Shown piece by piece: positions 1 through 64,000 of a stretch of DNA of 64,000 nt (its first letter is position 1; each line of letters begins with the position of its first letter). Source of the DNA: a virus. Below the pieces are notes generated by a model. That model was not told the DNA's origin. It searched no databases and was given only the letters and a program-made list of their open reading frames with translations. The stretch covers positions 1 through 64,000 of the IMG/VR virus record IMGVR_UViG_3300025137_005870; one strand, written 5' to 3'. The position numbers were made by a program, and so were the translations under genes.

Positions 1-203
1 CGCTCGGCTGATCCATAAACAGCAAAGTTGGCTGGATCACTATAATCCACCTGTGGTATAAAACGATTAATCCTCTCGATCTGCTCTCTGACGTTATCCG
101 CAGATTCAAGCTCGGGGACGTTCTTGACTACCTCTTCTTCTAGGTTAGTCGAGACGAGTATGTCGTTTGTTTTATTTGAATCAAATAGTTTTTTGATACT
201 CAT
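1..203 (-). CDS. Virion structural protein, N-terminal part (runs off window)
   Basis: First 67 codons of a gene cut by the left window edge. The ATG at 203 gives a product starting MSIKKLFD, followed by an acidic helical stretch and then a segment ending in DPANFAVYGSAE. N-termini of this style (a short KKLF start, then a FIP..D...PANFA.YGSAE segment) are known to me from structural proteins beside the baseplate genes of T4-like marine phages; that is recalled family knowledge and was not searched. It follows the 630-residue structural gene by 16 bases and reads in the same direction, which fits a tail or baseplate role. Without the rest of the gene the exact function cannot be given. Confidence 0.6.
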   Translation of the reverse strand, partial: MSIKKLFDSNKTNDILVSTNLEEEVVKNVPELESADNVREQIERINRFIPQVDYSDPANFAVYGSAE

Positions 204-219
204 ACTTTAACTACCTTAG

Positions 220-2112
220 TTATTCAACTCTAAATTTAAAGATTTCTGATTGCTCAACCCAACTCCCTATGTCTTCGTTATAGAATGCTAGTTTTATACC
301 GTTAACATATCCGGGCTCAAAAAGTGCCATATCTAAATCAAAATAGGATCCGGATGTGTCATATGAAAGGAAAGTATAATATGGTGTGCTTCCCGTTCCG
401 TGTGGTATAATTTTTAGATCATCTATAACCCTGAAGACTTCGAAAGAGCCACTTTCAACAATTTCAACCTCTGGCGTGCTTACCGCCTTAGTGTAAATAG
501 TTGGTGTCCAATCTTTTTGGCGACTGTAAACTCTAAAACGTGCAGTCTCTTCAGGACGATACTTTTCTCGCAAGTTTGTTATTGTAACCACATAATCGTT
601 TGTGGGGGCATTGTACATGTTTGTAATGGTTTTGGGTTCGATTGTTCCTGTACCGTATTGGATGCCCGTTGAGGCATCGGCCGATGAGTTATCTAGTTTA
701 AACCATATGTCATTGATCGTTGTAAGGGGGGTAGCAGCAGCCGTCATAGCAAATGAGGCCGAGTATATACCAGTAGAAACATGACCGCCTGTGACCGCAA
801 ATAAACCTGTTGATAGAACGTGGGTGCCGTCTGCCACAAGTGAGATAGCTGATCCAGTGGGTGTGCCTGCTGAAGAGGAGAAGATGCTTACGCCTATATT
901 ATCTGTTCCAATATCAGGTATATTACGAAGTCGTCCTCTAAAGTAGTTATAAAAGAAGATAGTATTTAGATTCTCAGGTCCAGTAGCTAAAGAACTGCTA
1001 TAATAAAAGTTTCCTCGGTCGTCCTCAATTGAAGAATCCCAGCGAGCCTCAATATTTGGTTGCTTATAGAAAAACTCTGTACCTCTTGCGAAGAATCTTT
1101 TTGTATAATATGATCTTGCAGCAGTGGAATAAGTGTTAGATAAAAATACACCGACCCCTTCGTCTTCTTTTTGTCCAAGATTAGAGGAGGATAGCCACTG
1201 TTCTACAAGCGGTGTAATGTCTAGTTCTATGTCTTCAGTGCCGTCATCGAAGGATGCGGAGAAAGAAGAAGATGTATCGGAGAAGTAATCGCCGCCTGTT
1301 GTAGCCCAAGCGCCGGATCCACCAGTAAAACCCACGGTAAAACTAACGCCGTTCATAACACCAGATGGTATTGCGCTGTTACCTGCCACTCCTCCTACAT
1401 TTTGTGTTAAGGTCATAAATCCACTGTCCGATAAAGCACCAGAAAGCGAAGTTATAGACATCTTAAGTGTGCCAGCCGTTATGGCAGCAGACAAAGCATT
1501 GTGAACTGATGTTATTGCTTTAGCTGCTGTGCCGTCAAGGCTGGTACCTATTAGTGTTGCGGTTGATTGTGTCTCGGTTTTGCTACTATCCGATGTAAAT
1601 GTAACGGACGTACCATCAGTATTTATAAGAGTAAAACTTTGGCCGTTGCCGCTTAAATTTTGATCAACTTGGAAGCGCATTGTGGCAGCGACTTGATTTG
1701 TTTGACTATTTACCCAGTTGGAAGCACCAATGTCTTTGTAACCTTCCATATCAAGGCCTGTACCCTCATTCCAAGAGCCTGAAATGGCTGAGACATCCAT
1801 TGTGTATGATTTAGGAAGAGTCTGGCTGTGGGGTGCGTTGTAGAGTCTTAAAAAGAAGTTTACATTACCACTAACAGGAATAACTCCTGCATCTCTGTCT
1901 GCTTTAATAGAATCGGTTGATGCAGTGCAGTCAAATTTAATCAGTACTCTAGCCTCCTCCGTAGAAGTGGAGTTTGCTTGGCCATAAATTGAAAACACCT
2001 CCAGAATATCAGAGGCCCCCATGTTGGACCCAGTAGCTCGGGTAACTAAATTCTCTTTGAAAGCGTTTGATATAGTATTATCTTTTTTAGCGTAGTATCT
2101 TTTAATACCCAT
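220..2112 (-). CDS. Probable virion structural protein (tail/fibre-like)
   Basis: A 630-residue protein with no signal peptide or membrane segment, rich in Ser, Thr and Gly. Its N-terminal third (about 50-130) contains a VLIKFD strand, then a SWNEGTG motif and NWVN; this resembles DNRLRE-type beta domains found in surface and fibre proteins. The middle (about 145-290) is a low-complexity beta-rich stretch. The C-terminal third carries YRPEETARFRVYSRQKDW and further short beta segments. Its start overlaps the stop of the gp6-like gene by one base, so the two are translationally linked. Position among baseplate genes supports a structural role. The exact part of the tail is unknown. Confidence 0.65.
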   Translation of the reverse strand: MGIKRYYAKKDNTISNAFKENLVTRATGSNMGASDILEVFSIYGQANSTSTEEARVLIKFDCTASTDSIKADRDAGVIPVSGNVNFFLRLYNAPHSQTLPKSYTMDVSAISGSWNEGTGLDMEGYKDIGASNWVNSQTNQVAATMRFQVDQNLSGNGQSFTLINTDGTSVTFTSDSSKTETQSTATLIGTSLDGTAAKAITSVHNALSAAITAGTLKMSITSLSGALSDSGFMTLTQNVGGVAGNSAIPSGVMNGVSFTVGFTGGSGAWATTGGDYFSDTSSSFSASFDDGTEDIELDITPLVEQWLSSSNLGQKEDEGVGVFLSNTYSTAARSYYTKRFFARGTEFFYKQPNIEARWDSSIEDDRGNFYYSSSLATGPENLNTIFFYNYFRGRLRNIPDIGTDNIGVSIFSSSAGTPTGSAISLVADGTHVLSTGLFAVTGGHVSTGIYSASFAMTAAATPLTTINDIWFKLDNSSADASTGIQYGTGTIEPKTITNMYNAPTNDYVVTITNLREKYRPEETARFRVYSRQKDWTPTIYTKAVSTPEVEIVESGSFEVFRVIDDLKIIPHGTGSTPYYTFLSYDTSGSYFDLDMALFEPGYVNGIKLAFYNEDIGSWVEQSEIFKFRVE

Positions 2113-3908
2113 TATCTTACGGTTCCTTTAATATCTATTCTTGGGAACTTGATCTCAATTATTACATTGTCTGGGACTGATAAGTACCTGCCATCGAGGG
2201 ACATATATTGATCAATGTTAAGGGCTGAGGATGAGTAGTTTCCTCCAGACTTACTGACAAGCTTCACTCTGGATGTATCCACCACGCCGCGCACCTTGTT
2301 GAGTTCTGTATATACATCGGTAATATAAAACCTTTCTCCTATAAACATCGGAGATGAGTATTTTCTTCTAAGTGCTTGTATACAAGAATCTAACACTTCG
2401 TATTTGTTTATTTCTTCGCTTGATACAACCTCAAAATCGATAGCTATATTAACTATCTTAGCATCCAGAATATCTACCGTATCATTGATCATGCGATATC
2501 TGTTTAAGTGAACTTTTAAGTTTTCCTTGATAGCATTGTTTGTAGTAGCCATTTTACCAAATGAGTTCTCAGAGATAACATAAATGTTTAGATTTCGTTT
2601 CAATGAATCTTGGTCTCTGACAACTCTTGCGCGTTTGACGGAACCAAACTTGCCGGGCATCATATAAACAAGAGCTTCGTAGTCTTGCGAAGTAACAGCC
2701 CTGTTTTGACTAGAAAAAGCCATCATAGCTTCTTGTCGAACTTCTTCGCGTGATGGGATTGCTGTTGAGCCAACTAGAGGCTCTTCATTTGAACACTCTA
2801 TACTAGCAACAACATCCCTTGCTGCTGCTGTATTTGCTATAGTTGGGTCGTTAAACTCAAAAATAGGATTAGCTACTGCCGTGATTGATCCAATAGCTGC
2901 GTTAGCATTTGAAGCAGTATTTTCTCTGAACCTTATTGTTAGAGTTGTGTTTGCTGGTCCTATGCCCAACTTGTCATTTCCAACCAGATTAGATGGATCA
3001 AAGGATACATCAGTAGTATAGTCTTTCGCGGCCCTTTGCAAGACTACATTTGCCGGGTCGGCGATTGTCTGTGAAGCTGTTTCAGAATCAGAGCCGTGGC
3101 CAAAAGTTAATGTAACTCCATTAATATCTCTTTCAACTGTAAATCGGCGCGCAGCAACAAATGGTCTCATAAGTGATGGAGCATTTTGTCTTGTATTTTC
3201 ATCTCTATTGGGAACAGCCTTGTATACAACATCTTGTGTTAAGTATTCAACTTCAAAATATTCGTGACCTTGTGAATCAAATACACTGGTTATTTCTACT
3301 AGGTTCGCGTTGTTTATACGAACCGTCTTAAACTTTTGGAACGCACCTACAATCTCAGTAGTTTGGCCAAATATGCCTGATATTACCTGCCCTTCGGCCT
3401 TAACAGCATAACTTGTGGGTACGCCTGTTGTAGTATCGGTCTGCGCGGCTACTACTTCATTTGATGGGTCATCAAAACGAACATCATCTGTCAAAATAAA
3501 AGAGGCGCCAGAATCAGACTTAACCACGGTATTTGCTTTTAATATTGGCATATGGGTTGTTCTTGGGCCGAGACCGACTGATGTGGCCGGAACTATTGCA
3601 TAAAAAGAAACCATACCAGAAGTTGTTTTGGCTCCGGTATATTTGTATCCCATCTGCTTGGCTATTCGAAGAATATTTTTAAAGTCAACGGCCGTATCAA
3701 TAAAAGACTCGTTAACCTGATAGTCAAGATAGAATGACATAATGTCGCCGACATAAGCGACCGTATCAAGCATTAAAGAGCCAAAGGAGGCCTCGCTGAA
3801 ATCTTTAAACGTGTCGGGGTAATATCTCTTTGTATAGTTTATGAGATCTTCCCTAATGGAATCAAAATCTCTGCTAGTATAATCTATGGGTACATTTCTT
3901 CTGGCCAT
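2112..3908 (-). CDS. Baseplate wedge protein, gp6-like (Baseplate_J family)
   Basis: A 598-residue protein. The N-terminal block, with VPIDYTSRDFDSIREDL, then SFGSLMLDTVAYVGD and SFYLDYQVNESF, is the signature of the T4 gp6-like branch of baseplate J proteins. The central part is beta-rich. The C-terminal part contains the YEALVYMMPGKFGSVKRA and TDVYTELNKVRGVVD segments typical of the family. In T4, gp6 forms the ring of the baseplate wedge that joins neighbouring wedges. The gene sits directly downstream of the gp25-like gene, the usual pairing in contractile tails. An ACTATTTA late-type box lies 18 bases upstream of the start. Confidence 0.9.
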   Translation of the reverse strand: MARRNVPIDYTSRDFDSIREDLINYTKRYYPDTFKDFSEASFGSLMLDTVAYVGDIMSFYLDYQVNESFIDTAVDFKNILRIAKQMGYKYTGAKTTSGMVSFYAIVPATSVGLGPRTTHMPILKANTVVKSDSGASFILTDDVRFDDPSNEVVAAQTDTTTGVPTSYAVKAEGQVISGIFGQTTEIVGAFQKFKTVRINNANLVEITSVFDSQGHEYFEVEYLTQDVVYKAVPNRDENTRQNAPSLMRPFVAARRFTVERDINGVTLTFGHGSDSETASQTIADPANVVLQRAAKDYTTDVSFDPSNLVGNDKLGIGPANTTLTIRFRENTASNANAAIGSITAVANPIFEFNDPTIANTAAARDVVASIECSNEEPLVGSTAIPSREEVRQEAMMAFSSQNRAVTSQDYEALVYMMPGKFGSVKRARVVRDQDSLKRNLNIYVISENSFGKMATTNNAIKENLKVHLNRYRMINDTVDILDAKIVNIAIDFEVVSSEEINKYEVLDSCIQALRRKYSSPMFIGERFYITDVYTELNKVRGVVDTSRVKLVSKSGGNYSSSALNIDQYMSLDGRYLSVPDNVIIEIKFPRIDIKGTVR

Positions 3909-3926
3909 CTAATGTTTCTCCCTCTT

Positions 3927-3934
3927 TAAATAGT
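3927..3934 (-). promoter_or_regulatory. Candidate late promoter box (gp6-like gene)
   Basis: Coding-strand ACTATTTA, ending 18 bases before the ATG of the gp6-like gene. It is one of about fourteen similar boxes placed just upstream of virion-type genes in this window; its use as a -10 element by the gp55-like sigma is inference. Confidence 0.45.
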
Positions 3935-3961
3935 ATTCAAACAAACATTTAAACACATAGA

Positions 3962-4411
3962 TTAATAGCCGCCGCCAGATCCACCAGAACCGCCACTAGT
4001 AGATGTGGAGGCTCCGGAGCCCGCATCGATGGTCAATTCTGAAACAACGTTTGCGGCTGGTATCGAGTATTTTATTCTTATGACTAAGCCGTTGTCGTCT
4101 GTCTCACCGACTATTGCGGTTTGTGGTTTATACAATTCAAGACTCACTAACTCAATATATGGCAAGTATTTTTCAACTTGAACTTGGATTCTGTTTCTGA
4201 TTCTTTCTCTTGTATCGTTATTATTTGGTTCAAAGAGGAAGTTTCTGATGCCAACTCCAAACTCTGGGATCATTATTCTCTCGCCGGGGGAGGTTAATAT
4301 GACCATTTTTAAGTTTTGCGATGCCATATCAGTTAAATTTTTATGTAATGTATATGGTCCATCCACCGTATCTACTGTAAGTGGTAGAGCTATTGCTAAA
4401 CCTTGAGCCAT
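3962..4411 (-). CDS. Baseplate wedge subunit, gp25-like
   Basis: A 149-residue protein of the GPW/gp25 family, the conserved small sheath-initiating baseplate wedge protein also related to type VI secretion TssE. It shows the family core: an N-terminal DMASQNLKMVILTSPGERIM segment, then PEFGVGIRNFLFEP, followed by a RIRNRIQVQVEKYLPYI helix. The last 20 residues are a Gly/Ser tail not typical of the family. The ATG at 4411 is preceded by a strong GGAGG. It lies between the giant tail gene and the gp6-like gene, as expected for a wedge operon. Confidence 0.92.
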   Translation of the reverse strand: MAQGLAIALPLTVDTVDGPYTLHKNLTDMASQNLKMVILTSPGERIMIPEFGVGIRNFLFEPNNNDTRERIRNRIQVQVEKYLPYIELVSLELYKPQTAIVGETDDNGLVIRIKYSIPAANVVSELTIDAGSGASTSTSGGSGGSGGGY

Positions 4412-4431
4412 TATTTATTCCTCCACATTAA

Positions 4432-4439
4432 TATATAGT
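4432..4439 (-). promoter_or_regulatory. Candidate late promoter box (gp25-like gene)
   Basis: Coding-strand ACTATATA, 20 bases upstream of the gp25-like start, touching the stop codon of the upstream 2351-codon gene. It is a variant of the ACTATTTA box seen before other virion genes. Confidence 0.35.
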
Positions 4440-7400
4440 TAGTCGCACAAGTCGCCGTCATCGTTATATGGATTACCTGTAACTCTAAGGCCCCTTTCCC
4501 ACCAACGAAGCCCATCTTCAAAGTTAACCTTTGGTCGGATTGAGTTTCTTAAAGAATCGGCACTATTCTTTGGATCCCTATCGGAAGACATATCAAAATC
4601 AAGAGCTTGTGCTGCTTCATAGAAACTTTCGAATACTCTTCTTGCAGCCTGACGGGACCTTTGAAAAGCTTTCTGTGGGCTATGGTTCCACTTTCTAAAT
4701 TTCTTGTGAGGTTTTCCGCCCGGATATTCCCATACGTCCCCACCTTCGTTTGGATAGCCGGTGTTGCCTATTGATGATGTAAAACCCATTGTTGAGTACA
4801 TCGCGATCAAAGAAATAAAACGAGGCAACGGGAAAATATATTTAAACATTGTTCGGAACTCAGGAGTTTTTTGCATCTCAGGAATCAAACAATAAACATC
4901 ATAAGAATCAGCCTTAAACAAATCGTATTTTTGATCTGGTATTGGAAGCTCTCCGGATGCAACAGGTATAAGGTATCTGGTTTCTCCTGCGCGATCGACG
5001 ACATTAAATGCCTTATTTTCTCTGGAAACAGACTCTGGTATTGTGTTCATGACCTCTTCAAATGCGGCGTTGTCCTCCTTAGCAACAAGGTAGCTTAGTC
5101 GCAGTCCAAAACTCCATCCTTCCCACAAGTCAGATATATTACCCTCTATTCCTCTAGAGGCCACATTTTTAACATATGCTTCCCAGTCATCTATATTTAC
5201 AATGTCGTAAAGATTTGAAGATCTATCCACGTCAGATCCGGGGGCTTCTTTTTCTTGTATTCTAATATATTTTTCCAGCACAAATGGCCAGTAATTATTT
5301 GTAACAAAGCTCACCGAATCATTAGATCCTCGCCGGACCGGACCAGCCTCTATCACATAATCGGTTGGATCATTTACATCGCCCATAACATTATAAGGAC
5401 CCTCGGCATCTACAGCACCACGAACCCAATCAGGACTAAGAGCCATGAGATTATTAACATTATTGACCACTGGCGGGATTGCATTTGACAGCTTATCCCT
5501 TAAAAATGTAAATTCTTCTCTAACGTACCTTCTTAAGAACAGGAGCGCGTCTTTTTCGGTGCGGCCAACAAAATCTTTAAATGCCCTGTCTTTTGCATTT
5601 TTAGCAACTCCCTTATTAAACCTGTTACTTCCTGCGCCAATACCAACCGCAGAGGCAGCAGCGGAAGTAGAGAAAAATCCATCAAAAATACCTTTGCCTT
5701 TGATGGCAGCATCTGATAAACACTCAAGTTCTCCGTCGAACTCATCATAATAAGCCATTATTTCATTCGCTATCCTATCAAAAGCAGCGTTTTCTTCATC
5801 AGTTAAGTCTTCAGCAGTTAATATTCCAGCGTCTAGTTTTCTTTTAGTGTTGTTAACCGCTTGCTCTAAGAACCTGTAGTAGTAAGTATTGTCTGCTGCA
5901 CCTGTTCTCTTGGCACCATCAACGACAAGACCTTGCTTCATTCTTTCAACAACAAACGTCAACATTAGGTCATCATAGTTATCTTTTGTTAATGCGAATG
6001 CTGTGAAGACTGGTATCGTTCTTAAGAACACGTCCAAAGTGTATATTCTTATGATTGCCCTCATGGAGGCTTCAAGGTTGGCAGCGTCAAAAGAACTAAG
6101 AATCTTATCGTATGGCGCTTCTTGAGAACAGAGCGGATCATTTTGTAATCTTGGATCTGCTGTTAGCTCAGATTCTAGCGAACTTATGAGATCTGACAAA
6201 TCCTCTAAGTTATATATGGCTTTAGATTCTGGTTCGCAGCCTGATACTTCAGGAACTAGTGTGTCGCATAAGTCTAACCAGCCTTTGAATCTTCTCTCCT
6301 TTACATAAAACGGAGGAGGAACTAAATCAGGGTTTGCCTGAGCCCTTGGGCCACCAAACTTTAATGGATCAAGTTCAATAATCCTAGCCTGTCGATCTGG
6401 GTTGTACCCAAACTGGAAAGCTCTGGAGATATTGTCAAGGCTCATCTTCTCCGAGATTTTCTTTTCTATTTTACTAAGATCGTCATCGTCTCTGCTCTTG
6501 TATCCGTCATTTGGGTTCCCAGTTGATACAAGTGTGGAGATTCTTTCTATGAATCCTGTTGAGAGTTGATCAAATAGATTTAATCTTTTTATCGGGTCTG
6601 GGAAATCCAGCGGGTCAAAGAGATCTTCTTTTTTAGCAAAATAGTTTCTAAATGCCCCTCTGTCCATAACTCTAACTGCTGTGCGTTGGTCCTCCGAAAT
6701 GTCAGTTAGCTGACTTCTAAAGAAGTTATATAATGCCTCAGTCTCAAAAGAATCACCCAGTGGATCCGCAGTTGGCCTTGTTAACGGTTCACCCGGTGTT
6801 GCTTCGGTCAAACCATCTAAGAAATCAGCTATGTCGCCCGGTGGGTTGGACACAACTTCAAATTCATATCTAGGGAAAGAATAACCCGAGGCGCCCGGTT
6901 GGTAAATTGATGTTGTTAGTTGTTGATTACCAAGTTGGCGTAACTCCTTCTTAGTCTTGCCAGAAGGTTTGCCAGTTTTGTATGTTTCGGTAACTTTAAC
7001 TTTGTATCTGTTATCATCAATTATACGCTGTGTTTCCTGATCGAACAAGTTGTAATCGTATTCAATAGTAAACTGATATGGCGACTGATTATCTTCAGGA
7101 TCTGTTGGGTATGCTCCGTATTTTAATACAACATCAGCAGAGGATGTGTCCGGGAGAGGTAGTAACTTATGTTTCCCGCCATATTCATCAAGGAATAGTT
7201 TGCCTTTTGTTCCTGACCGTGAGGGGACTCCTTTTTCGCCCGGTTTACCGACACCACCTAAAACTTGCTTACCTAACAAGACCTCTCGGGCCAAGTCGGC
7301 AGCCGAGTTTTTAGGATTCACCTTTCTAGCTAGTTTGAGGCCTCCGGCGGTATCTTCATCACCAGCAAACTCCTCGAAGAATATCTTTTTAGCAATACCC

Positions 7401-10400
7401 GAACGAAGATCTTGAGCGAGAACAGACCTCTTAGATTGAGATCTATCTTCAATATCATTCTCTCTAATCCAAGCTTCGATATATTTGCTACGCTCATCAA
7501 TGCGTTTTTCATTAACTCTTTGAACTCTTTCAAATTCCTCTATAGCTGATGCCATGTTAGGAAAGCCCGGAGGTTTAGTTGTGGTGCTAAACGTCATGTT
7601 TTTGTGCATACTTTTAAACTTCTTGGAAAGATGGGCCGCGACGGTTGGAGGATAGCCACCATTAGAATATCCAGCGCCGAAAGATTGCCTTCCAGACTTG
7701 CCACCTTCCGGACCATCCAGTACTTCACCAAATACATTTATAGGCTTGTTTGCGTTACCATCAACCTTACCCTCTTGGGGTTTCATAATCGCATTATCAC
7801 AATGATAATCAAAGAAACCAAAATCTGCTGCCAGCGGGGCACCAAGATGCTCAACATACCAGTTATGCTGTTTATAGGGACGGCCTAAAGTATCAGATAA
7901 GACAGCATTTAAGAAGCCACCTTGGCCTGTGCCTTTATTAATATTACCCCACAAGTCTCTTAGGTGAGCTTTTTCAATGGTTTCCATCATTGATTTAGAA
8001 ATATTATTGTTAAGAGCCTTTTGAAGTGGATGTTCTGTTGGGAAGAAACCTGCGGCTGGGCAGTCCTCGTCGGAACTCATTGGTGGTGTGTTTCCAAACG
8101 GCCCATTTTGCATCACATCGGCTAGATCTGCCAAATCCATTAGAGCCTTGTCTTTAAGGTCATCAAGAATATCTCTACACTCTTCTTTAGTAAGTCCCTT
8201 TTGTTGCAAGAGGTCACACCTGAACTCTTCAATCTTGTCAGCAGTACCGGGAGCACAAGGATAAACGTCTAAGTCGCTAGCGTTTGGCAGCAAGTTATCA
8301 CATAACTCATTTAAGTTGGGGATAAATGGCGCGAGTGACCTAAAGAAATCTCTGAACGCGTTGGGATCTGAGAATATATCCCTAATACACTCCGAGTCTG
8401 ATGTTTGTGCAAGCTCCATTGCCATCTTCATTGTTTCGTCGCTTGGGTTGCCCCTTAACAGTTGACATATTTGACCTTGTGTCAGCATCAGAGAGATATC
8501 ATCAATAAAGTCTCCCATTTCATCATTTGTTAGACGCTCAAGGCAGTCTTGATCTGGGTCACCCAATGCATCAAACAAATTTTTGATTGTTTCATTCATA
8601 TCCTCTTGGGACGCGTCAGGACAAAGATTATCTTTTAGCAAGTCCCTAAAGTGATTGTTTCCGTTAGTGAGGTCGAGCAAGTTAGCGCCGAGGAGTGCTA
8701 AAGCATCACAAGCAAGAGAAAAGATCTTTTCTAAAATTAATTTAACTACTTGCATCGCGATAGCTACAGCAGTCTCAATAATGGCTTCTTTTAAAGCTTT
8801 TAAAAGTATCGCAAAAAGGTCAGGGATATTGAGTATGCCAAATTCTGGGAACGTCATGTCAGAATCCCATGCACAGAAATCAAATTCTACGGTGCTCAAG
8901 AACGAATCCAGTTTTGGCTCACTATAAATAAGTGGAGTTTGCCTACAAGCCACCCTCTTAAGTATTTGTGATATGATTGGAGCGCCGGGAAGTTGATTTG
9001 CAGCCTCTAGTAATTCTTCGGCGCCAAGAGCATCAAACATGGACTGCTTAAGTGCGTCATAAGCTTCCTTTTGAACACCGCCCAAAGCTCTGCCATATGT
9101 GCCACCTGAGCCCTTCTGACTATTTGGCTTGGCTGGTTTATCGGCATCTTCTCTTGCTTTTTGTCTAGCTTCCTTAACAGCCTCCGAGCCTCCTTCTTCA
9201 CGAGCAAACTTTTTCTGTTCGGCGTTTAGTGGACTAACTGAGAAACCTGCACCTGTGTAGTTTCCGGGCTGGTAGTCAGTATCCCAAGGTGCTGGCATAT
9301 CACCAAAGTTATTTCGCATGGAATCAACAACTTTCTGTTGAGCCTCTGGTGAAAGGCCCAAGAAAGATCTTGTTAATGCGGCGTCTTCCATAGAGTTGAA
9401 AGCCGCTTCCGCAAGTAGTTTTGTCGCGTCGTCACCAACTATACCTTGTGCAACACAATCAATAGCTCTCATTGTCAAAGCGATCCAACCACAATGACCA
9501 AGCCTATCATTTAGTCTAACAAAAAACTTTTCTTGCACATCTTCTGGAGCATTTGATTCTTTCGCGGCCTTCAAGGAGCCATGTTCTTTAATCTCTACTG
9601 CCTGTTGTTGGGGACTAAGTTCTCCCCAAGCAGTGTTTGCTGGGAACATCTCCTGTATAACAATGTCTAGGTATGGATCATCTGCTCGTAATTCATTGCG
9701 AAGTTGTGCTAGAACTCGCTTACTCTGTGCCGTAAACACATTATCAAATTCTTGTAATACATTTAAATCATCTTGAAGTTGGTCGCGAGTCTTACAGCTA
9801 AACTCACCTAATTTTGCCAAGAACAGATCATCAAAACCGTCAAGAACACCAGTCACATCATTGAAAAAATCATCTACTCTTTCATCTGCAAAATTTGAGT
9901 TAATCAAACAACCCAACATAGTTGGATCATTAAACATTGTATTTGAGTTGATACCATTCTGTATTTCAAGAGGGGGATATGTAAATTTGGTTGTAACCTC
10001 AAGCCAAGGCATTGGTGTTCGTGCGGTTAATGCGATATCTAACTCTGGTAATGCGCCAATATAATATAACGTTCTAGAGCGACCAAGTGGAGACTTTTTA
10101 GTATATTTCTCATATAGGTTTTTAAATTTACCTCGGGGGCCAACTTTAACAACAGGGCAACCCGGTAGATTAACGTGTATTTGTCGAATAGAGTATTTTT
10201 CATTTTCAAACTTAAACTTAATAAGTATTTTTTCCGGTCTTTTCCCCGGTTTGAATGGATCCAAAGAAAAGCCAAGATCTTCCATTAATTTATCAAGTTC
10301 ATGTTTAAATGTAATAAGTTTATCACCCTCAGAAGCTAAACTAAAGGCGCTTGTTCTACCACTATCAGCCTCGACAAGCTTACCACCTTCAAACCCTCGC

Positions 10401-11494
10401 CACCTCTTAAGCTCATTATCGTAAACCCTAAAGGAGGATACTGCTCTCTTTATCATACCATTAATATCGTTGCCCATAAATGTGACTTCTAGTTTGTCTT
10501 CAAACTCCGTTTCTGGTTCCGAAACAAGTCTGTCTGGCGCGCGGTTAAACTGTTCTACGGGAATCGATATTAAAACTCTTGTTCTTGCTTTAAGTTGTAA
10601 GGGAATATGATATTCATATGTTGCATATTTCATCAACTCTTTTGGGATATTTATTTCTTCTGTTGATAGATCATAACCTTTCTTCTTAGGTAATAATGCT
10701 GCGTACCCAAGGCCAAGCGTGACTGCGGCCGTGGCGCCGACCAGAAGAGCTAAGGTAACTGGGTTTGTGGCTGCTAAAGCTATTGCCGCTGCTGTGCCAC
10801 CTGTGCCAAGAGCAGCAGTAGTTCCAGCCAACACTCTATCTTTTGCTGGTTTAGCTCGATAAATAAAAGCTGTTGCCTCTCTGGATTTGTTAAAGTAATC
10901 TAGGAGCTTTCCAATACCAACTTGTTTTTTATCTTTCTTAAAGTTTGGGCTTTTTAGTTCCGAAACGGTCGGGCCTGTTGATTCAATCTTGTCCGTTGTC
11001 TCCGGTCTTAAGCTAGCGGCGACCATAGACTCAGCCCCAAAACTTGGTGGAGCACCAATAATGCTATTGGCAGGTGCATCAAAGACTAACACTATGTTTT
11101 GGGTGCAGTTCTTGCCATTGAAAAATACATCACCATTTTCCATCATACGGTAATCAGGAACATAAGCATACGGATTGGGACGACACACAGGGCAAGGTGG
11201 CTTGTCATCCACTTGTTCGACTGGATCACATTCAAGAAATTTAAAACTTTCGTCTATTGGGTCATAAAGATCAACATAATCTTCTAGTAAAGAACCATCA
11301 GACGTGTCTTTGCCTTCTGACTCGTCATCTGGAGAGGATGGGTTCTGGTTAGAATCAAGATAAGAGCCAGTATCTTCTCCATCTCTGTCCCGGTCTCTTC
11401 CACGACGGGATCCAGACTCAAAACCTTCTTCAGTTTCCGCACCAGTATATTCTTCTATACTGCTTTTGCCGTCTTCTCTTCTAATCTTTGACAT
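4439..11494 (-). CDS. Giant baseplate/tail structural protein (2351 aa)
   Basis: By far the largest gene in the window. The first 95 residues are very acidic and Ser/Asp-rich. A cysteine motif (CPVCRPNPYAYVPDYR) follows at about 100. Two Ala/Gly-rich hydrophobic stretches lie at about 222-270, and a long hydrophobic amphipathic region with many Ala/Leu (EAIIETAVAIAMQVVKLIL) lies near 890. Much of the rest is alpha-helical with scattered Cys residues. I do not recognise a domain family. Its place between the spike/hub genes and the gp25-like gene suggests a baseplate component, perhaps one that spans hub and wedge. The frame stays open over 7 kb with normal codon use, so it is not an assembly artefact. 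It could instead be a tape-measure-like protein, but the low coiled-coil content argues against that. Confidence 0.7.
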   Translation of the reverse strand: MSKIRREDGKSSIEEYTGAETEEGFESGSRRGRDRDRDGEDTGSYLDSNQNPSSPDDESEGKDTSDGSLLEDYVDLYDPIDESFKFLECDPVEQVDDKPPCPVCRPNPYAYVPDYRMMENGDVFFNGKNCTQNIVLVFDAPANSIIGAPPSFGAESMVAASLRPETTDKIESTGPTVSELKSPNFKKDKKQVGIGKLLDYFNKSREATAFIYRAKPAKDRVLAGTTAALGTGGTAAAIALAATNPVTLALLVGATAAVTLGLGYAALLPKKKGYDLSTEEINIPKELMKYATYEYHIPLQLKARTRVLISIPVEQFNRAPDRLVSEPETEFEDKLEVTFMGNDINGMIKRAVSSFRVYDNELKRWRGFEGGKLVEADSGRTSAFSLASEGDKLITFKHELDKLMEDLGFSLDPFKPGKRPEKILIKFKFENEKYSIRQIHVNLPGCPVVKVGPRGKFKNLYEKYTKKSPLGRSRTLYYIGALPELDIALTARTPMPWLEVTTKFTYPPLEIQNGINSNTMFNDPTMLGCLINSNFADERVDDFFNDVTGVLDGFDDLFLAKLGEFSCKTRDQLQDDLNVLQEFDNVFTAQSKRVLAQLRNELRADDPYLDIVIQEMFPANTAWGELSPQQQAVEIKEHGSLKAAKESNAPEDVQEKFFVRLNDRLGHCGWIALTMRAIDCVAQGIVGDDATKLLAEAAFNSMEDAALTRSFLGLSPEAQQKVVDSMRNNFGDMPAPWDTDYQPGNYTGAGFSVSPLNAEQKKFAREEGGSEAVKEARQKAREDADKPAKPNSQKGSGGTYGRALGGVQKEAYDALKQSMFDALGAEELLEAANQLPGAPIISQILKRVACRQTPLIYSEPKLDSFLSTVEFDFCAWDSDMTFPEFGILNIPDLFAILLKALKEAIIETAVAIAMQVVKLILEKIFSLACDALALLGANLLDLTNGNNHFRDLLKDNLCPDASQEDMNETIKNLFDALGDPDQDCLERLTNDEMGDFIDDISLMLTQGQICQLLRGNPSDETMKMAMELAQTSDSECIRDIFSDPNAFRDFFRSLAPFIPNLNELCDNLLPNASDLDVYPCAPGTADKIEEFRCDLLQQKGLTKEECRDILDDLKDKALMDLADLADVMQNGPFGNTPPMSSDEDCPAAGFFPTEHPLQKALNNNISKSMMETIEKAHLRDLWGNINKGTGQGGFLNAVLSDTLGRPYKQHNWYVEHLGAPLAADFGFFDYHCDNAIMKPQEGKVDGNANKPINVFGEVLDGPEGGKSGRQSFGAGYSNGGYPPTVAAHLSKKFKSMHKNMTFSTTTKPPGFPNMASAIEEFERVQRVNEKRIDERSKYIEAWIRENDIEDRSQSKRSVLAQDLRSGIAKKIFFEEFAGDEDTAGGLKLARKVNPKNSAADLAREVLLGKQVLGGVGKPGEKGVPSRSGTKGKLFLDEYGGKHKLLPLPDTSSADVVLKYGAYPTDPEDNQSPYQFTIEYDYNLFDQETQRIIDDNRYKVKVTETYKTGKPSGKTKKELRQLGNQQLTTSIYQPGASGYSFPRYEFEVVSNPPGDIADFLDGLTEATPGEPLTRPTADPLGDSFETEALYNFFRSQLTDISEDQRTAVRVMDRGAFRNYFAKKEDLFDPLDFPDPIKRLNLFDQLSTGFIERISTLVSTGNPNDGYKSRDDDDLSKIEKKISEKMSLDNISRAFQFGYNPDRQARIIELDPLKFGGPRAQANPDLVPPPFYVKERRFKGWLDLCDTLVPEVSGCEPESKAIYNLEDLSDLISSLESELTADPRLQNDPLCSQEAPYDKILSSFDAANLEASMRAIIRIYTLDVFLRTIPVFTAFALTKDNYDDLMLTFVVERMKQGLVVDGAKRTGAADNTYYYRFLEQAVNNTKRKLDAGILTAEDLTDEENAAFDRIANEIMAYYDEFDGELECLSDAAIKGKGIFDGFFSTSAAASAVGIGAGSNRFNKGVAKNAKDRAFKDFVGRTEKDALLFLRRYVREEFTFLRDKLSNAIPPVVNNVNNLMALSPDWVRGAVDAEGPYNVMGDVNDPTDYVIEAGPVRRGSNDSVSFVTNNYWPFVLEKYIRIQEKEAPGSDVDRSSNLYDIVNIDDWEAYVKNVASRGIEGNISDLWEGWSFGLRLSYLVAKEDNAAFEEVMNTIPESVSRENKAFNVVDRAGETRYLIPVASGELPIPDQKYDLFKADSYDVYCLIPEMQKTPEFRTMFKYIFPLPRFISLIAMYSTMGFTSSIGNTGYPNEGGDVWEYPGGKPHKKFRKWNHSPQKAFQRSRQAARRVFESFYEAAQALDFDMSSDRDPKNSADSLRNSIRPKVNFEDGLRWWERGLRVTGNPYNDDGDLCD

Positions 11495-11496
11495 TT

Positions 11497-12522
11497 TTAG
11501 TTGGTCCTATTGTGTCGGCTATTGATATAATATTTGCCGCCGTGCTCTAAGCAGTTAACTTTTTCAGATATCATATTTTGTTGCTGTGATATTAGTTTTG
11601 TCATTTGTTTATTAATAAGAGACAAATAAGCTCCAACACTGGATAGATCCGTGAGGCCCGGAAAAGTAGATATTGGACCTGTTGGGCCTATGCCCAATTT
11701 TGGCGAGAGTGTTGCGCTTGACAAAAGAGGAACAATCATTAATAATCCAGCAATAACAGAGTTGAGAAGTAATATATTATCTGACAATATGTCTAAAAAG
11801 TGTACTAGATTGTCTCCTTTTGGGATAGGTTGTAGAGGGTGAGGTCTAAACTGTTTTAGATTTAAGATTTTAGTTACGGTGTTTTCTAGACCCGTGCTGA
11901 AATCACGGTTCCCGGCGATAAGGTCAATACCGTAAGTCTCGTTTAGCTTACCATCTAAAGAGTTTCTACCGGGTGGATTCTTTCCGGTAACAATCTTAAT
12001 GCCTTTTCTAGCCATAATCCTAATAGAGTCTGCCTTCATACCAATAGCAGAATCTGCTATTGATTGCCCAACATTACCATCACATATATCAAAATACTTA
12101 TCGATATCAGCACGTTGAGATATATAAATTCTTGCAGCGTCTCCGGGTTGGCCATTATTCATCGAGCCAAAGCTTTTATCAGCAAAACCCATTTTTTCTT
12201 CACCGGTCTTCTTAATCTCTTTATAATTTTCACCCGGTGACCAGCCTTGAAGTCCAACCACTAAATCAATAGCGCCGGACCTAGTATGTCCTTTTCCACC
12301 ATATCCTGAACTGATTGAAGAATTTCTGTCGCGGCCGAATACAACCCTAGCATTATTTAATACAGTTGGTGGGTATTGTTTTTCGCATTCCGCTAACACA
12401 TAATTTGGCTGCTTTTCTTTTAAAACCGTATTGTCGAACCCTGCTCCATCTTTAGGGCTCAGTTTTCCGTCAAATGGGCTCAGTTTCTTATTTTTCTTAT
12501 TTATTTTTTTATCTTTTGCCAT
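11497..12522 (-). CDS. Probable baseplate/spike-associated structural protein
   Basis: A 341-residue protein beginning with a very lysine-rich segment (MAKDKKINKKNKK). A distinctive central block reads ARVVFGRDRNSS, then GYGGKGHTRSGAIDLVVG, followed by a region with ADIDKYFDIC and SIRIMARKGIKIVTG. It ends with a helical segment (about 270-320) and a short basic tail. I cannot name a family. The gene lies directly downstream of the lytic hub gene (one base between stop and next start) and two bases upstream of the giant structural gene, so it is almost certainly part of the same baseplate operon. A spike or hub accessory role is inference from context. Confidence 0.6.
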   Translation of the reverse strand: MAKDKKINKKNKKLSPFDGKLSPKDGAGFDNTVLKEKQPNYVLAECEKQYPPTVLNNARVVFGRDRNSSISSGYGGKGHTRSGAIDLVVGLQGWSPGENYKEIKKTGEEKMGFADKSFGSMNNGQPGDAARIYISQRADIDKYFDICDGNVGQSIADSAIGMKADSIRIMARKGIKIVTGKNPPGRNSLDGKLNETYGIDLIAGNRDFSTGLENTVTKILNLKQFRPHPLQPIPKGDNLVHFLDILSDNILLLNSVIAGLLMIVPLLSSATLSPKLGIGPTGPISTFPGLTDLSSVGAYLSLINKQMTKLISQQQNMISEKVNCLEHGGKYYINSRHNRTN

Positions 12523-13725
12523 TTAATTTAGTACTCTCGATTTCCTAAAAGCTAAATCAGTATATTGTCCTGACCTAGTAATACCCCTGTTACTTCTTCT
12601 TATAGCTTCGGCAAAGCGCGGGCCTTTGGTTCTTGCCGCGTGGTCATAAATACTGAAGTTAGGTCCTTTACCCATAGCTGGTGGATAAAATACTGCCATA
12701 AAGGCGTCATTTGCATTCTCTATTGGACCGTTTTGATCTATTTTTTGTTGAAAATATTTTTCAACAAATTCCATTTGTTCTACATCACTCATTGCAGCTA
12801 GATCTTCAGTTGTTGTGCCAAGATTTTTAGCTGTAGAACCAAGGAACTGTATTAATCCCGTCGCGCCTATTTGGTTAACGGCAGAAGCATCAAAAGTATA
12901 GCCAGTCTCAAAGTTTATAACATTGGCTAACCATGCAGGGTCCATCGGGGGCTCAAGATTATTACCTACTTCTACTATTTTATTTGCTAGTTCGGGGGAT
13001 ATTTGTGGGTATGCATCGAGTAGTTCTTGTGCGGTGGCAAGCTGCTCTCTTCCAGAATTATACGCTGCGCCAGCATCTTGATCGATGCCGGCGAAAGGAG
13101 TAGTTGTTGGATTACCTCCATTAAAGGCTCCTTGGGCAGAGTTTTGTAGCATGAGATCCCCAAGGATATGGTTTGTAGCCCTGTGTACGATTGAAGAGAT
13201 ATATCCAATAGACCTATTTGGGTCATCAAATCTAACTTCCACTATTGAACCGGGCATCAAGCCTTTGCAATCAGATCCTATTTCTTTATTTTTAGCCATA
13301 TATGCAGGATAAAAGGTATCCGCAATGCTTAAGAAACCGGCTGTGTCACTTGCCTCAAATGGATTAGGATTTTGTAAATGTGCTTCCGGAATCATACACT
13401 TAATATAGACTTCATCACCACCCTCAATGCCATACTGAACTAAATGTACTGAATTGGCATCTGCTGTATCTGCTTTTGAACGTTGTTTAAGTGGCATACT
13501 ACCAAGAATTGGTTGGCCCGGAGCTTGATATACATATAAAACTATGGCTCGAAGTGTACTAACATTATCAAATATATTTGGAGCGAACACATTTTTAATA
13601 GACCTACGATATATAGACATTGGATCATCAATGATATTTGATGATCGTGCAATGGGTGTACCAATAGTCGGAGTTAGATCTGGATTTAACTGACCCGGTA
13701 GAATATTTCGGTAATCAACCTCCAT
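12523..13725 (-). CDS. Baseplate hub/spike protein with lytic transglycosylase-like domain
   Basis: A 400-residue product, starting at the ATG at 13725. This start is preferred to one 27 bases upstream because AGGAG lies 8 bases before it. The N-terminal half includes PGSIVEVRFDDPNRSIGYI, which resembles an OB-fold of gp5/VgrG-type spike proteins. The C-terminal half (about 245-370) contains NFETGYTFDASAVNQIGATG, then LIQFLGSTAKNLGTT and FVEKYFQQKID, the pattern of an SLT/P22 gp4-like peptidoglycan-cleaving domain with a candidate catalytic Glu in FETG. The inferred role is a tail-tip enzyme that opens cell-wall peptidoglycan during DNA entry, comparable to T4 gp5 lysozyme but with a different fold. 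Confidence 0.75.
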   Translation of the reverse strand: MEVDYRNILPGQLNPDLTPTIGTPIARSSNIIDDPMSIYRRSIKNVFAPNIFDNVSTLRAIVLYVYQAPGQPILGSMPLKQRSKADTADANSVHLVQYGIEGGDEVYIKCMIPEAHLQNPNPFEASDTAGFLSIADTFYPAYMAKNKEIGSDCKGLMPGSIVEVRFDDPNRSIGYISSIVHRATNHILGDLMLQNSAQGAFNGGNPTTTPFAGIDQDAGAAYNSGREQLATAQELLDAYPQISPELANKIVEVGNNLEPPMDPAWLANVINFETGYTFDASAVNQIGATGLIQFLGSTAKNLGTTTEDLAAMSDVEQMEFVEKYFQQKIDQNGPIENANDAFMAVFYPPAMGKGPNFSIYDHAARTKGPRFAEAIRRSNRGITRSGQYTDLAFRKSRVLN

Positions 13726-14011
13726 CGGTGGTCTCCTGCTGTAACATCTCAAAGATGTCTTCGCGGTCTGTGTCTGTTAAGCCAGTGTCACCAGCCTGTT
13801 GCTTGTGAATAAGGCCTGAGATCTTCACTAGCTGCTCGTTGGAGCGTTGCAGGGTCTCCACATACTTAGCTGCTACGGAGCCCACCTGCGTGTGCCTCTC
13901 CTCATCCTTAGAGAGGTATCGCATCACATCGTCTAAGAGTTCTTTGGTGATCTCGCGGTCATCTTGTATGTTATTAATCGCTGTCTCAAGGTAGTGATCT
14001 AAATCTTTCAT
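13715..14011 (-). CDS. Hypothetical protein, 98 aa
   Basis: A small, charged, mostly helical protein (begins MKDLDHYLETAINNIQDD, ends in a QQETTDGG tail). It has no membrane segment, cysteine motif or family I recognise. It overlaps the sigma-factor gene by four bases at its start and the hub gene by eleven bases at its end. That packing makes it a real gene in the late regulatory/baseplate operon. The heptad-like spacing of Leu/Val between about 45 and 70 suggests a coiled coil. Confidence 0.7.
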   Translation of the reverse strand: MKDLDHYLETAINNIQDDREITKELLDDVMRYLSKDEERHTQVGSVAAKYVETLQRSNEQLVKISGLIHKQQAGDTGLTDTDREDIFEMLQQETTDGG

Positions 14012-14712
14012 AACTCGCCCTTATTCCATTTTTTGCGGAAGACTGCATATTTAACGCGCATTTTATTAAGGTTGTTGACAACTTGCTTGGTGTTTAAACC
14101 AGTTATCTCTCTCATATATAAATAAATAGCTTTCTTGTTAAAAATTTCTATGTCTTCGGCACTATCAAATAGAATACGGACGGCATTTAGGACTTTTTCT
14201 TCGTTTACTTTCATTTTGTCGTGTTCCCAAGTATCAATCTCATTCTTAAGGAAGTTGAAAAACTCTTCGTGTTCGCGACGGTTGGGATAAGGATTGGCAG
14301 TGGAAAGGTATTTCATTTCCATTTCTTTGGGTAACTGCTCAACTATTTCAAGTTCTGTTCGTCTTTTCTTACTTTGCTTTTTAACTTTGTGAATAAACCA
14401 GTTCTTGGTAATGACCGAGAAGTAAGAGAATGCTTTCGCTTTCTCTGGATTATACTTTGGTAAGATTGTTACAAGCCACACTTTGCATTCGTTTTGCAGA
14501 TCGGCGATGTTTGGCAGAGTGGTAAACTTATAAGTATAAACTATTTTGTCTACCATCTCGCTAAATACAGGGCCGATAAACTCGTTATACAGATAGGATC
14601 TCTCCCGGAGGTCTGTCGATGCCACATATTTGATTATTGCATTTTCGTGTTCTTTGGTAAAGTATTGTTTACCCTTAGCTCTTCTCTTTCTTGGTTTAGG
14701 CATCGGCATCAT
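14008..14712 (-). CDS. Late transcription sigma factor, gp55-like
   Basis: A 234-residue protein with a basic N-terminus (PKPRKRRAKGK). The core contains LQNECKVWLVTILPKYNPEK, then AFSYFSVITKNWFIHKVKKQ, which matches the sigma region 2-like core of T4 gp55 and related phage late sigma factors (aromatic residues in the -10 recognition/melting helix). Gp55 directs host RNA polymerase to simple late promoters made of a single -10-like box. The start at 14712 follows GGAGG. The gene overlaps both neighbours. If this call is right, the ACTATTTA boxes in this window are natural candidates for its target. Confidence 0.8.
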   Translation of the reverse strand: MMPMPKPRKRRAKGKQYFTKEHENAIIKYVASTDLRERSYLYNEFIGPVFSEMVDKIVYTYKFTTLPNIADLQNECKVWLVTILPKYNPEKAKAFSYFSVITKNWFIHKVKKQSKKRRTELEIVEQLPKEMEMKYLSTANPYPNRREHEEFFNFLKNEIDTWEHDKMKVNEEKVLNAVRILFDSAEDIEIFNKKAIYLYMREITGLNTKQVVNNLNKMRVKYAVFRKKWNKGEL

Positions 14713-15025
14713 CAGGCACCTCCTCGGTTAACTGTTCTTCTGCTTCTTGGTCGAACAGGGTATAAATTTCTACGAAGTCATCTAATGTTTCAACAAGCCC
14801 CTTGGAGTGTCTTATAAGATTTCCAAGAGTTTCATCTCCATAAAATACCTCTAATTCGTGAACATCATTTAAATGCTTGTCAAAAGATAATATTTCTTCA
14901 ACAAGCGTCTGTATATCTTCTGAGGTGTCATATAAACTAATCATAAGGTTTCTACAATACCAAAACAAGAATATGTTAAGGAAAAGTGAAATAATGAGGA
15001 ATATCATAAAAAATAAATCAAACAT
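14696..15025 (-). CDS. Small single-pass membrane protein
   Basis: A 109-residue protein with one strong N-terminal membrane helix (about residues 3-25, LFFMIFLIISLFLNIFLFWY). An acidic cytosolic or periplasmic helical domain follows, with ILSFDKHLNDVHELEVFYGD and ETLGNLIRHSKGLVETLDDF. The C-terminus is highly acidic. It overlaps the sigma gene by 17 bases and the zinc-ribbon gene by 8 bases. I recall similar small membrane proteins in T4-like marine phages but know no function. Confidence 0.7.
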   Translation of the reverse strand: MFDLFFMIFLIISLFLNIFLFWYCRNLMISLYDTSEDIQTLVEEILSFDKHLNDVHELEVFYGDETLGNLIRHSKGLVETLDDFVEIYTLFDQEAEEQLTEEVPDDADA

Positions 15026-15272
15026 TGTCTACTCCCTCAGAAATTTTATTTTTATAATCATCTATGTCTTTTCTAGTGTCTTCAATAAATTCTTTAATTT
15101 TAGCCCCTGCTTTCTGCTTATTTTGGTCAACAGAAGCACGAAAAGACAAAGAGGGGATTCTTTTTAAAGAACCTTCTTCGCCACACTCACAATCAGTTAA
15201 TTTTTCAGAAATCGAATGAGATACATCGAAAGAATTGCCACAGACATCGCATCTATAAGTATAGCGTGGCAA
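15018..15272 (-). CDS. FmdB-like zinc-ribbon protein
   Basis: About 84 residues starting at a TTG (15272) that follows the stop of the upstream gene by one base and has GAGGAGG six bases before it. An in-frame TTG at 15296 is also possible but has no such site. The N-terminus reads PRYTYRCDVCGNSFDVSHS, then CECGEEG, so it has two CxxC/CxC pairs forming a single zinc ribbon of the FmdB/regulatory-protein type. The C-terminal half is a charged helix. Such proteins are common in phages next to late regulators; a nucleic-acid or transcription-related role is only inference. Confidence 0.75.
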   Translation of the reverse strand: MPRYTYRCDVCGNSFDVSHSISEKLTDCECGEEGSLKRIPSLSFRASVDQNKQKAGAKIKEFIEDTRKDIDDYKNKISEGVDNV

Positions 15273-15273
15273 G

Positions 15274-15474
15274 TTATTCCTCCTCGTTTTCCTCAAAATC
15301 TTCTTTAATTTTGACTAGAGGTGGATTCATGACTACCAAACCTTCTTCTGAAAGTCTAAATTTAAACCCTTTCAAAACTGGAATGATATCCGACTGTTCC
15401 ATTAAAGACTTCTGGAGCGCCATCATCAGAGCACCTAGTGCTTGGTCTGACATCAACATATCTTTATTACTCAT
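15274..15474 (-). CDS. Hypothetical protein, 66 aa
   Basis: A small acidic protein (MSNKDMLMSDQALGALMMAL... ending ENEEE). The first half is a Met-rich helix and the second half a short beta segment around KGFKFRLSEEGLVVMNPP. No family recognised. It overlaps the epimerase stop by eight bases and is followed within one base by the zinc-ribbon start, so it is translated with its neighbours. Confidence 0.6.
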   Translation of the reverse strand: MSNKDMLMSDQALGALMMALQKSLMEQSDIIPVLKGFKFRLSEEGLVVMNPPLVKIKEDFEENEEE

Positions 15475-16303
15475 TATTTTCTCCTTTGCTTATATTAAAG
15501 CATCTTTTTAGACCATCTAAAATATTAGTTTTAGATGACCACCCTAAATTATATAAACCGCTCGCGTCTGCTTCGCTATGTAGAATATCTCCGGGACGCT
15601 GTGGACCTACGGCCCACTGTACATTCTGTATTGTATCAATAAAATTCTTGATCTCTACCAGAGATACCGATTCACCTGAACCTACATCAAATGAGGCACC
15701 ATTGAAGTTCTTTTTATAGTTGGCACAAAATATATTGGCTTCGATTACATCCTCTACATATATGTAATCTCTTGTTTGACTACCATCGCCATCTATTCTC
15801 AAAGGCTTAGATTGTCGTACCATCTCCATCCAAGCAGATATAACTGTAGAATAGGCGCCGCCATATGGTTGATCTTCAGAATAGACATTAAAATACCTTA
15901 AACTAACCGTATCTAGACCATATAAATCTGAGTATAATTTGCACTCTTTTTCGCTCATTAGTTTGTGCATACCATACGGAGAGGTAGGCCCTGAATCATC
16001 ACCGTACACAGCGGCTGAGGAAGAGAACACAACTCTCTTAACCCCTTGTTTTTTGGCCCATTCTAATACTTTTGAGGTTCCAAGTACATTATGCTTTAAT
16101 GTGTAAGAGGGGTGCTTGACTGAATATTCGACACTTGGAAGTGCAGCCATGTGAAATACCACATCAACCTTCTCGTCTGGGAGTTGATCAATAATATCGT
16201 GCCCGTCTTTAAGATCGATACCTATTGTTTGTTCAACAGGTAATGCATTATAAAGTTTTGAACCTATAAATCCTTTATAACCTGTTACAAGATACTTTTT
16301 CAT
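15467..16303 (-). CDS. NAD-dependent sugar-nucleotide epimerase/dehydratase
   Basis: A 278-residue extended short-chain dehydrogenase. It has a GYKGFIGS dinucleotide-binding loop at about 8, an SSSAAVYGD segment and the catalytic Tyr-Lys pair in SPYGMHKLMSE at about 108-118. A substrate-binding RDYIYVEDV motif follows. The closest family picture is UDP-glucose/GlcNAc 4-epimerase (GalE/WbpP-like). At 278 residues it is shorter than the usual 310-340. It is the first of three SDR genes in a row and probably reshapes a nucleotide sugar for the transferases of this cluster. The exact substrate cannot be read from sequence. Confidence 0.85.
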   Translation of the reverse strand: MKKYLVTGYKGFIGSKLYNALPVEQTIGIDLKDGHDIIDQLPDEKVDVVFHMAALPSVEYSVKHPSYTLKHNVLGTSKVLEWAKKQGVKRVVFSSSAAVYGDDSGPTSPYGMHKLMSEKECKLYSDLYGLDTVSLRYFNVYSEDQPYGGAYSTVISAWMEMVRQSKPLRIDGDGSQTRDYIYVEDVIEANIFCANYKKNFNGASFDVGSGESVSLVEIKNFIDTIQNVQWAVGPQRPGDILHSEADASGLYNLGWSSKTNILDGLKRCFNISKGENNE

Positions 16304-16308
16304 CGCGT

Positions 16309-17262
16309 TTAAATTCCCCTCGCTACACTATAGTTTTCTTCAAACCACTCACATACTAGCTGCAAAGATTTGCTAAAATCTGTATATTCTTCTTGTGTCC
16401 AGCCCAGATCTATAAGATTTTTATTACTTGATGGTTTTCTAAACTGTCCGGGTGGGCCAGAGGTGTCCCATATAATATCACCTTTAAAATTATATATATT
16501 GGATATTATGTTAGCAACTGTCTTGATAGAGTGTTCCTCTGTGCTGCCTACATTTATTGGGTATGGATTATCATAGTTTTTCAATAAAAATAATATTATT
16601 CTTGCCATATCTCCAGCATAAGTGAACTCTCTTAGTGGTGTTCCATCACCCCATAGAACAACTGATTTGTTATCTCTTTTAGCTTCGTAAAATTTTCTAA
16701 TCATAGCAGGAATAACGTGAGAATTTTCTAAATCAAAGTTGTCATGAATTCCAAATAAGTTATTTGGTATAATAGTAATAAAATTGCACCCAAACTGTTC
16801 TCTATATGATCTTGATTGCACATCCAGCATTCTCTTGGCATACGCATAACCATAGTTAGAGTGGTGTGGTTGGCCAGAATGAATTTGTTCCTCTGTTAGT
16901 GGATAAGTTGCATCATCAGGGTAAACACAAGTGCTAAGAACCGATAGTGCTTTCTGGACTTGGTATTTCCTGCAACATTCTAGCACATTTGAGTTAATCA
17001 TAATATTTTCATAGAAAAACTCCCCCAAGTTATCCATATTGGCCTTGATTCCGCCCACCCTACCTGCTAAGTGAATAACAACTTCTGGCTTATGAAACTT
17101 AAAAAGCTTCTCGGCTTGGGTTTTATTTCTTAAATCAGCATCTTTAGTAGAAGCATATATTGCACTTGGGAACTGCTTCTGCAATGCTTTTCCAAGCATT
17201 CCGGTGCCGCCGGTTACTAAAACTTTCTTATTCAACAAATCTATCACAGCTTTTTCATCCAA
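16309..17262 (-). CDS. fcl: GDP-L-fucose synthase
   Basis: A 317-residue SDR enzyme that converts GDP-4-keto-6-deoxy-mannose to GDP-L-fucose by 3,5-epimerisation and NADPH-dependent reduction. Visible marks are VLVTGGTGMLG (about 14-24), HLAGRVGGIKANM, the STCVYP segment and the catalytic YAYAKRMLD (Tyr/Lys about 139/143), then PNNLFGIHDNFD and the VGSTEEHSIK region, all in family order. Length is normal. It overlaps the gmd gene by 19 bases, so the two steps of the GDP-fucose pathway are made from one message. It has a short N-terminal extension (MDEKAVIDLLN). Confidence 0.92.
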   Translation of the reverse strand: MDEKAVIDLLNKKVLVTGGTGMLGKALQKQFPSAIYASTKDADLRNKTQAEKLFKFHKPEVVIHLAGRVGGIKANMDNLGEFFYENIMINSNVLECCRKYQVQKALSVLSTCVYPDDATYPLTEEQIHSGQPHHSNYGYAYAKRMLDVQSRSYREQFGCNFITIIPNNLFGIHDNFDLENSHVIPAMIRKFYEAKRDNKSVVLWGDGTPLREFTYAGDMARIILFLLKNYDNPYPINVGSTEEHSIKTVANIISNIYNFKGDIIWDTSGPPGQFRKPSSNKNLIDLGWTQEEYTDFSKSLQLVCEWFEENYSVARGI

Positions 17263-18209
17263 CTTTCTATCATCTCATCCAACATAGAATGAAAAGTATA
17301 CTCTGGTTTCCACCCTAAGACATCTCTTGATCTTTGAGAGTCGCCCTTTAAATATTTTAACTCTTCAGGTCTCATAAATTTTGGATTTTGCACAACATAA
17401 TCTTCCCAGTTCATATCTAGTTTCCTAAAAACATACTCTACCAAGTCTCTAACAGACCATGTTTCTCCTGTTGATACAACCCATTCGTCTGCTATATCAT
17501 GATTGATTATTTTATGCATTGCGCGGACGTAATCTTTTGAATGACCCCAATCTCGATGAGAATCAAGATTACCAAGTTCTAACTTATCGCGCAGGCCTTT
17601 CTTTATTTCCACTGCGGCTTTTACCACTTTGTTTGTCACAAAATTTGAGCCTCGTCTAGGGGACTCATGATTAAACAAGATACCATTACATGCATGCAAT
17701 CCATAAGCATGCCTATAATGCCTCACAAGGTTAAATGCTAACAGCTTTGCACAGCCATATGGGCTAACAGGCTTCATAGGAGTAGTCAGTCGTTGTACCC
17801 CGTCATCGTCAACAGAGTTACCAAACATCTCAGATGAACTAGCTTGATAGAACTTAGCCTCGGGGGCGAATAATCTATAAACTTCTAAAAGGTTTAAAAC
17901 AGCCAACCCATTAGTTTGTATAGTAAAGGATGGTATGTCAAAACTGATGCGTACATGACTCATTGCGGCTAAATTATATATTTCATCGGGCTGCACTTTT
18001 AACATGATGTTTGTTAAGGAAGCAGTGTCTAACATATCTCCGTAGTATGTATGAATTTTATCATTTAGGTGAGTTATGCGACTATCTTGATTTTCTGCTA
18101 CCGAAGAACGTCTGATAATCCCGTGAACTTCATATCCTAAATCTAATAGGTATTCCGCTAAATAGCTACCGTCCTGACCGCTAATGCCGGTTATAAGTGC
18201 TTTTTTCAT
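17244..18209 (-). CDS. gmd: GDP-mannose 4,6-dehydratase
   Basis: A 321-residue SDR enzyme, the first step from GDP-mannose to GDP-fucose. It shows ALITGISGQDGSYLAEYLL at the N-terminus, HGIIRRSS, then NLAAMSHVRISFDIP, QASSSEMFGN and the catalytic SPYGCAKLLAF, and LFNHESPRRGSNFVTNK, which is diagnostic of GMD. It ends near 320 residues, slightly shorter than bacterial GMD (about 345-370). The fcl gene follows with overlap. The stop of the upstream DegT gene overlaps its start by four bases. Together with the GT10-like gene at 22.5 kb this is a complete route to fucosylation from host GDP-mannose. Confidence 0.95.
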   Translation of the reverse strand: MKKALITGISGQDGSYLAEYLLDLGYEVHGIIRRSSVAENQDSRITHLNDKIHTYYGDMLDTASLTNIMLKVQPDEIYNLAAMSHVRISFDIPSFTIQTNGLAVLNLLEVYRLFAPEAKFYQASSSEMFGNSVDDDGVQRLTTPMKPVSPYGCAKLLAFNLVRHYRHAYGLHACNGILFNHESPRRGSNFVTNKVVKAAVEIKKGLRDKLELGNLDSHRDWGHSKDYVRAMHKIINHDIADEWVVSTGETWSVRDLVEYVFRKLDMNWEDYVVQNPKFMRPEELKYLKGDSQRSRDVLGWKPEYTFHSMLDEMIESWMKKL

Positions 18210-18799
18210 GTTTTAAAAATCTCCATTTTTCTTAAGTCTGGCCAATCTTCTATGGTCCATTTTCTTGGTTCTGTCTGTTTTGCTACAGAGAGCTTCTTTA
18301 GCCCTAGTTCGGCTGTTTCAGGAGTCATATAATAATGATACCCTATCATATCGATATTTTGTTCTCGCCAAGGGATATTTGGTAGCCTGCCATCATATGA
18401 CATTTTTTTCAAATCAGAGGCTGCTTGCGGATCATCAGTTAAGATTATCCCACCACGGCCTAAACTTAAATGTTTTTTGTATTGGAAGCTTAGACACATA
18501 AAAGTATCCGCTATATAACTATCTTTTCTCCATAGCACTGCTGCATCAGCGATATTAGTATCTTGGAAAAAATAATATTCTTCCCATCTTTCCTCTCTCC
18601 ATTCCAGTGGTATTGACAATTTATTTGCTAGAAATGGAACAGAGAGGTAGGTATTTGCTGGGATATTTATCTTTTTTGCGTTTTGGCGACGTAAGCACAA
18701 TTCTATGGCATGAGTACAAGAGTCAGTGGCGACAGCATATGTAGACCCAAAGAACTTAGCCACTTCTTTTTCAAATTGGTTGACCACTTCAAAACTCAT
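18206..18799 (-). CDS. Compact DegT/DnrJ/EryC1-type PLP aminotransferase
   Basis: A 197-residue relative of sugar aminotransferases, about half the usual 370-400. The N-terminal part has FGSTYAVATDSCTHAIELCL and INIPANTYLSVPFLANKL, like the cofactor-binding start of DegT proteins. The central DTNIADAAVLW holds an Asp likely to contact the PLP ring. CLSFQYKKHLSLGRGGIILT holds the Lys expected to bind PLP. Most of the C-terminal small domain is missing. The gene overlaps both neighbours by four bases and has no frameshift scars, so it looks like a purposefully compact enzyme and not a pseudogene. It may need a partner subunit or may no longer be catalytic. Confidence 0.75.
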   Translation of the reverse strand: MSFEVVNQFEKEVAKFFGSTYAVATDSCTHAIELCLRRQNAKKINIPANTYLSVPFLANKLSIPLEWREERWEEYYFFQDTNIADAAVLWRKDSYIADTFMCLSFQYKKHLSLGRGGIILTDDPQAASDLKKMSYDGRLPNIPWREQNIDMIGYHYYMTPETAELGLKKLSVAKQTEPRKWTIEDWPDLRKMEIFKT

Positions 18800-19320
18800 C
18801 CCTTAAAGACCACTCCATTAAGCTCAAGGCATTTTACGTTGTAGTCCGCGCAAGTCTTTCTAACACGCTCCTTCAACTGTAAGAATAGATCAACATCGTT
18901 CTGAACATCCGTGTAAAGGTCTTCCGCGTCTAACATAATATATCGAACACAGTCAGTCTTGAATATTTCTTCTAAACCAATAACACCTTTTACCGTTTCA
19001 ATTTTTGGACAAAAACTCACATGCTTTGGTAGGACGCTAGTAATCATGTTTACTTCTGAAGGTGTCTCGATGTTTGATACTGCAAAATATTTTATGTTTT
19101 TGTATTTAGACATTGCTTCTAAAGCATCAGGTACATGTAAGGTTGGTGTTGGTGGCTTACTTCTCCCTTTTGGATAGTCTAAAAAAATATCATGCTTAGT
19201 ATTTAAGAAACTATCAAGTTGAACTTTATCTTTTACATGTGCCATATTAATTCTAATCACGACATCTTTCACATCTTTAAACTGTTGTAAGTTTAATAAG
19301 TGGTTAGATATAAGTAACAT
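18796..19320 (-). CDS. Short HpcH/HpaI aldolase-like TIM-barrel protein
   Basis: A 174-residue protein. The segments SFCPKIETVKGVIGLEEIF and CVRYIMLDAEDLYTDV correspond to the strand with the metal-binding Glu and the following Asp/Glu strand of HpcH/HpaI aldolases and citrate-lyase beta subunits. NVKCLELNGVVF ends the barrel. The usual length is about 250-300, so one or more barrel strands are shortened. The upstream cupin gene overlaps its start and the compact aminotransferase follows. Making or cleaving a keto-acid sugar precursor is a reasonable guess for a glycan cluster, but the substrate is unknown. Confidence 0.6.
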   Translation of the reverse strand: MLLISNHLLNLQQFKDVKDVVIRINMAHVKDKVQLDSFLNTKHDIFLDYPKGRSKPPTPTLHVPDALEAMSKYKNIKYFAVSNIETPSEVNMITSVLPKHVSFCPKIETVKGVIGLEEIFKTDCVRYIMLDAEDLYTDVQNDVDLFLQLKERVRKTCADYNVKCLELNGVVFKG

Positions 19321-19747
19321 TTGTAACTCCTTTTAATCTATCTTCAGGTACTATATTGTCTACTCTAAAAGTATCACCCTCGTAATCACAACCTCCTCGC
19401 GGACCTTCTCCAAAAACAATAAATTTATTGCCTTCTGGCGTGATTACTAGTGCGTGTACTTCATTAGGTGGGGTTGAAACTAAGTCGCCTTTTACGGCCA
19501 AGACCATCTTGGCAGACTCAGGTGAATCTAAATCTTTATACCAATATTCCAAAGACCCCTCCAGCATCAACATATGTTGGGTGCTTTTTTTATGATAATG
19601 GTTTCCCCTAAGAACATCAGGGGCGGATCCTACAATAGCAACATGGTTTATACTTTCATTGTAAAAAATATCTGTTATTGTTCCTCTAATGTCTGTATGT
19701 GATTCTAGTGGTTCTGGTACGTCTCGCCACACATTTCTAATCTTCAT
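19304..19747 (-). CDS. Cupin protein, sugar-epimerase-like
   Basis: A 147-residue single-domain cupin. The pattern LRGNHYHKKSTQHMLMLEGS holds the His residues of cupin motif 1, and VSTPPNEVHALVITPEG is motif 2. It resembles the FdtA/RmlC-like group acting on nucleotide-linked keto-sugars and small polysaccharide-biosynthesis cupins. It sits between the C-methyltransferase and the HpcH-like gene. Likely role: isomerisation or epimerisation of a nucleotide sugar. Confidence 0.75.
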   Translation of the reverse strand: MKIRNVWRDVPEPLESHTDIRGTITDIFYNESINHVAIVGSAPDVLRGNHYHKKSTQHMLMLEGSLEYWYKDLDSPESAKMVLAVKGDLVSTPPNEVHALVITPEGNKFIVFGEGPRGGCDYEGDTFRVDNIVPEDRLKGVTNVTYI

Positions 19748-19755
19748 TCTTTTTC

Positions 19756-20946
19756 CTACGGTAAAATAAATTTTGTCTTTTTATTAATACTTCGAATATT
19801 TTCTTTCACTCTCTCAGAAATATTCCAAGATAATATTAGTGCATACACTTCATCATATTCGTTGAATATCTCGTCACCTACGATGGGGATCCTTGTAATG
19901 GGGGTATACTTTCCTTGCTTGTGCTCAGAAGCGTCGGTAATGTAATCTAAAGTTTTATAATCTAAATTATAATAGTTTAAAAACGTATTAGCTTTTGCTG
20001 CTGCTCCTACTCCTATTATATTATAACCCATTGTTTTCACTTTGTAAAGCTCAAAAAGCAAATTATTTCTTTTATTTTCAAGGTTTTTCATGAAATATCG
20101 ATAAGTCTTCTCTTCAAACAATCCATACGAAGTCTCTGTTTTTATCATATCTAAAGTCTTATTCAGCATTCTGGGCTCTCCCGAGGTTTTATTGGCATAA
20201 ATTCTCAGTGAACCTCCATGATAATCAACAACTTCAATATCAAATATTTCAAATCCAAAACGAGCTAGAAGATTGTATGAGTATTTCACGGTAAAGTAGG
20301 TAACATGCTCATGATATATTTGATCAAATTTGTTATCGCATATAGTGTGATACCAGTAAGGCAACTCAAAAACAAAACAGCCATCTTCTTTCAATAGATT
20401 TGAAACGCCTCTCATAAAATCTTCTGTGTCATTCGCATGATTAACTACGTTGTTAGCTACAATCAGATCTGCAAGGCCTTCCTGTTCCTTAATGACATCA
20501 CTAGTTGCACTATTAAAGAGCATAGTATAGGTTTTTATACCTCTGGTCGCCGCTAGCTCTGACATATACCTCGAAGGATCAACCCCTACTATATTGTGTC
20601 CTTTCATCTTAAATTGTTCGGATAAAAAGCCGTCGTTTGAACCAATCTCCACAATCTTTTTTGTCGTTTTAGTTTTTGTTTTCTCTAAAACTTCTTTTGA
20701 ATACTTTATCCAATGATTCTTTGCAAATTCAGAATTAGAAGAAGTGTATGAATAATCATATAAGTTATATCTGTCATCATCTATTGTACTAATACCAAGA
20801 CGAATCTCACCGGTGCTCTTATTAAGAAAGCATTCCAACGGATGGATTGGTTCAGACATACTAAGAAGTTTTTTTGATACAAATGTATCTGCGAAAGGGT
20901 GCATTCCTAAATCTATTATTTTAACATATTCGTCTTGCATTACCAA
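19756..20946 (-). CDS. NDP-hexose C-methyltransferase-like enzyme
   Basis: A 396-residue SAM-dependent methyltransferase. KKIVEIGSNDGFLSEQFK (about 96-113) is the SAM motif, with VGVDPSRYM and ADLIVANNVVNHAND following. FDQIYHEHVTYFT is the signature of the sugar C-methyltransferase group (TylC3-like), and the C-terminal part (GVGAAAKANTFLNYY, then YITDASEHKQGKYTPITRIP) is the matching C-terminal domain. The usual N-terminal zinc-binding CxxC segment is missing: the protein starts just before LGMHPFADTF. It would add a methyl branch to a nucleotide-bound keto-sugar. Confidence 0.85.
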   Translation of the reverse strand: MVMQDEYVKIIDLGMHPFADTFVSKKLLSMSEPIHPLECFLNKSTGEIRLGISTIDDDRYNLYDYSYTSSNSEFAKNHWIKYSKEVLEKTKTKTTKKIVEIGSNDGFLSEQFKMKGHNIVGVDPSRYMSELAATRGIKTYTMLFNSATSDVIKEQEGLADLIVANNVVNHANDTEDFMRGVSNLLKEDGCFVFELPYWYHTICDNKFDQIYHEHVTYFTVKYSYNLLARFGFEIFDIEVVDYHGGSLRIYANKTSGEPRMLNKTLDMIKTETSYGLFEEKTYRYFMKNLENKRNNLLFELYKVKTMGYNIIGVGAAAKANTFLNYYNLDYKTLDYITDASEHKQGKYTPITRIPIVGDEIFNEYDEVYALILSWNISERVKENIRSINKKTKFILP

Positions 20947-22082
20947 GTCCCCTTTTTTCTATTCGCGAATCTTACTCTAGTTTTCCTTTCACCAGAGTCA
21001 TATGGATTCACAAAAAGAGATGTCTGATTTGTTTTATAGTATTCCTCTAAATAAGAATTTAAAAAAATATGCCTTGCTGTTGTTTGATTTACATTCCTTA
21101 GATTACATTGATCAAACACCGTCACCACTTCATTTAAACTACCTTCATCAACATCCTCTTGGGTTGCTAAACTAAAATATCTTGTTGTTTTAGTTTTTAT
21201 GTCAATACAACCTAACATATCGATTAAAGTATCTGAATGTTTTATGGTAGGTGTTGCTGCAACTTCGTCGTAGGTTGGTTCGTTATGCATTATGATACCG
21301 TTATTTTCTTCTTGTGTGGAGGATTTTTGATAGTGTCCAGATATGTTATTATAAATATCGAAAGATATTTTGTTATAAGATGGTCCACTAATCGTCGTGA
21401 TCGCTGCTTTTTTAAAACTACCATACACTACTGAATTACTGTTTGGCGAGTTAGATTGTATCATGTTACCAACAGTTGATTCCATGACACAACCAAGCAC
21501 CCAAATAGAACCCCTGTTTATTCCCTCTGTGTACACAAGGTTGTTTCTTGTCCCTAAAACCGTCTCATAGTGTGTTGATATAATACAGATCTCGTTATTA
21601 TAGCCGTGGGCGCCAATAAAATTTGATTCTACGCTGTAAGTACTCTTTGCATGGCAACCAATGATAGCATGACAATCTCTCAAACTACGCTGGTTTAGCG
21701 AAATAATATTTTTCTTATTGCTTTCAAAATAGCACCCATAACATTTTAAAGTGCCTTTTTGTTGGTTTATAAAAGAAATATACCAATCGCGAGACTTAGG
21801 TGGGTCTATAAAGTTTACATTGTACAAATTTAAGTTACACTTTAAACTGTCTAAAATAATTTGATTAGATAAGCTTGTGTTAAAAATATTAACTTCTGAT
21901 GCATTCTTAAAAGTAAGCGCCGGCTTTGTTGGATCCTGTAACCTTATTGAAAAACCATTGCCATCTATTATTACTCTTTTATCATAAGTATAAGGAAAGA
22001 CCAATGTATCTTTAATCAGTAAGTCCTCATTAAGTGAAATATTTATAGACTGATTGTTTTTAATCGCCTGTTTGATATTCAC
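20940..22082 (-). CDS. Predicted right-handed beta-helix protein
   Basis: About 380 residues if translation starts at the GTG at 22082, which has GGAG seven bases upstream; an ATG at 22154 would deeply overlap the cupin gene. The body is a series of short beta strands with repeated Asn/Ser/Ile/Val turns (for example NASEVNIFNTSLSN, LDSLKCNLNLYNVNF, CHAIIGCHAKSTYSVESN), the style of pectate-lyase/tailspike folds. No catalytic signature was identified. Its place inside the glycan gene cluster suggests a polysaccharide-binding or -cleaving protein, or a virion spike. It has no signal peptide. Confidence 0.6.
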   Translation of the reverse strand: MNIKQAIKNNQSINISLNEDLLIKDTLVFPYTYDKRVIIDGNGFSIRLQDPTKPALTFKNASEVNIFNTSLSNQIILDSLKCNLNLYNVNFIDPPKSRDWYISFINQQKGTLKCYGCYFESNKKNIISLNQRSLRDCHAIIGCHAKSTYSVESNFIGAHGYNNEICIISTHYETVLGTRNNLVYTEGINRGSIWVLGCVMESTVGNMIQSNSPNSNSVVYGSFKKAAITTISGPSYNKISFDIYNNISGHYQKSSTQEENNGIIMHNEPTYDEVAATPTIKHSDTLIDMLGCIDIKTKTTRYFSLATQEDVDEGSLNEVVTVFDQCNLRNVNQTTARHIFLNSYLEEYYKTNQTSLFVNPYDSGERKTRVRFANRKKGTW

Positions 22083-22494
22083 CCGAGATCTCCTCTTTGT
22101 CAGTCTCTGGTCCGTAATACGGCCCATTTTTAAATTCATAAAAAATAGTGTCATCCTCCAAAACCTCCAGAGAATGACCTGCGCGAAAGAAGACTATGCA
22201 AGAACCAGAGGACATGTGAATATCTTCTATAGGTTTGTCATCTATATCATATAATTTGGCCCTTACAGCACCCTGTAAGACGACCCAAGCTTCTTGTGTT
22301 AGATCTGTGTTCCTAACTATCTTCGTGTGCTTGTGCGGCGGCACAAAGGTGCCTGCCTTCAGATAGCGGCCGCTGACTTGGAGAAATTCCTCTGGTGGGC
22401 ATACATCTGTTCTATACGCGCTCAGAGATTCTTTATTTAGAACAGAAGCTAACAAGATAGTACTATCTATTTTTGAGTATATTTCTTTTATCAT
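22060..22494 (-). CDS. WbuC-like cupin protein
   Basis: A 144-residue cupin. FVPPHKHTKIVRNTDLTQEA carries the metal-binding His/Glu set of motif 1, and GSCIVFFRAGHSLEVLEDDT is motif 2. Overall it resembles WbuC, a small cupin found in O-antigen and fucose-containing polysaccharide clusters. Its start overlaps the stop of the GT10-like gene by four bases. A supporting role in the modified-sugar pathway is likely; the reaction of this family is not established as far as I know. Confidence 0.7.
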   Translation of the reverse strand: MIKEIYSKIDSTILLASVLNKESLSAYRTDVCPPEEFLQVSGRYLKAGTFVPPHKHTKIVRNTDLTQEAWVVLQGAVRAKLYDIDDKPIEDIHMSSGSCIVFFRAGHSLEVLEDDTIFYEFKNGPYYGPETDKEEISGEYQTGD

Positions 22495-23330
22495 TTGTTT
22501 TCGAAATGATCCCTTATCGCGTTTCTTATACAGGTATGTTGTGAAATAGTATACTCTTTCATCGTGTGTTGAAAGTTGTGTTCTACCGCTTCTCTCATAT
22601 CATAATACAACTCAGGGGTTATATTATTGAGTATATCTGATAGTTCCTCAACACTATTGAATCTTAAGATTCCATCCTCCCTAAACCCAAAATCAGACAT
22701 GTTTGGGCAACCAAAATAGATTGGAACTGTTCTAGTCCAAAAGCAACCCAGTATCTTTTCTTGCCAATGGTTTTTTTGTATGTGATTTTCAGTTGCAATT
22801 GAAAACATTGCATCAAAAATTATTGTTTTGTTATAGTCATCAAGCACATGAGAAGGGTAAGTCTGAGGTAATAGCTCTAAACCGGGATAGGGAGTTCTTC
22901 TGGAAGACCAAATTTTATGTGGTACTCTGTGAGACAATAGTAGCTCAGTAGCTGGTTTGCGAATCCAAAAACCAGCCTTGGTGTCTCTCCAGTTGGACAC
23001 CAAATAAGACACATAGAATTTTTTATCCTCATAGCTTGGCTTATAAGATGGATCCATATACGGATCATGCTTTACATGATGAAAAAAGGCATTCGGTACT
23101 TTTTCTACAATCTCTTCATTGTAAGTTGTCATTATAGCATCGTAGCGAGGTGCATTGGCAATGATCTGATCTATGGGTGTAATCGCCCAAGGTGGTTCAC
23201 TGTCAATGAATACATATTTTGTATCAGATTCACGGTTGAAGTTAGTCATGCGTGCCGTGTCAATATGGCATTTAAACGGAAGATCTAACTTTAGGTTTTT
23301 CCACGGCCCATAACATTTAGCTAACGGCAT
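22491..23330 (-). CDS. GT10-like fucosyltransferase
   Basis: A 279-residue protein starting at the ATG at 23330, which has GGAG seven bases upstream; an in-frame start at 23378 would overlap the sulfotransferase by 62 bases. The region YVFIDSEPPWAIT is like the N-terminal part of alpha-1,3-fucosyltransferases. The C-terminal ENHIQKNHWQEKILGCFWTR, then TVPIYFGCPNMSDF, is the GDP-fucose-binding signature of family GT10. The gmd and fcl genes lie 4 kb downstream in the same cluster, supplying GDP-fucose. The expected product is fucosylated glycan, on the host surface or the virion. Confidence 0.75.
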   Translation of the reverse strand: MPLAKCYGPWKNLKLDLPFKCHIDTARMTNFNRESDTKYVFIDSEPPWAITPIDQIIANAPRYDAIMTTYNEEIVEKVPNAFFHHVKHDPYMDPSYKPSYEDKKFYVSYLVSNWRDTKAGFWIRKPATELLLSHRVPHKIWSSRRTPYPGLELLPQTYPSHVLDDYNKTIIFDAMFSIATENHIQKNHWQEKILGCFWTRTVPIYFGCPNMSDFGFREDGILRFNSVEELSDILNNITPELYYDMREAVEHNFQHTMKEYTISQHTCIRNAIRDHFENK

Positions 23331-24009
23331 TAAACTTCTCCAAATATTTTGAACTTTGCTTATTATACCCAAACTCATACAGGTCTTGCATATAAATCAT
23401 CTCGGCTGTTTTAATAACTCTATCAACCTGTTCATTTGTCATGATTTCTTGTTCCCCATCCCTAGAAGAGACACTAAATCTAATATTCTCAAAATCCTTC
23501 ACTTTAATATCCTTAGAAATCTCTCCAAAACAGCCTTGCTCTAACTTGTATATTTTATCATATATGAATAGTGGCATGGCCATTAAACATATAGGCATAA
23601 TATGATCGTGTTCTGGACCCCACGACCTTATATTTTGTAGAGCATCGATGTACTTATCGAAAGTATCTATTTTATTGTGGGTCACAGGATGTCGAAAATG
23701 GGCTGTGCCAGATGTTATATACTCATAGTAATATGAAATTATTCTATCGTATGGGTTTCTAACTACAATAAATTTGAAATAATCCTTGTATTGCGGCAAC
23801 TCAAGAGAGGGTTTTTGCACCTTTGTTGTATTTGTATGCAATGGAGAATTTCTAACTTCTACATTCTCTTTTTCTACTCTAACCATACCCTCTAAATAAT
23901 CTTGTAAATGATATTTAAGAGAACTAGCTCCGGCTCGGGGAATATAATGGTACACAAATTTTTTGTTTTCAGATACCAAAAGCTGATTTAGCTTCACAGT
24001 GGCTCCCAT
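23317..24009 (-). CDS. Carbohydrate sulfotransferase-like protein (Sulfotransfer_2)
   Basis: A 230-residue protein. KKFVYHYIPRAGASSLKYHL near the N-terminus is a 5'-phosphosulfate-binding-loop-like segment, though with RAGAS in place of the usual KTGGT/S. FKFIVVRNPYDRIISYYYEY is the 3'-phosphate-binding RNP motif with its downstream Ser, typical of Golgi-type carbohydrate sulfotransferases. It would transfer sulfate from PAPS to a glycan. It overlaps the SIS-domain gene by 16 bases upstream and the GT10-like gene by 14 bases downstream. Confidence 0.75.
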   Translation of the reverse strand: MGATVKLNQLLVSENKKFVYHYIPRAGASSLKYHLQDYLEGMVRVEKENVEVRNSPLHTNTTKVQKPSLELPQYKDYFKFIVVRNPYDRIISYYYEYITSGTAHFRHPVTHNKIDTFDKYIDALQNIRSWGPEHDHIMPICLMAMPLFIYDKIYKLEQGCFGEISKDIKVKDFENIRFSVSSRDGEQEIMTNEQVDRVIKTAEMIYMQDLYEFGYNKQSSKYLEKFNAVS

Positions 24010-24602
24010 GAATCATCACCACTCTTCCTTAGCGGAGAATCACACAACCTATCTTTTTCTTGTCTGATGGAAGGACAGTGGTTACCAGTCCTGTGTATCA
24101 AATCATAAAATACCATCAAGCACATAACCTCAACTGTATGAAAGAAGTCACACTTTAAGTTTAACTGGTCTATGTTATCTCTCAAGACTTCTGATTTTTG
24201 GCCGCTGATCATAAATGTATTATAGTTCTCTGATTCAGCCCAATGTAAGGCATCAACCACATTACCAGAGTTGCCAGAACAAGATAGTCCTATAATAAGG
24301 CAATCATTCGGGTCCTCCACACCATGCGCGATTGTTTGCAACCAGCGAATAAAAATCTTATCATATCCATGATCATTAGCATTTGATGTTATGAACCCAA
24401 CACTGTCAAATGAATAAACTGCTTTATTTGGTATAAGACGAGATAAATCAGTTGCCATATGGCTGGCTACAAAGTGGAGACCACCGTTACCTATTAAAAA
24501 TATCTTTTTGGCATTATTTACTTTTTTCACCAAAATATCATATTCTTTAGTCAAAGATGCATCGGTACATTTTTGACTTATATTTTCAAAATCAATCAAC
24601 AT
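23994..24602 (-). CDS. SIS-domain phosphosugar isomerase (GmhA-like)
   Basis: A 202-residue SIS domain. IFLIGNGGLHFVASHMATDL is the N-terminal phosphosugar-binding strand/loop, and CLIIGLSCSGNSGNVVDAL is the conserved Ser-rich loop that holds the phosphate. It looks most like sedoheptulose-7-phosphate isomerase GmhA. The nearby HAD phosphatase and nucleotidyltransferase would fit a heptose-type or related sugar-phosphate branch. The next gene downstream, the sulfotransferase, overlaps it by 16 bases. Confidence 0.8.
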   Translation of the reverse strand: MLIDFENISQKCTDASLTKEYDILVKKVNNAKKIFLIGNGGLHFVASHMATDLSRLIPNKAVYSFDSVGFITSNANDHGYDKIFIRWLQTIAHGVEDPNDCLIIGLSCSGNSGNVVDALHWAESENYNTFMISGQKSEVLRDNIDQLNLKCDFFHTVEVMCLMVFYDLIHRTGNHCPSIRQEKDRLCDSPLRKSGDDSWEPL

Positions 24603-24604
24603 TG

Positions 24605-25774
24605 TTATTCCTTACAAGATTTCTTTATAATCTTTATAGCTGCTTGAATATCATCATTGTTTATGCTCAGGCTTGGCCTTAATCTAACTGATTTAAGACC
24701 TGTGCTGTTGCATATCAGACCATTTTTGTAAGCATTCTTTACTAATGTATCCCGTTTTGTTGCAGAAGTCAAGTCAAATCCTACAATTAAACCACAGTTT
24801 CTGATATTTTTCAGTGCGTCGATGGTATGAAGACCATCCATAAGAGTTTTTGATTGTTTATTTACATTTTCTAATATGTTATATTCTTCATATGCTTTTA
24901 TAATATACTTGCACCTGATCATGTCTGTAACGTCGGAGTCCCAAGTTACTTCCAATTTAGTGCAATTGTTTTTATGAAAAATGTTTTTGAATTTATCTTT
25001 GGCCATTATGCCTGATAGCTGCGTTTTCTTGCCAAATACAACTATGTCAGGGGATGTCTGTATTTGATTAAAATACCACAATTTTCCAGTTGTACCAAAG
25101 CCTATCTGTACCTCATCATACACAATAGGGACATTGTAATATGATCCCATTTCTTGGAGCTTTAAGAAAAAATTACGATCGTGGTGTATATCTCCTGAAC
25201 TACACTGAATTGGTTCTACTAAGATGCAAGTAATATCGTTGTTTTTCAGAAGCTTCTCAACTTCCTCTAAGTTCATATTTACTTTTTCTGAGTATGTCTC
25301 CGGCATAAAATCTAGTTTTTTATGTACTGGGAAGAACCGAGAGGTTACAAAAGAACCAAATCCATTAATACCATGAAAACTATTGTGAAATGAAATTATT
25401 TTTGGATTTTGATGCTTTTTGTGAAACATACAAACTTTTATTGCTGTTTCGACTGCTAAAGAACCAGTACAACAATAGTGAAAAAAGTCATATTCTCCCT
25501 GACCAGCATATCTGGAGAATATATTGTCAAACTCCAATGCTTCATCCGAGGTGAACTCACAGTTTGTTACTTTAAATGATGAAACTCTTAACATTTCTTG
25601 TTTGAAAGATTCCGTTAAGAATATAGGATGCTTATACCCAAGCGGAAGAGAGGCATACATACCGAAAAAATCTAAATATCTTTTATTCGTATTCTTGTCA
25701 TATATGTAAGAGCCCAAACATTTTTCAAAATCTATGTTTATATTAAACTTACTATTTCTTGCAAAGTTTCTCAT
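24605..25774 (-). CDS. Class III PLP aminotransferase
   Basis: A 389-residue aminotransferase. CTGSLAVETAIKVCMFHKK holds the cofactor-phosphate loop, IISFHNSFHGINGFG follows, and ILVEPIQCSSGDI, VPIVYDEVQIGFGTTGKLW (ring-contacting Asp) and VVFGKKTQLSG (PLP Lys) complete the fold-type I pattern. The overall look is like L-lysine 6-transaminase and related glutamate-dependent enzymes. In this cluster it more likely aminates a sugar or a sugar-acid side chain. Length is close to the family norm, with the C-terminal domain present. The upstream HAD gene overlaps it by four bases. Confidence 0.85.
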   Translation of the reverse strand: MRNFARNSKFNINIDFEKCLGSYIYDKNTNKRYLDFFGMYASLPLGYKHPIFLTESFKQEMLRVSSFKVTNCEFTSDEALEFDNIFSRYAGQGEYDFFHYCCTGSLAVETAIKVCMFHKKHQNPKIISFHNSFHGINGFGSFVTSRFFPVHKKLDFMPETYSEKVNMNLEEVEKLLKNNDITCILVEPIQCSSGDIHHDRNFFLKLQEMGSYYNVPIVYDEVQIGFGTTGKLWYFNQIQTSPDIVVFGKKTQLSGIMAKDKFKNIFHKNNCTKLEVTWDSDVTDMIRCKYIIKAYEEYNILENVNKQSKTLMDGLHTIDALKNIRNCGLIVGFDLTSATKRDTLVKNAYKNGLICNSTGLKSVRLRPSLSINNDDIQAAIKIIKKSCKE

Positions 25775-26172
25775 TCAATGTAACCAAGCCTCTGCAAAGA
25801 TGTAAAAGTATCATCCCATTTACCTTGAAATCTAACAGCTTTGTCATCAATGTAAAATACTGCTCTAGGCTTTTCGGCAGTCACTTCTTTAACATATTGA
25901 GACATTTCATATTTATCCAACCATTCCCAAATTAATTCCACTCCTGTCATATTTTTAATTAAAGGGCGATCGGATCGTGCTTTAGCTGAGTATACTACAA
26001 TATCAAACTTTTTTGATATTGTTTTCAGTGCCTCTTTAGAACCCGCTATAGGTGGGTCATAAATTGTACCATCATAAAAACCCTTTGAGCATCTATGAAT
26101 GACACCATCAAAATCAATTCCAACTTGATAAGTTTCGTCTGGAAAAGAGTGTTCTCTTATTTCTTGTTTCAT
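25771..26172 (-). CDS. Small HAD-like phosphatase
   Basis: A 133-residue HAD-fold protein. VGIDFDGVIHRC is motif I (the Asp of DFDG), DIVVYSAKARSDRP is motif II, and VFYIDDKAV is the acidic motif that binds magnesium. There is almost no cap domain. Proteins of this type are widespread in marine phages; in a sugar cluster the likely substrate is a sugar phosphate. It overlaps the NeuA-like and the aminotransferase genes by four bases each. Confidence 0.8.
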   Translation of the reverse strand: MKQEIREHSFPDETYQVGIDFDGVIHRCSKGFYDGTIYDPPIAGSKEALKTISKKFDIVVYSAKARSDRPLIKNMTGVELIWEWLDKYEMSQYVKEVTAEKPRAVFYIDDKAVRFQGKWDDTFTSLQRLGYIE

Positions 26173-27296
26173 AAATCCCCCGGATAGATATGATCAACAT
26201 CCTCTCTGCTGACTGCCAACCGAATAGCTTGACCAGTTCCAGTTGCAGTAATTTTATGTTTCTTGTTTCTCTCTATATAAACTAAATCGCCCTTCTTAAC
26301 AGTTAGGGCTCTGCCCTCAACAAGCCATTCCCACTCTCCTTGCAGGATATGCCACCATTCGTCCCAGTCACTGTGGTAATGTAATCTGTTGCCTTCGCCC
26401 GGCATTTGAGCAATCAAAGTAGCGCATGTGGATTTCGAGTTAACCAAAGTGTGAGACCAACACCTATCTTTAGGATTGTTTGTCATGATTTCTTCGATAG
26501 ACGCTATTTCCTTATTATATTCATTCATAGTATTATTATCGACACCATCTTCTAAAAGAACCCTGAGACGGTTTGAATCAAAAGTTTGTCCAGATTTATA
26601 GTACTGAGGAGGTGTTTGAACTAGATTTGAAAGATGTTTCGCTGTTACCTCTGCAAGCTGAAAATCTTCCTCATTGTCAATGTCGATGGTTGAATACCCT
26701 TTTAAAGAAAACGTATCGATTTTGCCTTCTCCTCCATGATAAGCAGCCTTATACCTTTTCATATTTTGCATGTAATTACTTTTTCTCCACCCCATAAGAG
26801 AACATGCATAGACCTGAACTGGGTTTACTTCTTGGGAAGGGGGAGTAATTTTCTTTTGATCAAAGTTTATAGACATGTTGTTATACATTGATTCTATTTG
26901 TTGGTCAACAACAGATACTAAGGTATCACATCCGGTGTCTTTAATCTTTTTAACAAAATTTTGTATTTCTACAGGAGTAATAAAAGGAGAAGTGGGTAGT
27001 ATTTGAATCAAGTAGTCACAGTCAGTATTTTGCAAAAAATCATCTGCAAAATGGTCATTAGTTACTTCATCGGATGCAAGATATTCACTTCGTTTATAAA
27101 ATTTAATACCATGACTATTTGATATTTCCTCTAACAACTCTGATTCCGAGTTTACATAAATATCATCAAAACAGTCTGCCTCTTTAGCTGCCTCAATCAC
27201 ATAAGAAATCAAAGGTTTGTTATTAAGCAAACGTATGTTCTTTTTAGGTATTCTTTTGCTGCCGAGTCTGGCGGGTATCATTGCGATTACTTTCAC
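26169..27296 (-). CDS. CMP-sialic-acid-type cytidylyltransferase fused to a cupin
   Basis: A 375-residue two-domain protein. Residues 1-235 are a NeuA-family cytidylyltransferase: MIPARLGSKRIPKKNIRLL is the CTP-binding loop, with DYLIQILPTSPF and IDIDNEEDFQLAE further on. Residues about 290-375 are a cupin (GEGNRLHYHSDWDEWWHILQ, then KKGDLVYIERNKKHKIT). NeuA enzymes activate nonulosonic acids (sialic, legionaminic or pseudaminic acid) as CMP-sugars. The cupin could epimerise or bind the same sugar. The GT29-like gene next to it is the obvious user of the product. Confidence 0.85.
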   Translation of the reverse strand: MKVIAMIPARLGSKRIPKKNIRLLNNKPLISYVIEAAKEADCFDDIYVNSESELLEEISNSHGIKFYKRSEYLASDEVTNDHFADDFLQNTDCDYLIQILPTSPFITPVEIQNFVKKIKDTGCDTLVSVVDQQIESMYNNMSINFDQKKITPPSQEVNPVQVYACSLMGWRKSNYMQNMKRYKAAYHGGEGKIDTFSLKGYSTIDIDNEEDFQLAEVTAKHLSNLVQTPPQYYKSGQTFDSNRLRVLLEDGVDNNTMNEYNKEIASIEEIMTNNPKDRCWSHTLVNSKSTCATLIAQMPGEGNRLHYHSDWDEWWHILQGEWEWLVEGRALTVKKGDLVYIERNKKHKITATGTGQAIRLAVSREDVDHIYPGDL

Positions 27297-27307
27297 TTCT
27301 ATCTCCT

Positions 27308-28003
27308 TTATAAAAAGTACATTTTATCATATTTTGGGTTTTTTAATATCTCTTTAAAATATTCATCTATTACAATTCTATCATCATTAGGATACACTTC
27401 ATGTTTAAAAAACTTATATTGGGAGTCTGGATCATGGCGATCTCTCTTGTTAGTGGCTAAGTGTCTTTCAAATTCTTCTTTAGAACCGCCTGATTGTAGA
27501 TATCTTGGATCATATAAAGTTCTAAAAAAGTCCAAACCAAATAAGTGTACTTTCCCAATATCGTGTGACAATATATCCATTAAGGTTGTTGTCCCAGAGT
27601 TCGGTCTGAATTTAACGTATTCACGAATAGGGTAGTAGACTTCATCTTTCATCCATCTCGTTGGAAGTATATTATTCAAATGGGATGATTTTTCTGGATA
27701 TGTGAAGTATTCTGACTTTGGATAAGTGCTACACACATATTTCACTCCGGATCTTTTCCATAAATCACCATCAATGGGTCCACCCGCATCAGAAAAACCA
27801 TCTAAAGTATTATACAATACATCTGTTCTTTTCCCAACGTCGCTTTCTCCTCTAGGATCAACAGGTAATGCACGGTTCAGTCGAACTACAACGTCATAGG
27901 ATTCTATTAAGTCCCCTAAGCCCTTCTCAAATAATGAAGCGCCGGATACAACGAGTGCAACACGTTTTCCTTTCATATAATCTCTGTAACTTTCGACTAT
28001 CAT
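27308..28003 (-). CDS. GT29 sialyltransferase-like glycosyltransferase
   Basis: A 231-residue protein. RVALVVSGASLFEKGLGDLI, then ESYDVVVRLNRALP and DVGKRTDVLYNT, line up with the large sialylmotif of family GT29. KFRPNSGTTTLMDILSH, followed by KVHLFGLDFFRT, is the small-motif region. GT29 enzymes use CMP-sialic acid. The NeuA-cupin gene is the next gene downstream, giving donor synthesis and transfer side by side. No signal or membrane anchor, so it acts in the cytoplasm. It overlaps the GT25-like gene by four bases. Confidence 0.78.
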   Translation of the reverse strand: MIVESYRDYMKGKRVALVVSGASLFEKGLGDLIESYDVVVRLNRALPVDPRGESDVGKRTDVLYNTLDGFSDAGGPIDGDLWKRSGVKYVCSTYPKSEYFTYPEKSSHLNNILPTRWMKDEVYYPIREYVKFRPNSGTTTLMDILSHDIGKVHLFGLDFFRTLYDPRYLQSGGSKEEFERHLATNKRDRHDPDSQYKFFKHEVYPNDDRIVIDEYFKEILKNPKYDKMYFL

Positions 28004-28680
28004 CTTTTGCCATCCAGTGAGGAGGAATATATGGTTTCAGATCCTTGGTGCGCTAACAAGGGGTGTAACCAATATGACTTAAGGTCATGTTTATAGACAA
28101 AATAATTTATTTCAAAGTCTATTGGACCGCAGAAAAAGTGTAAACCATTTAGCATTATTTCTGCCGCTCTTCTAGAAATGAGATACAGTCCAGTTCCTCT
28201 TGTCAAGTGATTTTCATAAAAATATTGTCCATCCAAAATGTTAGAAGGAAATAGATCAGATGCCGCACACATGTGAACTATGTCTGCATCTTCTGGCATT
28301 GTTGCAAAGTATTTTTCAAATAAGCTATTATAATCAGGATGAAAAAATGTATCATCTTCAGATATCAAAGCATATGGCTCACCTGTCTCTAAAAACATTC
28401 TATATGCTTCTCTATGTTTCATGACTAAAGAAGTGACTGGTTTACTTAATACCCTGTATGTTGGGGGTGAAGGATAGATAGGAAGCTGCATTCTTTCATA
28501 CCACAAAGATGTTTCCAAAACATCAAAAACATATTCTTCTGTAAGTTCATCAGCATCAAAATTTAATATCCATTGGGCCTTCTGTATTCCTACTCTGGAC
28601 AACTCGGACTCAAGATGCGGTCTTCTTTCGGTTAGCTTTTTACAATGACAAATATAAAAAGGCATTTCTTTAGCTTTCAT
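28000..28680 (-). CDS. GT25-like glycosyltransferase
   Basis: A 226-residue GT-A fold protein of the LPS-type family GT25. It has an N-terminal YICHCKKLTERRPHLESEL, then SLVMKHREAYRMFLETG and the acidic YALISEDDTFFHPDY, in which EDD is the expected metal/nucleotide-sugar site. GTGLYLISRRAAEIML is the following conserved helix. The usual substrate range is galactosyl or glucosyl transfer onto lipopolysaccharide. It overlaps the GT29-like gene by four bases. Confidence 0.75.
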   Translation of the reverse strand: MKAKEMPFYICHCKKLTERRPHLESELSRVGIQKAQWILNFDADELTEEYVFDVLETSLWYERMQLPIYPSPPTYRVLSKPVTSLVMKHREAYRMFLETGEPYALISEDDTFFHPDYNSLFEKYFATMPEDADIVHMCAASDLFPSNILDGQYFYENHLTRGTGLYLISRRAAEIMLNGLHFFCGPIDFEINYFVYKHDLKSYWLHPLLAHQGSETIYSSSLDGKR

Positions 28681-28683
28681 TTG

Positions 28684-29391
28684 TTAATCTCGAATCAATT
28701 GATCAATATGGTTTTTGTATTTGGAATAAGGTCTTGGCATGTGGGCATCGATATATTCATCACTTATTAACTTTTCATGAGAAAAGACCCAGTTGCTTCT
28801 ATCAAGTCTTCTTCTAGCTAGACCATGCTGCCAACCTCTTAACTGGCTGTGTAGTGTTATGCCTTCTTCATCTATAGCTTCGCCAAGGTCTGCCGAGAAA
28901 CACATTTCATCAGTATTCCAGCCGTGACCTTTATTCCACCAATCTAACATTTTCTTTTCCATACTAGTAATGTCAATAACCCCTGTGATCTTTGAAAACG
29001 TTGAGCCGTGACCAGCCAAATAACATATTGGATGTCTAGTAAAAAAAGCATTGCCCAAATGAGCATCTGACGAGAGACTTGTAAAATCATCTTTATTCTT
29101 TATTGCTTTTAAGGCTTCGACAAAATATTCTTTATTTAATGGCATCATATCTATGTCAGATGTCATACAAATTCGATTTGGATATCTATAGGGCGACAAA
29201 ACTCGACAAATTTGTGCTTGATTTCCATATGGAATAACAGAATCCGGAACATATTTATTTTTATCACTTATTATTGTGTAATCAACTTCAAAACCCATTT
29301 TTTCCCATGCTCTTATTACAATATCGGAAAAATCACTATAGTATGGATTTTCATCGCTAGCTAATATAACTATGGGTTTGTCATTTATCAT
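28684..29391 (-). CDS. GT-A-type glycosyltransferase-like protein
   Basis: A 235-residue protein with the start chosen at 29391, overlapping the upstream stop by 11 bases; an ATG 18 bases further upstream lacks a ribosome-binding site. It has RICMTSDIDMMPLNKEYF, where SDIDMMP is a DxD-like metal site after a strand, and a later WNTDEMCFSADLGEAI acidic segment. I cannot place it in a named GT family. Its context between glycosyltransferase genes makes transfer of a sugar the best guess. Confidence 0.6.
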   Translation of the reverse strand: MINDKPIVILASDENPYYSDFSDIVIRAWEKMGFEVDYTIISDKNKYVPDSVIPYGNQAQICRVLSPYRYPNRICMTSDIDMMPLNKEYFVEALKAIKNKDDFTSLSSDAHLGNAFFTRHPICYLAGHGSTFSKITGVIDITSMEKKMLDWWNKGHGWNTDEMCFSADLGEAIDEEGITLHSQLRGWQHGLARRRLDRSNWVFSHEKLISDEYIDAHMPRPYSKYKNHIDQLIRD

Positions 29392-30043
29392 AATATCTTC
29401 GCAATGCATTTTGGTGTTCTATAATAGTTTTTTCATTTTCATCGAACACCTGTCCAACAAATTCTAATCCTTGCCTCCGAGATGGAAAAGGCTGACCATC
29501 AAAGAATTCATCGTGAGTCATAACTTGATCAGGTGTTAAAGTTGGAAAAATTAGTTCTGCAAAAAATTTGTAATCAGTACCGTATGCATCTTCTTGGGCA
29601 AAATTATCAATCAAGTTTTTTATATTACTGATTGCACCTGATTTTGCACCCCACATGCCACCCAGTATTGGATACCCGTGGTGAGGATGATCTCTCATAA
29701 TATGCATCTTTTTATCTGACTCAAGCCACTCATCTACAGCCATTTTCTCTCTAATACTTAAGCGAGAATCAGTATCTCTAGATATCATGACATCGACTGA
29801 ATCTTCAGAGGCTGGTAGAAACCTCCAGAACATGCCGCGCCAGTCTCCGAACTCCAACCTCTCCACGATTTGTACATTGTCGTGCCTTTCTAGTTGTAAG
29901 ACTGCTTGGCTTGGTACACTTTGTCCGATGTAAAACCTGCACACCCAATCAGGGTATATTTCTTTTGCCAACTCAGCATTTCGAATAGCTCCAATCAAAT
30001 ATTTTGGATCTTGGCCCCAGAGTGAAAAAGATATTACTTTCAT
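29381..30043 (-). CDS. Glycosyltransferase-like protein
   Basis: A 220-residue protein beginning MKVISFSLWGQDPKYLIGAI. DVMISRDTDSRLSIREK is a DxD motif in the position expected for a GT-A nucleotide-sugar transferase. HIMRDHPHHGYPILGGMWG is a conserved-looking acceptor segment that I recall from viral and bacterial glycan clusters. No named family. It overlaps the large GT4-GT2 gene by four bases. Confidence 0.6.
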   Translation of the reverse strand: MKVISFSLWGQDPKYLIGAIRNAELAKEIYPDWVCRFYIGQSVPSQAVLQLERHDNVQIVERLEFGDWRGMFWRFLPASEDSVDVMISRDTDSRLSIREKMAVDEWLESDKKMHIMRDHPHHGYPILGGMWGAKSGAISNIKNLIDNFAQEDAYGTDYKFFAELIFPTLTPDQVMTHDEFFDGQPFPSRRQGLEFVGQVFDENEKTIIEHQNALRRYYDK

Positions 30044-31989
30044 TGATACTTTTTAAATACCTTTTTTTCTTCTTCTCTTTTCCAAGCAAAGTTCTCTGGG
30101 TTGGTGGAAATCCCTTTCGGATTAAAATAATATAAACCCAATACACTGTTTATTTTTTTGAACTTACTCCCCTCTGTAGCGCCACGAAGCCATAGCTCCC
30201 AGTCACCAGCGGATTTATAGCTTTCATCAAAATAGCCGTATTTATCATGATATGCTCTTCTCCACATCGGTGCAGCATGGGGCATATTGGTCATTTTGAG
30301 ATTTGCAAGAGAAAAGTCTGGGAAGTTATAGCGACGACCATCAGAGCTATTTTCTTCGAAAGTTTCGTTAGGCTCATGTGTAATAGACATATCAGCATAT
30401 ACTAAGTCCACATCCTCATTTACAAATAGTTCTTTTGCGTGTCTTTCAAGCGCGTTTGAGGCCTTTCTGTCATCCAAATTTGCATTTGTGATATACTTTC
30501 CTGTTGATAACTTAATACCCATATTCCACACAGCATATAATCCCGGATCTTTCTCTAGCTTTTTGTATGTAATATTATTTGGGTATTTCTTTATGTATTC
30601 TTCTATAACAGTCTCTTCGTTGCCCGGAGAATTTGCATTAATCAAAATAAGTTCACATTTATCTTCAAATATGGTTTGGTTTGTTATATCTTCTAGAAAC
30701 AATTTTATAAAATCATCCCCATCATAAACTGAAGTTATAATAGAAATCTTAGGCAGGTCATCTATAGAGATTAGGTGTGCTGGATCGGGGCTGTGGATCA
30801 GATTTGATAGATTCCTGTGTTGTTTGGACCATCCAAATTCTTTCTTAACCCATTTTTGCAAATATTTAGCTTTTTGTAACCATTTATCATAATTTTTTCT
30901 AACTTGTCTAAGACGTATTTTGTAAGAACCCTCCGTAGGATAACACCATACAGTGTCTTTTTCTAAAACGCCGGGCCACACAGCACTTTCATGAATTGGT
31001 CCCAGTGTGTAATCCACGTTAGCAAAATAAGGTTTTAATTTGTTTTTCTTAGATTTTGTTTGTGCTGGTGCATATAGAAAATCGGTCTGTCCGGACCAAG
31101 CTGGAGCGATGATTGGTAGTCCACTGTATGCAGCTTCAAAAAGTGGTAACCCAAATCCTTCTCCGTGTGTTAGTGAAACTAGACATTTTACTTTTGGGTG
31201 TTTATACAGCGAATGTATTTCTGATTCGGACATATCACCATGTAGGAGATAAACTTTGCATTTTCTTTCTTCAATCTCTGGTATTGATTGAGATACTACC
31301 TCTTCAATATATTCCCTATCTACAACAGAGTTATTTTTTAAACTAGTTTTTAAAATAAGTCCTACTTCTTGATCATGGTTCTCTTCAACAAACCATCTAA
31401 TGAGGTTTGCCATATTTTTTCTCGGACCCCACTGTGAGATAGCCAAATAGTTAAAATCATGCTCAAGATTTAGAGAGATCTCAGCAGCCTCATGGTCTTT
31501 TACGGGATATCCAGCAATGTCAACTGGTGTCTCACATCGTAAATGTACAGGGGCACCTGTCTCACTATTGTGCCCTTGGTACTCAGTCATAACAAAACCA
31601 TTCTTTGCATGCTCAGAAATGGTGATAATCCTATCCATCTCATTACATTTTTGTAACCAAACAGATGAAACTTTATTTGTTTCAATGCCGGCTGTAACAC
31701 CAATATTAATTGAGGCAATTTTTTGCCATTCATTGGGTATGGTAACTTGAACAGATATATCATATGGTAAATTTTGTTGCAGGTGGCGTGCGCCGGCAAA
31801 TACTTTAGAATCAATCCATTCTCTTTCCTCATTATCAATAGCTAACCAACCTGTCTCTCCCCATCCAGTTGGTAAGATATGAATATCTAGTTCTGACTCC
31901 TGTAGCCGAAGGGCGCGCAGAACAAAGCGAGTGTGCTCGCCGTATCCTGATTGTGAAAGCGCCGGGCCTCTAACTAATACTTTTTTCAC
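30040..31989 (-). CDS. Two-domain glycosyltransferase (GT4 + GT2)
   Basis: About 649 residues from the GTG at 31989, whose first bases overlap the stop of the upstream gene (GTGA) and which has GGAGG four bases upstream. Residues 1 to about 395 are a GT-B, GT4-like domain (LFEAAYSGLPIIAPAWSG is the donor-binding region). From about 410 a GT2 domain follows (PKISIITSVYDGDDFIKLFL, then DPGLYAVWNMGIKLSTGKYI and ITNANLDDR with its DD motif). Fused transferases usually add two sugars in sequence or alternately. The C-terminal GT2 part is complete. Confidence 0.85.
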   Translation of the reverse strand: MKKVLVRGPALSQSGYGEHTRFVLRALRLQESELDIHILPTGWGETGWLAIDNEEREWIDSKVFAGARHLQQNLPYDISVQVTIPNEWQKIASINIGVTAGIETNKVSSVWLQKCNEMDRIITISEHAKNGFVMTEYQGHNSETGAPVHLRCETPVDIAGYPVKDHEAAEISLNLEHDFNYLAISQWGPRKNMANLIRWFVEENHDQEVGLILKTSLKNNSVVDREYIEEVVSQSIPEIEERKCKVYLLHGDMSESEIHSLYKHPKVKCLVSLTHGEGFGLPLFEAAYSGLPIIAPAWSGQTDFLYAPAQTKSKKNKLKPYFANVDYTLGPIHESAVWPGVLEKDTVWCYPTEGSYKIRLRQVRKNYDKWLQKAKYLQKWVKKEFGWSKQHRNLSNLIHSPDPAHLISIDDLPKISIITSVYDGDDFIKLFLEDITNQTIFEDKCELILINANSPGNEETVIEEYIKKYPNNITYKKLEKDPGLYAVWNMGIKLSTGKYITNANLDDRKASNALERHAKELFVNEDVDLVYADMSITHEPNETFEENSSDGRRYNFPDFSLANLKMTNMPHAAPMWRRAYHDKYGYFDESYKSAGDWELWLRGATEGSKFKKINSVLGLYYFNPKGISTNPENFAWKREEEKKVFKKYQ

Positions 31990-33254
31990 GATACCTCCTT
32001 GAGTTCCCAAGACTTGTAACCTTTTCTGGTTTCCCAAGAACCTAATCTGTTTGTAATGTCATCAATAAGGTTTAACCACTTTTCTTGAAAACCTTTGTAA
32101 TCATAATTCATCCTTACATGCTGGATTCCTTTTTGCCCCATCGCTTCTCTCTCTTCTTTAGACATATTGTAGAAAGTTCTAAGAGAATCAATAAAATCTT
32201 TCTCACTTATTCTATCTTCATAAATGTATGGGACCGTCTGGGATCCAATCAGAGCCTTGGCTGATGGCTCAATCCCGATACCAAACCATTCATTACCATC
32301 AGTTACTTGTTCTTGGAGGCCTCCTGTCATATTAACAATAATAGGTGTTCCACAGGACAGTGATTCAAGAGTGGCCAAACCAAAACCTTCGGCGTCCGAA
32401 ATATTAATCGTGCAATCTGCCATATTATACATCATTGAAAGACCTTCTGCTGGCATTTTATTAGTAGATAATACTACGCGGCCGTCTGTTATATTCATAT
32501 CTTCGATCATCTGGCGGAGATCTTGTCCGTTGGGGTCTTTTGGATCTGTATGCATTATTAGACAAACATTTTCTGGGCCCACTTCTTCTGCAAATTTATT
32601 AAACCAGTGTAAGAGAGTGCCTGAGTGCTTACGACGTGCATTTCTATTGTTCCAAAAAAATACTGTGCGGCCTGCATGATCTGGGAAAGTTTCTTTGATA
32701 AAACTGTCTACCTGATCTTGTTCGATTTTATAAAATATTTTATCATTTACAGCATGAGGAATATAATGATTCTCCACTTCAGGGGCTACTTTATTTACTA
32801 TATCGTGGGTTACTTTTGAGATAGACGCTACCACATCTGTAGAACGATACCATTTAGCATTGAACTTAGGCGGCGGATAGTTGTCCCATACATGATAATA
32901 AACCATCGGTATAAGAGGTCGTACTTCATTTTCAATCTGCCACAGCCAGCCATAAAATCTTGGATCTGTCATAAACCAAAGTACATCTGGTTTCTCAGTC
33001 CACAAAATCGATCGAATACTTTCCGCTGATCCATATCCATCTACTGGGTACACAACCCAATCTTTTTCGCCCCATCTCTCATCTGAAATGAACTGTGGTT
33101 CATAACTTGGATGTTTAATCGCGCCTCCAAAACAAATAAAACGATATTTACCAGTTAAAATTAGTGTTTCAATAAAATTTTTAGTTTGGGTACCAACACC
33201 AGATGGTGCCATAGGGTGATCTGCTAGGACTAGGATTGTCTTTTTCTTATTCAT
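31986..33254 (-). CDS. GT4-family glycosyltransferase
   Basis: A 422-residue GT-B transferase. MAPSGVGTQTKNFIETL is the N-terminal glycine-rich acceptor-side loop. VFFWNNRNARRKHSGTLL begins the C-terminal domain, and INISDAEGFGLATLESLSCG, then TPIIVNMTGG, is the GT4 donor-binding signature with the EGFG..ESL glutamates. It probably uses a GDP- or UDP-sugar. Its stop overlaps the start of the GT4-GT2 fusion gene, so the two may share a glycan. It is the first gene of the glycan block in reading order. Confidence 0.88.
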   Translation of the reverse strand: MNKKKTILVLADHPMAPSGVGTQTKNFIETLILTGKYRFICFGGAIKHPSYEPQFISDERWGEKDWVVYPVDGYGSAESIRSILWTEKPDVLWFMTDPRFYGWLWQIENEVRPLIPMVYYHVWDNYPPPKFNAKWYRSTDVVASISKVTHDIVNKVAPEVENHYIPHAVNDKIFYKIEQDQVDSFIKETFPDHAGRTVFFWNNRNARRKHSGTLLHWFNKFAEEVGPENVCLIMHTDPKDPNGQDLRQMIEDMNITDGRVVLSTNKMPAEGLSMMYNMADCTINISDAEGFGLATLESLSCGTPIIVNMTGGLQEQVTDGNEWFGIGIEPSAKALIGSQTVPYIYEDRISEKDFIDSLRTFYNMSKEEREAMGQKGIQHVRMNYDYKGFQEKWLNLIDDITNRLGSWETRKGYKSWELKEVS

Positions 33255-33261
33255 TTAAACC

Positions 33262-34026
33262 TCATCTGCAATGTTCTGTTTTATAGAAATCGCAGTATTT
33301 ACAAGATAATCTATTCTTAATAGAAATCTTTCTCTTTATATTAATAACCGCTTTTTCGAGGAATGTCAAGGCATTTTTTACTTTTATTTGCCCGCTTGTA
33401 ACTCGAAAAATCTCTGTGTTGTTCTTTTTGGCTGTTCTCTTGAGCAAACCAAAATGTGTCTCGATCTTGTCGATCGGGATGTTATGTTTCTTACCCCAGA
33501 AAACTTTGTATAGGGTTAACTGGTAGTTGATGATCTTATCAGCCTTCTTTCTGGCGTCCCAGCCCCACCCACAAGTCTTCCAGTCAAGGATATGATACTT
33601 ACCATCCTTAGTCTTGACAACGAGGTCTATGAAGCCTTTAAACTTCAAATCGTGCCCTTCAATGTCTTCATAAAGCATTTCTTCTGTGGAGATAACCTCA
33701 CAGTCCTCAAAGTAGTTATCTAGTTCCTCACGAAACGACGAAACGATGGGCGCGTACTGGCCCATCATTTGCTCTCGTAGGGTCTTGTCGATCTCCACTT
33801 CTTTCTTTTCTAATGAAACGATTTCTTTTTCGAACTCTTCCAGAAAGTGTTTCTCTCTGTCTAGATCTTCATTTAGAAGCCCGTGTTCACAAACACTGTG
33901 GATCGCGGTCCCAAAAGCAGTGTGTAGGTTGCCTTTGAAGCCTGCGATTCTTTCAACGTATTGAAGTCGGTGTTTGTGTGGGCATTCGTTCCAAGTTTTT
34001 ATCTCTGAATAAGAGACATGCGCCAT
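33262..34026 (-). CDS. PD-(D/E)XK exonuclease, RecB/Cas4-like with Fe-S cysteines
   Basis: A 254-residue nuclease of the PDDEXK_1 group. Near the N-terminus WNECPHKHRLQYVERI supplies one Cys, and HTAFGTAIHSVCEHG is the motif I His region. KFKGFIDLVVKTKDGKYHIL, then DWKTCGWGW, gives the catalytic Asp and D-x-K. NYQLTLYKVFWG is the QxxxY motif. CKYCDFYKTEHC at the C-terminus supplies three further cysteines, as in the 4Fe-4S clusters of Cas4/AddB. Expected role: 5'-3' exonuclease in phage recombination or DNA processing. It lies seven bases upstream of the glycan block. Confidence 0.85.
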   Translation of the reverse strand: MAHVSYSEIKTWNECPHKHRLQYVERIAGFKGNLHTAFGTAIHSVCEHGLLNEDLDREKHFLEEFEKEIVSLEKKEVEIDKTLREQMMGQYAPIVSSFREELDNYFEDCEVISTEEMLYEDIEGHDLKFKGFIDLVVKTKDGKYHILDWKTCGWGWDARKKADKIINYQLTLYKVFWGKKHNIPIDKIETHFGLLKRTAKKNNTEIFRVTSGQIKVKNALTFLEKAVINIKRKISIKNRLSCKYCDFYKTEHCR

Positions 34027-34353
34027 TTATTCCTCAGTCGAGACCTTTTTAGCACGCCGTCGTTGCGTAGTCTTTGGTTTCTCTTCTTTTAATATAACCT
34101 GTTTTTTAGGTTTGTCAACTGATTTCTTTTCAAAAATCCAAGTCCCGGATAACAATGACAAATTCCAGTTTTTTAACGTTGGATTTTGTATGCAGTTACC
34201 AAAAGATTTTTTGTGACTTTTTAAAATCTCAATTGCGTCTGCTAGGACAAATTTTCTTTTCCTGATGTTCTCTCGATCATTTTTTTCATATAATTCGATA
34301 TAAACTTCAAAAGTGTCTTTATTTTCTCTAACTTCTGTATTTTTAATGCTCAT
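34027..34353 (-). CDS. Hypothetical basic protein, 108 aa
   Basis: A small protein with a charged N-terminal half (NKDTFEVYIELYEKNDREN) and a very basic, Lys/Arg/Thr-rich tail (KTTQRRRAKKVSTEE). No family recognised; the tail could bind nucleic acid. It lies directly upstream of the exonuclease gene with no gap and starts inside the end of the metallopeptidase gene. A late-type ACTATTTA box sits 24 bases upstream. Confidence 0.6.
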   Translation of the reverse strand: MSIKNTEVRENKDTFEVYIELYEKNDRENIRKRKFVLADAIEILKSHKKSFGNCIQNPTLKNWNLSLLSGTWIFEKKSVDKPKKQVILKEEKPKTTQRRRAKKVSTEE

Positions 34354-35035
34354 CTGTGATCACTCCTTCTATTTTAATAAATAGTTGCGGACTAACTCTC
34401 TTTAATATTTCTCTGTCACCTAAATAATAGTTTTCAACGCCAGAGGCCCAATATTCTCTCAAACTCGTTATTGAATAAGGGCTATAAAACAACCCATTAG
34501 TTAAAGTTCTTAATTTGGGGTAACCTATATCTTGATACAAAAACATATCAAAATCTAGATCATACTCTGTATTTGAGAAATCATGTAAGATTTCTGTGTC
34601 TTGTGCAAGTAGAAGATCTTTTAGGCGCCGTCTTTTACCAAGAAACTCAGTATGAAGAGATCCATCCGCATAAATGTAGTGCCCCTCTGCTACTTCTAGA
34701 GAGTGGGCCATTTCGTGCAAAATGTTTTCTAACAAATCTCTACTATTTATGATTTTATTACTAATATATATCGCGCCATCTTTGTACAATGCTTCTAAGT
34801 CTCTTATCTCTAAAAAATCAAAAGTACCAACAATTATAGTATCCACTTCTTCAAATAAATGAGGCGGTATATTTTGTTCTAAATAATTTATTGCATCTTG
34901 AGTATCAACATCACCAACAAATGGTTCCTGCACATATAATAGTTTCCCAAACAGACGATATTCTTTTCGTAAAACCTTTTGGTCCAGTAAAGATCTTTTT
35001 ATTATATCTTCAATATTGAGTCTATTTTTATCCAT
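34343..35035 (-). CDS. Putative zinc metallopeptidase-like protein
   Basis: A 230-residue protein with LLENILHEMAHSLEVAEG at about 105-122, an HExxH zinc motif (HEMAH) in a helix. No third ligand is certain; a glutamate or histidine downstream (GSLHTEFLGKRRRL) is possible. The N-terminal 100 residues are mixed alpha/beta with no known domain. HEMAH proteins occur in phages as putative proteases of unknown target. It overlaps both neighbours. Confidence 0.6.
   Translation of the reverse strand: MDKNRLNIEDIIKRSLLDQKVLRKEYRLFGKLLYVQEPFVGDVDTQDAINYLEQNIPPHLFEEVDTIIVGTFDFLEIRDLEALYKDGAIYISNKIINSRDLLENILHEMAHSLEVAEGHYIYADGSLHTEFLGKRRRLKDLLLAQDTEILHDFSNTEYDLDFDMFLYQDIGYPKLRTLTNGLFYSPYSITSLREYWASGVENYYLGDREILKRVSPQLFIKIEGVITDEH
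34378..34385 (-). promoter_or_regulatory. Candidate late promoter box (inside metallopeptidase gene)
   Basis: Coding-strand ACTATTTA in the 3' end of the metallopeptidase gene, 24 bases before the start of the 108-residue gene. AAGGAG lies between box and start. Confidence 0.4.
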
Positions 35036-35354
35036 TTTCTTCAGATTTGACCATTTCTTGGCCGGCTTCTAAATCTGCAAAAGCCTGACGATATCCTCTA
35101 ATAAAGTTTTCTTCCGCTAAGGCCATTACAAACTCTGGAAATTCTTCCGCCATTAGATCTACTATCATTTCAACAGTAATATTGCCATCCCACTCATATT
35201 CCTTGCCTGTATCTATCTTAAAACGAATCATTTCTTGTTCGAATTTCTGGCCAACATAATCAACAAGCCAAACCTTCATTGGAGAATCAGGGGTAACGTT
35301 TTTGAATATTTCACTTTCTTTAGCAATTTCACTTTCTCTATCAGCAACTTGCAT
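35028..35354 (-). CDS. Hypothetical acidic protein, 108 aa
   Basis: An acidic, helical protein (AEEFPEFVMALAEENFIRGY, then RQAFADLEAGQEMVKSEENG at the C-terminus). No membrane segment or cysteine. No family recognised. It is the first gene behind a full-consensus sigma70 promoter at 35376-35404, with AGGAG seven bases before the ATG, so it is probably expressed strongly and early. Confidence 0.65.
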   Translation of the reverse strand: MQVADRESEIAKESEIFKNVTPDSPMKVWLVDYVGQKFEQEMIRFKIDTGKEYEWDGNITVEMIVDLMAEEFPEFVMALAEENFIRGYRQAFADLEAGQEMVKSEENG

Positions 35355-35375
35355 AATAATCTCCTTTCATATTAT

Positions 35376-35404
35376 ATTATAACCACATTATGGTCTCATG
35401 TCAA
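35376..35404 (-). promoter_or_regulatory. Full-consensus sigma70 promoter
   Basis: Reading on the minus strand: TTGACA at 35404-35399, a 17-bp spacer, then TATAAT at 35381-35376. Both hexamers match consensus exactly. A second overlapping TATAAT-like run follows. It drives the 108-residue gene and probably the genes below it. Confidence 0.85.
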
Positions 35405-35412
35405 GGATAAAT

Positions 35413-36768
35413 TTATAAAACCTTTGCTGCCAACGTTGCAACCTTAGATCTTTCACCTTTTCTCAGTGTAATGTGGCCTGTAATTTCGTGCGCTTTCATC
35501 TTTTCGACGGCGTGAGTCAAGCCAGAAGACATCTCATTAATGTAGATGTTATCTATCTGCTCTACGTCGCCCGTGAGGACGATCTTTGTCCCTTCCCCTA
35601 CTCGGGTTAGGATAGTCTTGATCTCGTGCGCTGTGAGGTTCTGAGCCTCATCTATGACGATGAATGCGTTGGCAATAGAACGACCACGGATATATGTGAG
35701 TGCTTCAATCTCAATCAGACCTCGTTGCATATAATCTTCAAGTGTCGTTTGATCATCACCTGTCAAAAACTTCAAGTTATCCTGAACTGGTGCTAGCCAA
35801 GGGGCCATTTTTTCTTCAAGAGAACCGGGCAAGAAGCCAATGTCTTTACCCATAGGCATAACTGGGCGGGATACAACCAGCTTTTTGTATGGAGTGCGAC
35901 AGTATGAATCGTCTTTTAACTTATCTTTGATGTTAAGATTTGAAACAACCTGCTCCAACCCAGCGGCGATCGCCATAAGGGTTTTACCCGAGCCGGCTTT
36001 GCCTACGAGGGATACCACCTCGATGCTGGGATCCATTAAAAGGTCCAGTGCAAAGGTTTGTTCCTTGTTTCGCGCTTTGACACCCCAAAGACCGTCTTTA
36101 AAGTTTAAAACTTCCTCTAATGGGCTCATATAATCAGAAAAACGGCATAAAGCAGTCTTTTTTTCGTTTGAACTGGACACCAGCATAACAAACTCATTGG
36201 GGCAGATACCCCTATGTTCCTCTGGATCTAGGTAAACCGGGTCATTTTGATAGAAGAAATCAACCTCTTGGTCGTCTACTAAGCAAGACCGGAAGCCAGT
36301 AAAGAGGTCAGATTCTTTCTTAATGACCTCATTTTCCCTATAATCCTCACTTAAAAGACCTATTGCATCGCAAATGACACGCATATTGATGTCTCGACTG
36401 ACAACAATAGTTTTTCTGGCGCCGTTGTTCTGGTCTTCCCCAATAGCAGTTGAAATAATCTCGTGATCAGGCACAGATTTATCTAAATCGTTAGGTAAAG
36501 CGGTCAAATTATGGCTGACCACTCTAAGAATACCTTTTCCTTTGCCTAGTCGGACACCTTTTTGCAAGGATCCTTTTGCTCTCAATTCATCAAAGGACCG
36601 AATTATTTTTCTTGCATTAATACCAACACTGTCTTGTCGTTTTTTGTGTTTATCAATCTCTTCAAGAACTTTCAATGGTATTACAATGTCATTGTTAGCA
36701 AAATTATTTATACAGTCCGCATCCGTCAAACAAGCACTTGTATCAAGCACATAAGTTTTTTTTGCCAT
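35413..36768 (-). CDS. phoH: PIN-PhoH fusion ATPase (PhoH2-like)
   Basis: A 451-residue two-domain protein. The N-terminal PIN domain (about 1-150) starts KKTYVLDTSACLTDADCI with catalytic Asp residues, then DHEIISTAIG and TIVVSRDINMRV. The C-terminal PhoH ATPase has Walker A in SLVGKAGSGKTLMAIAAG, then VVSRPVMPMGKDIGFLPGSL, and Walker B in FIVIDEAQNLTAHEIKTIL. PIN-PhoH proteins are helicase-nucleases acting on RNA. Many marine phages carry phoH, often linked to phosphate stress, although its regulation and role vary. Confidence 0.92.
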   Translation of the reverse strand: MAKKTYVLDTSACLTDADCINNFANNDIVIPLKVLEEIDKHKKRQDSVGINARKIIRSFDELRAKGSLQKGVRLGKGKGILRVVSHNLTALPNDLDKSVPDHEIISTAIGEDQNNGARKTIVVSRDINMRVICDAIGLLSEDYRENEVIKKESDLFTGFRSCLVDDQEVDFFYQNDPVYLDPEEHRGICPNEFVMLVSSSNEKKTALCRFSDYMSPLEEVLNFKDGLWGVKARNKEQTFALDLLMDPSIEVVSLVGKAGSGKTLMAIAAGLEQVVSNLNIKDKLKDDSYCRTPYKKLVVSRPVMPMGKDIGFLPGSLEEKMAPWLAPVQDNLKFLTGDDQTTLEDYMQRGLIEIEALTYIRGRSIANAFIVIDEAQNLTAHEIKTILTRVGEGTKIVLTGDVEQIDNIYINEMSSGLTHAVEKMKAHEITGHITLRKGERSKVATLAAKVL

Positions 36769-36807
36769 ATTGCTTTGCCTCTTTTAGAACCCTTATGGGG
36801 TCATTAG

Positions 36808-36815
36808 TAAGTAGT
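36808..36815 (-). promoter_or_regulatory. Candidate late-type promoter box (PIN-PhoH)
   Basis: Coding-strand ACTACTTA, 39 bases upstream of the PIN-PhoH start and just after the terminator, so the gene may have its own promoter. Confidence 0.35.
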
Positions 36816-36824
36816 CTGAAACAA

Positions 36825-36854
36825 AAGAACCCGCCTCAATCGAGACGGGTTCTT
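36825..36854 (-). terminator. Rho-independent terminator
   Basis: A perfect 9-bp stem (AAGAACCCG against CGGGTTCTT) with a 12-base loop, followed on the minus strand by a T-rich run (TTTTGTTTC). It closes the unit made of the 37562 and 37396 genes and insulates PIN-PhoH from it. Confidence 0.8.
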
Positions 36855-36937
36855 GGGATAAATTGAGACACCTATGAGTTACTAACCTTTCTCTCAGTTT
36901 TCACTACCCCGTGCCTCCCTGCGGGTTGGGGGGGACC

Positions 36938-37396
36938 TTAGTAGGCTACTTGGTTACGCCATTTTTCTAAATCTTTAGCTCTTTTTTTTTGTGTTGCGCT
37001 TATGACCATAGAGGAACTGCTTTGGATTTTACCGCCGCCAATGCCCCAGATCATTTCAATACCATTCTCCCTACAAAATCTAGCCTCTGGTGTGTTGACA
37101 TTCTCTCTGTCGCCACCGTTAGCAAAAATGTCAGGCCTCAACTCATCCAAGGAGGCCACAACTGTTCTATCTTCATCTTTTGCCATTACGACGTGATCCA
37201 CAAAGTCGTAGGCACCAATAAGTTCGGCTCGCTCTTCCCAAGGCATAAAAACATAACCTTTCTTGCGAAGTAGCCAATCATCTGAATTCACAATAACAAG
37301 CAGCTTTCCGTGTTGTGCTGCGTCCTGCATCATACGGAGGTGTCCAACGTGGACAGGATCAAATCCTCCCGATACAGCGATTACTTTCTCACCCAT
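36938..37396 (-). CDS. Cytidylyltransferase-like nucleotidyltransferase (RfaE C-domain/TagD-like)
   Basis: A 152-residue protein from the ATG at 37396, which overlaps the upstream stop and has GAGAGGA before it; longer in-frame starts would extend into the neighbour. VSGGFDPVHVGHLRMMQDA is the HxGH nucleotide-binding motif, and MPWEERAELIGAYDFVDHVV, then IFANGGDRENVNTPE, is the nucleotidyltransferase core. GKIQSSSSMVI near the end is the usual KxxSS-like Ser motif. It would transfer a nucleotide to a sugar- or polyol-phosphate. Confidence 0.82.
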   Translation of the reverse strand: MGEKVIAVSGGFDPVHVGHLRMMQDAAQHGKLLVIVNSDDWLLRKKGYVFMPWEERAELIGAYDFVDHVVMAKDEDRTVVASLDELRPDIFANGGDRENVNTPEARFCRENGIEMIWGIGGGKIQSSSSMVISATQKKRAKDLEKWRNQVAY

Positions 37397-37562
37397 AAAT
37401 CCTCTCTTGTAGACACTCTTGAATCTGTAACACTCTTCCCGCATCTGGTGAACCCAGTGCAGTCTCAAATATATAGTAACTAGTAATGGTCGCTACAATA
37501 GCGCCGAAAACTACTCCCGTTGCAAATCCTATGTATCCTGCTCCTAACTTTTTAACATTCAT
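37389..37562 (-). CDS. Small single-pass membrane protein
   Basis: About 57 residues from the ATG at 37562, chosen because GAGGGGG lies ten bases upstream; the longer reading frame has no such site. It has one glycine-rich membrane helix (GYIGFATGVVFGAIVATITS) and a short soluble tail. It directly follows a strong sigma70 promoter. Function unknown. Confidence 0.65.
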   Translation of the reverse strand: MNVKKLGAGYIGFATGVVFGAIVATITSYYIFETALGSPDAGRVLQIQECLQERIYG

Positions 37563-37589
37563 AGCCGAAGTTCCCCCTCGACTATAACT

Positions 37590-37618
37590 AGTATAACAAA
37601 CCACCGTGTGCTTGTCAA
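37590..37618 (-). promoter_or_regulatory. Strong sigma70 promoter
   Basis: Minus-strand TTGACA (37618-37613), a 17-bp spacer and TATACT (37595-37590), preceded by an A/T-rich run resembling an UP element. It drives the small membrane protein and the nucleotidyltransferase, ending at the terminator at 36.83 kb. Confidence 0.82.
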
Positions 37619-37636
37619 ATAATTTTTATCAAAATG

Positions 37637-37951
37637 TTAGATTTTTTCTGCTTTGCAACCTTTTGGTAGGTAAGACTTAGGTTTTTTCTTGTATTCTTTA
37701 AGTGGTGGCTGCACCCATTTGGAGTACGGACAAAATATTTTATGATCGCTTTTATCTTGTAAGAACATCTCTAAACCAACAATGTCGTTTTTGAGGTCTT
37801 TAGAGGCCTTCTCACAATCCGTAGGCTTTTGAGGGGCCGGTTCCTCTTCCGTGTCAACAGAATGGCTCACAAACACATCAGAAGGCCCGTAAGAGGCAAC
37901 ACTAGTTGGGGCGAGCAAAAGAAAAAATAAGATCGGTCCTCGAACCATCAT
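37637..37951 (-). CDS. Exported protein with signal peptide, 104 aa
   Basis: The N-terminus MMVRGPILFFLLLAPTSVAS is a signal peptide ending in an Ala-Ser site, with no lipobox cysteine. The mature part (about 80 residues) is Pro- and Lys-rich with three cysteines that could form a disulfide (TDCEKASKD, IFCPYSKW, KGCKAEK). It overlaps the stop of the membrane coiled-coil gene by four bases. A spanin partner was considered, but the missing lipobox speaks against a classical outer spanin. Confidence 0.6.
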   Translation of the reverse strand: MMVRGPILFFLLLAPTSVASYGPSDVFVSHSVDTEEEPAPQKPTDCEKASKDLKNDIVGLEMFLQDKSDHKIFCPYSKWVQPPLKEYKKKPKSYLPKGCKAEKI

Positions 37952-38220
37952 ATCTTAGACACCAGTGTTTCGATACGACCAAGAGTTTGTTTCATATACT
38001 CAATATCTTTTTCAATTGAAATAATTGCCTTAGAGTTTGTGTCAGCCTCTGACAATTTCTTTTCTATTACAACCACCATGTTCTCAGCATCGCCAAGATC
38101 ATTTTGTAGTTGAGCAAGCGCAACATTTGTATTCCAAACCCAGCCAGCAAGTGGCATTATAATCACACCTAAGACAACTGTGAACACCTTCCACATCTTT
38201 TCGCCTAAGTTTACGGCCAT
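37948..38220 (-). CDS. Membrane-anchored coiled-coil protein, 90 aa
   Basis: One membrane helix at about 10-29 (VFTVVLGVIIMPLAGWVW) followed by a helical coiled-coil domain (LQNDLGDAENMVVVIEKKLS, then ISIEKDIEYMKQTLGRIETL). Two similar proteins are encoded at 54.1 and 55.1 kb. The layout resembles inner spanins or small phage membrane proteins; lysis or virion assembly are possible roles. A late-type box lies 25 bases upstream, and GGAGG precedes the start. Confidence 0.65.
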   Translation of the reverse strand: MAVNLGEKMWKVFTVVLGVIIMPLAGWVWNTNVALAQLQNDLGDAENMVVVIEKKLSEADTNSKAIISIEKDIEYMKQTLGRIETLVSKI

Positions 38221-38245
38221 AATAAAGCCCTCCGTCTTCCATTAA

Positions 38246-38253
38246 TAAGTAGT
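38246..38253 (-). promoter_or_regulatory. Candidate late promoter box
   Basis: Coding-strand ACTACTTA, 25 bases upstream of the membrane coiled-coil gene (start 38220); its first base overlaps the stop codon of the preceding gene. Confidence 0.35.
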
Positions 38254-38480
38254 TAGCAAAGTTCTAAATTGTCTACTGTTTCCATACATCTGTATCGTTT
38301 TCCTTTTATTAAAAACTGCACTGCAATGTATCCCTCAATGACCAGAGGGCCACCGGGGAACTGTGTGAACTTTGGGTCTCCTATGGTGTACCAGCCATTT
38401 GATAAGACTGTTCCGCACCTTTTGGAGCCCTTGCATTTGACTCGCTGCCCTCGTTTAAAAGGACATTTCTTTTTTTTCAT
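38253..38480 (-). CDS. Small Cys/Lys-rich SH3-like protein, 75 aa
   Basis: A basic 75-residue protein with five Cys (CPFKRGQRVKCKGSKRCGTV and RYRCMETVDNLELC). The RGQRVKC...GTVLSNGWYTIG segment looks like a KOW/SH3-type small beta barrel, comparable to the GDxV-start proteins of the 57-58 kb cluster. It could bind zinc. It lies three bases after the 290-residue gene. Function unknown. Confidence 0.6.
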   Translation of the reverse strand: MKKKKCPFKRGQRVKCKGSKRCGTVLSNGWYTIGDPKFTQFPGGPLVIEGYIAVQFLIKGKRYRCMETVDNLELC

Positions 38481-38483
38481 TTA

Positions 38484-39356
38484 TTAGCTTGAAAATCCTG
38501 AGTTTGTCCCTGCAAATACATTGTCAGTCATAAAGCCAGATGTTGTAGTTCTTGATAAACCGCCGCCAGTATTAATTCTGTTGTTGTCAAGAGCATACTC
38601 AATGTGGAGTATTGGAGCGTTTGCGGTATCGTTTTTTATTTTGACGGACGAGATGCTGGAGGATCGCGGTCGTGTCATAAAGTTGCTCTTTTCCAAAGAT
38701 AATGGGTGGAGGCCAACCATACCATAAACTCCTTTATTACGCATTGTTATTTCTAACTGCTGTAACATTGGGGCGGATAACTTAAACTCGTATCTTCCGT
38801 CAGCAGGGCTTAGGCCGGAGGTCATTCGCTGGGGGTTAGTAAGAAATTGGGTTGCAATTTTGCCAGAGGGATCTGAGTCCCTAGGATCTTGTTTCTGATT
38901 ATGACCTAAAATATTTCTTATGTGCAGAGCGTTTGACGCTGGTTTGAAATCACCGTTTCTATCTATCTCAAACTCCACATTCGGAATACACCCAAAATAA
39001 TAGAGGGCAAGCTGAGGAGTATTGAAGCCATAAAAGTCAGCCGAGAATGTGGCACTAAGAACTCTTTTTACATTATTGACTGGTTTCTCTGCACGTCCAG
39101 ATATGTCGGCGCGACCCGTATTATTCAACCGAAAATCAAAACCTATAAAAGGCAAAGATAAGGAAGCTTCTCGGTCTAGGGTGAGACTGAAAGCAGTAAA
39201 ACTAGTTCCTGTACCAATGCCAGTGGGATTAACATCACCGGCACCATCCCATATAGCTCCGGCGTCCGCTTGTCTGCCCTCGCCGTATGCTGCACGGCGC
39301 ATTACCTCTACTGAATAGGTTAGCCCGTCTGATTTAATGTTTTGTATTCTTGCCAT
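38484..39356 (-). CDS. Probable virion protein, 290 aa
   Basis: A 290-residue, beta-rich, Ser/Thr-rich protein with LTYSVEVMRRAAYGEGRQAD near the start and repeated short strands. It has no signal peptide or membrane helix. I do not recognise the family. Its expression set-up is unusual: an ACTATTTA box lies 20 bases upstream, within the loop of an inverted repeat whose right arm is the ribosome-binding site, as for late T4 genes under read-through control. This supports a late, probably virion-associated product. It lies next to the tmRNA gene. Confidence 0.6.
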   Translation of the reverse strand: MARIQNIKSDGLTYSVEVMRRAAYGEGRQADAGAIWDGAGDVNPTGIGTGTSFTAFSLTLDREASLSLPFIGFDFRLNNTGRADISGRAEKPVNNVKRVLSATFSADFYGFNTPQLALYYFGCIPNVEFEIDRNGDFKPASNALHIRNILGHNQKQDPRDSDPSGKIATQFLTNPQRMTSGLSPADGRYEFKLSAPMLQQLEITMRNKGVYGMVGLHPLSLEKSNFMTRPRSSSISSVKIKNDTANAPILHIEYALDNNRINTGGGLSRTTTSGFMTDNVFAGTNSGFSS

Positions 39357-39363
39357 AAGAAAA

Positions 39364-39405
39364 CCCTCCTACGCTGTAAATAGTACCAAATACAACATAG
39401 GAGGG
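39364..39405 (-). promoter_or_regulatory. Inverted repeat hiding the ribosome-binding site of the 38484-39356 gene
   Basis: Minus-strand CCCTCCTA (39405-39398) and TAGGAGGG (39371-39364) are perfect complements around a 26-base loop. The right arm contains the ribosome-binding site (AGGAGGG, seven bases before the ATG). The late-type box ACTATTTA lies in the loop. Read-through RNA would pair the arms, while RNA started at the box would lack the left arm. Confidence 0.55.
39377..39384 (-). promoter_or_regulatory. Candidate late promoter box (in hairpin loop)
   Basis: Coding-strand ACTATTTA, 20 bases before the ATG of the 290-residue virion-type gene and inside the loop of the inverted repeat. 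Confidence 0.5.
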
Positions 39406-39413
39406 CAAAAAAA

Positions 39414-39726
39414 TGGAGACGGTGGGAATTGAACCCACGTCCGAAATAATTTCCAATTCAAGTCATCCACAGGCTTGGGAGATTTTTCAAAATCAACAAA
39501 ACTTTTCTGATCTTACTGTGACCAGAGACAGGTTCTTGTTTGATTTTTACAACTGATCTGTTGTTTTGATTAGATTGGATAGAAGGCTCTAATCAGCCTC
39601 CCGATTAAGCAGCTTGTGCTAAAACGAAATTGTTGTTATTGGCAACTAATTGTTTTTGATTTTTTAAGTCATCACGACTGCCTGCACTATCCTCTTTTAT
39701 CACTCCGTCGAATCCTGAACGTCCCC
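39414..39726 (-). ncRNA. ssrA: tmRNA (ssrA), phage-encoded
   Basis: A complete one-piece tmRNA of 313 bases. The 5' end starts GGGGACG at 39726 and continues TTCAGGATTCGACGGAGTG, the tmRNA signature. The 3' end has CGGACGTGGGTTCAATTCCC and ends ACCGTCTCCA at 39414; the last bases pair with the 5' end as a 7-bp acceptor stem with one G-U. The terminal CCA is not encoded, and a run of seven T follows. The internal reading frame encodes the tag. tmRNA with SmpB rescues stalled ribosomes and tags the protein for proteolysis. Phage copies are uncommon. Confidence 0.93.
39605..39643 (-). other. tmRNA tag-peptide reading frame
   Basis: Starting at the resume codon GCC (39643-39641), preceded by TTAGTT as in the family, the frame reads ANNNNFVLAQAA and stops with TAA at 39605. 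The end LAQAA keeps the small hydrophobic C-terminus recognised by ClpXP-type proteases; the Asn-run is unusual compared with the common ANDENYALAA. Confidence 0.85.
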
Positions 39727-39733
39727 GTAATTC

Positions 39734-39871
39734 TTACAGCACTTGAAATGTTTGTTCAACGTATGTTGTTAGCGATGAAGCACCAATATAAAATACACTG
39801 ATTAGTATTGTAAAAAACACACCGTATTCTATAGTCGTAGCTCCGCTCTCGTCCTTTGCGAACGTAAACAT
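39734..39871 (-). CDS. Flp/Fap-type pilin-like protein, 45 aa
   Basis: A 45-codon frame with an ideal ribosome-binding site (AGGAG seven bases before the ATG). The product begins MFTFAKDESGATTIEYGVFF and continues with a hydrophobic helix (TILISVFYIGASS) and a short polar tail. This is the layout of Tad-system Flp pilins: charged leader, DESG, cleavage after Gly, then a mature start with Glu at position +5 and Tyr at +6, and one hydrophobic helix. It lies eight bases upstream of the tmRNA. No other Tad or pilus gene is in the window. Host-derived pilus mimicry or interference is inference. Confidence 0.7.
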   Translation of the reverse strand: MFTFAKDESGATTIEYGVFFTILISVFYIGASSLTTYVEQTFQVL

Positions 39872-39889
39872 AATGACTCTCCTTTTTTT

Positions 39890-39907
39890 ACACCCCCCAT
39901 TGGGTGT
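39890..39907 (-). promoter_or_regulatory. 5' leader hairpin of the pilin-like gene
   Basis: A perfect 6-bp stem, ACACCC with GGGTGT, with a 6-base loop, in the transcript between the late-type box and the ribosome-binding site of the pilin-like gene. An A-run, not a T-run, follows, so it is not a terminator for the minus strand; an RNA-stability or translation role is possible. Confidence 0.4.
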
Positions 39908-39911
39908 CACT

Positions 39912-39919
39912 TAAATAGT
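39912..39919 (-). promoter_or_regulatory. Candidate late promoter box (pilin-like gene and tmRNA)
   Basis: Coding-strand ACTATTTA, 40 bases upstream of the pilin-like start, at the stop-codon side of the preceding gene. No other promoter is evident before the tmRNA. Confidence 0.45.
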
Positions 39920-39923
39920 TCTA

Positions 39924-40277
39924 TCAATCCTCAAAGTATGAAACTGGTTTATATTTGTTTTTTAGTTTCTGAAATCTATCTTGCCTTAACCCTAGAAACC
40001 TCATAGCCTCTACTTGTGTCCTCGTAGCAGAATAAGCATACTTTAATATAGCATCTCTTACTATCTCTGTCAAGTTATTCCATAAAGGAAATCCATAAAG
40101 CCTGCCGTTAACAGGTTTTGTAGATAATTCTAATTTCAGACCAATGACTTCTTCAAGGGAAAGATTGCCTAACATCGTCTCAAACTCATCATTTGATCTT
40201 TTTTCTTGACGTAGCTTCTTAGATAGGCTATAATATGTATTACGGCCTTTCCTTAGTTTCTTTCTTTTCCAAGACAT
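39924..40277 (-). CDS. Small helix-turn-helix (Fis-like) protein
   Basis: A 117-residue basic protein. The C-terminal AILKYAYSATRTQVEAMRFL, then GLRQDRFQKLKNKYK, looks like a Fis/NtrC-type helix-turn-helix (TQVEAMRFLGLRQDRF). The N-terminal third is very basic (SWKRKKLRKGRNTYY). Probably a DNA-binding regulator or nucleoid-like factor. The start lies behind a 50-base A/T-only stretch, with no clear ribosome-binding site. Confidence 0.6.
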   Translation of the reverse strand: MSWKRKKLRKGRNTYYSLSKKLRQEKRSNDEFETMLGNLSLEEVIGLKLELSTKPVNGRLYGFPLWNNLTEIVRDAILKYAYSATRTQVEAMRFLGLRQDRFQKLKNKYKPVSYFED

Positions 40278-40326
40278 TATATATTAACTATATTATTATA
40301 TTATATTATTATATATATTAAATTTA
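40278..40326. other. A/T-only spacer
   Basis: A stretch made almost only of TATTA and ATTATA units between the HTH gene and the acidic protein. It could be easily melted DNA, a promoter or a binding site for nucleoid proteins; nothing specific can be assigned. Confidence 0.3.
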
Positions 40327-41145
40327 TTATAAATCAGTTATTTCTAAAGTTAAACCTTCTTCATTATCTAACTCTGGACCTATCTCTTGATCACCACCTG
40401 CTTTCTCTTTCTCATATTCAGGTGTTGTAGGTTCTGGTAGATTAGTTGTAAGAAACTCTTCGAAGTTATCTTTCCAAAGAAGAATGTTAGTTTTTAAATA
40501 ATCATGATAAAGTTCTCTATCCTCATCATTAGCCAGTTCACCAAAATCATTAACGATGGTTCCTTGGATTTGTTTAAACGTTCCAAGGGAAGCATTTCTT
40601 CCAGTAGCATCATTTTCAGAATCTTTTAAACCACGAGTCAACAATTCTTCGTCATCATCAATCTCAATAGCTTCCTCCTCTTCTTCCTCTTCAGGAGTAG
40701 GTAGAATGTCTACACCAAGATCTAAAGGCTCTTCTCTTTCATCGCCAACGTCAATCTCAATGTCTTCTTCTAACTCCATATCAGGAGCAGCTTCAGGAGC
40801 ATCGATGTTAGTTTCAATGGGAGCTAAGAGGTTGTCAATACCGTTTACAAGGTGTGCAATGTAAGATTTTCTTTGCTCAGGATCAGTTGTTAGAGAAAGA
40901 TAAGCATCACGGATTTGAGGAATAATCTTTTTCAAAGTCTGACGTAGTTTGTTGATACCAGTCTTTTCGTGTGGAATCTGATCATTCACGGCAGTCTTTT
41001 CTTGTAGGAGCCGACTAACAACATCACGAAGAACTTGCTCTTCGTTTAGTTCTTTTTCCTCACGCTTGGTGTGGATCTTTGTGATAATCTTGCGGATGTT
41101 CTCGCGAAGAAGATCTTCCTCTATTAAATCGTTTCTGTTTTTCAT
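40327..41145 (-). CDS. Acidic helical protein (core/scaffold-like)
   Basis: A 272-residue protein. The N-terminal 60 residues are helical and charged (EEDLLRENIRKIITKIHTKR, then DVVSRLLQEK). The centre is extremely acidic, with runs of Glu/Asp near 130-170. The C-terminal part contains DREDLYHDYLKTN-like and WKDNFEEFL helices. Acidic, Lys/Glu-rich helical proteins next to head or internal proteins are often scaffold or core proteins of T4-like phages; this is inference. An ACTATTTA box lies 20 bases upstream. The stop of the ligase-like gene overlaps its start by four bases. Confidence 0.6.
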   Translation of the reverse strand: MKNRNDLIEEDLLRENIRKIITKIHTKREEKELNEEQVLRDVVSRLLQEKTAVNDQIPHEKTGINKLRQTLKKIIPQIRDAYLSLTTDPEQRKSYIAHLVNGIDNLLAPIETNIDAPEAAPDMELEEDIEIDVGDEREEPLDLGVDILPTPEEEEEEEAIEIDDDEELLTRGLKDSENDATGRNASLGTFKQIQGTIVNDFGELANDEDRELYHDYLKTNILLWKDNFEEFLTTNLPEPTTPEYEKEKAGGDQEIGPELDNEEGLTLEITDL

Positions 41146-43307
41146 GATAAGGCTCCCTTACCTAATAAATAGTTTAAAACCTCTTCAACGGCCTCATCTT
41201 CTGGGTCCTCTTCTCGGATAATGGACCTCTTATTTTTATTGCCGACCGCATAACCCTCCACACTTCCACCAGCCATCGTTGAGATTTCATCAACTTTTTT
41301 ATTTAGCATTCCTTTTGGTGGAGGAGAAACATCAACCGACTTAACCATTGGTCTTTTACTTATTCGGATCAATGCCCTCTTCATAGCATCATCACCAACT
41401 TTATGGACGGTCATAACCTTTCCGCTGCTATAAGTTACATTTAGAGTATAAGTTGTGTCTTTAGCTTCGTCTATAGCTTCTGGTTCGCGCTGAACACCAA
41501 GTACATCCAGAACATCATCAGGATCAACACCTTGTGGAATAAATCTTTCTAAACCTGCGCCGTCGTCCAATGCTGCTCTAAAATCTCTTGCACTTAAAGC
41601 CTCTGGTGGGGCGACGAATGCACAAGATAGAGGATCGGAAATGGTGACGCCTTCTCTTGCATACTTTTCAAAGTTTGCCTTGAAACGATCTTCGTCCCCG
41701 CCTTTGGTACTACAACCGGGAATGACTGTATCACCGGGTTGAGCAAGCTCTGGCTTATCATCGCTGTTTTCTACAAACTGATAGGTTGCCGAGACGGGAG
41801 AGTTGACAGGAGAACGAACCACCGTAACCTTGTCTTCTAATCCAGCATCTCTAAGATAGATGTTCCAGATCTTTTTAGAAACATCAAAACTTATGTCTTT
41901 ACCACTTGGAGTTTTTCTTGCGAGTGGGGAAATCATAACAACAACACGATCTGCTAAGTCAGCGTAGTGTTGAACCATTTGCATATGACCTTTATGTGGG
42001 GGCTTAAAAGCGCCCGGCACAACAGCAACGGTACGACCACCTTCTTGCTCATCTAACTTTTGGAGGGGAGGCACATTGCCACGGCCATATTTGAACAAAC
42101 CAAGGATCTGGTTAACAGGAGCAAAGTTTCCAGTAAACTTATAAGTCACATCGTCGTAATCAAAAACAAACCCTTCGGCAGCAGTTGAAACATTATCGAC
42201 ATCCTTCAGTTTGCTCATCTGTTTCGTTAGGATCTCAATGGCCTCATTAGAATCGCTTCCCTCAATCGCTCTGATGGCCTTCTCAACCTCTGCACGCAAT
42301 CGGACAACCTCCGCATCGTTATCAAGAATGAACGCGCTGTAGACCCCTTTAAGCATCTCTACTGAGAAGTCGTGAACAATCTCTTCGATAGGTGCGATTG
42401 CTTGGAACTTTAGCAAGGAAGCATTTTGTACCATATTACGAACACCTGCAATCTTATCTTCGTCTTCTTTAGGGATAGTTGCCACAACATTACGGATGTT
42501 AGAACCTTTTTCCTTAAAGATGCGCTTCATCATAACAATCTTGGTTTCATCTGAAAGGCCCGGAACCTGAGCGTCAATCATTTCTGCGATACGAGACACA
42601 AGATACTCGCCAACAGTTTGATTGTCGGAGATGCCGGCATCAGTTAAAGCAGAATCTAGACGATCATAAGCATCGTTTAAAGCTACATCATCACTCAAAG
42701 CCTCAAGATTTCTGATGGCGTTCATTTGTACCTTGAACTTGCCCTCTTCCCGCTCACCCTGAACCACATCAAGGGCGTCGGAAAGCTTCTGTGCGTTATT
42801 TGTAACGTCTCTATCGGTTGCACTACCAGTCTCTCTGTTATACTCTCTGTGCCCAACTCTGTGAATGGTCAGTGTGGGTAGATCGTAGTTGATAAGATTG
42901 GCTGCGCGAGGATCTTGAACTTCTGCATTATAATAAATGTTGACATTGGGACCAAAGATTTCTACGCGTTCTTCTTGAGACATTTTATTAACAGCCTCTT
43001 CAAAGGCTGCAAATGCGTCGTTAAACGCATCTTCTAATGCTCCTCGTCCACCGAACTTTTGAGCAAGTGCGGCAGCATCCAAGCCACCATCTTTGATGTT
43101 TCCTTTATTACGAGCAGCACGGGCTGTGTTTGTATTAACATCAAAAGATAGTTGGAGGTTCTGACCATCCGTCTTTTCGGTACCTTCAATTTGACCGTCA
43201 GACGCCGCTGCCATAATCTCCTTCATCTTACGAAAGGTAAGATTCGGATTATCATAGAGGTGGTTCATATGTCCTGCGACACCACCCTCAAGAAGTAAGG
43301 AGGCCAT
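41142..43307 (-). CDS. Ligase-like (KxDG) domain fused to an HxGH nucleotidyltransferase
   Basis: A 721-residue protein, start at the ATG at 43307 (AAGGAG six bases upstream); a longer frame to 43394 would overlap the neighbour by 77 bases. The N-terminal domain has MNHLYDNPNLTFRKMKEI, then IEGTEKTDGQNLQLSF, in which KTDG is the nucleotidyl-lysine motif of the covalent nucleotidyltransferase (DNA/RNA ligase) family, followed by ARAARNKGNIKDGG. The C-terminal domain has VAVVPGAFKPPHKGHMQMVQ (HxGH), like cytidylyl- or NMN-adenylyltransferases. Such ligase-like proteins are known in T4-like marine phages as domains of unknown function. Confidence 0.8.
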   Translation of the reverse strand: MASLLLEGGVAGHMNHLYDNPNLTFRKMKEIMAAASDGQIEGTEKTDGQNLQLSFDVNTNTARAARNKGNIKDGGLDAAALAQKFGGRGALEDAFNDAFAAFEEAVNKMSQEERVEIFGPNVNIYYNAEVQDPRAANLINYDLPTLTIHRVGHREYNRETGSATDRDVTNNAQKLSDALDVVQGEREEGKFKVQMNAIRNLEALSDDVALNDAYDRLDSALTDAGISDNQTVGEYLVSRIAEMIDAQVPGLSDETKIVMMKRIFKEKGSNIRNVVATIPKEDEDKIAGVRNMVQNASLLKFQAIAPIEEIVHDFSVEMLKGVYSAFILDNDAEVVRLRAEVEKAIRAIEGSDSNEAIEILTKQMSKLKDVDNVSTAAEGFVFDYDDVTYKFTGNFAPVNQILGLFKYGRGNVPPLQKLDEQEGGRTVAVVPGAFKPPHKGHMQMVQHYADLADRVVVMISPLARKTPSGKDISFDVSKKIWNIYLRDAGLEDKVTVVRSPVNSPVSATYQFVENSDDKPELAQPGDTVIPGCSTKGGDEDRFKANFEKYAREGVTISDPLSCAFVAPPEALSARDFRAALDDGAGLERFIPQGVDPDDVLDVLGVQREPEAIDEAKDTTYTLNVTYSSGKVMTVHKVGDDAMKRALIRISKRPMVKSVDVSPPPKGMLNKKVDEISTMAGGSVEGYAVGNKNKRSIIREEDPEDEAVEEVLNYLLGKGALS
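41166..41173 (-). promoter_or_regulatory. Candidate late promoter box (acidic protein)
   Basis: Coding-strand ACTATTTA, 20 bases upstream of the start at 41145 and inside the end of the ligase-like gene. Confidence 0.45.
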
Positions 43308-43317
43308 TTTGATCTCC

Positions 43318-43767
43318 TTAAAGAATTGCTTTTTTGATTGCTTTACGAACCGCTTCGCGGATTGTCTCTTCGTCAACCTTATCTTCTTTGGCATCTTCAG
43401 CAGCCTTCTTCATAGGCTCCTCTTTGTCACCATCTTTATCAAGGTCCAAGAAATCTGGCTTTGCACCTTCTTCCAACTCTTCTTCCATAGTGGGGCACCC
43501 ACAGGGATTAGGCATACAAGCAGAACATCCACCGTGTCCTTCATCCATTACTTCATCTTCACGTCGTCCGCCACAGTGTGCTTCGTCCAACTCACCCTCT
43601 TCTAGGGCAGTAACTGCTGGTTTGGTCTCCGCAGCAGCCTCATCAGCCTCTGCTGCCTCTTCTTTCGCTGAATCATCGACCATATCACCCTCATTTAGGG
43701 CTTTATAACCAAAGTTTTCCATTAAACGGCCAAAAATAGCCTTATTTTTCCAATCATTGTGGTTCAT
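43318..43767 (-). CDS. Possible nested product of the metallopeptidase frame (internal start)
   Basis: The ATG at 43767 is in frame with the 300-residue gene. It is preceded by GGAG eight bases upstream and by a TCTATTTA box 22 bases upstream. Translation from it would give about 149 residues (starts MNHNDWKNKAIFGRLMENF), i.e. the acidic C-terminal half without the peptidase motif. This resembles a separate gene fused in frame with its upstream neighbour. Not certain to be used. Confidence 0.45.
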   Translation of the reverse strand: MNHNDWKNKAIFGRLMENFGYKALNEGDMVDDSAKEEAAEADEAAAETKPAVTALEEGELDEAHCGGRREDEVMDEGHGGCSACMPNPCGCPTMEEELEEGAKPDFLDLDKDGDKEEPMKKAAEDAKEDKVDEETIREAVRKAIKKAIL

Positions 43768-44220
43768 TTTTATATCTCCAGTCCTGTAATAAATAGACTC
43801 TTTTAGTTGTTTTCGGTGTTTTTCCTCCCAATCACGGAAGGTCATGTTACCTTTTTCATAGGCTTCTCTTTCCATTTCCTGCATATGCTTGTCATATTGG
43901 AAGTAATCTTCTCCCATTTGGGGCTTTTTATCAAAATCACCACGACAATTCTGTGCGTGATGAACTAATTCGTGTGATAATGACCTTAAAACATCTTTTG
44001 GATGCCGATTATCAGTATAAATTGATATAGAATCGTTATTTGGGTCGTAAAAAGCAGTTTTTCCAAGTGTTTTTTGTGCATTTTCAAGATCTGAGACGAA
44101 ATTTATTGCAACTGGGCGATCATACCCCATATTTTGACGAGCAAAGGGCAAAAAGCTCTTTAAAAACGGTTTTATTTGACCGTAATTAAGATCAGAGGTA
44201 TTGGAAATGGAATATTTCAT
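43318..44220 (-). CDS. Metallopeptidase-like protein with acidic C-terminal region
   Basis: A 300-residue protein. RSLSHELVHHAQNCRGDF at about 80-97 is an HExxH zinc motif (HELVH) with a nearby His. The second half is a different type of sequence: acidic, Ala/Glu-rich, with CxxC-like cysteines (GGCSACMPNPCGCP) and a KPDFLDLDKDGDKEEPMKKA segment that resembles a calcium-binding loop of phage head-associated proteins. An internal ATG at 43767 with its own ribosome-binding site and late-type box may produce the second half alone. Confidence 0.65.
   Translation of the reverse strand: MKYSISNTSDLNYGQIKPFLKSFLPFARQNMGYDRPVAINFVSDLENAQKTLGKTAFYDPNNDSISIYTDNRHPKDVLRSLSHELVHHAQNCRGDFDKKPQMGEDYFQYDKHMQEMEREAYEKGNMTFRDWEEKHRKQLKESIYYRTGDIKMNHNDWKNKAIFGRLMENFGYKALNEGDMVDDSAKEEAAEADEAAAETKPAVTALEEGELDEAHCGGRREDEVMDEGHGGCSACMPNPCGCPTMEEELEEGAKPDFLDLDKDGDKEEPMKKAAEDAKEDKVDEETIREAVRKAIKKAIL
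43790..43797 (-). promoter_or_regulatory. Candidate internal late promoter box
   Basis: Coding-strand TCTATTTA inside the metallopeptidase gene, 22 bases upstream of the internal ATG at 43767. Confidence 0.35.
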
Positions 44221-44248
44221 AAAAAGCTGCCCTTATCGCACGAAATAA

Positions 44249-44491
44249 TTAGTTTTCTACTTTATTAACATCAGTTTTATGTATCTTTTTTAAATTTAAA
44301 CACAAGACATCAAATTTTTTGCCTTTTGAAAACTCAAAAACGGCCGCAAACACAACTTTACGACCGCCCATCTCTTTGTTATACAAGTTTTCAATAACAC
44401 CAGACCTTATTGTTCTATTATCCGTCCACATAACAAGGTCACCAACATTAAACTTGGATTTTTTACCAAAAGTTGTGCTCTCAACCTTCAT
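44249..44491 (-). CDS. Small SH3/KOW-like protein, 80 aa
   Basis: Contains KFNVGDLVMWTDNRTIRSGV, the GDxV start of a small SH3-like barrel, then VVFAAVFEFSKGKKFDVLCL. Similar short proteins occur at 57-58 kb and at both ends of the window. It starts inside the end of the preceding gene. Function unknown. Confidence 0.6.
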   Translation of the reverse strand: MKVESTTFGKKSKFNVGDLVMWTDNRTIRSGVIENLYNKEMGGRKVVFAAVFEFSKGKKFDVLCLNLKKIHKTDVNKVEN

Positions 44492-44780
44492 CTTTCCTCT
44501 TTAATCTTGCGTCAAGAACATCTTCGACATAAGAAATCTTAGCATAAAGGTCATCAAAGACTTTTTCTTTCATATTAACCAGATCTATTCTTTTTAATCC
44601 GTCATTTTGCCGAATTTCTTTGGCCATCTGATCCATATTTGCCAAAATAGCATTCACTTCTGTCGTAAAAACGTGAGTCTGATACCTGTTTAAAACTTGG
44701 CTGGGATTAAAATCGCTTGGAACCAAATCATTCATCTCTTGTAGGATTATTTCTTTGAGTTCTGACTTAGTAACTTTCAT
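44481..44780 (-). CDS. Helical protein with SELKEIILQEM start
   Basis: About 99 residues from the ATG at 44780 (GAGG eight bases upstream); longer frames have no such site. It starts MKVTKSELKEIILQEMNDL, a short amphipathic helix like the KLTKSQLKQIIKEEL starts that I recall from T4-like marine phage proteins. The remainder is helical (VFTTEVNAILANMDQMAKEI, then DDLYAKISYVEDVLDARLKR). Function unknown; packaging into the head is one hypothesis. Confidence 0.6.
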   Translation of the reverse strand: MKVTKSELKEIILQEMNDLVPSDFNPSQVLNRYQTHVFTTEVNAILANMDQMAKEIRQNDGLKRIDLVNMKEKVFDDLYAKISYVEDVLDARLKRKDEG

Positions 44781-44811
44781 TTTATGGACCTCAGACATAT
44801 TTCGTCTATAA

Positions 44812-44819
44812 TAAATAGT
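44812..44819 (-). promoter_or_regulatory. Candidate late promoter box
   Basis: Coding-strand ACTATTTA, 31 bases upstream of the helical gene starting at 44780, just before the end of the lipoprotein gene. Confidence 0.45.
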
Positions 44820-44827
44820 CTGCTCGT

Positions 44828-46108
44828 CTATAAAGGGCACTCTCCAAGGTAGTCATACATTACTTGAAACATTTCATCACCAACTACAAGACTTCTATCT
44901 TCCAAGATAACGGAGTTTGAACCAATATCGTAATACCAGCCCTTCTTTAAAGGTATCCCATCAAGAAAAACCTCAACAGTTCCGGGCACAGCTACTTGTG
45001 TAAGAGGATATTGGGCGGCAATAATGTAGTTTGAGTTTGCAATCGTGTTAAGATTGTCTCCCCAAGGGCTACAAATGTCCAGATACATACCACCAGTAAG
45101 ATTACTTTGGTCTATATATCTATCACCCATACCCATTCCACAGCCAAAACCAAGACTTACGACGGAATGAAAGAAAAATAGTTCTTCTTCTTTGATACTC
45201 AGGAAGAAATCGTAGTATTCTAGCTCGGTAAGCGGACTAAAATCGTCCTCATCGGACACAACCACAACAGAAAGGGCTGCATCTTCGCGAGGATGGATCA
45301 TTCCTCTGATGGGGTCTAGGGCTTGCTTGGCCATTTCCTGCCCCATCTCAAACGCACTACCACTGTTACCACGAGAGACAGCATCTGAGAACTCTTTAGC
45401 GGGGTCTGTGGTGTCAGGAGTGATAGGATCTGAGACTGGTGTGGGATCATCGGTCGTGATAACCGAGATTTCAAAATCAACGCCGGCAGTCATAAGATCA
45501 TCAATAAAGTTTTCGGCATTATCAGCCATACCAGTCTGCTCATCAATCATAGAACAGGAGTTGTCGATAACAAAAAGAATATCTGCTTTATTTATTTCTT
45601 CTTGCTCAAAAACATCAATCTTATTTCCAGTGGCTACACCAACGCCTTGATGTGTTATCATCTGTTCTCGTTTGCCGAGGGCATTAGAATAAATAAACAT
45701 ACGCCCAGTGTCTGGAATAAGGTCTACTTCGTTATACTCAAAAGTTAAGACCAGTGTATCACCCGGCTCCAGATGGATAGGAAACTTATGGTTGCCTACC
45801 AACTCTAGCTCTGGTGTGTGAGCATAGTCTAAGTTATCTATGATCAGCGGCTCTGTGCCGATACTGGTGATAACCACATCGTACTCATACTCACAATTTA
45901 CATCAACCTCACCAAAATCATAGTCATACGGCTCAATGTGTATCGCAGCGTATGTTTCTTCTGGCGGGGTTGGTATATCCATCTTGACCGGCGGTATGGT
46001 TTGCTGCTCTACTGCCGTGTCTCCGATCGGATCTATTATATTGTTGTTCTTAATGCCATACTCAGGTGAGCAGGCTAGCAAGAAAAGAAGTCCCCAAAAT
46101 CTCTTCAT
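44828..46108 (-). CDS. Lipoprotein with ASH-like and VWA domains
   Basis: A 426-residue protein. MKRFWGLLFLLACSPEYGIK is a lipoprotein signal with lipobox LLAC. Residues about 55-155 form an ASH-like (choice-of-anchor D) Ig domain (YDYDFGEVDVNCEYEYDVVI, then GTEPLIIDNLDY). From about 170, KADILFVIDNSCSMIDEQTG has the MIDAS DxSxS motif of a von Willebrand factor A domain, with ALSVVVVSDEDDFSP later. The end is a beta domain (VAVPGTVEVFLDGIPLKKGW). Similar lipoproteins are common in Myxococcota-like bacteria. In a phage it may be exposed on the infected host's surface. Confidence 0.85.
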   Translation of the reverse strand: MKRFWGLLFLLACSPEYGIKNNNIIDPIGDTAVEQQTIPPVKMDIPTPPEETYAAIHIEPYDYDFGEVDVNCEYEYDVVITSIGTEPLIIDNLDYAHTPELELVGNHKFPIHLEPGDTLVLTFEYNEVDLIPDTGRMFIYSNALGKREQMITHQGVGVATGNKIDVFEQEEINKADILFVIDNSCSMIDEQTGMADNAENFIDDLMTAGVDFEISVITTDDPTPVSDPITPDTTDPAKEFSDAVSRGNSGSAFEMGQEMAKQALDPIRGMIHPREDAALSVVVVSDEDDFSPLTELEYYDFFLSIKEEELFFFHSVVSLGFGCGMGMGDRYIDQSNLTGGMYLDICSPWGDNLNTIANSNYIIAAQYPLTQVAVPGTVEVFLDGIPLKKGWYYDIGSNSVILEDRSLVVGDEMFQVMYDYLGECPL

Positions 46109-46170
46109 TCATATTCACCCCCTATAGTATATAGAGGTAAATGCGCTAAAGAAGATAATCTATGAAGATT

Positions 46171-47187
46171 TTAGTCTTTTGAAGTGTTCGGGGGATTAAC
46201 AGTTGTGGAGATTGGCTTGCCATCATCGCTAAACTGGCGACCACGAAGAGAGAGAGGCCCTTTCATTCCAAGCAAGAAAGGAACTTGATCTACGAACACA
46301 CCATCTTTTACAAATCTTGTTCTTTGGGCCGTAATATCTTCAAACGTGTTTAAAGTAAAGTCTTTTTCTATTCTTTCTTTGGTAGCCGGCTCATCTTTAA
46401 TAGCACCAACTGTGAGAGTAAGTTTTGGTATTACATTATTTACTCCTCTACTACTAAAAGTGGCGTTTGGTATGGCAATCTCATAAGAACTGGCGGCGCC
46501 GGCTGACGGAGAACCAGTGGATGGATCTACATTAAGGAGATCATAAGTATAATCTATAACACAAAAATAAAAATGATCACACGTTGCAATATCTAGTCTT
46601 GCTTGTCGATTTAAAGTAAACGTAACAATGTCTTCGGTGGTGCTGGTGCTGAACAACGATACATTTTTTAGATCACTGTAGGGCACATAAGACGAAGCCC
46701 AAGATGCACCAGAAGACCAGCCCGCGATTCCTGATTCTCCAAAGAAAGTCACATTACCAGCACCAGAGGAAAAACTAGTCGCCGCGCCTTTTCGTATGGG
46801 TGAAGTGGTACTCCCAACATCTCTTTGCCTTAACTTGTGCCCCTTTATGCCTACAAGAGTAAATTTATGGTCTGTAGCAAGGTTGACTGGGTTTGAGCCG
46901 ATACCTGTTTTATTCGCCACCATAAGGGAAATTTCTGCACTTGCTGGTGGAATTGTGATACCACTAGTATCAAAACCAAGCCACATACGCTTGACGTTCC
47001 AAGCATTGCCGCGACTTGTATTGAACGAAACGCCCATTTCTATAAAATCATTACCAACACTTGGGCTTCTATTACTCAATGTATCGGCAGTTGTAGCATC
47101 TCTTTCGGTAGTCCAGTTGGTGGTACCGCCAGAGTTGAGATCAAATCCATCACCCAAGTTTATAGTTATAATTTCTGCTCTACTCAT
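46171..47187 (-). CDS. Probable virion decoration/fibre protein
   Basis: A 338-residue beta-rich protein without signal peptide. NVKRMWLGFDTSGITIPPAS, then VANKTGIGSNPVNL, resembles DNRLRE-like structural domains, as in the 630-residue protein at the left end. The C-terminus ends in QVPFLLGMKGPLSLRGRQF, a motif shared with the 581-residue protein two genes upstream (GPLTLRGR). The start overlaps the methyltransferase stop by eight bases. Likely a virion surface protein. Confidence 0.65.
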   Translation of the reverse strand: MSRAEIITINLGDGFDLNSGGTTNWTTERDATTADTLSNRSPSVGNDFIEMGVSFNTSRGNAWNVKRMWLGFDTSGITIPPASAEISLMVANKTGIGSNPVNLATDHKFTLVGIKGHKLRQRDVGSTTSPIRKGAATSFSSGAGNVTFFGESGIAGWSSGASWASSYVPYSDLKNVSLFSTSTTEDIVTFTLNRQARLDIATCDHFYFCVIDYTYDLLNVDPSTGSPSAGAASSYEIAIPNATFSSRGVNNVIPKLTLTVGAIKDEPATKERIEKDFTLNTFEDITAQRTRFVKDGVFVDQVPFLLGMKGPLSLRGRQFSDDGKPISTTVNPPNTSKD

Positions 47188-47830
47188 TTCTTAACACCTT
47201 TGGAATATAGTAAAAGCCTTCATTATAATAATCATTCTCTGGTGGATCTATTTCTACTTTTTCAAATGTAATAGAAAAGTCCGGATGATTCATAAAGCCA
47301 CAAGAACTTCCTTCAAATCTTGCTGAGTTAAAATGACTTATACGGGTGCTTGATTTACAGTGAGGTTTTATCATTTCGGGTAGCTTGTTCCACTCTGACC
47401 AAAATCCGTATGGATCAAAAAACACACCATCAAACTTTTTATGGGTTGTGCGAACTGTACCTTCCATCAAAGTCGGCAAAACTTTAATCCAGTCGCCCTC
47501 AATAATGGTGACGCCCTGCTTATCCGCTGCCCACTCTCGTGCTTTTGTGGCTATCTGCGGGTGAAGTTCAATAATGGTATGAGTCTTTGTCCCAGCATCT
47601 TGTATAAAACCTGCACTAATACCCATCCCAAAGCCTATCTCAAGAATGTCGCCGCCTCGCTCGCAAACAAAGTCAGCACTCTTTTTCATTATTTCAGTTT
47701 CCCATTCGTGCATAATAACCAGTTCTTGTTTTATTTCAGACCTAGTTTTTGCAAGGCCTTCGAACTTATCACCAATATAAGTTATTTTATCGGGGTAAAA
47801 ATTAATATCTGTCTTTAAAAAGTCTTTCAC
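47180..47830 (-). CDS. Guanidinoacetate/arginine N-methyltransferase-like enzyme
   Basis: A 216-residue SAM-dependent methyltransferase. VIMHEWETEIMKKSADFV, then GGDILEIGFGMGISAGFIQD and HTIIELHPQIATKARE, is the pattern of guanidinoacetate N-methyltransferase and the related arginine delta-N-methyltransferase Rmt2. VTIIEGDWIKVLPTL follows. It lies between two virion-type genes with four- and eight-base overlaps. It could methylate an arginine side chain of a virion or host protein; substrate unknown. Confidence 0.75.
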   Translation of the reverse strand: MKDFLKTDINFYPDKITYIGDKFEGLAKTRSEIKQELVIMHEWETEIMKKSADFVCERGGDILEIGFGMGISAGFIQDAGTKTHTIIELHPQIATKAREWAADKQGVTIIEGDWIKVLPTLMEGTVRTTHKKFDGVFFDPYGFWSEWNKLPEMIKPHCKSSTRISHFNSARFEGSSCGFMNHPDFSITFEKVEIDPPENDYYNEGFYYIPKVLRNE

Positions 47831-49572
47831 TTTTTGCCTCCTCTTTTTCCGGCTGCGACGTTAAATGGTAAACTTGATCTAGCCCGACCTCGAAGGGTTA
47901 GGGGGCCGTTAACTGACATTCTAAATGGCGACTGTTCTGTTCTGCGGTCTCTTTGATCGCCTTTGTCGGCAGAATCAATGGTATCATCGGTTTGGACGAT
48001 GGGTTGGCCGACACCATTAGAACCACCATCAAACAGTTGATTAAAACCCGGCGCCGGAGCCCGAACAGGGCCTAATCTATAGATTATTACAGATGTACCA
48101 TCTTGTATATCAGCCGAAGTTGAGGTAACATTAAATGTTAGATAGTCGCCTTTCTTACAAGGAATAATTCCCATTAATAAGTTAGTTATTGGATCATATG
48201 CGTTCTTTGCATAGAATAGTGATGTAAGACCATTGGTATTTATCGCACCTTGACCTGAGCCTCCGCTTGGTCCTCCTTCATCATTTTGTTGGACGAAGTG
48301 GGTTATTGAACTGTTATTAGTCACAGTATCAACTCCTAAATTAGACATAACAAAATAGTCTCCGTCTTCACTAATTGTGAATCTTCCGTCCGACTTTGTA
48401 TAGGTAATTCCTCTATTTCCTCCTATTGTCGCGTCAACAACACCTGCTGCTCCATCTGCGACTGCTTTATTGCTAGCATCGTTTGGATCTGTAAAAGAAA
48501 AGGAACTATAATTATCCTCATCAAAAATATTGGCATCCCCGGTGCCCAATGCACTAGAATCGCTACGAATAACTACATTAAGAAATGAATTTGGCAAAGA
48601 ACCAGAGTTTGAGATATCAAACATAGAATAAGAAGTTCCCTTCTCAAAAGTAAACCCTGTTGAGTCACTGCTTACCATCCCACGCGTCGGCTGGGCTGGT
48701 AGATTTGCCGGGATCGCCTTCATTATTTGTTGTGTATGGCTCAGTGGAGTAACAGCAGCCGTGGCTCCCGCTAACATTAAATCCATAAAACCGTGAGCAG
48801 ATGTGGAGTTATCTAATGTTAATCGGTTTTCAATGGCGGCAGTTGTTCCTGCTGTGTCAAACAACAAACTTTGCAGATTAATAAACATTCTTTCTCTAGA
48901 GGGCGTAAACTTTCCGCCGTCTGCATTGAATGTAACACCACTAACAGTTGTAGAAACAGCGCCAGCACTTCCATAGTTATCATCATCAAAAGTTTTTAAG
49001 TTGTTAGAGCTTGCTATCTCATCATAAGCTGTAGTAATCACTGCTGAAGCAAAATCACCAGATACCCTTAATAACAAAAGAGTGGTACCAGCCTTACATC
49101 TTGCAGTTAAGGTAGATTGAGATTCATAGGATGTTGTTATGATATCTCCAGCGGCTAAAGTTGTGATTAGATGACACACACATTGCTCAGGGTCTTGACC
49201 AGAATACAGTCTCATTGCATCGGAAGTAAAGATTGCGCTCCCATTCTTAAAAATTTTATAAATTATTGTCCCATTGGAAGAAGTAATATCTGTTAGGGGT
49301 GCAAAATAAATAAAATAATTTCCTGCGTCTTGTACTGTAACAGTTCCCGCACCAGCATCATAATCTATATCGGGTGTGGCAACGCCCACGATTGTATCGG
49401 TAACATTATCTTCATCAAAAGGGTTAATTTCGTTTGCACTTGTTGTGGAGACTGCCAATATCGGGTAGTGAAGACTAATATAAGATCCAAAATCTGTACC
49501 GGTATCAGTTTTAAGCCAATCTCTTACCTCTGCGTTAGGTAATCTACCAAATGCTTTTTGAATAACAGCCAT
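47827..49572 (-). CDS. Virion protein with repeated C1q/TNF-like modules
   Basis: A 581-residue protein. Three segments, at about 60-165, 190-310 and 340-500, share a jelly-roll style: G.Y.I strands, then a polar loop and C-terminal L.V strands, e.g. DAGNYFIYFAPLTDITSSNG and GTTLLLLRVSGDFASA in the first, DGDYFVMSNLGVDTVTNNSS in the third. The end is RMSVNGPLTLRGRARSSLP and a basic tail. C1q/TNF-like folds are common in phage fibres and head decorations. An ACTATTTA box lies 15 bases upstream. Confidence 0.65.
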   Translation of the reverse strand: MAVIQKAFGRLPNAEVRDWLKTDTGTDFGSYISLHYPILAVSTTSANEINPFDEDNVTDTIVGVATPDIDYDAGAGTVTVQDAGNYFIYFAPLTDITSSNGTIIYKIFKNGSAIFTSDAMRLYSGQDPEQCVCHLITTLAAGDIITTSYESQSTLTARCKAGTTLLLLRVSGDFASAVITTAYDEIASSNNLKTFDDDNYGSAGAVSTTVSGVTFNADGGKFTPSRERMFINLQSLLFDTAGTTAAIENRLTLDNSTSAHGFMDLMLAGATAAVTPLSHTQQIMKAIPANLPAQPTRGMVSSDSTGFTFEKGTSYSMFDISNSGSLPNSFLNVVIRSDSSALGTGDANIFDEDNYSSFSFTDPNDASNKAVADGAAGVVDATIGGNRGITYTKSDGRFTISEDGDYFVMSNLGVDTVTNNSSITHFVQQNDEGGPSGGSGQGAINTNGLTSLFYAKNAYDPITNLLMGIIPCKKGDYLTFNVTSTSADIQDGTSVIIYRLGPVRAPAPGFNQLFDGGSNGVGQPIVQTDDTIDSADKGDQRDRRTEQSPFRMSVNGPLTLRGRARSSLPFNVAAGKRGGKK

Positions 49573-49587
49573 CGTTTCCTCTCACAA

Positions 49588-49595
49588 TAAATAGT
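49588..49595 (-). promoter_or_regulatory. Candidate late promoter box (581-residue virion gene)
   Basis: Coding-strand ACTATTTA, 15 bases upstream of the start at 49572. Confidence 0.5.
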
Positions 49596-49596
49596 T

Positions 49597-52107
49597 TTAC
49601 TTAAGAAACTTTCGCCAGTTGTCAAACACTCGTTGTTCAACAGACTTCTTGGATTCGCTAATCATTTTCTTTTTAACTTTTCGATGGGCTCTGGATTCAA
49701 ACTGAACCTCTCGCTCGTTTGGTATGTTGATGTTCTTTTCAGTATCTTTCATCGGCTGAAAGGCTATGCCCTGTTTGGACATCTTTTTAAGAACATCAAC
49801 CACAAGTGCGTTCATATCATCCTCATCATCCCAGAACTCAATAAGGCTTTTAAAGATCTCAACCTGTATATCAGGTGATTCCTCTGAAATAAAATAAGAG
49901 ATTTTAAAATCTATTGAAAGGGGGCTGTCGTTATAAAAATACTTTTCAATAGGAACATAGTATCGTTTATCACCCGGAATATCTTCTTGTTTAAAGATAG
50001 GATCATGCATCGCCATTCTCAGCCTGATCCAGAAATCTCTGGTTCGGATAAGCCTGTTGACTTCCTCTAAATCCAGACCCTCAAAGTCGGTAAGCATTCT
50101 GTAGCTTGCTGAGATTAAGTATTCTTCGCCTCGCATAGCATCATAGACATCACCTTCTGTCTCGGTGTCCCACTCGTAAGTATCAAAGTTTTTACTCTCT
50201 ATATCTTGACCGAGTTCTAAGATCGCGCCGCCTTCCATCAAGCCTTCTCTTTTAAGGATTGGTTCAATAATCGCTGTTTGGAATCCTTCACCCCTATCAT
50301 CAATAGAATCTAAAGCCTCCAGCATTTCGCCAAACATATACGCGCTATGAATGTATGGTGAATCAACATTGGAAAGACCGTCTATGGTAACAGCAAGAAA
50401 TAAATTTAAACCATCATTGCCACCACCTTCACCAGCACCTCTAAAATTATTGCGATAAGCATCAGGGTTGATCCATTCAACTCCCATATCTTTCATTTCG
50501 TTAGCGATCGCCTCAGCAATTGGGCCTGACTCATTATATTTTGGGTATCTCGCCAACTCATTCGCCGGGAAGTGAAACTTCATACTTACTGATGGTGCTA
50601 CATAAAGACTTTCACCATCTTCTTCAACATCAGTATCTCCAATAACAAAATAGTTCATTGGATTGTCTCGTAGTAAAGTATTGACTTCTTCTTGGAAAGT
50701 AGCTAGTGCTGGGTTAACAAGATTGCTTACAACATCATTTTCTGTTTGTTCATTCTTCCTAATATCGCCAACATAGTAGTTTCGGTCATACGGTTTATTA
50801 AGCAGAGACATCAAAAGGCCAGTAATATTATTGTCCTCGTAGGATCCTCCAAACTTTACAAACTTTTCAAGATCAACAGGTTTGCTCCCCGCCTTACTTG
50901 TTGGGATGTTTGCGATTTGTTCTTTTTGTGTTTCTTGTGACCATTTCTTAATGGTAGCATAAAAGTCTGGAAACCTCAAACCTTTGACAGCACTTTCTGG
51001 CACGGCCAACTGTGTGCCACCGGCTCCCGAGCCACGGCCGGCCTCCCTTGCTTCGTCATAGTCCTCGTAGTAGCGCAGTTGTCGCAGACGGGTGCGCGCA
51101 AGAGGCTCTATCTCACCAGATGCAAAATAACGCTTATCATCTGAAAATAACTCATCATCCTGAAACCCCGGTAGATCTTCCACTTCATCAAGGTTATTGG
51201 TTCCAAATGCGTCCAACAAATCTTCCTTAGAAACTACATAAGCAACTGCTCCGTGACCTCTGGCCTCTGCGACAGCACACTTGAAAAAGGCCGAACCGGA
51301 GTCAGATTCCCGAGACCCGGGTGAGTGACAAGAGTTAATGTCGTCAAAGTCAGACATACGAAAGATATCAATAGGATCGCGAGTAATCACAACAGCATAT
51401 TTATCATCGTCAATGCTATTAAGATTTTGTTTAATGTAGCCAGCGTTGGTCTTCCAATACTCAGCCATAGCCTCTAATCTGCTGATGTTTCTCTTTAAAG
51501 TGCTAACCAAATCCCAGTTATTACCGAAAAAAGCATGAATCTGGCTTTCAAGCCGATAATAGTTTGCTGCTTCTTTCTCATCCAACCCTCGATTAATATC
51601 CTTGCCTGTTATGTCTCTCGGTGAAACTGCTCTATCGCCCTGACGCCTATCAAGTTCTGGTTGGCTAAGGATTTTTCGCTCAAGGTCTTGAAGTTTTTTA
51701 GTGTCGTCTATAAGCTTGGCGAGGAATTTACCAACCTTCATTTGTATCTTTTTCTTCTTTGGGGGTTTGCGTTCATTGCGACCCAAGAAATCTATGGATT
51801 TGCCGTCACGAAATTCAATCTCACCAGACAGGATGCCCAGATCCCAATCTACTTTATAGTTGGCATCTTCAAAGAACTTAACAAACTTACCGAGATCAGA
51901 TTCATAATCTTTCGTAATGAAAGGTATCAAGACGCGATTTTTTCCCTTGAAGATGTGATTAAAGGCCTTATCTTCCGGCCCTAACTCTCCAATGGCATCG
52001 GTGATGTTATCAAATTCTTCTTCAGTAACCTCACGGAGAAGCTTATCGTCAGTTGTTACAAACTTGCCCTCAGCAAGAAACTTACGCCAGTTGTTATGAA
52101 AACTCAT
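49597..52107 (-). CDS. Large phage protein of unknown function (836 aa)
   Basis: It starts MSFHNNWRKFLAEGKF and ends VFDNWRKFLK, so a NWRKFL motif occurs at both ends. At about 245-290, DFDDINSCHSPGSRESDSGS, then FFKCAVAEARGHGAVAYVVS, is a distinctive block that I recall as conserved in large Vibrio- and marine T4-like phages without a known function. The remainder is mixed helical and acidic. It overlaps the nuclease gene by four bases. A head-internal role is a guess based on the terminal motif. Confidence 0.65.
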   Translation of the reverse strand: MSFHNNWRKFLAEGKFVTTDDKLLREVTEEEFDNITDAIGELGPEDKAFNHIFKGKNRVLIPFITKDYESDLGKFVKFFEDANYKVDWDLGILSGEIEFRDGKSIDFLGRNERKPPKKKKIQMKVGKFLAKLIDDTKKLQDLERKILSQPELDRRQGDRAVSPRDITGKDINRGLDEKEAANYYRLESQIHAFFGNNWDLVSTLKRNISRLEAMAEYWKTNAGYIKQNLNSIDDDKYAVVITRDPIDIFRMSDFDDINSCHSPGSRESDSGSAFFKCAVAEARGHGAVAYVVSKEDLLDAFGTNNLDEVEDLPGFQDDELFSDDKRYFASGEIEPLARTRLRQLRYYEDYDEAREAGRGSGAGGTQLAVPESAVKGLRFPDFYATIKKWSQETQKEQIANIPTSKAGSKPVDLEKFVKFGGSYEDNNITGLLMSLLNKPYDRNYYVGDIRKNEQTENDVVSNLVNPALATFQEEVNTLLRDNPMNYFVIGDTDVEEDGESLYVAPSVSMKFHFPANELARYPKYNESGPIAEAIANEMKDMGVEWINPDAYRNNFRGAGEGGGNDGLNLFLAVTIDGLSNVDSPYIHSAYMFGEMLEALDSIDDRGEGFQTAIIEPILKREGLMEGGAILELGQDIESKNFDTYEWDTETEGDVYDAMRGEEYLISASYRMLTDFEGLDLEEVNRLIRTRDFWIRLRMAMHDPIFKQEDIPGDKRYYVPIEKYFYNDSPLSIDFKISYFISEESPDIQVEIFKSLIEFWDDEDDMNALVVDVLKKMSKQGIAFQPMKDTEKNINIPNEREVQFESRAHRKVKKKMISESKKSVEQRVFDNWRKFLK

Positions 52108-52436
52108 TTGTATTTCTCCGCGAGCCCTTCAGATAATAATAACTCGTTTATATTTTCTTGTCCAATCAATATTGTCCCAAGGCACCGTCCATACTTGCCA
52201 ACGCCGTGAGACTGAAGCACAAACACACCATCAGCAGCCTCTAGGAGGTCTGTGAGGCGAGCTTTGGTTGCGAAGCCTTGTGCTTTCTCATCCAAATCCC
52301 TTGTGCGTGTCTCAGGGGCATCTATGCCCAAAAGACGAATACGCTTGTGAACCCAAGTATCAAAGCCCAAATCAATCATAGCATCAACCGTATCACCATC
52401 GACAACACGGTCGAGCGTTGCATTATACTCATACAT
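52104..52436 (-). CDS. Staphylococcal nuclease-like protein (SNase)
   Basis: A 110-residue SNase domain, close to the minimal length. DRVVDGDTVDAMIDLGF starts the fold; HKRIRLLGIDAPETRTR supplies the first catalytic Arg and the Glu; HGVGKYGRCLGTILIG supplies the second Arg. INELLLSEGLAEKYK ends the OB-fold. No signal peptide, so probably cytoplasmic: a Ca2+-dependent nuclease acting on DNA or RNA. The ATG lies only four bases after an ACTATTTA box and has no ribosome-binding site, so a leaderless mRNA is possible. Confidence 0.85.
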   Translation of the reverse strand: MYEYNATLDRVVDGDTVDAMIDLGFDTWVHKRIRLLGIDAPETRTRDLDEKAQGFATKARLTDLLEAADGVFVLQSHGVGKYGRCLGTILIGQENINELLLSEGLAEKYK

Positions 52437-52440
52437 ACTA

Positions 52441-52448
52441 TAAATAGT
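52441..52448 (-). promoter_or_regulatory. Candidate late promoter box (SNase gene)
   Basis: Coding-strand ACTATTTA, four bases before the SNase ATG. If used as a -10 element, transcription would begin at or near the start codon. Confidence 0.35.
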
Positions 52449-52458
52449 TTAAGAACTG

Positions 52459-53076
52459 CTAAATCTTTAAACTGATCTTAACATATGTTGCGTGATTTAG
52501 AATTAAAACGTCTTTAAAGTTCTGCTGAAGCAAATAAGACAAACCAAGCTTCAATGAATTTGTAGTTTTATGAGACATTCCCAAAGAATTTCTGTTCCTT
52601 GGAACGTCATCGTGGGTAAAAAACACCTCATCATTGATAAAAAAGAAGAATTTTTTAACCTTTAATCCAAATTCTAGCTTATTTCGGTATCTCATACTCG
52701 TATCGTAGATCTCATAGGTTCTCAACTCAACCCTAAACCGATTTGAGAGGGTTAGATTACCAAAAGAATCTTTGTAACCAACATTAAAATGGGGTCTGTG
52801 CTCCACAAACCACCCATCTCTTGTCTCAAAAACCTCACGAAAGTTGAGAGAAAAAGAAATATTGTCTAAACTGTTGTTATAAACGCCAAAATCCGAATGG
52901 CTATAATAGATTCCGTCTGAATCCCGCAGTCTAATCTCTTGTTCTGCTGCAAAGCTTAAGTGTTTGCCATGCAAAGGTGCGGCTACTTTGTTAGTATTCC
53001 AAGCCTCTGCCGTGTTTTCCACGGCAAAAGCATTGGTTGAGAACAAAATACCGAGGAGACAGAGTAGTTGTCTCAT
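52459..53076 (-). CDS. Outer-membrane beta-barrel protein (DUF2490-like)
   Basis: A 205-residue protein with signal peptide MRQLLCLLGILFSTNAFA. The mature part is a series of amphipathic strands alternating with charged turns (for example SFSLNFREVFETRDGWFVEH, RNKLEFGLKVKKFFFFINDE) and ends in an aliphatic strand (YVKISLKI). The layout resembles DUF2490 outer-membrane proteins. Its start overlaps the stop of the phosphate permease by four bases, so the two are co-translated. A role as a porin for phosphate is possible but not shown. Confidence 0.7.
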   Translation of the reverse strand: MRQLLCLLGILFSTNAFAVENTAEAWNTNKVAAPLHGKHLSFAAEQEIRLRDSDGIYYSHSDFGVYNNSLDNISFSLNFREVFETRDGWFVEHRPHFNVGYKDSFGNLTLSNRFRVELRTYEIYDTSMRYRNKLEFGLKVKKFFFFINDEVFFTHDDVPRNRNSLGMSHKTTNSLKLGLSYLLQQNFKDVLILNHATYVKISLKI

Positions 53077-54020
53077 CCCGCTGCTACTACAGCAAAGACT
53101 AACACCATACTAAGTCCTAATCCAACCATCATTCTCATAAAATCGCTGATAAGCATCGGGAAAACTTCCTTGATGCCATCTTTACTGGCGAATGAACGAT
53201 AAACTGCAAGCTCACGACCACATAATAGACCAACAAATACCCAAGTTGTGGACATTGGAAGGTTATTATATTCCTTAAAGAACCATAAAATGATTGCATA
53301 AACAAAATCAATGATGGTTGCAGACCTTGAAAAGCGTGTTCCACTCTTGGAAGACACGATTTCTTGTATTTTTCCACCCTTTCGATAGAACAAATGAGCA
53401 AGTCCAGCCACTAGAATAAGCATAAACCCTGCAAACATCTCAAATGTAAGTCCATTTCCCCGTGGAAGATAGACAGCAACGTTAGCAATGTCGTGACTAA
53501 GCCACTGATGCCACAGAAAACCGGTTGCAAGCCACTGGCTAACCCGCCAAAACTTCTTATCTTTCTCTGCAACAGGCTTTTTCTCGTCTAAAATGTAGCT
53601 TAAACCTGTCCAAAGAGCATAAGCAACAATAGCAGCAAGGCCATAACCCACCGCAGACTTAACAATAATCTTTTCTAGAACAAATGTGCTTGAAAAAACA
53701 CTAAGTGTCAGCAATGTTGTGCTGACAGGAACACCAAATCTGGTTAATCCTAACAATAGAATGGGTGCCAAGCCGTGATACCACTGAAAAGTCTCTGGTA
53801 GGGGTATGGAATCCAGCCTACCGTAAGCAATGTCACCTGATCCCCACGCCCATCCAAGTGTGAGAACCATAATAGAGGCCATATAAAGCCAAGGTTTCCA
53901 CCACGGCGTGTCTTTATTCGACGCAATAAACGTCCCGAGGGTTTGAGCACTATCATTTGCGATTACAGAATACGCTGCTAACACAAAACCCACTAACCCA
54001 ATGGCTAATGAAATCGTCAT
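53073..54020 (-). CDS. PiT-family phosphate permease
   Basis: A 315-residue multi-pass membrane protein with about eight helices. FVLAAYSVIANDSAQTLGTF is the N-terminal PiT signature with the conserved NDxAxxxG. FGVPVSTTLLTLSVF and NLPMSTTWVFVGLLCGRELA are the two inverted P-x-STT repeats typical of PiT transporters. PiT proteins import inorganic phosphate (with Na+ or H+). An infected cell short of phosphate would gain from it. The gene has its own Pho-box-like promoter and a strong AAGGAG. Confidence 0.85.
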   Translation of the reverse strand: MTISLAIGLVGFVLAAYSVIANDSAQTLGTFIASNKDTPWWKPWLYMASIMVLTLGWAWGSGDIAYGRLDSIPLPETFQWYHGLAPILLLGLTRFGVPVSTTLLTLSVFSSTFVLEKIIVKSAVGYGLAAIVAYALWTGLSYILDEKKPVAEKDKKFWRVSQWLATGFLWHQWLSHDIANVAVYLPRGNGLTFEMFAGFMLILVAGLAHLFYRKGGKIQEIVSSKSGTRFSRSATIIDFVYAIILWFFKEYNNLPMSTTWVFVGLLCGRELAVYRSFASKDGIKEVFPMLISDFMRMMVGLGLSMVLVFAVVAAG

Positions 54021-54087
54021 CTTCTTTCTCCTTGTAAATTAGAGGCTGATTTCCTGTGATCGTCTCCGTTAGATCGTTCTAAATGCC

Positions 54088-54142
54088 TCTATACTTTAAA
54101 TACTTTCTTATGACACCAATAAATGTGACAGGTTTGTGACAG
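54088..54142 (-). promoter_or_regulatory. Pho-box-like promoter of the phosphate permease
   Basis: Minus-strand CTGTCAC at 54142-54136 and again at 54131-54125 (11-bp period, as in PhoB Pho boxes), followed 15 bp later by GTGTCA at 54116-54111 and, after a 17-bp spacer, TATAGA at 54093-54088. An alternative closer -10 is CATAAG at 54112-54107, the usual distance for a Pho promoter. The spacing 11/15/17 equals that of the early promoters at 59.9-63.8 kb. Confidence 0.65.
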
Positions 54143-54145
54143 ATT

Positions 54146-54451
54146 CTAAAGTTTGCTCTCCAATCTCATCTTAAGCATATTATTTTCACGCTTAACATAA
54201 GATAGTTCAACCTTCATAGCAGAGACCTCAGTCCTCAGAATGGTTACAGCCTTCATACAAACATCTTTTTCGGTCTCTAACTTGTCAACTCGGCTGATTA
54301 AATCATCACGATAAGCCAAACGCTCCATTTTTGCTTCTTTTCGTTGCTCTGCCCGAGATTTTAACACAGATTCATAGAACTTCCACCCTCCGGCGGACAA
54401 TAATCCAGTTATAAGGCAGGTAATAATGGCTGTGATCGTCGCACTATCCAT
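54146..54451 (-). CDS. Membrane-anchored coiled-coil protein, 101 aa
   Basis: One N-terminal membrane helix (TITAIITCLITGLLSAGGW) followed by a long charged helix with heptads (LISRVDKLETEKDVCMKAVT, then SYVKRENNMLKMRLES). The layout is like the proteins at 37.9 and 55.1 kb. Possible inner spanin or membrane scaffold; no proof. It overlaps the multi-pass membrane gene upstream by eight bases. Confidence 0.65.
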   Translation of the reverse strand: MDSATITAIITCLITGLLSAGGWKFYESVLKSRAEQRKEAKMERLAYRDDLISRVDKLETEKDVCMKAVTILRTEVSAMKVELSYVKRENNMLKMRLESKL

Positions 54452-54866
54452 TAATTTTCCGATGAACGGCCTCTTTTTTCATTTTTGTGTAAATCCAAGT
54501 CCATAAAACAAAATAAATAAACGTAATCGTTAGATTTTTCACAATAACTAGTTCAAATTCAAGGTCTGGGGTCAGATAAAGGTCAGTTAAAAACCTAACA
54601 GTTGAGAAAATGTGCAGCATAAGGTAGGTAAGCACAAACCTCGCACATACTTCCACCCGATTAAGGGAAGAAAGAATGCCGAGGCTAATAAAAAGATAAA
54701 CCCAATACAAATAATAGGTATCTGGCTGACCAACACTTTCCCAGAAAGCAAGATCAGTCCAGAGGACTTGATTATTAAAGAGATCTGAGATAGACCAGAA
54801 CAACAGCAGCGGTTGGTGATCGTGGTAGATCAAGATCTCTTTGTATTTGTGTATTAAGTGTTTCAC
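54444..54866 (-). CDS. Multi-pass membrane protein, 140 aa
   Basis: Three or four hydrophobic segments (about 18-30, 50-65, 75-95, 110-130), for example YYLYWVYLFISLGILSSL and NLTITFIYFVLWTWIYTK. The start is a GTG with only GAGG close by, so the exact start is uncertain. Small multi-pass proteins near membrane coiled-coil genes in phages are candidate holins; no direct evidence. Confidence 0.6.
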   Translation of the reverse strand: MKHLIHKYKEILIYHDHQPLLLFWSISDLFNNQVLWTDLAFWESVGQPDTYYLYWVYLFISLGILSSLNRVEVCARFVLTYLMLHIFSTVRFLTDLYLTPDLEFELVIVKNLTITFIYFVLWTWIYTKMKKEAVHRKING

Positions 54867-54873
54867 CTCGCAT

Positions 54874-54881
54874 TAAATAGT
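54874..54881 (-). promoter_or_regulatory. Candidate late promoter box
   Basis: Coding-strand ACTATTTA, seven bases before the annotated GTG of the multi-pass membrane protein. Confidence 0.35.
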
Positions 54882-54891
54882 ATGCAAAAGG

Positions 54892-55143
54892 TTAAACATT
54901 TATTAGTATTAGGTCTTCCTCAAAATGTTCAGAACGCATAAGGTTTCCATCACGAAGGATAAACACTACTTCATACCGGTATTCTTCCACAGCCCCGGCC
55001 TGAGATTCAATAGAGTCAATGCTTACAATAAACCCCATATAGGAAGGATACATAGGAGCACCCTGCACACCAATGAAAGGTCTACGCTGAACCATTGATC
55101 CGATCTTGGCCTTAGATAAAGAGAACGGCCAAGGATCATCCAT
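54892..55143 (-). CDS. Small hypothetical protein, 83 aa
   Basis: Starts at the ATG at 55143, which overlaps the upstream stop (TGATG). It contains KIGSMVQRRPFIGVQGAPMY, then GFIVSIDSIESQAGAVEEYR and VVFILRDGNLMRSEHFEEDL, an SH3-like beta pattern comparable to the GDxV family, with the initial GDxV changed to GSMV. Function unknown. Confidence 0.6.
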   Translation of the reverse strand: MDDPWPFSLSKAKIGSMVQRRPFIGVQGAPMYPSYMGFIVSIDSIESQAGAVEEYRYEVVFILRDGNLMRSEHFEEDLILINV

Positions 55144-55415
55144 CAATCCCCCTTCAAACGAAGCAAACGATCTTCCGCATATTTTTCTTTCATTGCGTTC
55201 AATCCTGAATCAATCTTGTCGAGAGCTTTCTCCAGCATTCGGGTATGCCCCGCAAGTGCATTCACAATATTCTCCTGATGGTAAGCCAAAACTTCTTTTG
55301 CAGCCTTTTCGTCTTCCTTTGCTTCTTTCCTTTGTTGATGATTCATCCAAAGAAGAGATGCCGTCCACAGACCCAGTGGTCCGTACTGTGCCAGACCGTC
55401 GATTATTGATTCCAT
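55143..55415 (-). CDS. Membrane-anchored helical protein, 90 aa
   Basis: One N-terminal hydrophobic segment (YGPLGLWTASLLWMNHQQRK) and a long charged helix (NALAGHTRMLEKALDKIDSG, then MKEKYAEDRLLRLKGD). It has the same layout as the 37.9 and 54.1 kb proteins. GGAGG precedes the start, with an ACTACTTA box further upstream. Phage membrane proteins of this layout are often annotated as holin-like. Confidence 0.65.
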   Translation of the reverse strand: MESIIDGLAQYGPLGLWTASLLWMNHQQRKEAKEDEKAAKEVLAYHQENIVNALAGHTRMLEKALDKIDSGLNAMKEKYAEDRLLRLKGD

Positions 55416-55436
55416 CCATGATACCCTCCAATGCTA

Positions 55437-55444
55437 TAAGTAGT
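55437..55444 (-). promoter_or_regulatory. Candidate late promoter box
   Basis: Coding-strand ACTACTTA, 21 bases upstream of the gene starting at 55415. Confidence 0.35.
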
Positions 55445-55519
55445 AAACCACGGAGACTAAAAGTACATTTTTGTTTTTGTATATTTCATCTCTAGTTACT
55501 GTATGAGGGGGTGTACGAG

Positions 55520-55759
55520 ATGAAGAATCCAAATTACTTTATGTATTGTACAACAAAGGGTCCAGTACCTAAGAAACTAAGATCTAATGAATGTGGTATA
55601 GGAAGGACTAGTTTATCTCCCGGCATACACGACGCAGCTTGGGGAACAATGTATGTCGTTCCTTATGAGTATGTATGGAAAGGGAAGCATAGACACTTTG
55701 GTGAGATGGACGACCCGGAGTTGTTAAGTGAGATTATCCTAAGCTACTTCGGTCACTAA
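55520..55759 (+). CDS. Small plus-strand protein, about 79 aa
   Basis: The only plus-strand gene I can support. The ATG at 55520 follows GAGGGGG by eight bases; a GTG nine bases upstream is less likely. The product (starts MKNPNYFMYCTTKGPVPKKL, then HDAAWGTMYVVPYEYVWKGK) has two cysteines and many aromatic residues, no membrane helix and no recognised family. It converges with the nuclease gene, overlapping its 3' end by 21 bases. The opposite strand here has no gene. Confidence 0.5.
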   Translation: MKNPNYFMYCTTKGPVPKKLRSNECGIGRTSLSPGIHDAAWGTMYVVPYEYVWKGKHRHFGEMDDPELLSEIILSYFGH

Positions 55760-56350
55760 AAGTCGGGATTTTTTTTCCGTATTTTTTTCAACAACCAACC
55801 TTCGTAAGTCCGAAGCTAAATCGCCATCATCCAACCTAATACAGTTTCTCTCTATATAAGACCAAGAGATCTTAGGATCGTTCAATCCCATACCACGCTT
55901 ACGAAAGGTATGGTCTAGCTTGTTAAGTTGAGTATCATCCATATGCTCTGAAAGGATGTTATAAGCTTTTTGCCAAGATTCCAACCCACCATAAGTCTTT
56001 GTGCCTTCATTAATCTTTCTACGTTGCTGATTAAACCATTCCCTTAGCGTATCCTTATCTCCAAGGTAATGTTCTATTAGAGAAGTCTTACCCTTATCAT
56101 CCTTTCTATAAAGAGAGAATACCCACCATACCTTTTCCCATTCATCAATCTTATCTAAAGTAACGTTACGCGCGGTGCTTACCTGCCGTCGTTTCTCTTC
56201 ACTGGTTTTAAACTCAATGAAGTGCTCCTCTTCCCCATCTTCTAATATAGCATCGGGTATATACTTGTTAGATCTTCCCTGTAGTGGCGTAAGGTTAAAT
56301 AGCTCAACCTGCATATTCTCTCTTTCATCATCTTGAGTAGTGCGTACCAT
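55739..56350 (-). CDS. PD-(D/E)XK nuclease-like protein
   Basis: A 203-residue protein. NKYIPDAILEDGEEEHFIEF, then KTSEEKRRQVSTARN, gives PD at about 31-32 and ExK at about 46-48 (EFK), the active site of PD-(D/E)XK endonucleases. The other half is helical and charged (KAYNILSEHMDDTQLNKLDH). It could be a restriction-like or recombination nuclease. It is transcribed alone from the sigma70 promoter at 56369-56397 and is the last gene before the non-coding region. Confidence 0.65.
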   Translation of the reverse strand: MVRTTQDDERENMQVELFNLTPLQGRSNKYIPDAILEDGEEEHFIEFKTSEEKRRQVSTARNVTLDKIDEWEKVWWVFSLYRKDDKGKTSLIEHYLGDKDTLREWFNQQRRKINEGTKTYGGLESWQKAYNILSEHMDDTQLNKLDHTFRKRGMGLNDPKISWSYIERNCIRLDDGDLASDLRRLVVEKNTEKKSRLLVTEVA

Positions 56351-56368
56351 AGCTCCCCCTTATACTAT

Positions 56369-56397
56369 AATATAACACGACAGGCCGTAAAAGTCAA
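56369..56397 (-). promoter_or_regulatory. Sigma70-type promoter (nuclease gene)
   Basis: Minus-strand TTGACT at 56397-56392, a 17-bp spacer and TATATT at 56374-56369, 19 bases upstream of the PD-(D/E)XK nuclease start. Confidence 0.75.
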
Positions 56398-56953
56398 GTT
56401 CATATTCTGGGATTTTTCTGTGTGGGGAGCGAATGTACTATGCCCGCGATGAGCGGGTCGCCCATATGGTACTTACAACCCGGTATATGGGGGGGAGGGG
56501 GAGGGGGGTACTAGCCGATAACGTAGGTTTAACCTTGTGGATTATTTTATTTAGTTCATTATGAAGCAGTCCCTTATAACCCTTATGCAACCTTAGCTAT
56601 CCTTTGCTATCCCTTTTCGTTTAATAAAAGTTATACACAACCTAATACAACCCTTAGAACCTTAGCTTCCCTTTAGCGATTTATGAACCATTCTCTATTG
56701 TCTGACTGGGGATAGTGCTGTTAGATCCTGCGTTACCGTGGGCTCTATTATCGTGAGTGCCTCATTCCTTCCCAGCCATAGATGTGGGCTGTAGGCTTAT
56801 GTAGGGTTGTGGATAACTTAGGGTTGCGTGAAAAAACGCGACGAGTGCGTGTGCCCTAAGTACAACCCCCTCCAACCATATACAACCAACCCCTACCCTT
56901 ATACTACCCTTACCTTACCCTATATTAAACAACGTAGCATATTTTAGACAAAG
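56398..56953. other. Non-coding region, candidate replication origin
   Basis: No gene in about 550 bases. It contains two exact matches to the DnaA-box consensus (TTATACACA at 56631-56639; TGTGGATAA, i.e. TTATCCACA on the other strand, at 56808-56816) and one near match (TGTGGATTA at 56536-56544). There is also a 5-bp stem CCCGC/GCGGG near 56445, a long G-rich tract (about 56488-56508) and many CCCTTA, CAACC and CCTTAGC units on the plus strand (56570-56690, 56855-56925). This fits an origin but could instead be a packaging or recombination site. Confidence 0.45.
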
Positions 56954-56958
56954 AAAAA

Positions 56959-57000
56959 GGGCTTAGATAGGGAGCTTTACGCTACATCCTACCTAAACCC
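56959..57000 (-). terminator. Rho-independent terminator
   Basis: A 13-bp stem on the minus strand (GGGTTTAGGTAGG with CCTATCTAAGCCC, two G-U pairs) followed by TTTTTCTTT. It ends the early operon that runs from the VWA gene through the small SH3-like genes and protects the non-coding region downstream. Confidence 0.8.
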
Positions 57001-57137
57001 TACTTGGTCTAGTTCATACTTTAGTTTAGTTCTATACTACTTTATACATTACTGACTATTATGCGGTCAGGTTCTGTCCACCTTATCCCACTTTAAACCA
57101 TTCCTTTCCACTTTGTCTCACTAGTCCCCTAATGGAG

Positions 57138-57434
57138 TTAATCATCGTCTGGATACATTTGGATATATCCGCTTAGTATGTCATACCCTATACCAAGCAT
57201 TATATCTCTTTCTTCTACCCACTGAGGATTAACTCTTCTGTTCTTCTCTCCCCTAGTCCATTCTGGACCTTCAAGCCACCTTATAAGATACACGTCATTC
57301 CATGCTCCCTTATACTTTTTTACCTTTTGAACAATACCTTTTATTGGCTCTCGCATAATCCTGCTCTTATGCTGGATAAGCGTGCCTTTGATTATTATTC
57401 TATTGATGTTGCCTTTTAGTCTCGTACTACTCAT
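57138..57434 (-). CDS. Small basic SH3-like protein, 98 aa
   Basis: A basic protein (starts MSSTRLKGNINRIIIKGTLI). REPIKGIVQKVKKYKGAWND, then VYLIRWLEGPEWTRGEKNRR, has the G.V..V...v.W pattern of a small SH3/KOW-type barrel. The C-terminus is acidic. It is the last gene before the terminator. Function unknown; nucleic-acid binding is likely for this fold. Confidence 0.55.
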   Translation of the reverse strand: MSSTRLKGNINRIIIKGTLIQHKSRIMREPIKGIVQKVKKYKGAWNDVYLIRWLEGPEWTRGEKNRRVNPQWVEERDIMLGIGYDILSGYIQMYPDDD

Positions 57435-57447
57435 ACCTTACCTCAAC

Positions 57448-57690
57448 CTAAAAGGGAACTGGATGAATCTGGGGGTTATAGCTTTCTAATATCCTATTGC
57501 CGAGATCCATTGCATAGCCTCTAGTGTTTCCATCTTTACACCATTCGTCTCCGAAAAACAGAATATGATACCAAGAGTCATCTACCTCTTCTTGTGTTAC
57601 CACTGAAAGAATAGATTTACCCTCGACTCTCATTATCATCCCTATCTTGTTTAGACGTCGGTCATAAACTAAATCACCTGCATTAAACAT
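57448..57690 (-). CDS. Small SH3-like protein, 80 aa
   Basis: Starts MFNAGDLVYDRRLNKIGMIM, the GDLV opening of small SH3-like phage proteins, then WYHILFFGDEWCKDGNTRGY. It overlaps the next gene upstream by eight bases. Function unknown. Confidence 0.6.
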   Translation of the reverse strand: MFNAGDLVYDRRLNKIGMIMRVEGKSILSVVTQEEVDDSWYHILFFGDEWCKDGNTRGYAMDLGNRILESYNPQIHPVPF

Positions 57691-57958
57691 CGTGATAATA
57701 CTTTGCGTTGGCTGCTATTCGTTTATCTCTCTTCGATGGAATATCTCTCTTCCATACTCCGTTCTCGGCTTTCACCTCATAAAGCTCACAATCAATTTCC
57801 TTGGTTTCCCTACCGTCTGACCATAGGACCGTAACATCCGAAGAAGTTAGGGTGCCGTCGTTAACGAGGGCCGTGATTGTTCCTACTTGATACTGGACTT
57901 TGGGGTCCGTCATCCAAGCACGACGCACTTGTGTGCCTATATAATACTCACCTAACAT
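57683..57958 (-). CDS. Small SH3-like protein, 91 aa
   Basis: YYIGTQVRRAWMTDPKVQYQ, then GTITALVNDGTLTSSDVTVL and WSDGRETKEIDCELY, has the G.I..v...V.W.DG pattern of small SH3/KOW-like barrels. A basic helical tail follows. Function unknown. Confidence 0.6.
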   Translation of the reverse strand: MLGEYYIGTQVRRAWMTDPKVQYQVGTITALVNDGTLTSSDVTVLWSDGRETKEIDCELYEVKAENGVWKRDIPSKRDKRIAANAKYYHDV

Positions 57959-58005
57959 TGTTTTATACCTCTTGTGAAAAAAAATCTGGCGCGAAAAACC
58001 TAACC

Positions 58006-58206
58006 TTAAACCTGCCCTTCGACGCGCTTCACCTTATACATCGCCAAGGGGCCGCGCGCGACCGAGAGGTCTGGATGCCCCGGCCAAGATACCCATTGAA
58101 CGCTAACTTCGGAGCCGTCCTGTCCTAATACAATACCAAGAGTGTTATCATACTTAAAGTATCTAACCATCTCACCCTTTTTGTATTTCTCTGGTTTAAA
58201 GTCCAT
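58006..58206 (-). CDS. Small SH3-like protein, 66 aa
   Basis: KYKKGEMVRYFKYDNTLGIV, then GSEVSVQWVSWPGHPDL and YKVKRVEG. It has the same GexV..G.v...V.W pattern as its neighbours. It overlaps the next gene upstream by eleven bases. Confidence 0.6.
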   Translation of the reverse strand: MDFKPEKYKKGEMVRYFKYDNTLGIVLGQDGSEVSVQWVSWPGHPDLSVARGPLAMYKVKRVEGQV

Positions 58207-58432
58207 TACCCTTTACCTTCTCTAACGTGGGTGCAAACTGTGATTCAACGACTGGACCCTCATCCCCATAAGGGTGTTTGAACCACAATACTTTCCAATA
58301 GCTTAACTTGTGTCTCTCTGCATAGTTTAACTCTAGCTGAGAACAATTGTTAATCAACTTTAACTCTTGAAGCAAGAAGCCTCTGAAGTCCAAAACGTCG
58401 CTTCTTCTTACTAAATCGCCGACCTTTAACAT
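58196..58432 (-). CDS. Small SH3-like protein, 78 aa
   Basis: Starts MLKVGDLVRRSDVLDFRGFL, GDLV-type. A helical insertion (LKLINNCSQLELNYAERHKL) follows, then WKVLWFKHPYGDEG. It starts four bases after the tiny membrane gene. AAGGTGA precedes the ATG. Confidence 0.6.
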   Translation of the reverse strand: MLKVGDLVRRSDVLDFRGFLLQELKLINNCSQLELNYAERHKLSYWKVLWFKHPYGDEGPVVESQFAPTLEKVKGNGL

Positions 58433-58436
58433 AGGG

Positions 58437-58550
58437 TCACCTTACCCAATCGTTGTCAAGCGCCCAATGGAATAACATAATGGGGCCTGACCAAAGCACA
58501 AAGTTTAAGCCAGCACCCAAAGCAACACATTCAAACATATTTAAATCCAT
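58437..58550 (-). CDS. Tiny membrane-type peptide, 37 aa
   Basis: ATG at 58550 with AGGAG eight bases upstream. The peptide (starts MDLNMFECVALGAGLNFVLW, ends HWALDNDWVR) has one hydrophobic stretch. It lies between the VWA gene and the SH3-like genes. Similar tiny genes (29 and 40 residues) lie at 60.6 and 62.8 kb. Function unknown. Confidence 0.5.
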   Translation of the reverse strand: MDLNMFECVALGAGLNFVLWSGPIMLFHWALDNDWVR

Positions 58551-58561
58551 AATCATTTCTC

Positions 58562-59887
58562 CTAAGTTGTGATTTCAAGCACTTTTTCGTGAGTCTTGAA
58601 GTAAGGTTGCGTAGCACCATAGTTATCAGTCATCCACATACGACGACACTTGCTTGGGATAGGCTTTTCAGCGCACATATCCGTGAGCACAATGTGACCA
58701 TCAAACTTGTTATCATTGACATACTGCGAAGGGGCATTAAAGCAGGTTCCACCTGACATAACACGCTCCCACTTCTTCTTCTCACCCTTCTTCCAAGTAT
58801 ATACTAGATCTTCATCAACACGAGTATCAAAGGGGACAACCACGAACTCGGCATACTTTGAAAGTTGCTCTAACTCTGCAAAGAACGCTTTGAGCATAGT
58901 ATCTGATACACTACCAGATTGGTCAATAGAGATAGCAACGCGAGCAACACGCTCGGCTCGCTTGCCTGCGTGAATGTAGGGGAAACGCTTATTAATACGC
59001 TTCACAGTGGACCGACGATTAGCCTTCTGACTGGCTTTGACGAAGGAGCGCAAAACCTTTTTCCAATCTACCTTTGTAGCGATTGAATCAACGATTTGCT
59101 TACGCATACTAGCGGATACTGAACCCCAGCCCTTAGCACCAGCCTCTTGAACTGCGTCTTTGACCATTTGCTTTAGACGCTCTTCAGCGATTTGCTGGCT
59201 TGTAGCAGCATCTTCACCAGTGGCCTCACCCCAACCACTATGGTCATCGAGAGGGTCGGCGTCACCCATACCACCACCAGAACCAGAGCCTGAGCCGCCG
59301 CTATCGTCCTGCTCTTCGTCTTCTCCGCCTTCACCTTGACCTTGACCCTCACCGTCTTCACCGTCGCCAGAAGAGTCCTTAGAGCCCTCGCTATCGTCCT
59401 CGGATGCTTGCTCGTCATCTTGAAGAATCTTGTAATAAGCATCAGCCGAAAGACCAGTTTCAAGCTCGGTAAACGGTCCACGTCCGGGGATACAGCCGTT
59501 AGTAGGGATTTCATCGGCGATATGAGTGTTGATAGCTAGGTCCGTCGCGATATTCCACAACTTGCTCATACCTTCCTCGGGCATACGGGTAGTCACATGA
59601 CCATAAATCAAGTGATAGAACTCGTGCATCAAGATACCACGAACCCAACGATAAGGATTCTCTCGGTTCTCCTTGACTTCTCCACACTCCTCGATGATAC
59701 GCTCCATAAAATCAGGATTATAAAGCATCTCAAAGCGCCCGTCCTGTGTGATGTGAACACCAGCAGTGGGAACGGAGGTTGTAGCACGCTTATCGATGCG
59801 TCGCGAAAGAGCAGCAAAGAAGGGCTCATTCTGAAGGAGCCGGTGCGTGTGAGTATTAAGGTTGAAACTAGAATCTGAGACTGTCAT
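58562..59887 (-). CDS. DUF2201-type VWA protein with HExxH domain
   Basis: A 441-residue protein; the ATG at 59887 is favoured by GGGAG six bases upstream. The N-terminal domain has RGILMHEFYHLIYGHVTTRM (HExxH zinc motif), as in DUF2201. A very acidic Gly/Asp/Ser-rich linker runs from about 165 to 220. From about 310, RVARVAISIDQSGSVSDTML is the VWA MIDAS (DxSxS), and MSGGTCFNAPSQYV and GHIVLTDMCAEKPIPSK complete the metal site. DUF2201 proteins usually sit beside MoxR AAA+ ATPases, like the gene at 60.8 kb here. Transcribed from an 11/15/17 promoter. Confidence 0.85.
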   Translation of the reverse strand: MTVSDSSFNLNTHTHRLLQNEPFFAALSRRIDKRATTSVPTAGVHITQDGRFEMLYNPDFMERIIEECGEVKENRENPYRWVRGILMHEFYHLIYGHVTTRMPEEGMSKLWNIATDLAINTHIADEIPTNGCIPGRGPFTELETGLSADAYYKILQDDEQASEDDSEGSKDSSGDGEDGEGQGQGEGGEDEEQDDSGGSGSGSGGGMGDADPLDDHSGWGEATGEDAATSQQIAEERLKQMVKDAVQEAGAKGWGSVSASMRKQIVDSIATKVDWKKVLRSFVKASQKANRRSTVKRINKRFPYIHAGKRAERVARVAISIDQSGSVSDTMLKAFFAELEQLSKYAEFVVVPFDTRVDEDLVYTWKKGEKKKWERVMSGGTCFNAPSQYVNDNKFDGHIVLTDMCAEKPIPSKCRRMWMTDNYGATQPYFKTHEKVLEITT

Positions 59888-59929
59888 TGCGTACTCCCGT
59901 GCGGGGTTCATCCCCGACCTTACATATAC

Positions 59930-59984
59930 ATTATACTACAATTTTGAGAGAAAGTAAAGGATTTTGATGTCAAGAGGATGTCAA
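59930..59984 (-). promoter_or_regulatory. Early promoter A with tandem TTGACA repeats
   Basis: Minus strand: TTGACA at 59984 and 59973 (11-bp period), -35 TTTACT at 59958 (15 bp on), a 17-bp spacer, -10 TATAAT at 59935-59930. The leader contains GGGGATGAACCCC, a small hairpin. Drives the VWA gene. Confidence 0.8.
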
Positions 59985-59994
59985 GAGAGAAAAC

Positions 59995-60201
59995 CTAGAT
60001 TCCAACTTGCATATCAGGGCCTTCCATAAGTTCTTTTAGGTTGGCTAGTTCCTGCTCTCGCTGGGCGAGGCGCAAACGTAGGCGTTTGATTAATCCTGTT
60101 TTAAGCTCCTCTTCTAAGAAGATCTCACGCAAACCTCTTATGATAGCTTTAACCTCTTCTTTCGTAAGACTTACTGGAAACCTAGCATTAACCTCGGTCA
60201 T
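59995..60201 (-). CDS. Small helical protein, 68 aa
   Basis: The ATG at 60201 has GGAG six bases upstream; the longer frame has no site. Helical and charged (starts MTEVNARFPVSLTKEEVKAI, with IKRLRLRLAQREQELANLKE later), probably a coiled coil. It overlaps the 126-residue gene by 14 bases. No family recognised. Confidence 0.6.
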   Translation of the reverse strand: MTEVNARFPVSLTKEEVKAIIRGLREIFLEEELKTGLIKRLRLRLAQREQELANLKELMEGPDMQVGI

Positions 60202-60568
60202 GGCGATCTCCATCTGGATTATCGTATGGGTCCACATGAACCTCGGACGGGAACTGTAGCGCGTTGTCACGATTGGGAGGCTCGTCGAAAGTATCGGGTT
60301 GAAGGTCAATATCCGTCTCTGGATAATAATCATCAATACCCATCTCGTCTAGCTCCGTCCAAGCGGTGATAGTCTTATAATATGCCGCTCCAAGGCGGAT
60401 AATCTCGTCACTGAAGATATTGATGTATCTAGCAGGGTCAGAACCGATGTCCATTAACACAGGTACAAGCCCGTTTTCTGTGGCCATCTCACTGATAAGT
60501 GTGCTCTGAAACAAGATAGACAAGTCTTCAGCGGCGTTTTCAAGTTGTGATTTAATTTCGTTTGTCAT
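60188..60568 (-). CDS. Hypothetical acidic protein, 126 aa
   Basis: The N-terminal half is helical (MTNEIKSQLENAAEDLSILF, then ARYINIFSDEIIRLGAAYYK). The C-terminal half is Asp/Pro-rich, probably disordered (DDYYPETDIDLQPDTFDEPP). No family recognised. Between the tiny membrane gene and the 68-residue gene. Confidence 0.6.
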   Translation of the reverse strand: MTNEIKSQLENAAEDLSILFQSTLISEMATENGLVPVLMDIGSDPARYINIFSDEIIRLGAAYYKTITAWTELDEMGIDDYYPETDIDLQPDTFDEPPNRDNALQFPSEVHVDPYDNPDGDRHDRG

Positions 60569-60576
60569 TTAATACC

Positions 60577-60666
60577 TCAGCTTACTGAAAAGATAGCTAG
60601 AAAGTGTGCAATAATAAGGGTGCTGATAAACAGCGAATCCCAATGTTGATCAATAGTGTTCCACAT
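60577..60666 (-). CDS. Tiny membrane peptide, 29 aa
   Basis: ATG at 60666 with AAGGAG ten bases upstream, stop at 60577. One hydrophobic helix (SLFISTLIIAHFLAIFSVS) makes up most of the peptide. It lies between the tRNA and the 126-residue gene in the MoxR transcription unit. Probably a single-pass membrane protein of unknown role. Confidence 0.5.
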   Translation of the reverse strand: MWNTIDQHWDSLFISTLIIAHFLAIFSVS

Positions 60667-60693
60667 AGTGTAGTTTCTCCTTGGTTAATAAAG

Positions 60694-60769
60694 TGGTGGG
60701 TTGTGTGGGATTCGAACCCACGACCATCGGATTAAAAGTCCGGTGCTCTACCAACTGAGCTAACAACCC
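60694..60769 (-). tRNA. tRNA-Lys (anticodon TTT)
   Basis: A full cloverleaf: acceptor GGGTTGT/ACAACCC, D-arm with AGCTCAGTTGGTAGAGC, anticodon arm CCGGACTTTTAATCCG with TTT, T-arm with GTGGGTTCGAATCCCAC, and an encoded 3' CCA. It lies 12 bases downstream of the MoxR gene. It decodes AAA/AAG, which suits a lysine-rich, A/T-leaning phage. Confidence 0.95.
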
Positions 60770-60781
60770 GAAAGTGTAGGT

Positions 60782-61855
60782 TTACCCTACGATCTCGACG
60801 ATGAAGTCAAGAACCTTCTGGCCATTCGATGCGGTTGCACCGTGCAGCGCGATAACATTGGAGTTATCTGCACTTGCGCCAATCGTTGCGAACAACTTCA
60901 TAGCAACTTCAGAAGGCAAAGTAACGAACCAGTCTGCGAGGTTCTGGATTTGCTCGATTGGAAGCGGACTACGGAGCACTTCACTTGCTTCCATCTTCTC
61001 AACGAGAGCAAGGTGGTCGTTGATACCGAAATCCTTGGTTGAAGCTACCTTACCGTGGACCAGAATGTCCTCGACGGTTACGATGCGCTCGTAGTTCTCA
61101 ACAAAGTCACGGAACGAAACAGCAGCTTCGAAGCCGATAAAGGCGGCAGCGAGATTGTAGAGAGGAGCAAGGTTTTGCTTAGGCTCTACGAGAAGGTTAG
61201 CGTTGCCAACGGTATCGTTGAAACGAACCCAAGACCGGCGAGAAGGATAAACCTTGTTCGGCTCGTAACCACCAGCATCTGGCTTGTGCTCTAGGTGAGC
61301 GTGGTTCTGGTTAACAAAGTCCCAAACCATAGGGTCAACCTTGCCATTCGCCCAAGTCAACCAGTCGCTGACGGTAGGCTCTACATCAAACACGGTCCAA
61401 CGGTCAAGCTCGGCAGGGTCCATCTCACCAACTTGGTAGGAAGAAGCTCCACTATGCTCGCCACCGTTGACAGCAGCGAAGATGCGAGTCTGTGGGTGCA
61501 GATGCCAACCGTTCAACTTGCGAGAATCGGTAAGTTCAAAGATACCTTGACGAACCTCCATAGTCGCACGGTCAACCTCATCAAGGAAGAGCACCACACC
61601 GTTGTCACAAGCCTCTTTGAGCCAATCGGGAGCGTTCCAGCGGGTAGACTCCCCATCGATGGAAGGAAGGCCCATAAGGTCGCCCTCGGTCATTTGAGAC
61701 GCGCGGCGTTCGACGACGGGAAGGTTGCGCTCGGCTGCAAACTGATAGACAACCTCGGATTTGCCGATGCCGTGACGCCCGCGAATAAGCACGGGGAAAC
61801 CTGCATCAATGACGTGAGCAACAACAGAGTTAAAAGTAGTGAAATCGATAGCCAT
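60782..61855 (-). CDS. MoxR-type AAA+ ATPase
   Basis: A 357-residue protein from the ATG at 61855 (GGAG nine bases upstream; a TTG further up has no site). PVLIRGRHGIGKSEVVYQFA is Walker A, VVLFLDEVDRATMEVRQGIF is Walker B, and RIFAAVNGGEHSG is the sensor 1 region; EMDPAELDRWTVFDVEP is the MoxR-like segment with the arginine. MoxR ATPases work with VWA partner proteins as chaperone-like machines. The DUF2201 VWA gene lies about 0.9 kb downstream under an identical promoter. Confidence 0.88.
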   Translation of the reverse strand: MAIDFTTFNSVVAHVIDAGFPVLIRGRHGIGKSEVVYQFAAERNLPVVERRASQMTEGDLMGLPSIDGESTRWNAPDWLKEACDNGVVLFLDEVDRATMEVRQGIFELTDSRKLNGWHLHPQTRIFAAVNGGEHSGASSYQVGEMDPAELDRWTVFDVEPTVSDWLTWANGKVDPMVWDFVNQNHAHLEHKPDAGGYEPNKVYPSRRSWVRFNDTVGNANLLVEPKQNLAPLYNLAAAFIGFEAAVSFRDFVENYERIVTVEDILVHGKVASTKDFGINDHLALVEKMEASEVLRSPLPIEQIQNLADWFVTLPSEVAMKLFATIGASADNSNVIALHGATASNGQKVLDFIVEIVG

Positions 61856-61917
61856 TGTGTGAATCTCCAGATTCAAGAGTTGAGTTCGGTGGGGACCATC
61901 CCCGACCTTACATATAT

Positions 61918-61972
61918 ATTATACTAAAATTTGAGGCAAAAGTAAAGGGTTTTTGTGTCAAGAGGATGTCAA
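61918..61972 (-). promoter_or_regulatory. Early promoter B with tandem TTGACA repeats
   Basis: Minus strand: TTGACA at 61972 and 61961, -35 TTTACT at 61946, a 17-bp spacer, TATAAT at 61923-61918. The leader contains GGGGATGGTCCCC. Drives MoxR, tRNA-Lys and the small genes after it. Confidence 0.8.
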
Positions 61973-61996
61973 GACGAGAAAGGGAGGTTAAAGCTC

Positions 61997-62713
61997 CTAG
62001 ATCGTCGTCTCAATAGTTGAAACATCTAGCTCGTCTCGAAGATCTCCGTGCCAGTCGCGGGGAATCTTGTGTCCACCCCACTCCTTATCGCGGAAAGTGT
62101 CCTTCAAACCTAGCTTACCGTCGTGATACTCGGGTGGCAGGATAGCGAAGATAGACGATTCGTCAGCTTTAACCTCAACTTTGTAGTTTTGGCCATAATC
62201 TTTGCCGCGAATATCCATTGATAGAGCGAAATCGCTGCTCCAACGGTCCTTATTGGCGTTACCCAGCCGTTCCAGAGGTAGAACGTGGAATACGCGGGCA
62301 TCCTTTTTGTGCATACTGACCTTGGACCAATCCACGGACATCACGAGGTAAAGGGTCTTTGAACCTCCCCAATTCTCGGCAGAGAGCAAAGCGCCGGGTC
62401 CAAGCCCATTTTCAAGGACTGCCTTGAGGTAGTTAGAGCGATACTCTTTGTTGCGGATGCGGTAACGCTCCATCTGTGCCTTCATTTTGGAGCATCCAGC
62501 CCGAGAATGGCCAGCCTCTCCACAGTAGGAGCAAGAGCGGTTCTTGGCGGCTGTGGCTTTACGCTGCTTCTTCCTGTCGTATGCTTCGACGGTGCCGGTC
62601 ATAATGCCTAGCTCGCGATACTCTTCGATTTTAGCCTTATACTCTGGACAACTAGACTTGTTGTGACCTGTGCCGTAGCAGTATGAACATCGGACTGTGC
62701 GCTTATAACTCAT
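61997..62713 (-). CDS. Two-zinc-knuckle (CCHC) protein
   Basis: A 238-residue protein. VRCSYCYGTGHNKSSCPEYK (about 8-27) and RSCSYCGEAGHSRAGCSKMK are two CX2CX4HX4C zinc knuckles, the retroviral-nucleocapsid type that binds single-stranded nucleic acid. The C-terminal 140 residues form a beta-rich domain (SKTLYLVMSVDWSKVSMHKK, then LSMDIRGKDYGQNYKVEVKA) without a family I know. Probably an early RNA- or ssDNA-binding protein. Confidence 0.8.
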   Translation of the reverse strand: MSYKRTVRCSYCYGTGHNKSSCPEYKAKIEEYRELGIMTGTVEAYDRKKQRKATAAKNRSCSYCGEAGHSRAGCSKMKAQMERYRIRNKEYRSNYLKAVLENGLGPGALLSAENWGGSKTLYLVMSVDWSKVSMHKKDARVFHVLPLERLGNANKDRWSSDFALSMDIRGKDYGQNYKVEVKADESSIFAILPPEYHDGKLGLKDTFRDKEWGGHKIPRDWHGDLRDELDVSTIETTI

Positions 62714-62742
62714 GTATGTATTCCTCTCCTGATTACATATAC

Positions 62743-62797
62743 ATTATACTAAATTTTGGGGCTGAAGTCAATCGATTAAATGTCAAAGAGATGTCAA
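62743..62797 (-). promoter_or_regulatory. Early promoter C with tandem TTGACA repeats
   Basis: Minus strand: TTGACA at 62797 and 62786, -35 TTGACT at 62771, a 17-bp spacer, TATAAT at 62748-62743. The first repeats overlap the end of the 40-residue gene. Drives the zinc-knuckle gene; the leader has CAGGAGAG. Confidence 0.85.
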
Positions 62798-62905
62798 GAG
62801 CCATATTACAGCTAGAGCCAGCATATTCGAGAACAGAGCAAACGACCAATAAAACGTCATCAGGCCGTTCCTCTTCTTTCGGTGGTGCGTTAGCCTACTA
62901 TTCAT
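62783..62905 (-). CDS. Tiny membrane protein, 40 aa
   Basis: ATG at 62905 directly after the stop of the 272-residue gene (TAGATG), with GGGGAAG upstream. A basic N-terminus (MNSRLTHHRKKRNG) is followed by one hydrophobic helix (FYWSFALFSNMLALAVIWLL). An internal ATG after GAGGA is also possible. Function unknown. Confidence 0.5.
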   Translation of the reverse strand: MNSRLTHHRKKRNGLMTFYWSFALFSNMLALAVIWLLTSL

Positions 62906-63724
62906 CTATCGCTTCCCCTTCTTAATCCATCGTTCTTCGACGTGAAGCGGCGATGTCTCCCCGAAGAAAAGCACAGAATAAACCTTACTTCCACGAGCAG
63001 GGCTGGTAACCGGCTTTGCTCCTACCTTTAGGACGGTTGCCAGTTTGCCCGTTCGGGTCTTGTTCTCTCCAAGAGCGGACCAAGTAACATAAAGAAGGTT
63101 AGATGGAGCGGTGGCCCGCAAAGATACCATAGAACCTACACTATAGCGAGGCTCTGCCAAGGTTGCGGCGATAACCTTGCCTGCAAACTTGTTTTCCACC
63201 ATCTTCTTATAAGCCCGCTCGGAAGGGATGAATGTGTTGTCCTCCAAAGCCTTGGTTGCAAGGTCTTTAAAGTAAGGAGGGTTAGCAAGGTAATACCGTG
63301 CTGCAATCTCCATCATCTCCCGCATCTCGGAAGTAAAGCTCGAAGCCCAACTTTCGCGCTGCTCCTGTGCTTTGTCGCTGTGTCGGTCTGCGACCTTCAC
63401 CAAAATCTCCTTTTGACGGGGAGAAAGCTCCTTACCGATAGCCATTTGATGTTTGATGCTGGTTACAAAGTTCACACCCCAAGGGTCTTGTGCAGCCTCT
63501 GCGCGAGAAATCAAGCTATCAAGGCGACTTTGCTTGTCTGCGTCGATTGCGGGAGCAGAAGCAAGTTGTTCTTGCATAATGTCCAAAGCCTGCCTTTGAC
63601 CTGCACTTAGGGTCTTTTTGTTGGTGAATTGCTCTTGAAGCGACTCGATGAAAGAGCGGCTTGAACCTTGCAAACGAGTGTCTGCGAGGATAGAGTCAAA
63701 GATTGGTTGGATACGTCTGGCCAT
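62906..63724 (-). CDS. Phage protein with two LS-x-x-Q helical repeats, 272 aa
   Basis: Two similar helical units, FTNKKTLSAGQRQALDIMQE at about 33-52 and MAIGKELSPRQKEILVKVAD at about 92-111, are followed by another helical region and a C-terminal SH3-like part (YSVGSMVSLRATAPSNLLYV, then GSKVYSVLFFGETSPLHVEE). No named family, but proteins with the LSxxQ units occur in large marine phages, from memory. A multidomain early protein of unknown role. CAGGAGAG precedes the ATG. Confidence 0.65.
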   Translation of the reverse strand: MARRIQPIFDSILADTRLQGSSRSFIESLQEQFTNKKTLSAGQRQALDIMQEQLASAPAIDADKQSRLDSLISRAEAAQDPWGVNFVTSIKHQMAIGKELSPRQKEILVKVADRHSDKAQEQRESWASSFTSEMREMMEIAARYYLANPPYFKDLATKALEDNTFIPSERAYKKMVENKFAGKVIAATLAEPRYSVGSMVSLRATAPSNLLYVTWSALGENKTRTGKLATVLKVGAKPVTSPARGSKVYSVLFFGETSPLHVEERWIKKGKR

Positions 63725-63749
63725 GTTGTTCTCTCCTGATTACATATAC

Positions 63750-63804
63750 ATTATACTAAATTTTGAGGCTAAAGTCAAGCCTTTGTTTGTCAAGTAGATG
63801 TCAA
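63750..63804 (-). promoter_or_regulatory. Early promoter D with tandem TTGACA repeats
   Basis: Minus strand: TTGACA at 63804 and 63793, -35 TTGACT at 63778, a 17-bp spacer, TATAAT at 63755-63750. Drives the 272-residue gene and the 40-residue membrane gene. Confidence 0.85.
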
Positions 63805-63810
63805 GACTGA

Positions 63811-64000
63811 TTAACTAGGTTGTTCCACAAGAACTAGATCTCTCACGTCATACATCTGTTTCTTCCCTATCTTTGAGCCAGTGAGCCAAATCACTGATGC
63901 TTTCTTGATTATTCGTCCTTGTCCATAATCCATACTTCCAACCTGTGCTATCGCTGCCAGTGCTGACCTGTCGCCTTTGTAGCAAACTGTGTCTCCTCTC
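63811..64000 (-). CDS. SH3-like small protein, C-terminal part (runs off window)
   Basis: The last 62 codons of a gene that enters from the right edge, stop TAA at 63811-63813. The product part reads RGDTVCYKGDRSALAAIAQV, then YGQGRIIKKASVIWLTGSKI and DVRDLVLVEQPS, a GDxV...G.I....V.W pattern as in the 57-58 kb proteins. The frame is open to the edge. Function unknown. Confidence 0.6.
   Translation of the reverse strand, partial: RGDTVCYKGDRSALAAIAQVGSMDYGQGRIIKKASVIWLTGSKIGKKQMYDVRDLVLVEQPS

Follow-up and report, generated by a model that had tools for sequence, protein, structure and literature searches.

We propose, with a probability of about 0.6, that a pair of TTGACA boxes upstream of certain phage promoters is the operator for a DNA-binding protein that helps RNA polymerase to switch on one block of genes. 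The boxed promoters form an exactly spaced, distinct class, and they are present in diverged, uncultured large phages with T4-type genes. The minus strand of the window (the whole stretch of 64,000 nucleotides of viral DNA that we analyzed) contains four sites of the form TTGACA-N5-TTGACA-N9-TTKACT-N17-TATAAT (Table 1). Up to three mismatches were allowed and all four sites have none; the same search of 100 dinucleotide shuffles of the window gave no matches. As the earlier note described, the layout is identical at all four promoters: the two boxes and the -35 start 11 bp and then 15 bp apart, and the spacer is 17 bp. The conserved bases that it reported behind TATAAT are there as well (GTATATGTAA at three sites and ATATATGTAA at one). 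What follows the -10 is no hallmark of the boxed class, since GTATATGTA is likewise found behind an unboxed promoter (at 72353).

Table 1. Boxed promoters in the window and the genes behind them. All four promoters match the pattern exactly.
Feature	Position	Strand	Box 1	Box 2	-35	-10	Relatives
Boxed promoter, 272-residue gene	63750..63804	-	63799-63804	63788-63793	TTGACT 63773-63778	63750-63755	
272-residue gene	62906..63724	-					G006 homologue: G001 and 12/13 other cluster regions
Boxed promoter, zinc-knuckle gene	62743..62797	-	62792-62797	62781-62786	TTGACT 62766-62771	62743-62748	
Two-zinc-knuckle protein	61997..62713	-					G006 homologue: G001 and 12/13 other cluster regions
Boxed promoter, MoxR gene	61918..61972	-	61967-61972	61956-61961	TTTACT 61941-61946	61918-61923	
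MoxR-type AAA ATPase	60782..61876	-					G001 and 10/13 other cluster regions
Boxed promoter, VWA gene	59930..59984	-	59979-59984	59968-59973	TTTACT 59953-59958	59930-59935	
DUF2201 metallopeptidase-like and VWA protein	58562..59911	-					G001 and 12/13 other cluster regions

Of the four genes, the one for the zinc-knuckle protein has the motif C-x2-C-x4-H-x4-C twice and a zinc-finger match in Pfam. In the MoxR frame, the first start codon is at 61876, but translation more likely begins at the ATG at 61861; in the VWA frame, the first ATG is at 59911 and a later ATG may be the true start. The 272-residue protein has no match in Pfam. Its confident structure model (pLDDT 89.6) consists of helices followed by a beta part at the C-terminus, and this model has no match in the PDB at E ≤ 0.001.

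The idea that these genes share a regulon is well supported. The earlier note staked it on finding more copies elsewhere in the genome, and the rest of the 94.5-kb record has four further exact matches, which belong to this block (at 65868, 67061, 68315, and 69431), as well as a degenerate copy whose -10 is at 70316. Each genome has its boxed promoters in one block; this applies to the present record and to 16 relatives, which were chosen for containing an exact copy. In IMG/VR, 30 contigs carry exact copies; 16 of these were searched whole and have 3-11 near copies each, clustered and on one strand. A ribosome binding site and the start of an open reading frame lie within 250 nt downstream of 131/139 boxed promoters, versus 829/1390 random places.

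To describe the spacing, we used 314 promoters that were selected on the -35 and -10 only, with the boxes ignored. TTGACA (with at most one mismatch) starts 26 bp before the -35 in 125 of the 314 and 15 bp before it in 131. The offsets shifted by 1 bp (-25 and -14) account for 15 promoters each, and every other offset for at most 4, so the two boxes shift together with respect to the -35. We classed 139 promoters as boxed on the criterion of two boxes at 10-12 bp from each other; the distance was 11 bp 139 times, 10 bp twice, and 12 bp twice (one promoter can give several distances). The spacer between the -35 and the -10 is 17 bp in 128 of these 139, within the 16-18 bp of sigma70-type promoters, with the -35 and -10 themselves being the basis of selection.

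These genomes have two classes of promoters: boxed ones, in which the -35 does not usually end in A, and ordinary ones with TTGACA. Position 6 of the -35 is A in 11/80 boxed and 44/54 unboxed promoters (Fisher p = 1.7e-15). Within the boxes, only 2 of the 35 single mismatches over 115 sites are at position 6, and TTTACA is a variant of the second box. The three records that were covered in full have 39 strict unboxed promoters, all of them outside the boxed block. In these phages, ordinary promoters carry an A+T-rich upstream stretch. Conservation of the boxes relative to the -35 at sites that were picked by their boxes is circular, and we left it out of the evidence.

If the -10 is set at -12 to -7, then the boxes would lie at -61 to -56 and at -50 to -45. 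We suggest that the reader protein binds head to tail, with one subunit per turn, just above a sigma70-type promoter in which the last base of the -35 departs from the consensus. Most likely, it would aid the start of transcription by the host RNA polymerase, in place of the A+T-rich upstream stretch of ordinary promoters. The genes of the block would then be switched on together, perhaps early in infection, and they may serve the takeover of the host. The reader might be a host response regulator of the OmpR/PhoB family or a phage protein without a recognized regulator domain. If a host response regulator reads the boxes, then expression of phage genes would be coupled to what the host senses; a reader made by the phage would represent a new type of phage regulator. 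In either case the promoter class predicts a regulator that is yet to be found, and the motif can be used as a marker of this gene block in new contigs.

We searched for the reader in 12 phage records, which may be incomplete. At E 0.01, no response regulator receiver domain (Response_reg, PF00072) was found in them, and no Trans_reg_C domain (PF00486) was above the cut-off (there was one weak match, in G002, with 13.3 bits versus 26.2). We therefore rejected an OmpR-type regulator encoded by these 12 phage records, which leaves a host protein or an unrecognized phage protein as the reader. Scans of conserved small proteins against Pfam and PHROGs gave no clear regulator, and neither did the 103 proteins of G001, considering the best 25 of 62 and the best 25 of 91 families. 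The 272-residue protein was considered as well and set aside, given a model of helices plus a C-terminal beta part that has no match in the PDB. Short frames resembling sigma region 4 were found in 3/12 records. With tblastn, this open reading frame had no relative in G001 or G000, although both have boxed promoters (other records were covered in part), and we rejected it as the reader; a search of the phage collection gave no relative at E ≤ 0.001 either.

Most box pairs (159/187) are at promoters, and, with a permissive definition of the -10, so are 47 of the 53 exact triples. Of the 28 pairs without a -10, 18 are at or within about 2.5 kb of a C-rich noncoding element, and it is a guess that this element is a replication origin. 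In some relatives the boxes form arrays there without a -10, which hints that something besides RNA polymerase reads them: G011 has six boxes 11-12 bp apart, and G010 has five triples, including imperfect ones. So the boxes could be primarily for an iteron-like protein of replication or genome maintenance that also binds at promoters. We consider this unlikely, as at least three boxes are found near just 6 of 11 aligned elements and G000 has none. It is possible, though we would not bet on it, that an unrecognized phage protein, perhaps carried in the virion, reads the -35-like boxes both at takeover promoters and in arrays on the origin-like element. If so, the reader would tie first transcription to the start of replication.

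The operator reading has other rivals, whose odds overlap with each other and with its own. The core promoters already look good (a 17-bp spacer, often TATAAT, and TTGAC), so an activator may be needless, and such promoters would require an off switch. A phage or host protein might bind the boxes, perhaps with the -35 as a third box, and silence the block at a later stage of infection. The -35 can resemble a third box, given that some arrays without a -10 have TTGACA in third place with the same 11/15 spacing. Nevertheless, we think that a repressor is somewhat unlikely: the boxes stop at -45, above the core contacts of polymerase, and the -35 mostly lacks the last A of the box, as if binding were avoided there. 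The earlier note also allowed for tandem -35 elements, to which sigma region 4 or a phage protein resembling it would bind directly. The boxes do match the sigma70 -35 consensus as well as the -35 found in unboxed promoters, where the C in front is often shared too, and the short frames mentioned above might encode such a protein, although they lack a relative in G001 or G000. We consider tandem -35s quite unlikely because the boxes are 32 and 43 bp from the -10, they keep the last A, and they occur elsewhere in arrays without a -10. Finally, the promoters might be cassettes that spread by duplication, with boxes that have no function. The spacers of eight sites inside G000 are 76% identical, so promoter copying probably took place there. 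However, spacers are 35% identical between genomes while the boxes are retained (their 95% identity is inflated, as sites were selected with at most one mismatch per box), and the box offsets are rigid across 16 motif-bearing records, which makes this explanation very unlikely.

We scanned 84,980 species genomes using a relaxed version of the pattern and found six stretches, with no convincing bacterial promoter of this architecture among them. Four (L099 and L103 from CP070664, L101, and L102) have genes of phage type and look like phage DNA that was misbinned; the two without such genes (L100 and L104) look like chance. With blastn, the best 20 of 563 records for the region were mainly tRNA-Lys genes, and a 36-base consensus query gave nothing better than E 1 among 30 records. 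The closest terminases are from Flavobacterium phage immuto (48%) and Microcystis phage Mel-JY01 (44%). Neither of these phages has a boxed promoter, nor does Vibrio phage Va1; cyanophage S-SSM6b has a single match with two mismatches. A psbA-type gene is absent from 12 motif-bearing records, but it is also absent from Mel-JY01, so its absence is uninformative about the host. In a literature search of limited scope, we recognized no published description of this architecture.

The earlier note compared the boxes to sites of OmpR/PhoB-type activators. The geometry agrees (such operators have two direct repeats one helical turn, or 10-11 bp, apart, and 11 bp separates the two prevailing box offsets among the 314 promoters chosen regardless of boxes) and the position is compatible with activation, but the 12 phage records contain no such regulator domain over the cut-off. 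A member of this family, KdpE, has a site before kdpFABC with two 6-bp direct repeats and 5 bp between them; the phage boxes are also hexamer-N5-hexamer, and both repeats start with TT (as given in an excerpt of PMC3264566). The half-sites of KdpE are TTTATA/TTTACA with an A+T-rich spacer, while the phage boxes mostly have G at position 3, apart from variants such as TTTACA in the second box, and KdpE acts at one host operon rather than at a gene block.

In E. coli PHO promoters, the boxes have the opposite orientation to the promoter, and the phage promoters keep a real -35. According to an excerpt of PMC4415409, the PHO boxes of PhoB/PhoP are 11-base direct repeats (CTGTCAT in E. coli); the complementary strand of the phage boxes reads TGTCA-N6-TGTCA, which has the core of this sequence and the same repeat length. 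The HLR1 element of cyanobacterial RpaB is KTTACAWW-N2-KTTACAWW and activates from about -45 to -66, a position similar to that of the boxes, and TTGACATT fits KTTACAWW at 7/8 (excerpted text of PMC13421787). The period is 10 bp in HLR1, as the excerpt gives it, and 11 bp in the phage boxes, so the boxes are not HLR1 elements in this sense.

T4-type phages also have more than one promoter class that is read by the host polymerase (early and middle promoters in T4). In the middle promoters of T4, a single MotA box takes the place of the -35, whereas the boxed promoters retain their -35 and have two boxes above it.

The layout claimed in the earlier note, TTGACA-N5-TTGACA-N9-TTKACT-N17-TATAAT (two TTGACA boxes, the -35, a 17-bp spacer, and the -10), was borne out: a search of the window with up to 3 mismatches found the four promoters and none beyond them, versus no matches in 100 shuffles of the window. 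The full virus record has 94,499 bases and the window covers its first 64,000; the search for further copies that the note proposed found four more exact ones in the remainder. All eight exact copies are on the minus strand within a single 9.6-kb stretch (59930-69485), and no copy with up to 3 mismatches lies elsewhere in the record; a degenerate ninth copy has its -10 at 70316.

A scan of IMG/VR for the exact layout gave 36 stretches, spread over 30 contigs; one contig has sites that are letter-identical to those of the window record. We searched 16 of these contigs, chosen for having an exact copy, over their full length (up to 3 mismatches). Each has 3 to 11 copies, always on one strand and clustered; the clusters of records G002 and G005 span the record ends. 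The reversed pattern was absent from all 17 records searched (the 16 contigs and Vibrio phage Va1), and Va1 had no forward matches either. Motif-bearing records are up to 203 kb. Three that we compared closely, G000 (apparently the window's own record), G001, and G006, have many proteins in common (roughly 25-70% identity), have 92/93, 167/170, and 168/177 of their ORFs of at least 100 residues on one strand, and all have a tmRNA gene. The relatives' gene content includes T4-type head and baseplate genes, a PolIII-type polymerase, and GroEL.

The box positions also emerge when boxes play no part in choosing the promoters. We picked promoters by -35 and -10 alone, allowing four pentamers for the -35, six hexamers for the -10, and a spacer of 16-18 bp. 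This covered the 16 motif-bearing records (G000, G001, and G006 whole, the other 13 limited to 20-40 kb surrounding the cluster), together with two cultured relatives, Flavobacterium phage immuto and Microcystis phage Mel-JY01 (both whole). There were 314 candidates, some of which are surely chance. In 125 of them a TTGACA (at most 1 mismatch) begins 26 bp ahead of the -35, and in 131 one begins 15 bp ahead of it; the pair shifted by one base accounts for 15 and 15, and every remaining offset for at most 4. This gives 139 boxed and 175 unboxed candidates, with no boxed ones in the cultured relatives (0/36 and 0/16).

Strict promoters (TTGACN, 17 bp, TATAAT or TATATT) in the motif-bearing records fall into two classes. 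Position 6 of the -35 is A in 11/80 boxed versus 44/54 unboxed promoters (Fisher p = 1.7e-15), and A+T from -60 to -39 is 67% versus 74%. None of the strict unboxed promoters of G000, G001, and G006 (8, 19, and 12) is inside the boxed block, the gene stretch where boxed promoters cluster; looser unboxed-type matches do fall within it.

For three proteins of this block (zinc-knuckle, VWA, and 272-residue), the G006 homologue has relatives in 12 of the 13 other cluster regions, and for MoxR in 10; the two cultured relatives have none of the four. The knuckle cysteines and histidines are invariant in 15/15 aligned sequences. The 272-residue protein had no relative in the phage collection (E 0.01), and its confident structure model matched no solved structure at E ≤ 0.001. 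The block also contains a run of small ORFs, many starting MKxGDLV (record 64025-65445, minus strand; L045:25-1445). Separately, L082:17038-17739, a relative of window 34343-35035 (minus strand), matches a metalloprotease-type Pfam domain, with a score below the cut-off.

Coordinates of features in the window and in related stretches (L handles)
Feature	Location	Strand	Remark
Protein with two retroviral-type zinc knuckles	window 61997-62713	-	
tRNA-Lys(TTT) gene	window 60694-60769	-	between MoxR and VWA genes
C-rich noncoding element	window 56370-56530	-	11 aligned copies
C-rich noncoding element copies	L098:960-1120, L084:2650-2810, L148:19432-19592, others		aligned
Phage tmRNA gene	window 39414-39726	-	tag starts ANNNN
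Phage tmRNA gene	L083:5525-5864		tag starts ANNNN
Phage tmRNA gene	L098:8256-8595		tag starts ANNNN

Downstream of the boxed block is a C-rich noncoding element. Such C-runs occur in 13 motif-bearing records, of which 11 were aligned (G007 and G012 were left out, as neighbouring letters are missing); the C-runs are conserved and are followed in most copies by CCGGAA.GTATGT. The window record has matches to DnaA boxes of the TTATCCACA type at 56631 and 56816, and the element is a possible origin. At least 3 boxes are near 6 of the 11 aligned elements (12 in G010, 5 each in G001 and G011, 3 each in G003, G006, and G014); the other five have one box or none nearby (none in G000). G010 has five box triples on the 11/15-bp plan, counting imperfect ones, and G011 has six boxes spaced 11-12 bp.

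Of 187 box pairs (at most 1 mismatch) across 18 sources, 159 are followed at the expected place by a -10 with no more than one mismatch. The remaining 28 lack it, and 18 of them are at the C-rich element or up to about 2.5 kb away. In a separate scan, 47/53 exact TTGACA triples have a -10 by a loose rule; of the 6 without, three were placed: one adjoins the element (L165), and two fall in the G001 noncoding gap that lies 2.3 kb from the element, or in the counterpart of that gap (L013, L043). Boxes without a -10 near this element hint that the reader of the boxes, possibly of all three, is something besides polymerase. The earlier note also allowed that the boxes are tandem -35 elements, and their letters agree with this, but the distances and the position-6 rule do not. 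In 115 aligned boxed sites (one mismatch permitted), box position 6 takes 2/35 single mismatches, and the extended unit is C-TTGACA-TTYN-C-TTGACA-AYWT. RpaB activates from about -45 to -66 and represses when its site overlaps -38 to +23 (PMC13421787, from the portion available). The phage boxes span about -61 to -45, and together with the comparison to OmpR/PhoB-type operators, this leads us to think, with moderate confidence, that an activator would bind at the two boxes, upstream of the -35; a repressor there is possible.

The geometry fits an OmpR/PhoB-type site, but no phage-encoded regulator of this type came to light: 0/12 phage records have a receiver domain, and 0/12 have an OmpR-type DNA-binding domain above the cut-off (one weak match is below it). 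In 3/12 records there are short ORFs whose start is rich in cysteine and which have a helix-turn-helix resembling sigma region 4 (L086:1593-1853, L179, L180). Among 84,980 species genomes, 6 stretches matched, none of them convincing as a bacterial promoter with this layout. The result counts against a host regulon that keeps to the strict layout, and leaves looser host sites unaffected. CP070664, a published WOR-3 "chromosome", has several scattered stretches with the boxed promoter and phage-type genes (L099, L103); these are probably misbinned contigs.

In a limited literature search, we found no report of a phage group in which a two-box promoter class with rigid spacing defines one gene block. 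The portion of the pf16/phiPMW paper that we consulted describes ordinary TTGACA promoters and other motifs, with the boxed layout not among them (PMC5587285). Direct-repeat operators are already a known kind: in the available portions of the sources, the KdpE site is two 6-bp direct repeats with 5 bp between them (PMC3264566), and PHO boxes are two direct repeat units of 11 bases (PMC4415409). The phage boxes have the same geometry as these OmpR/PhoB-type operators.
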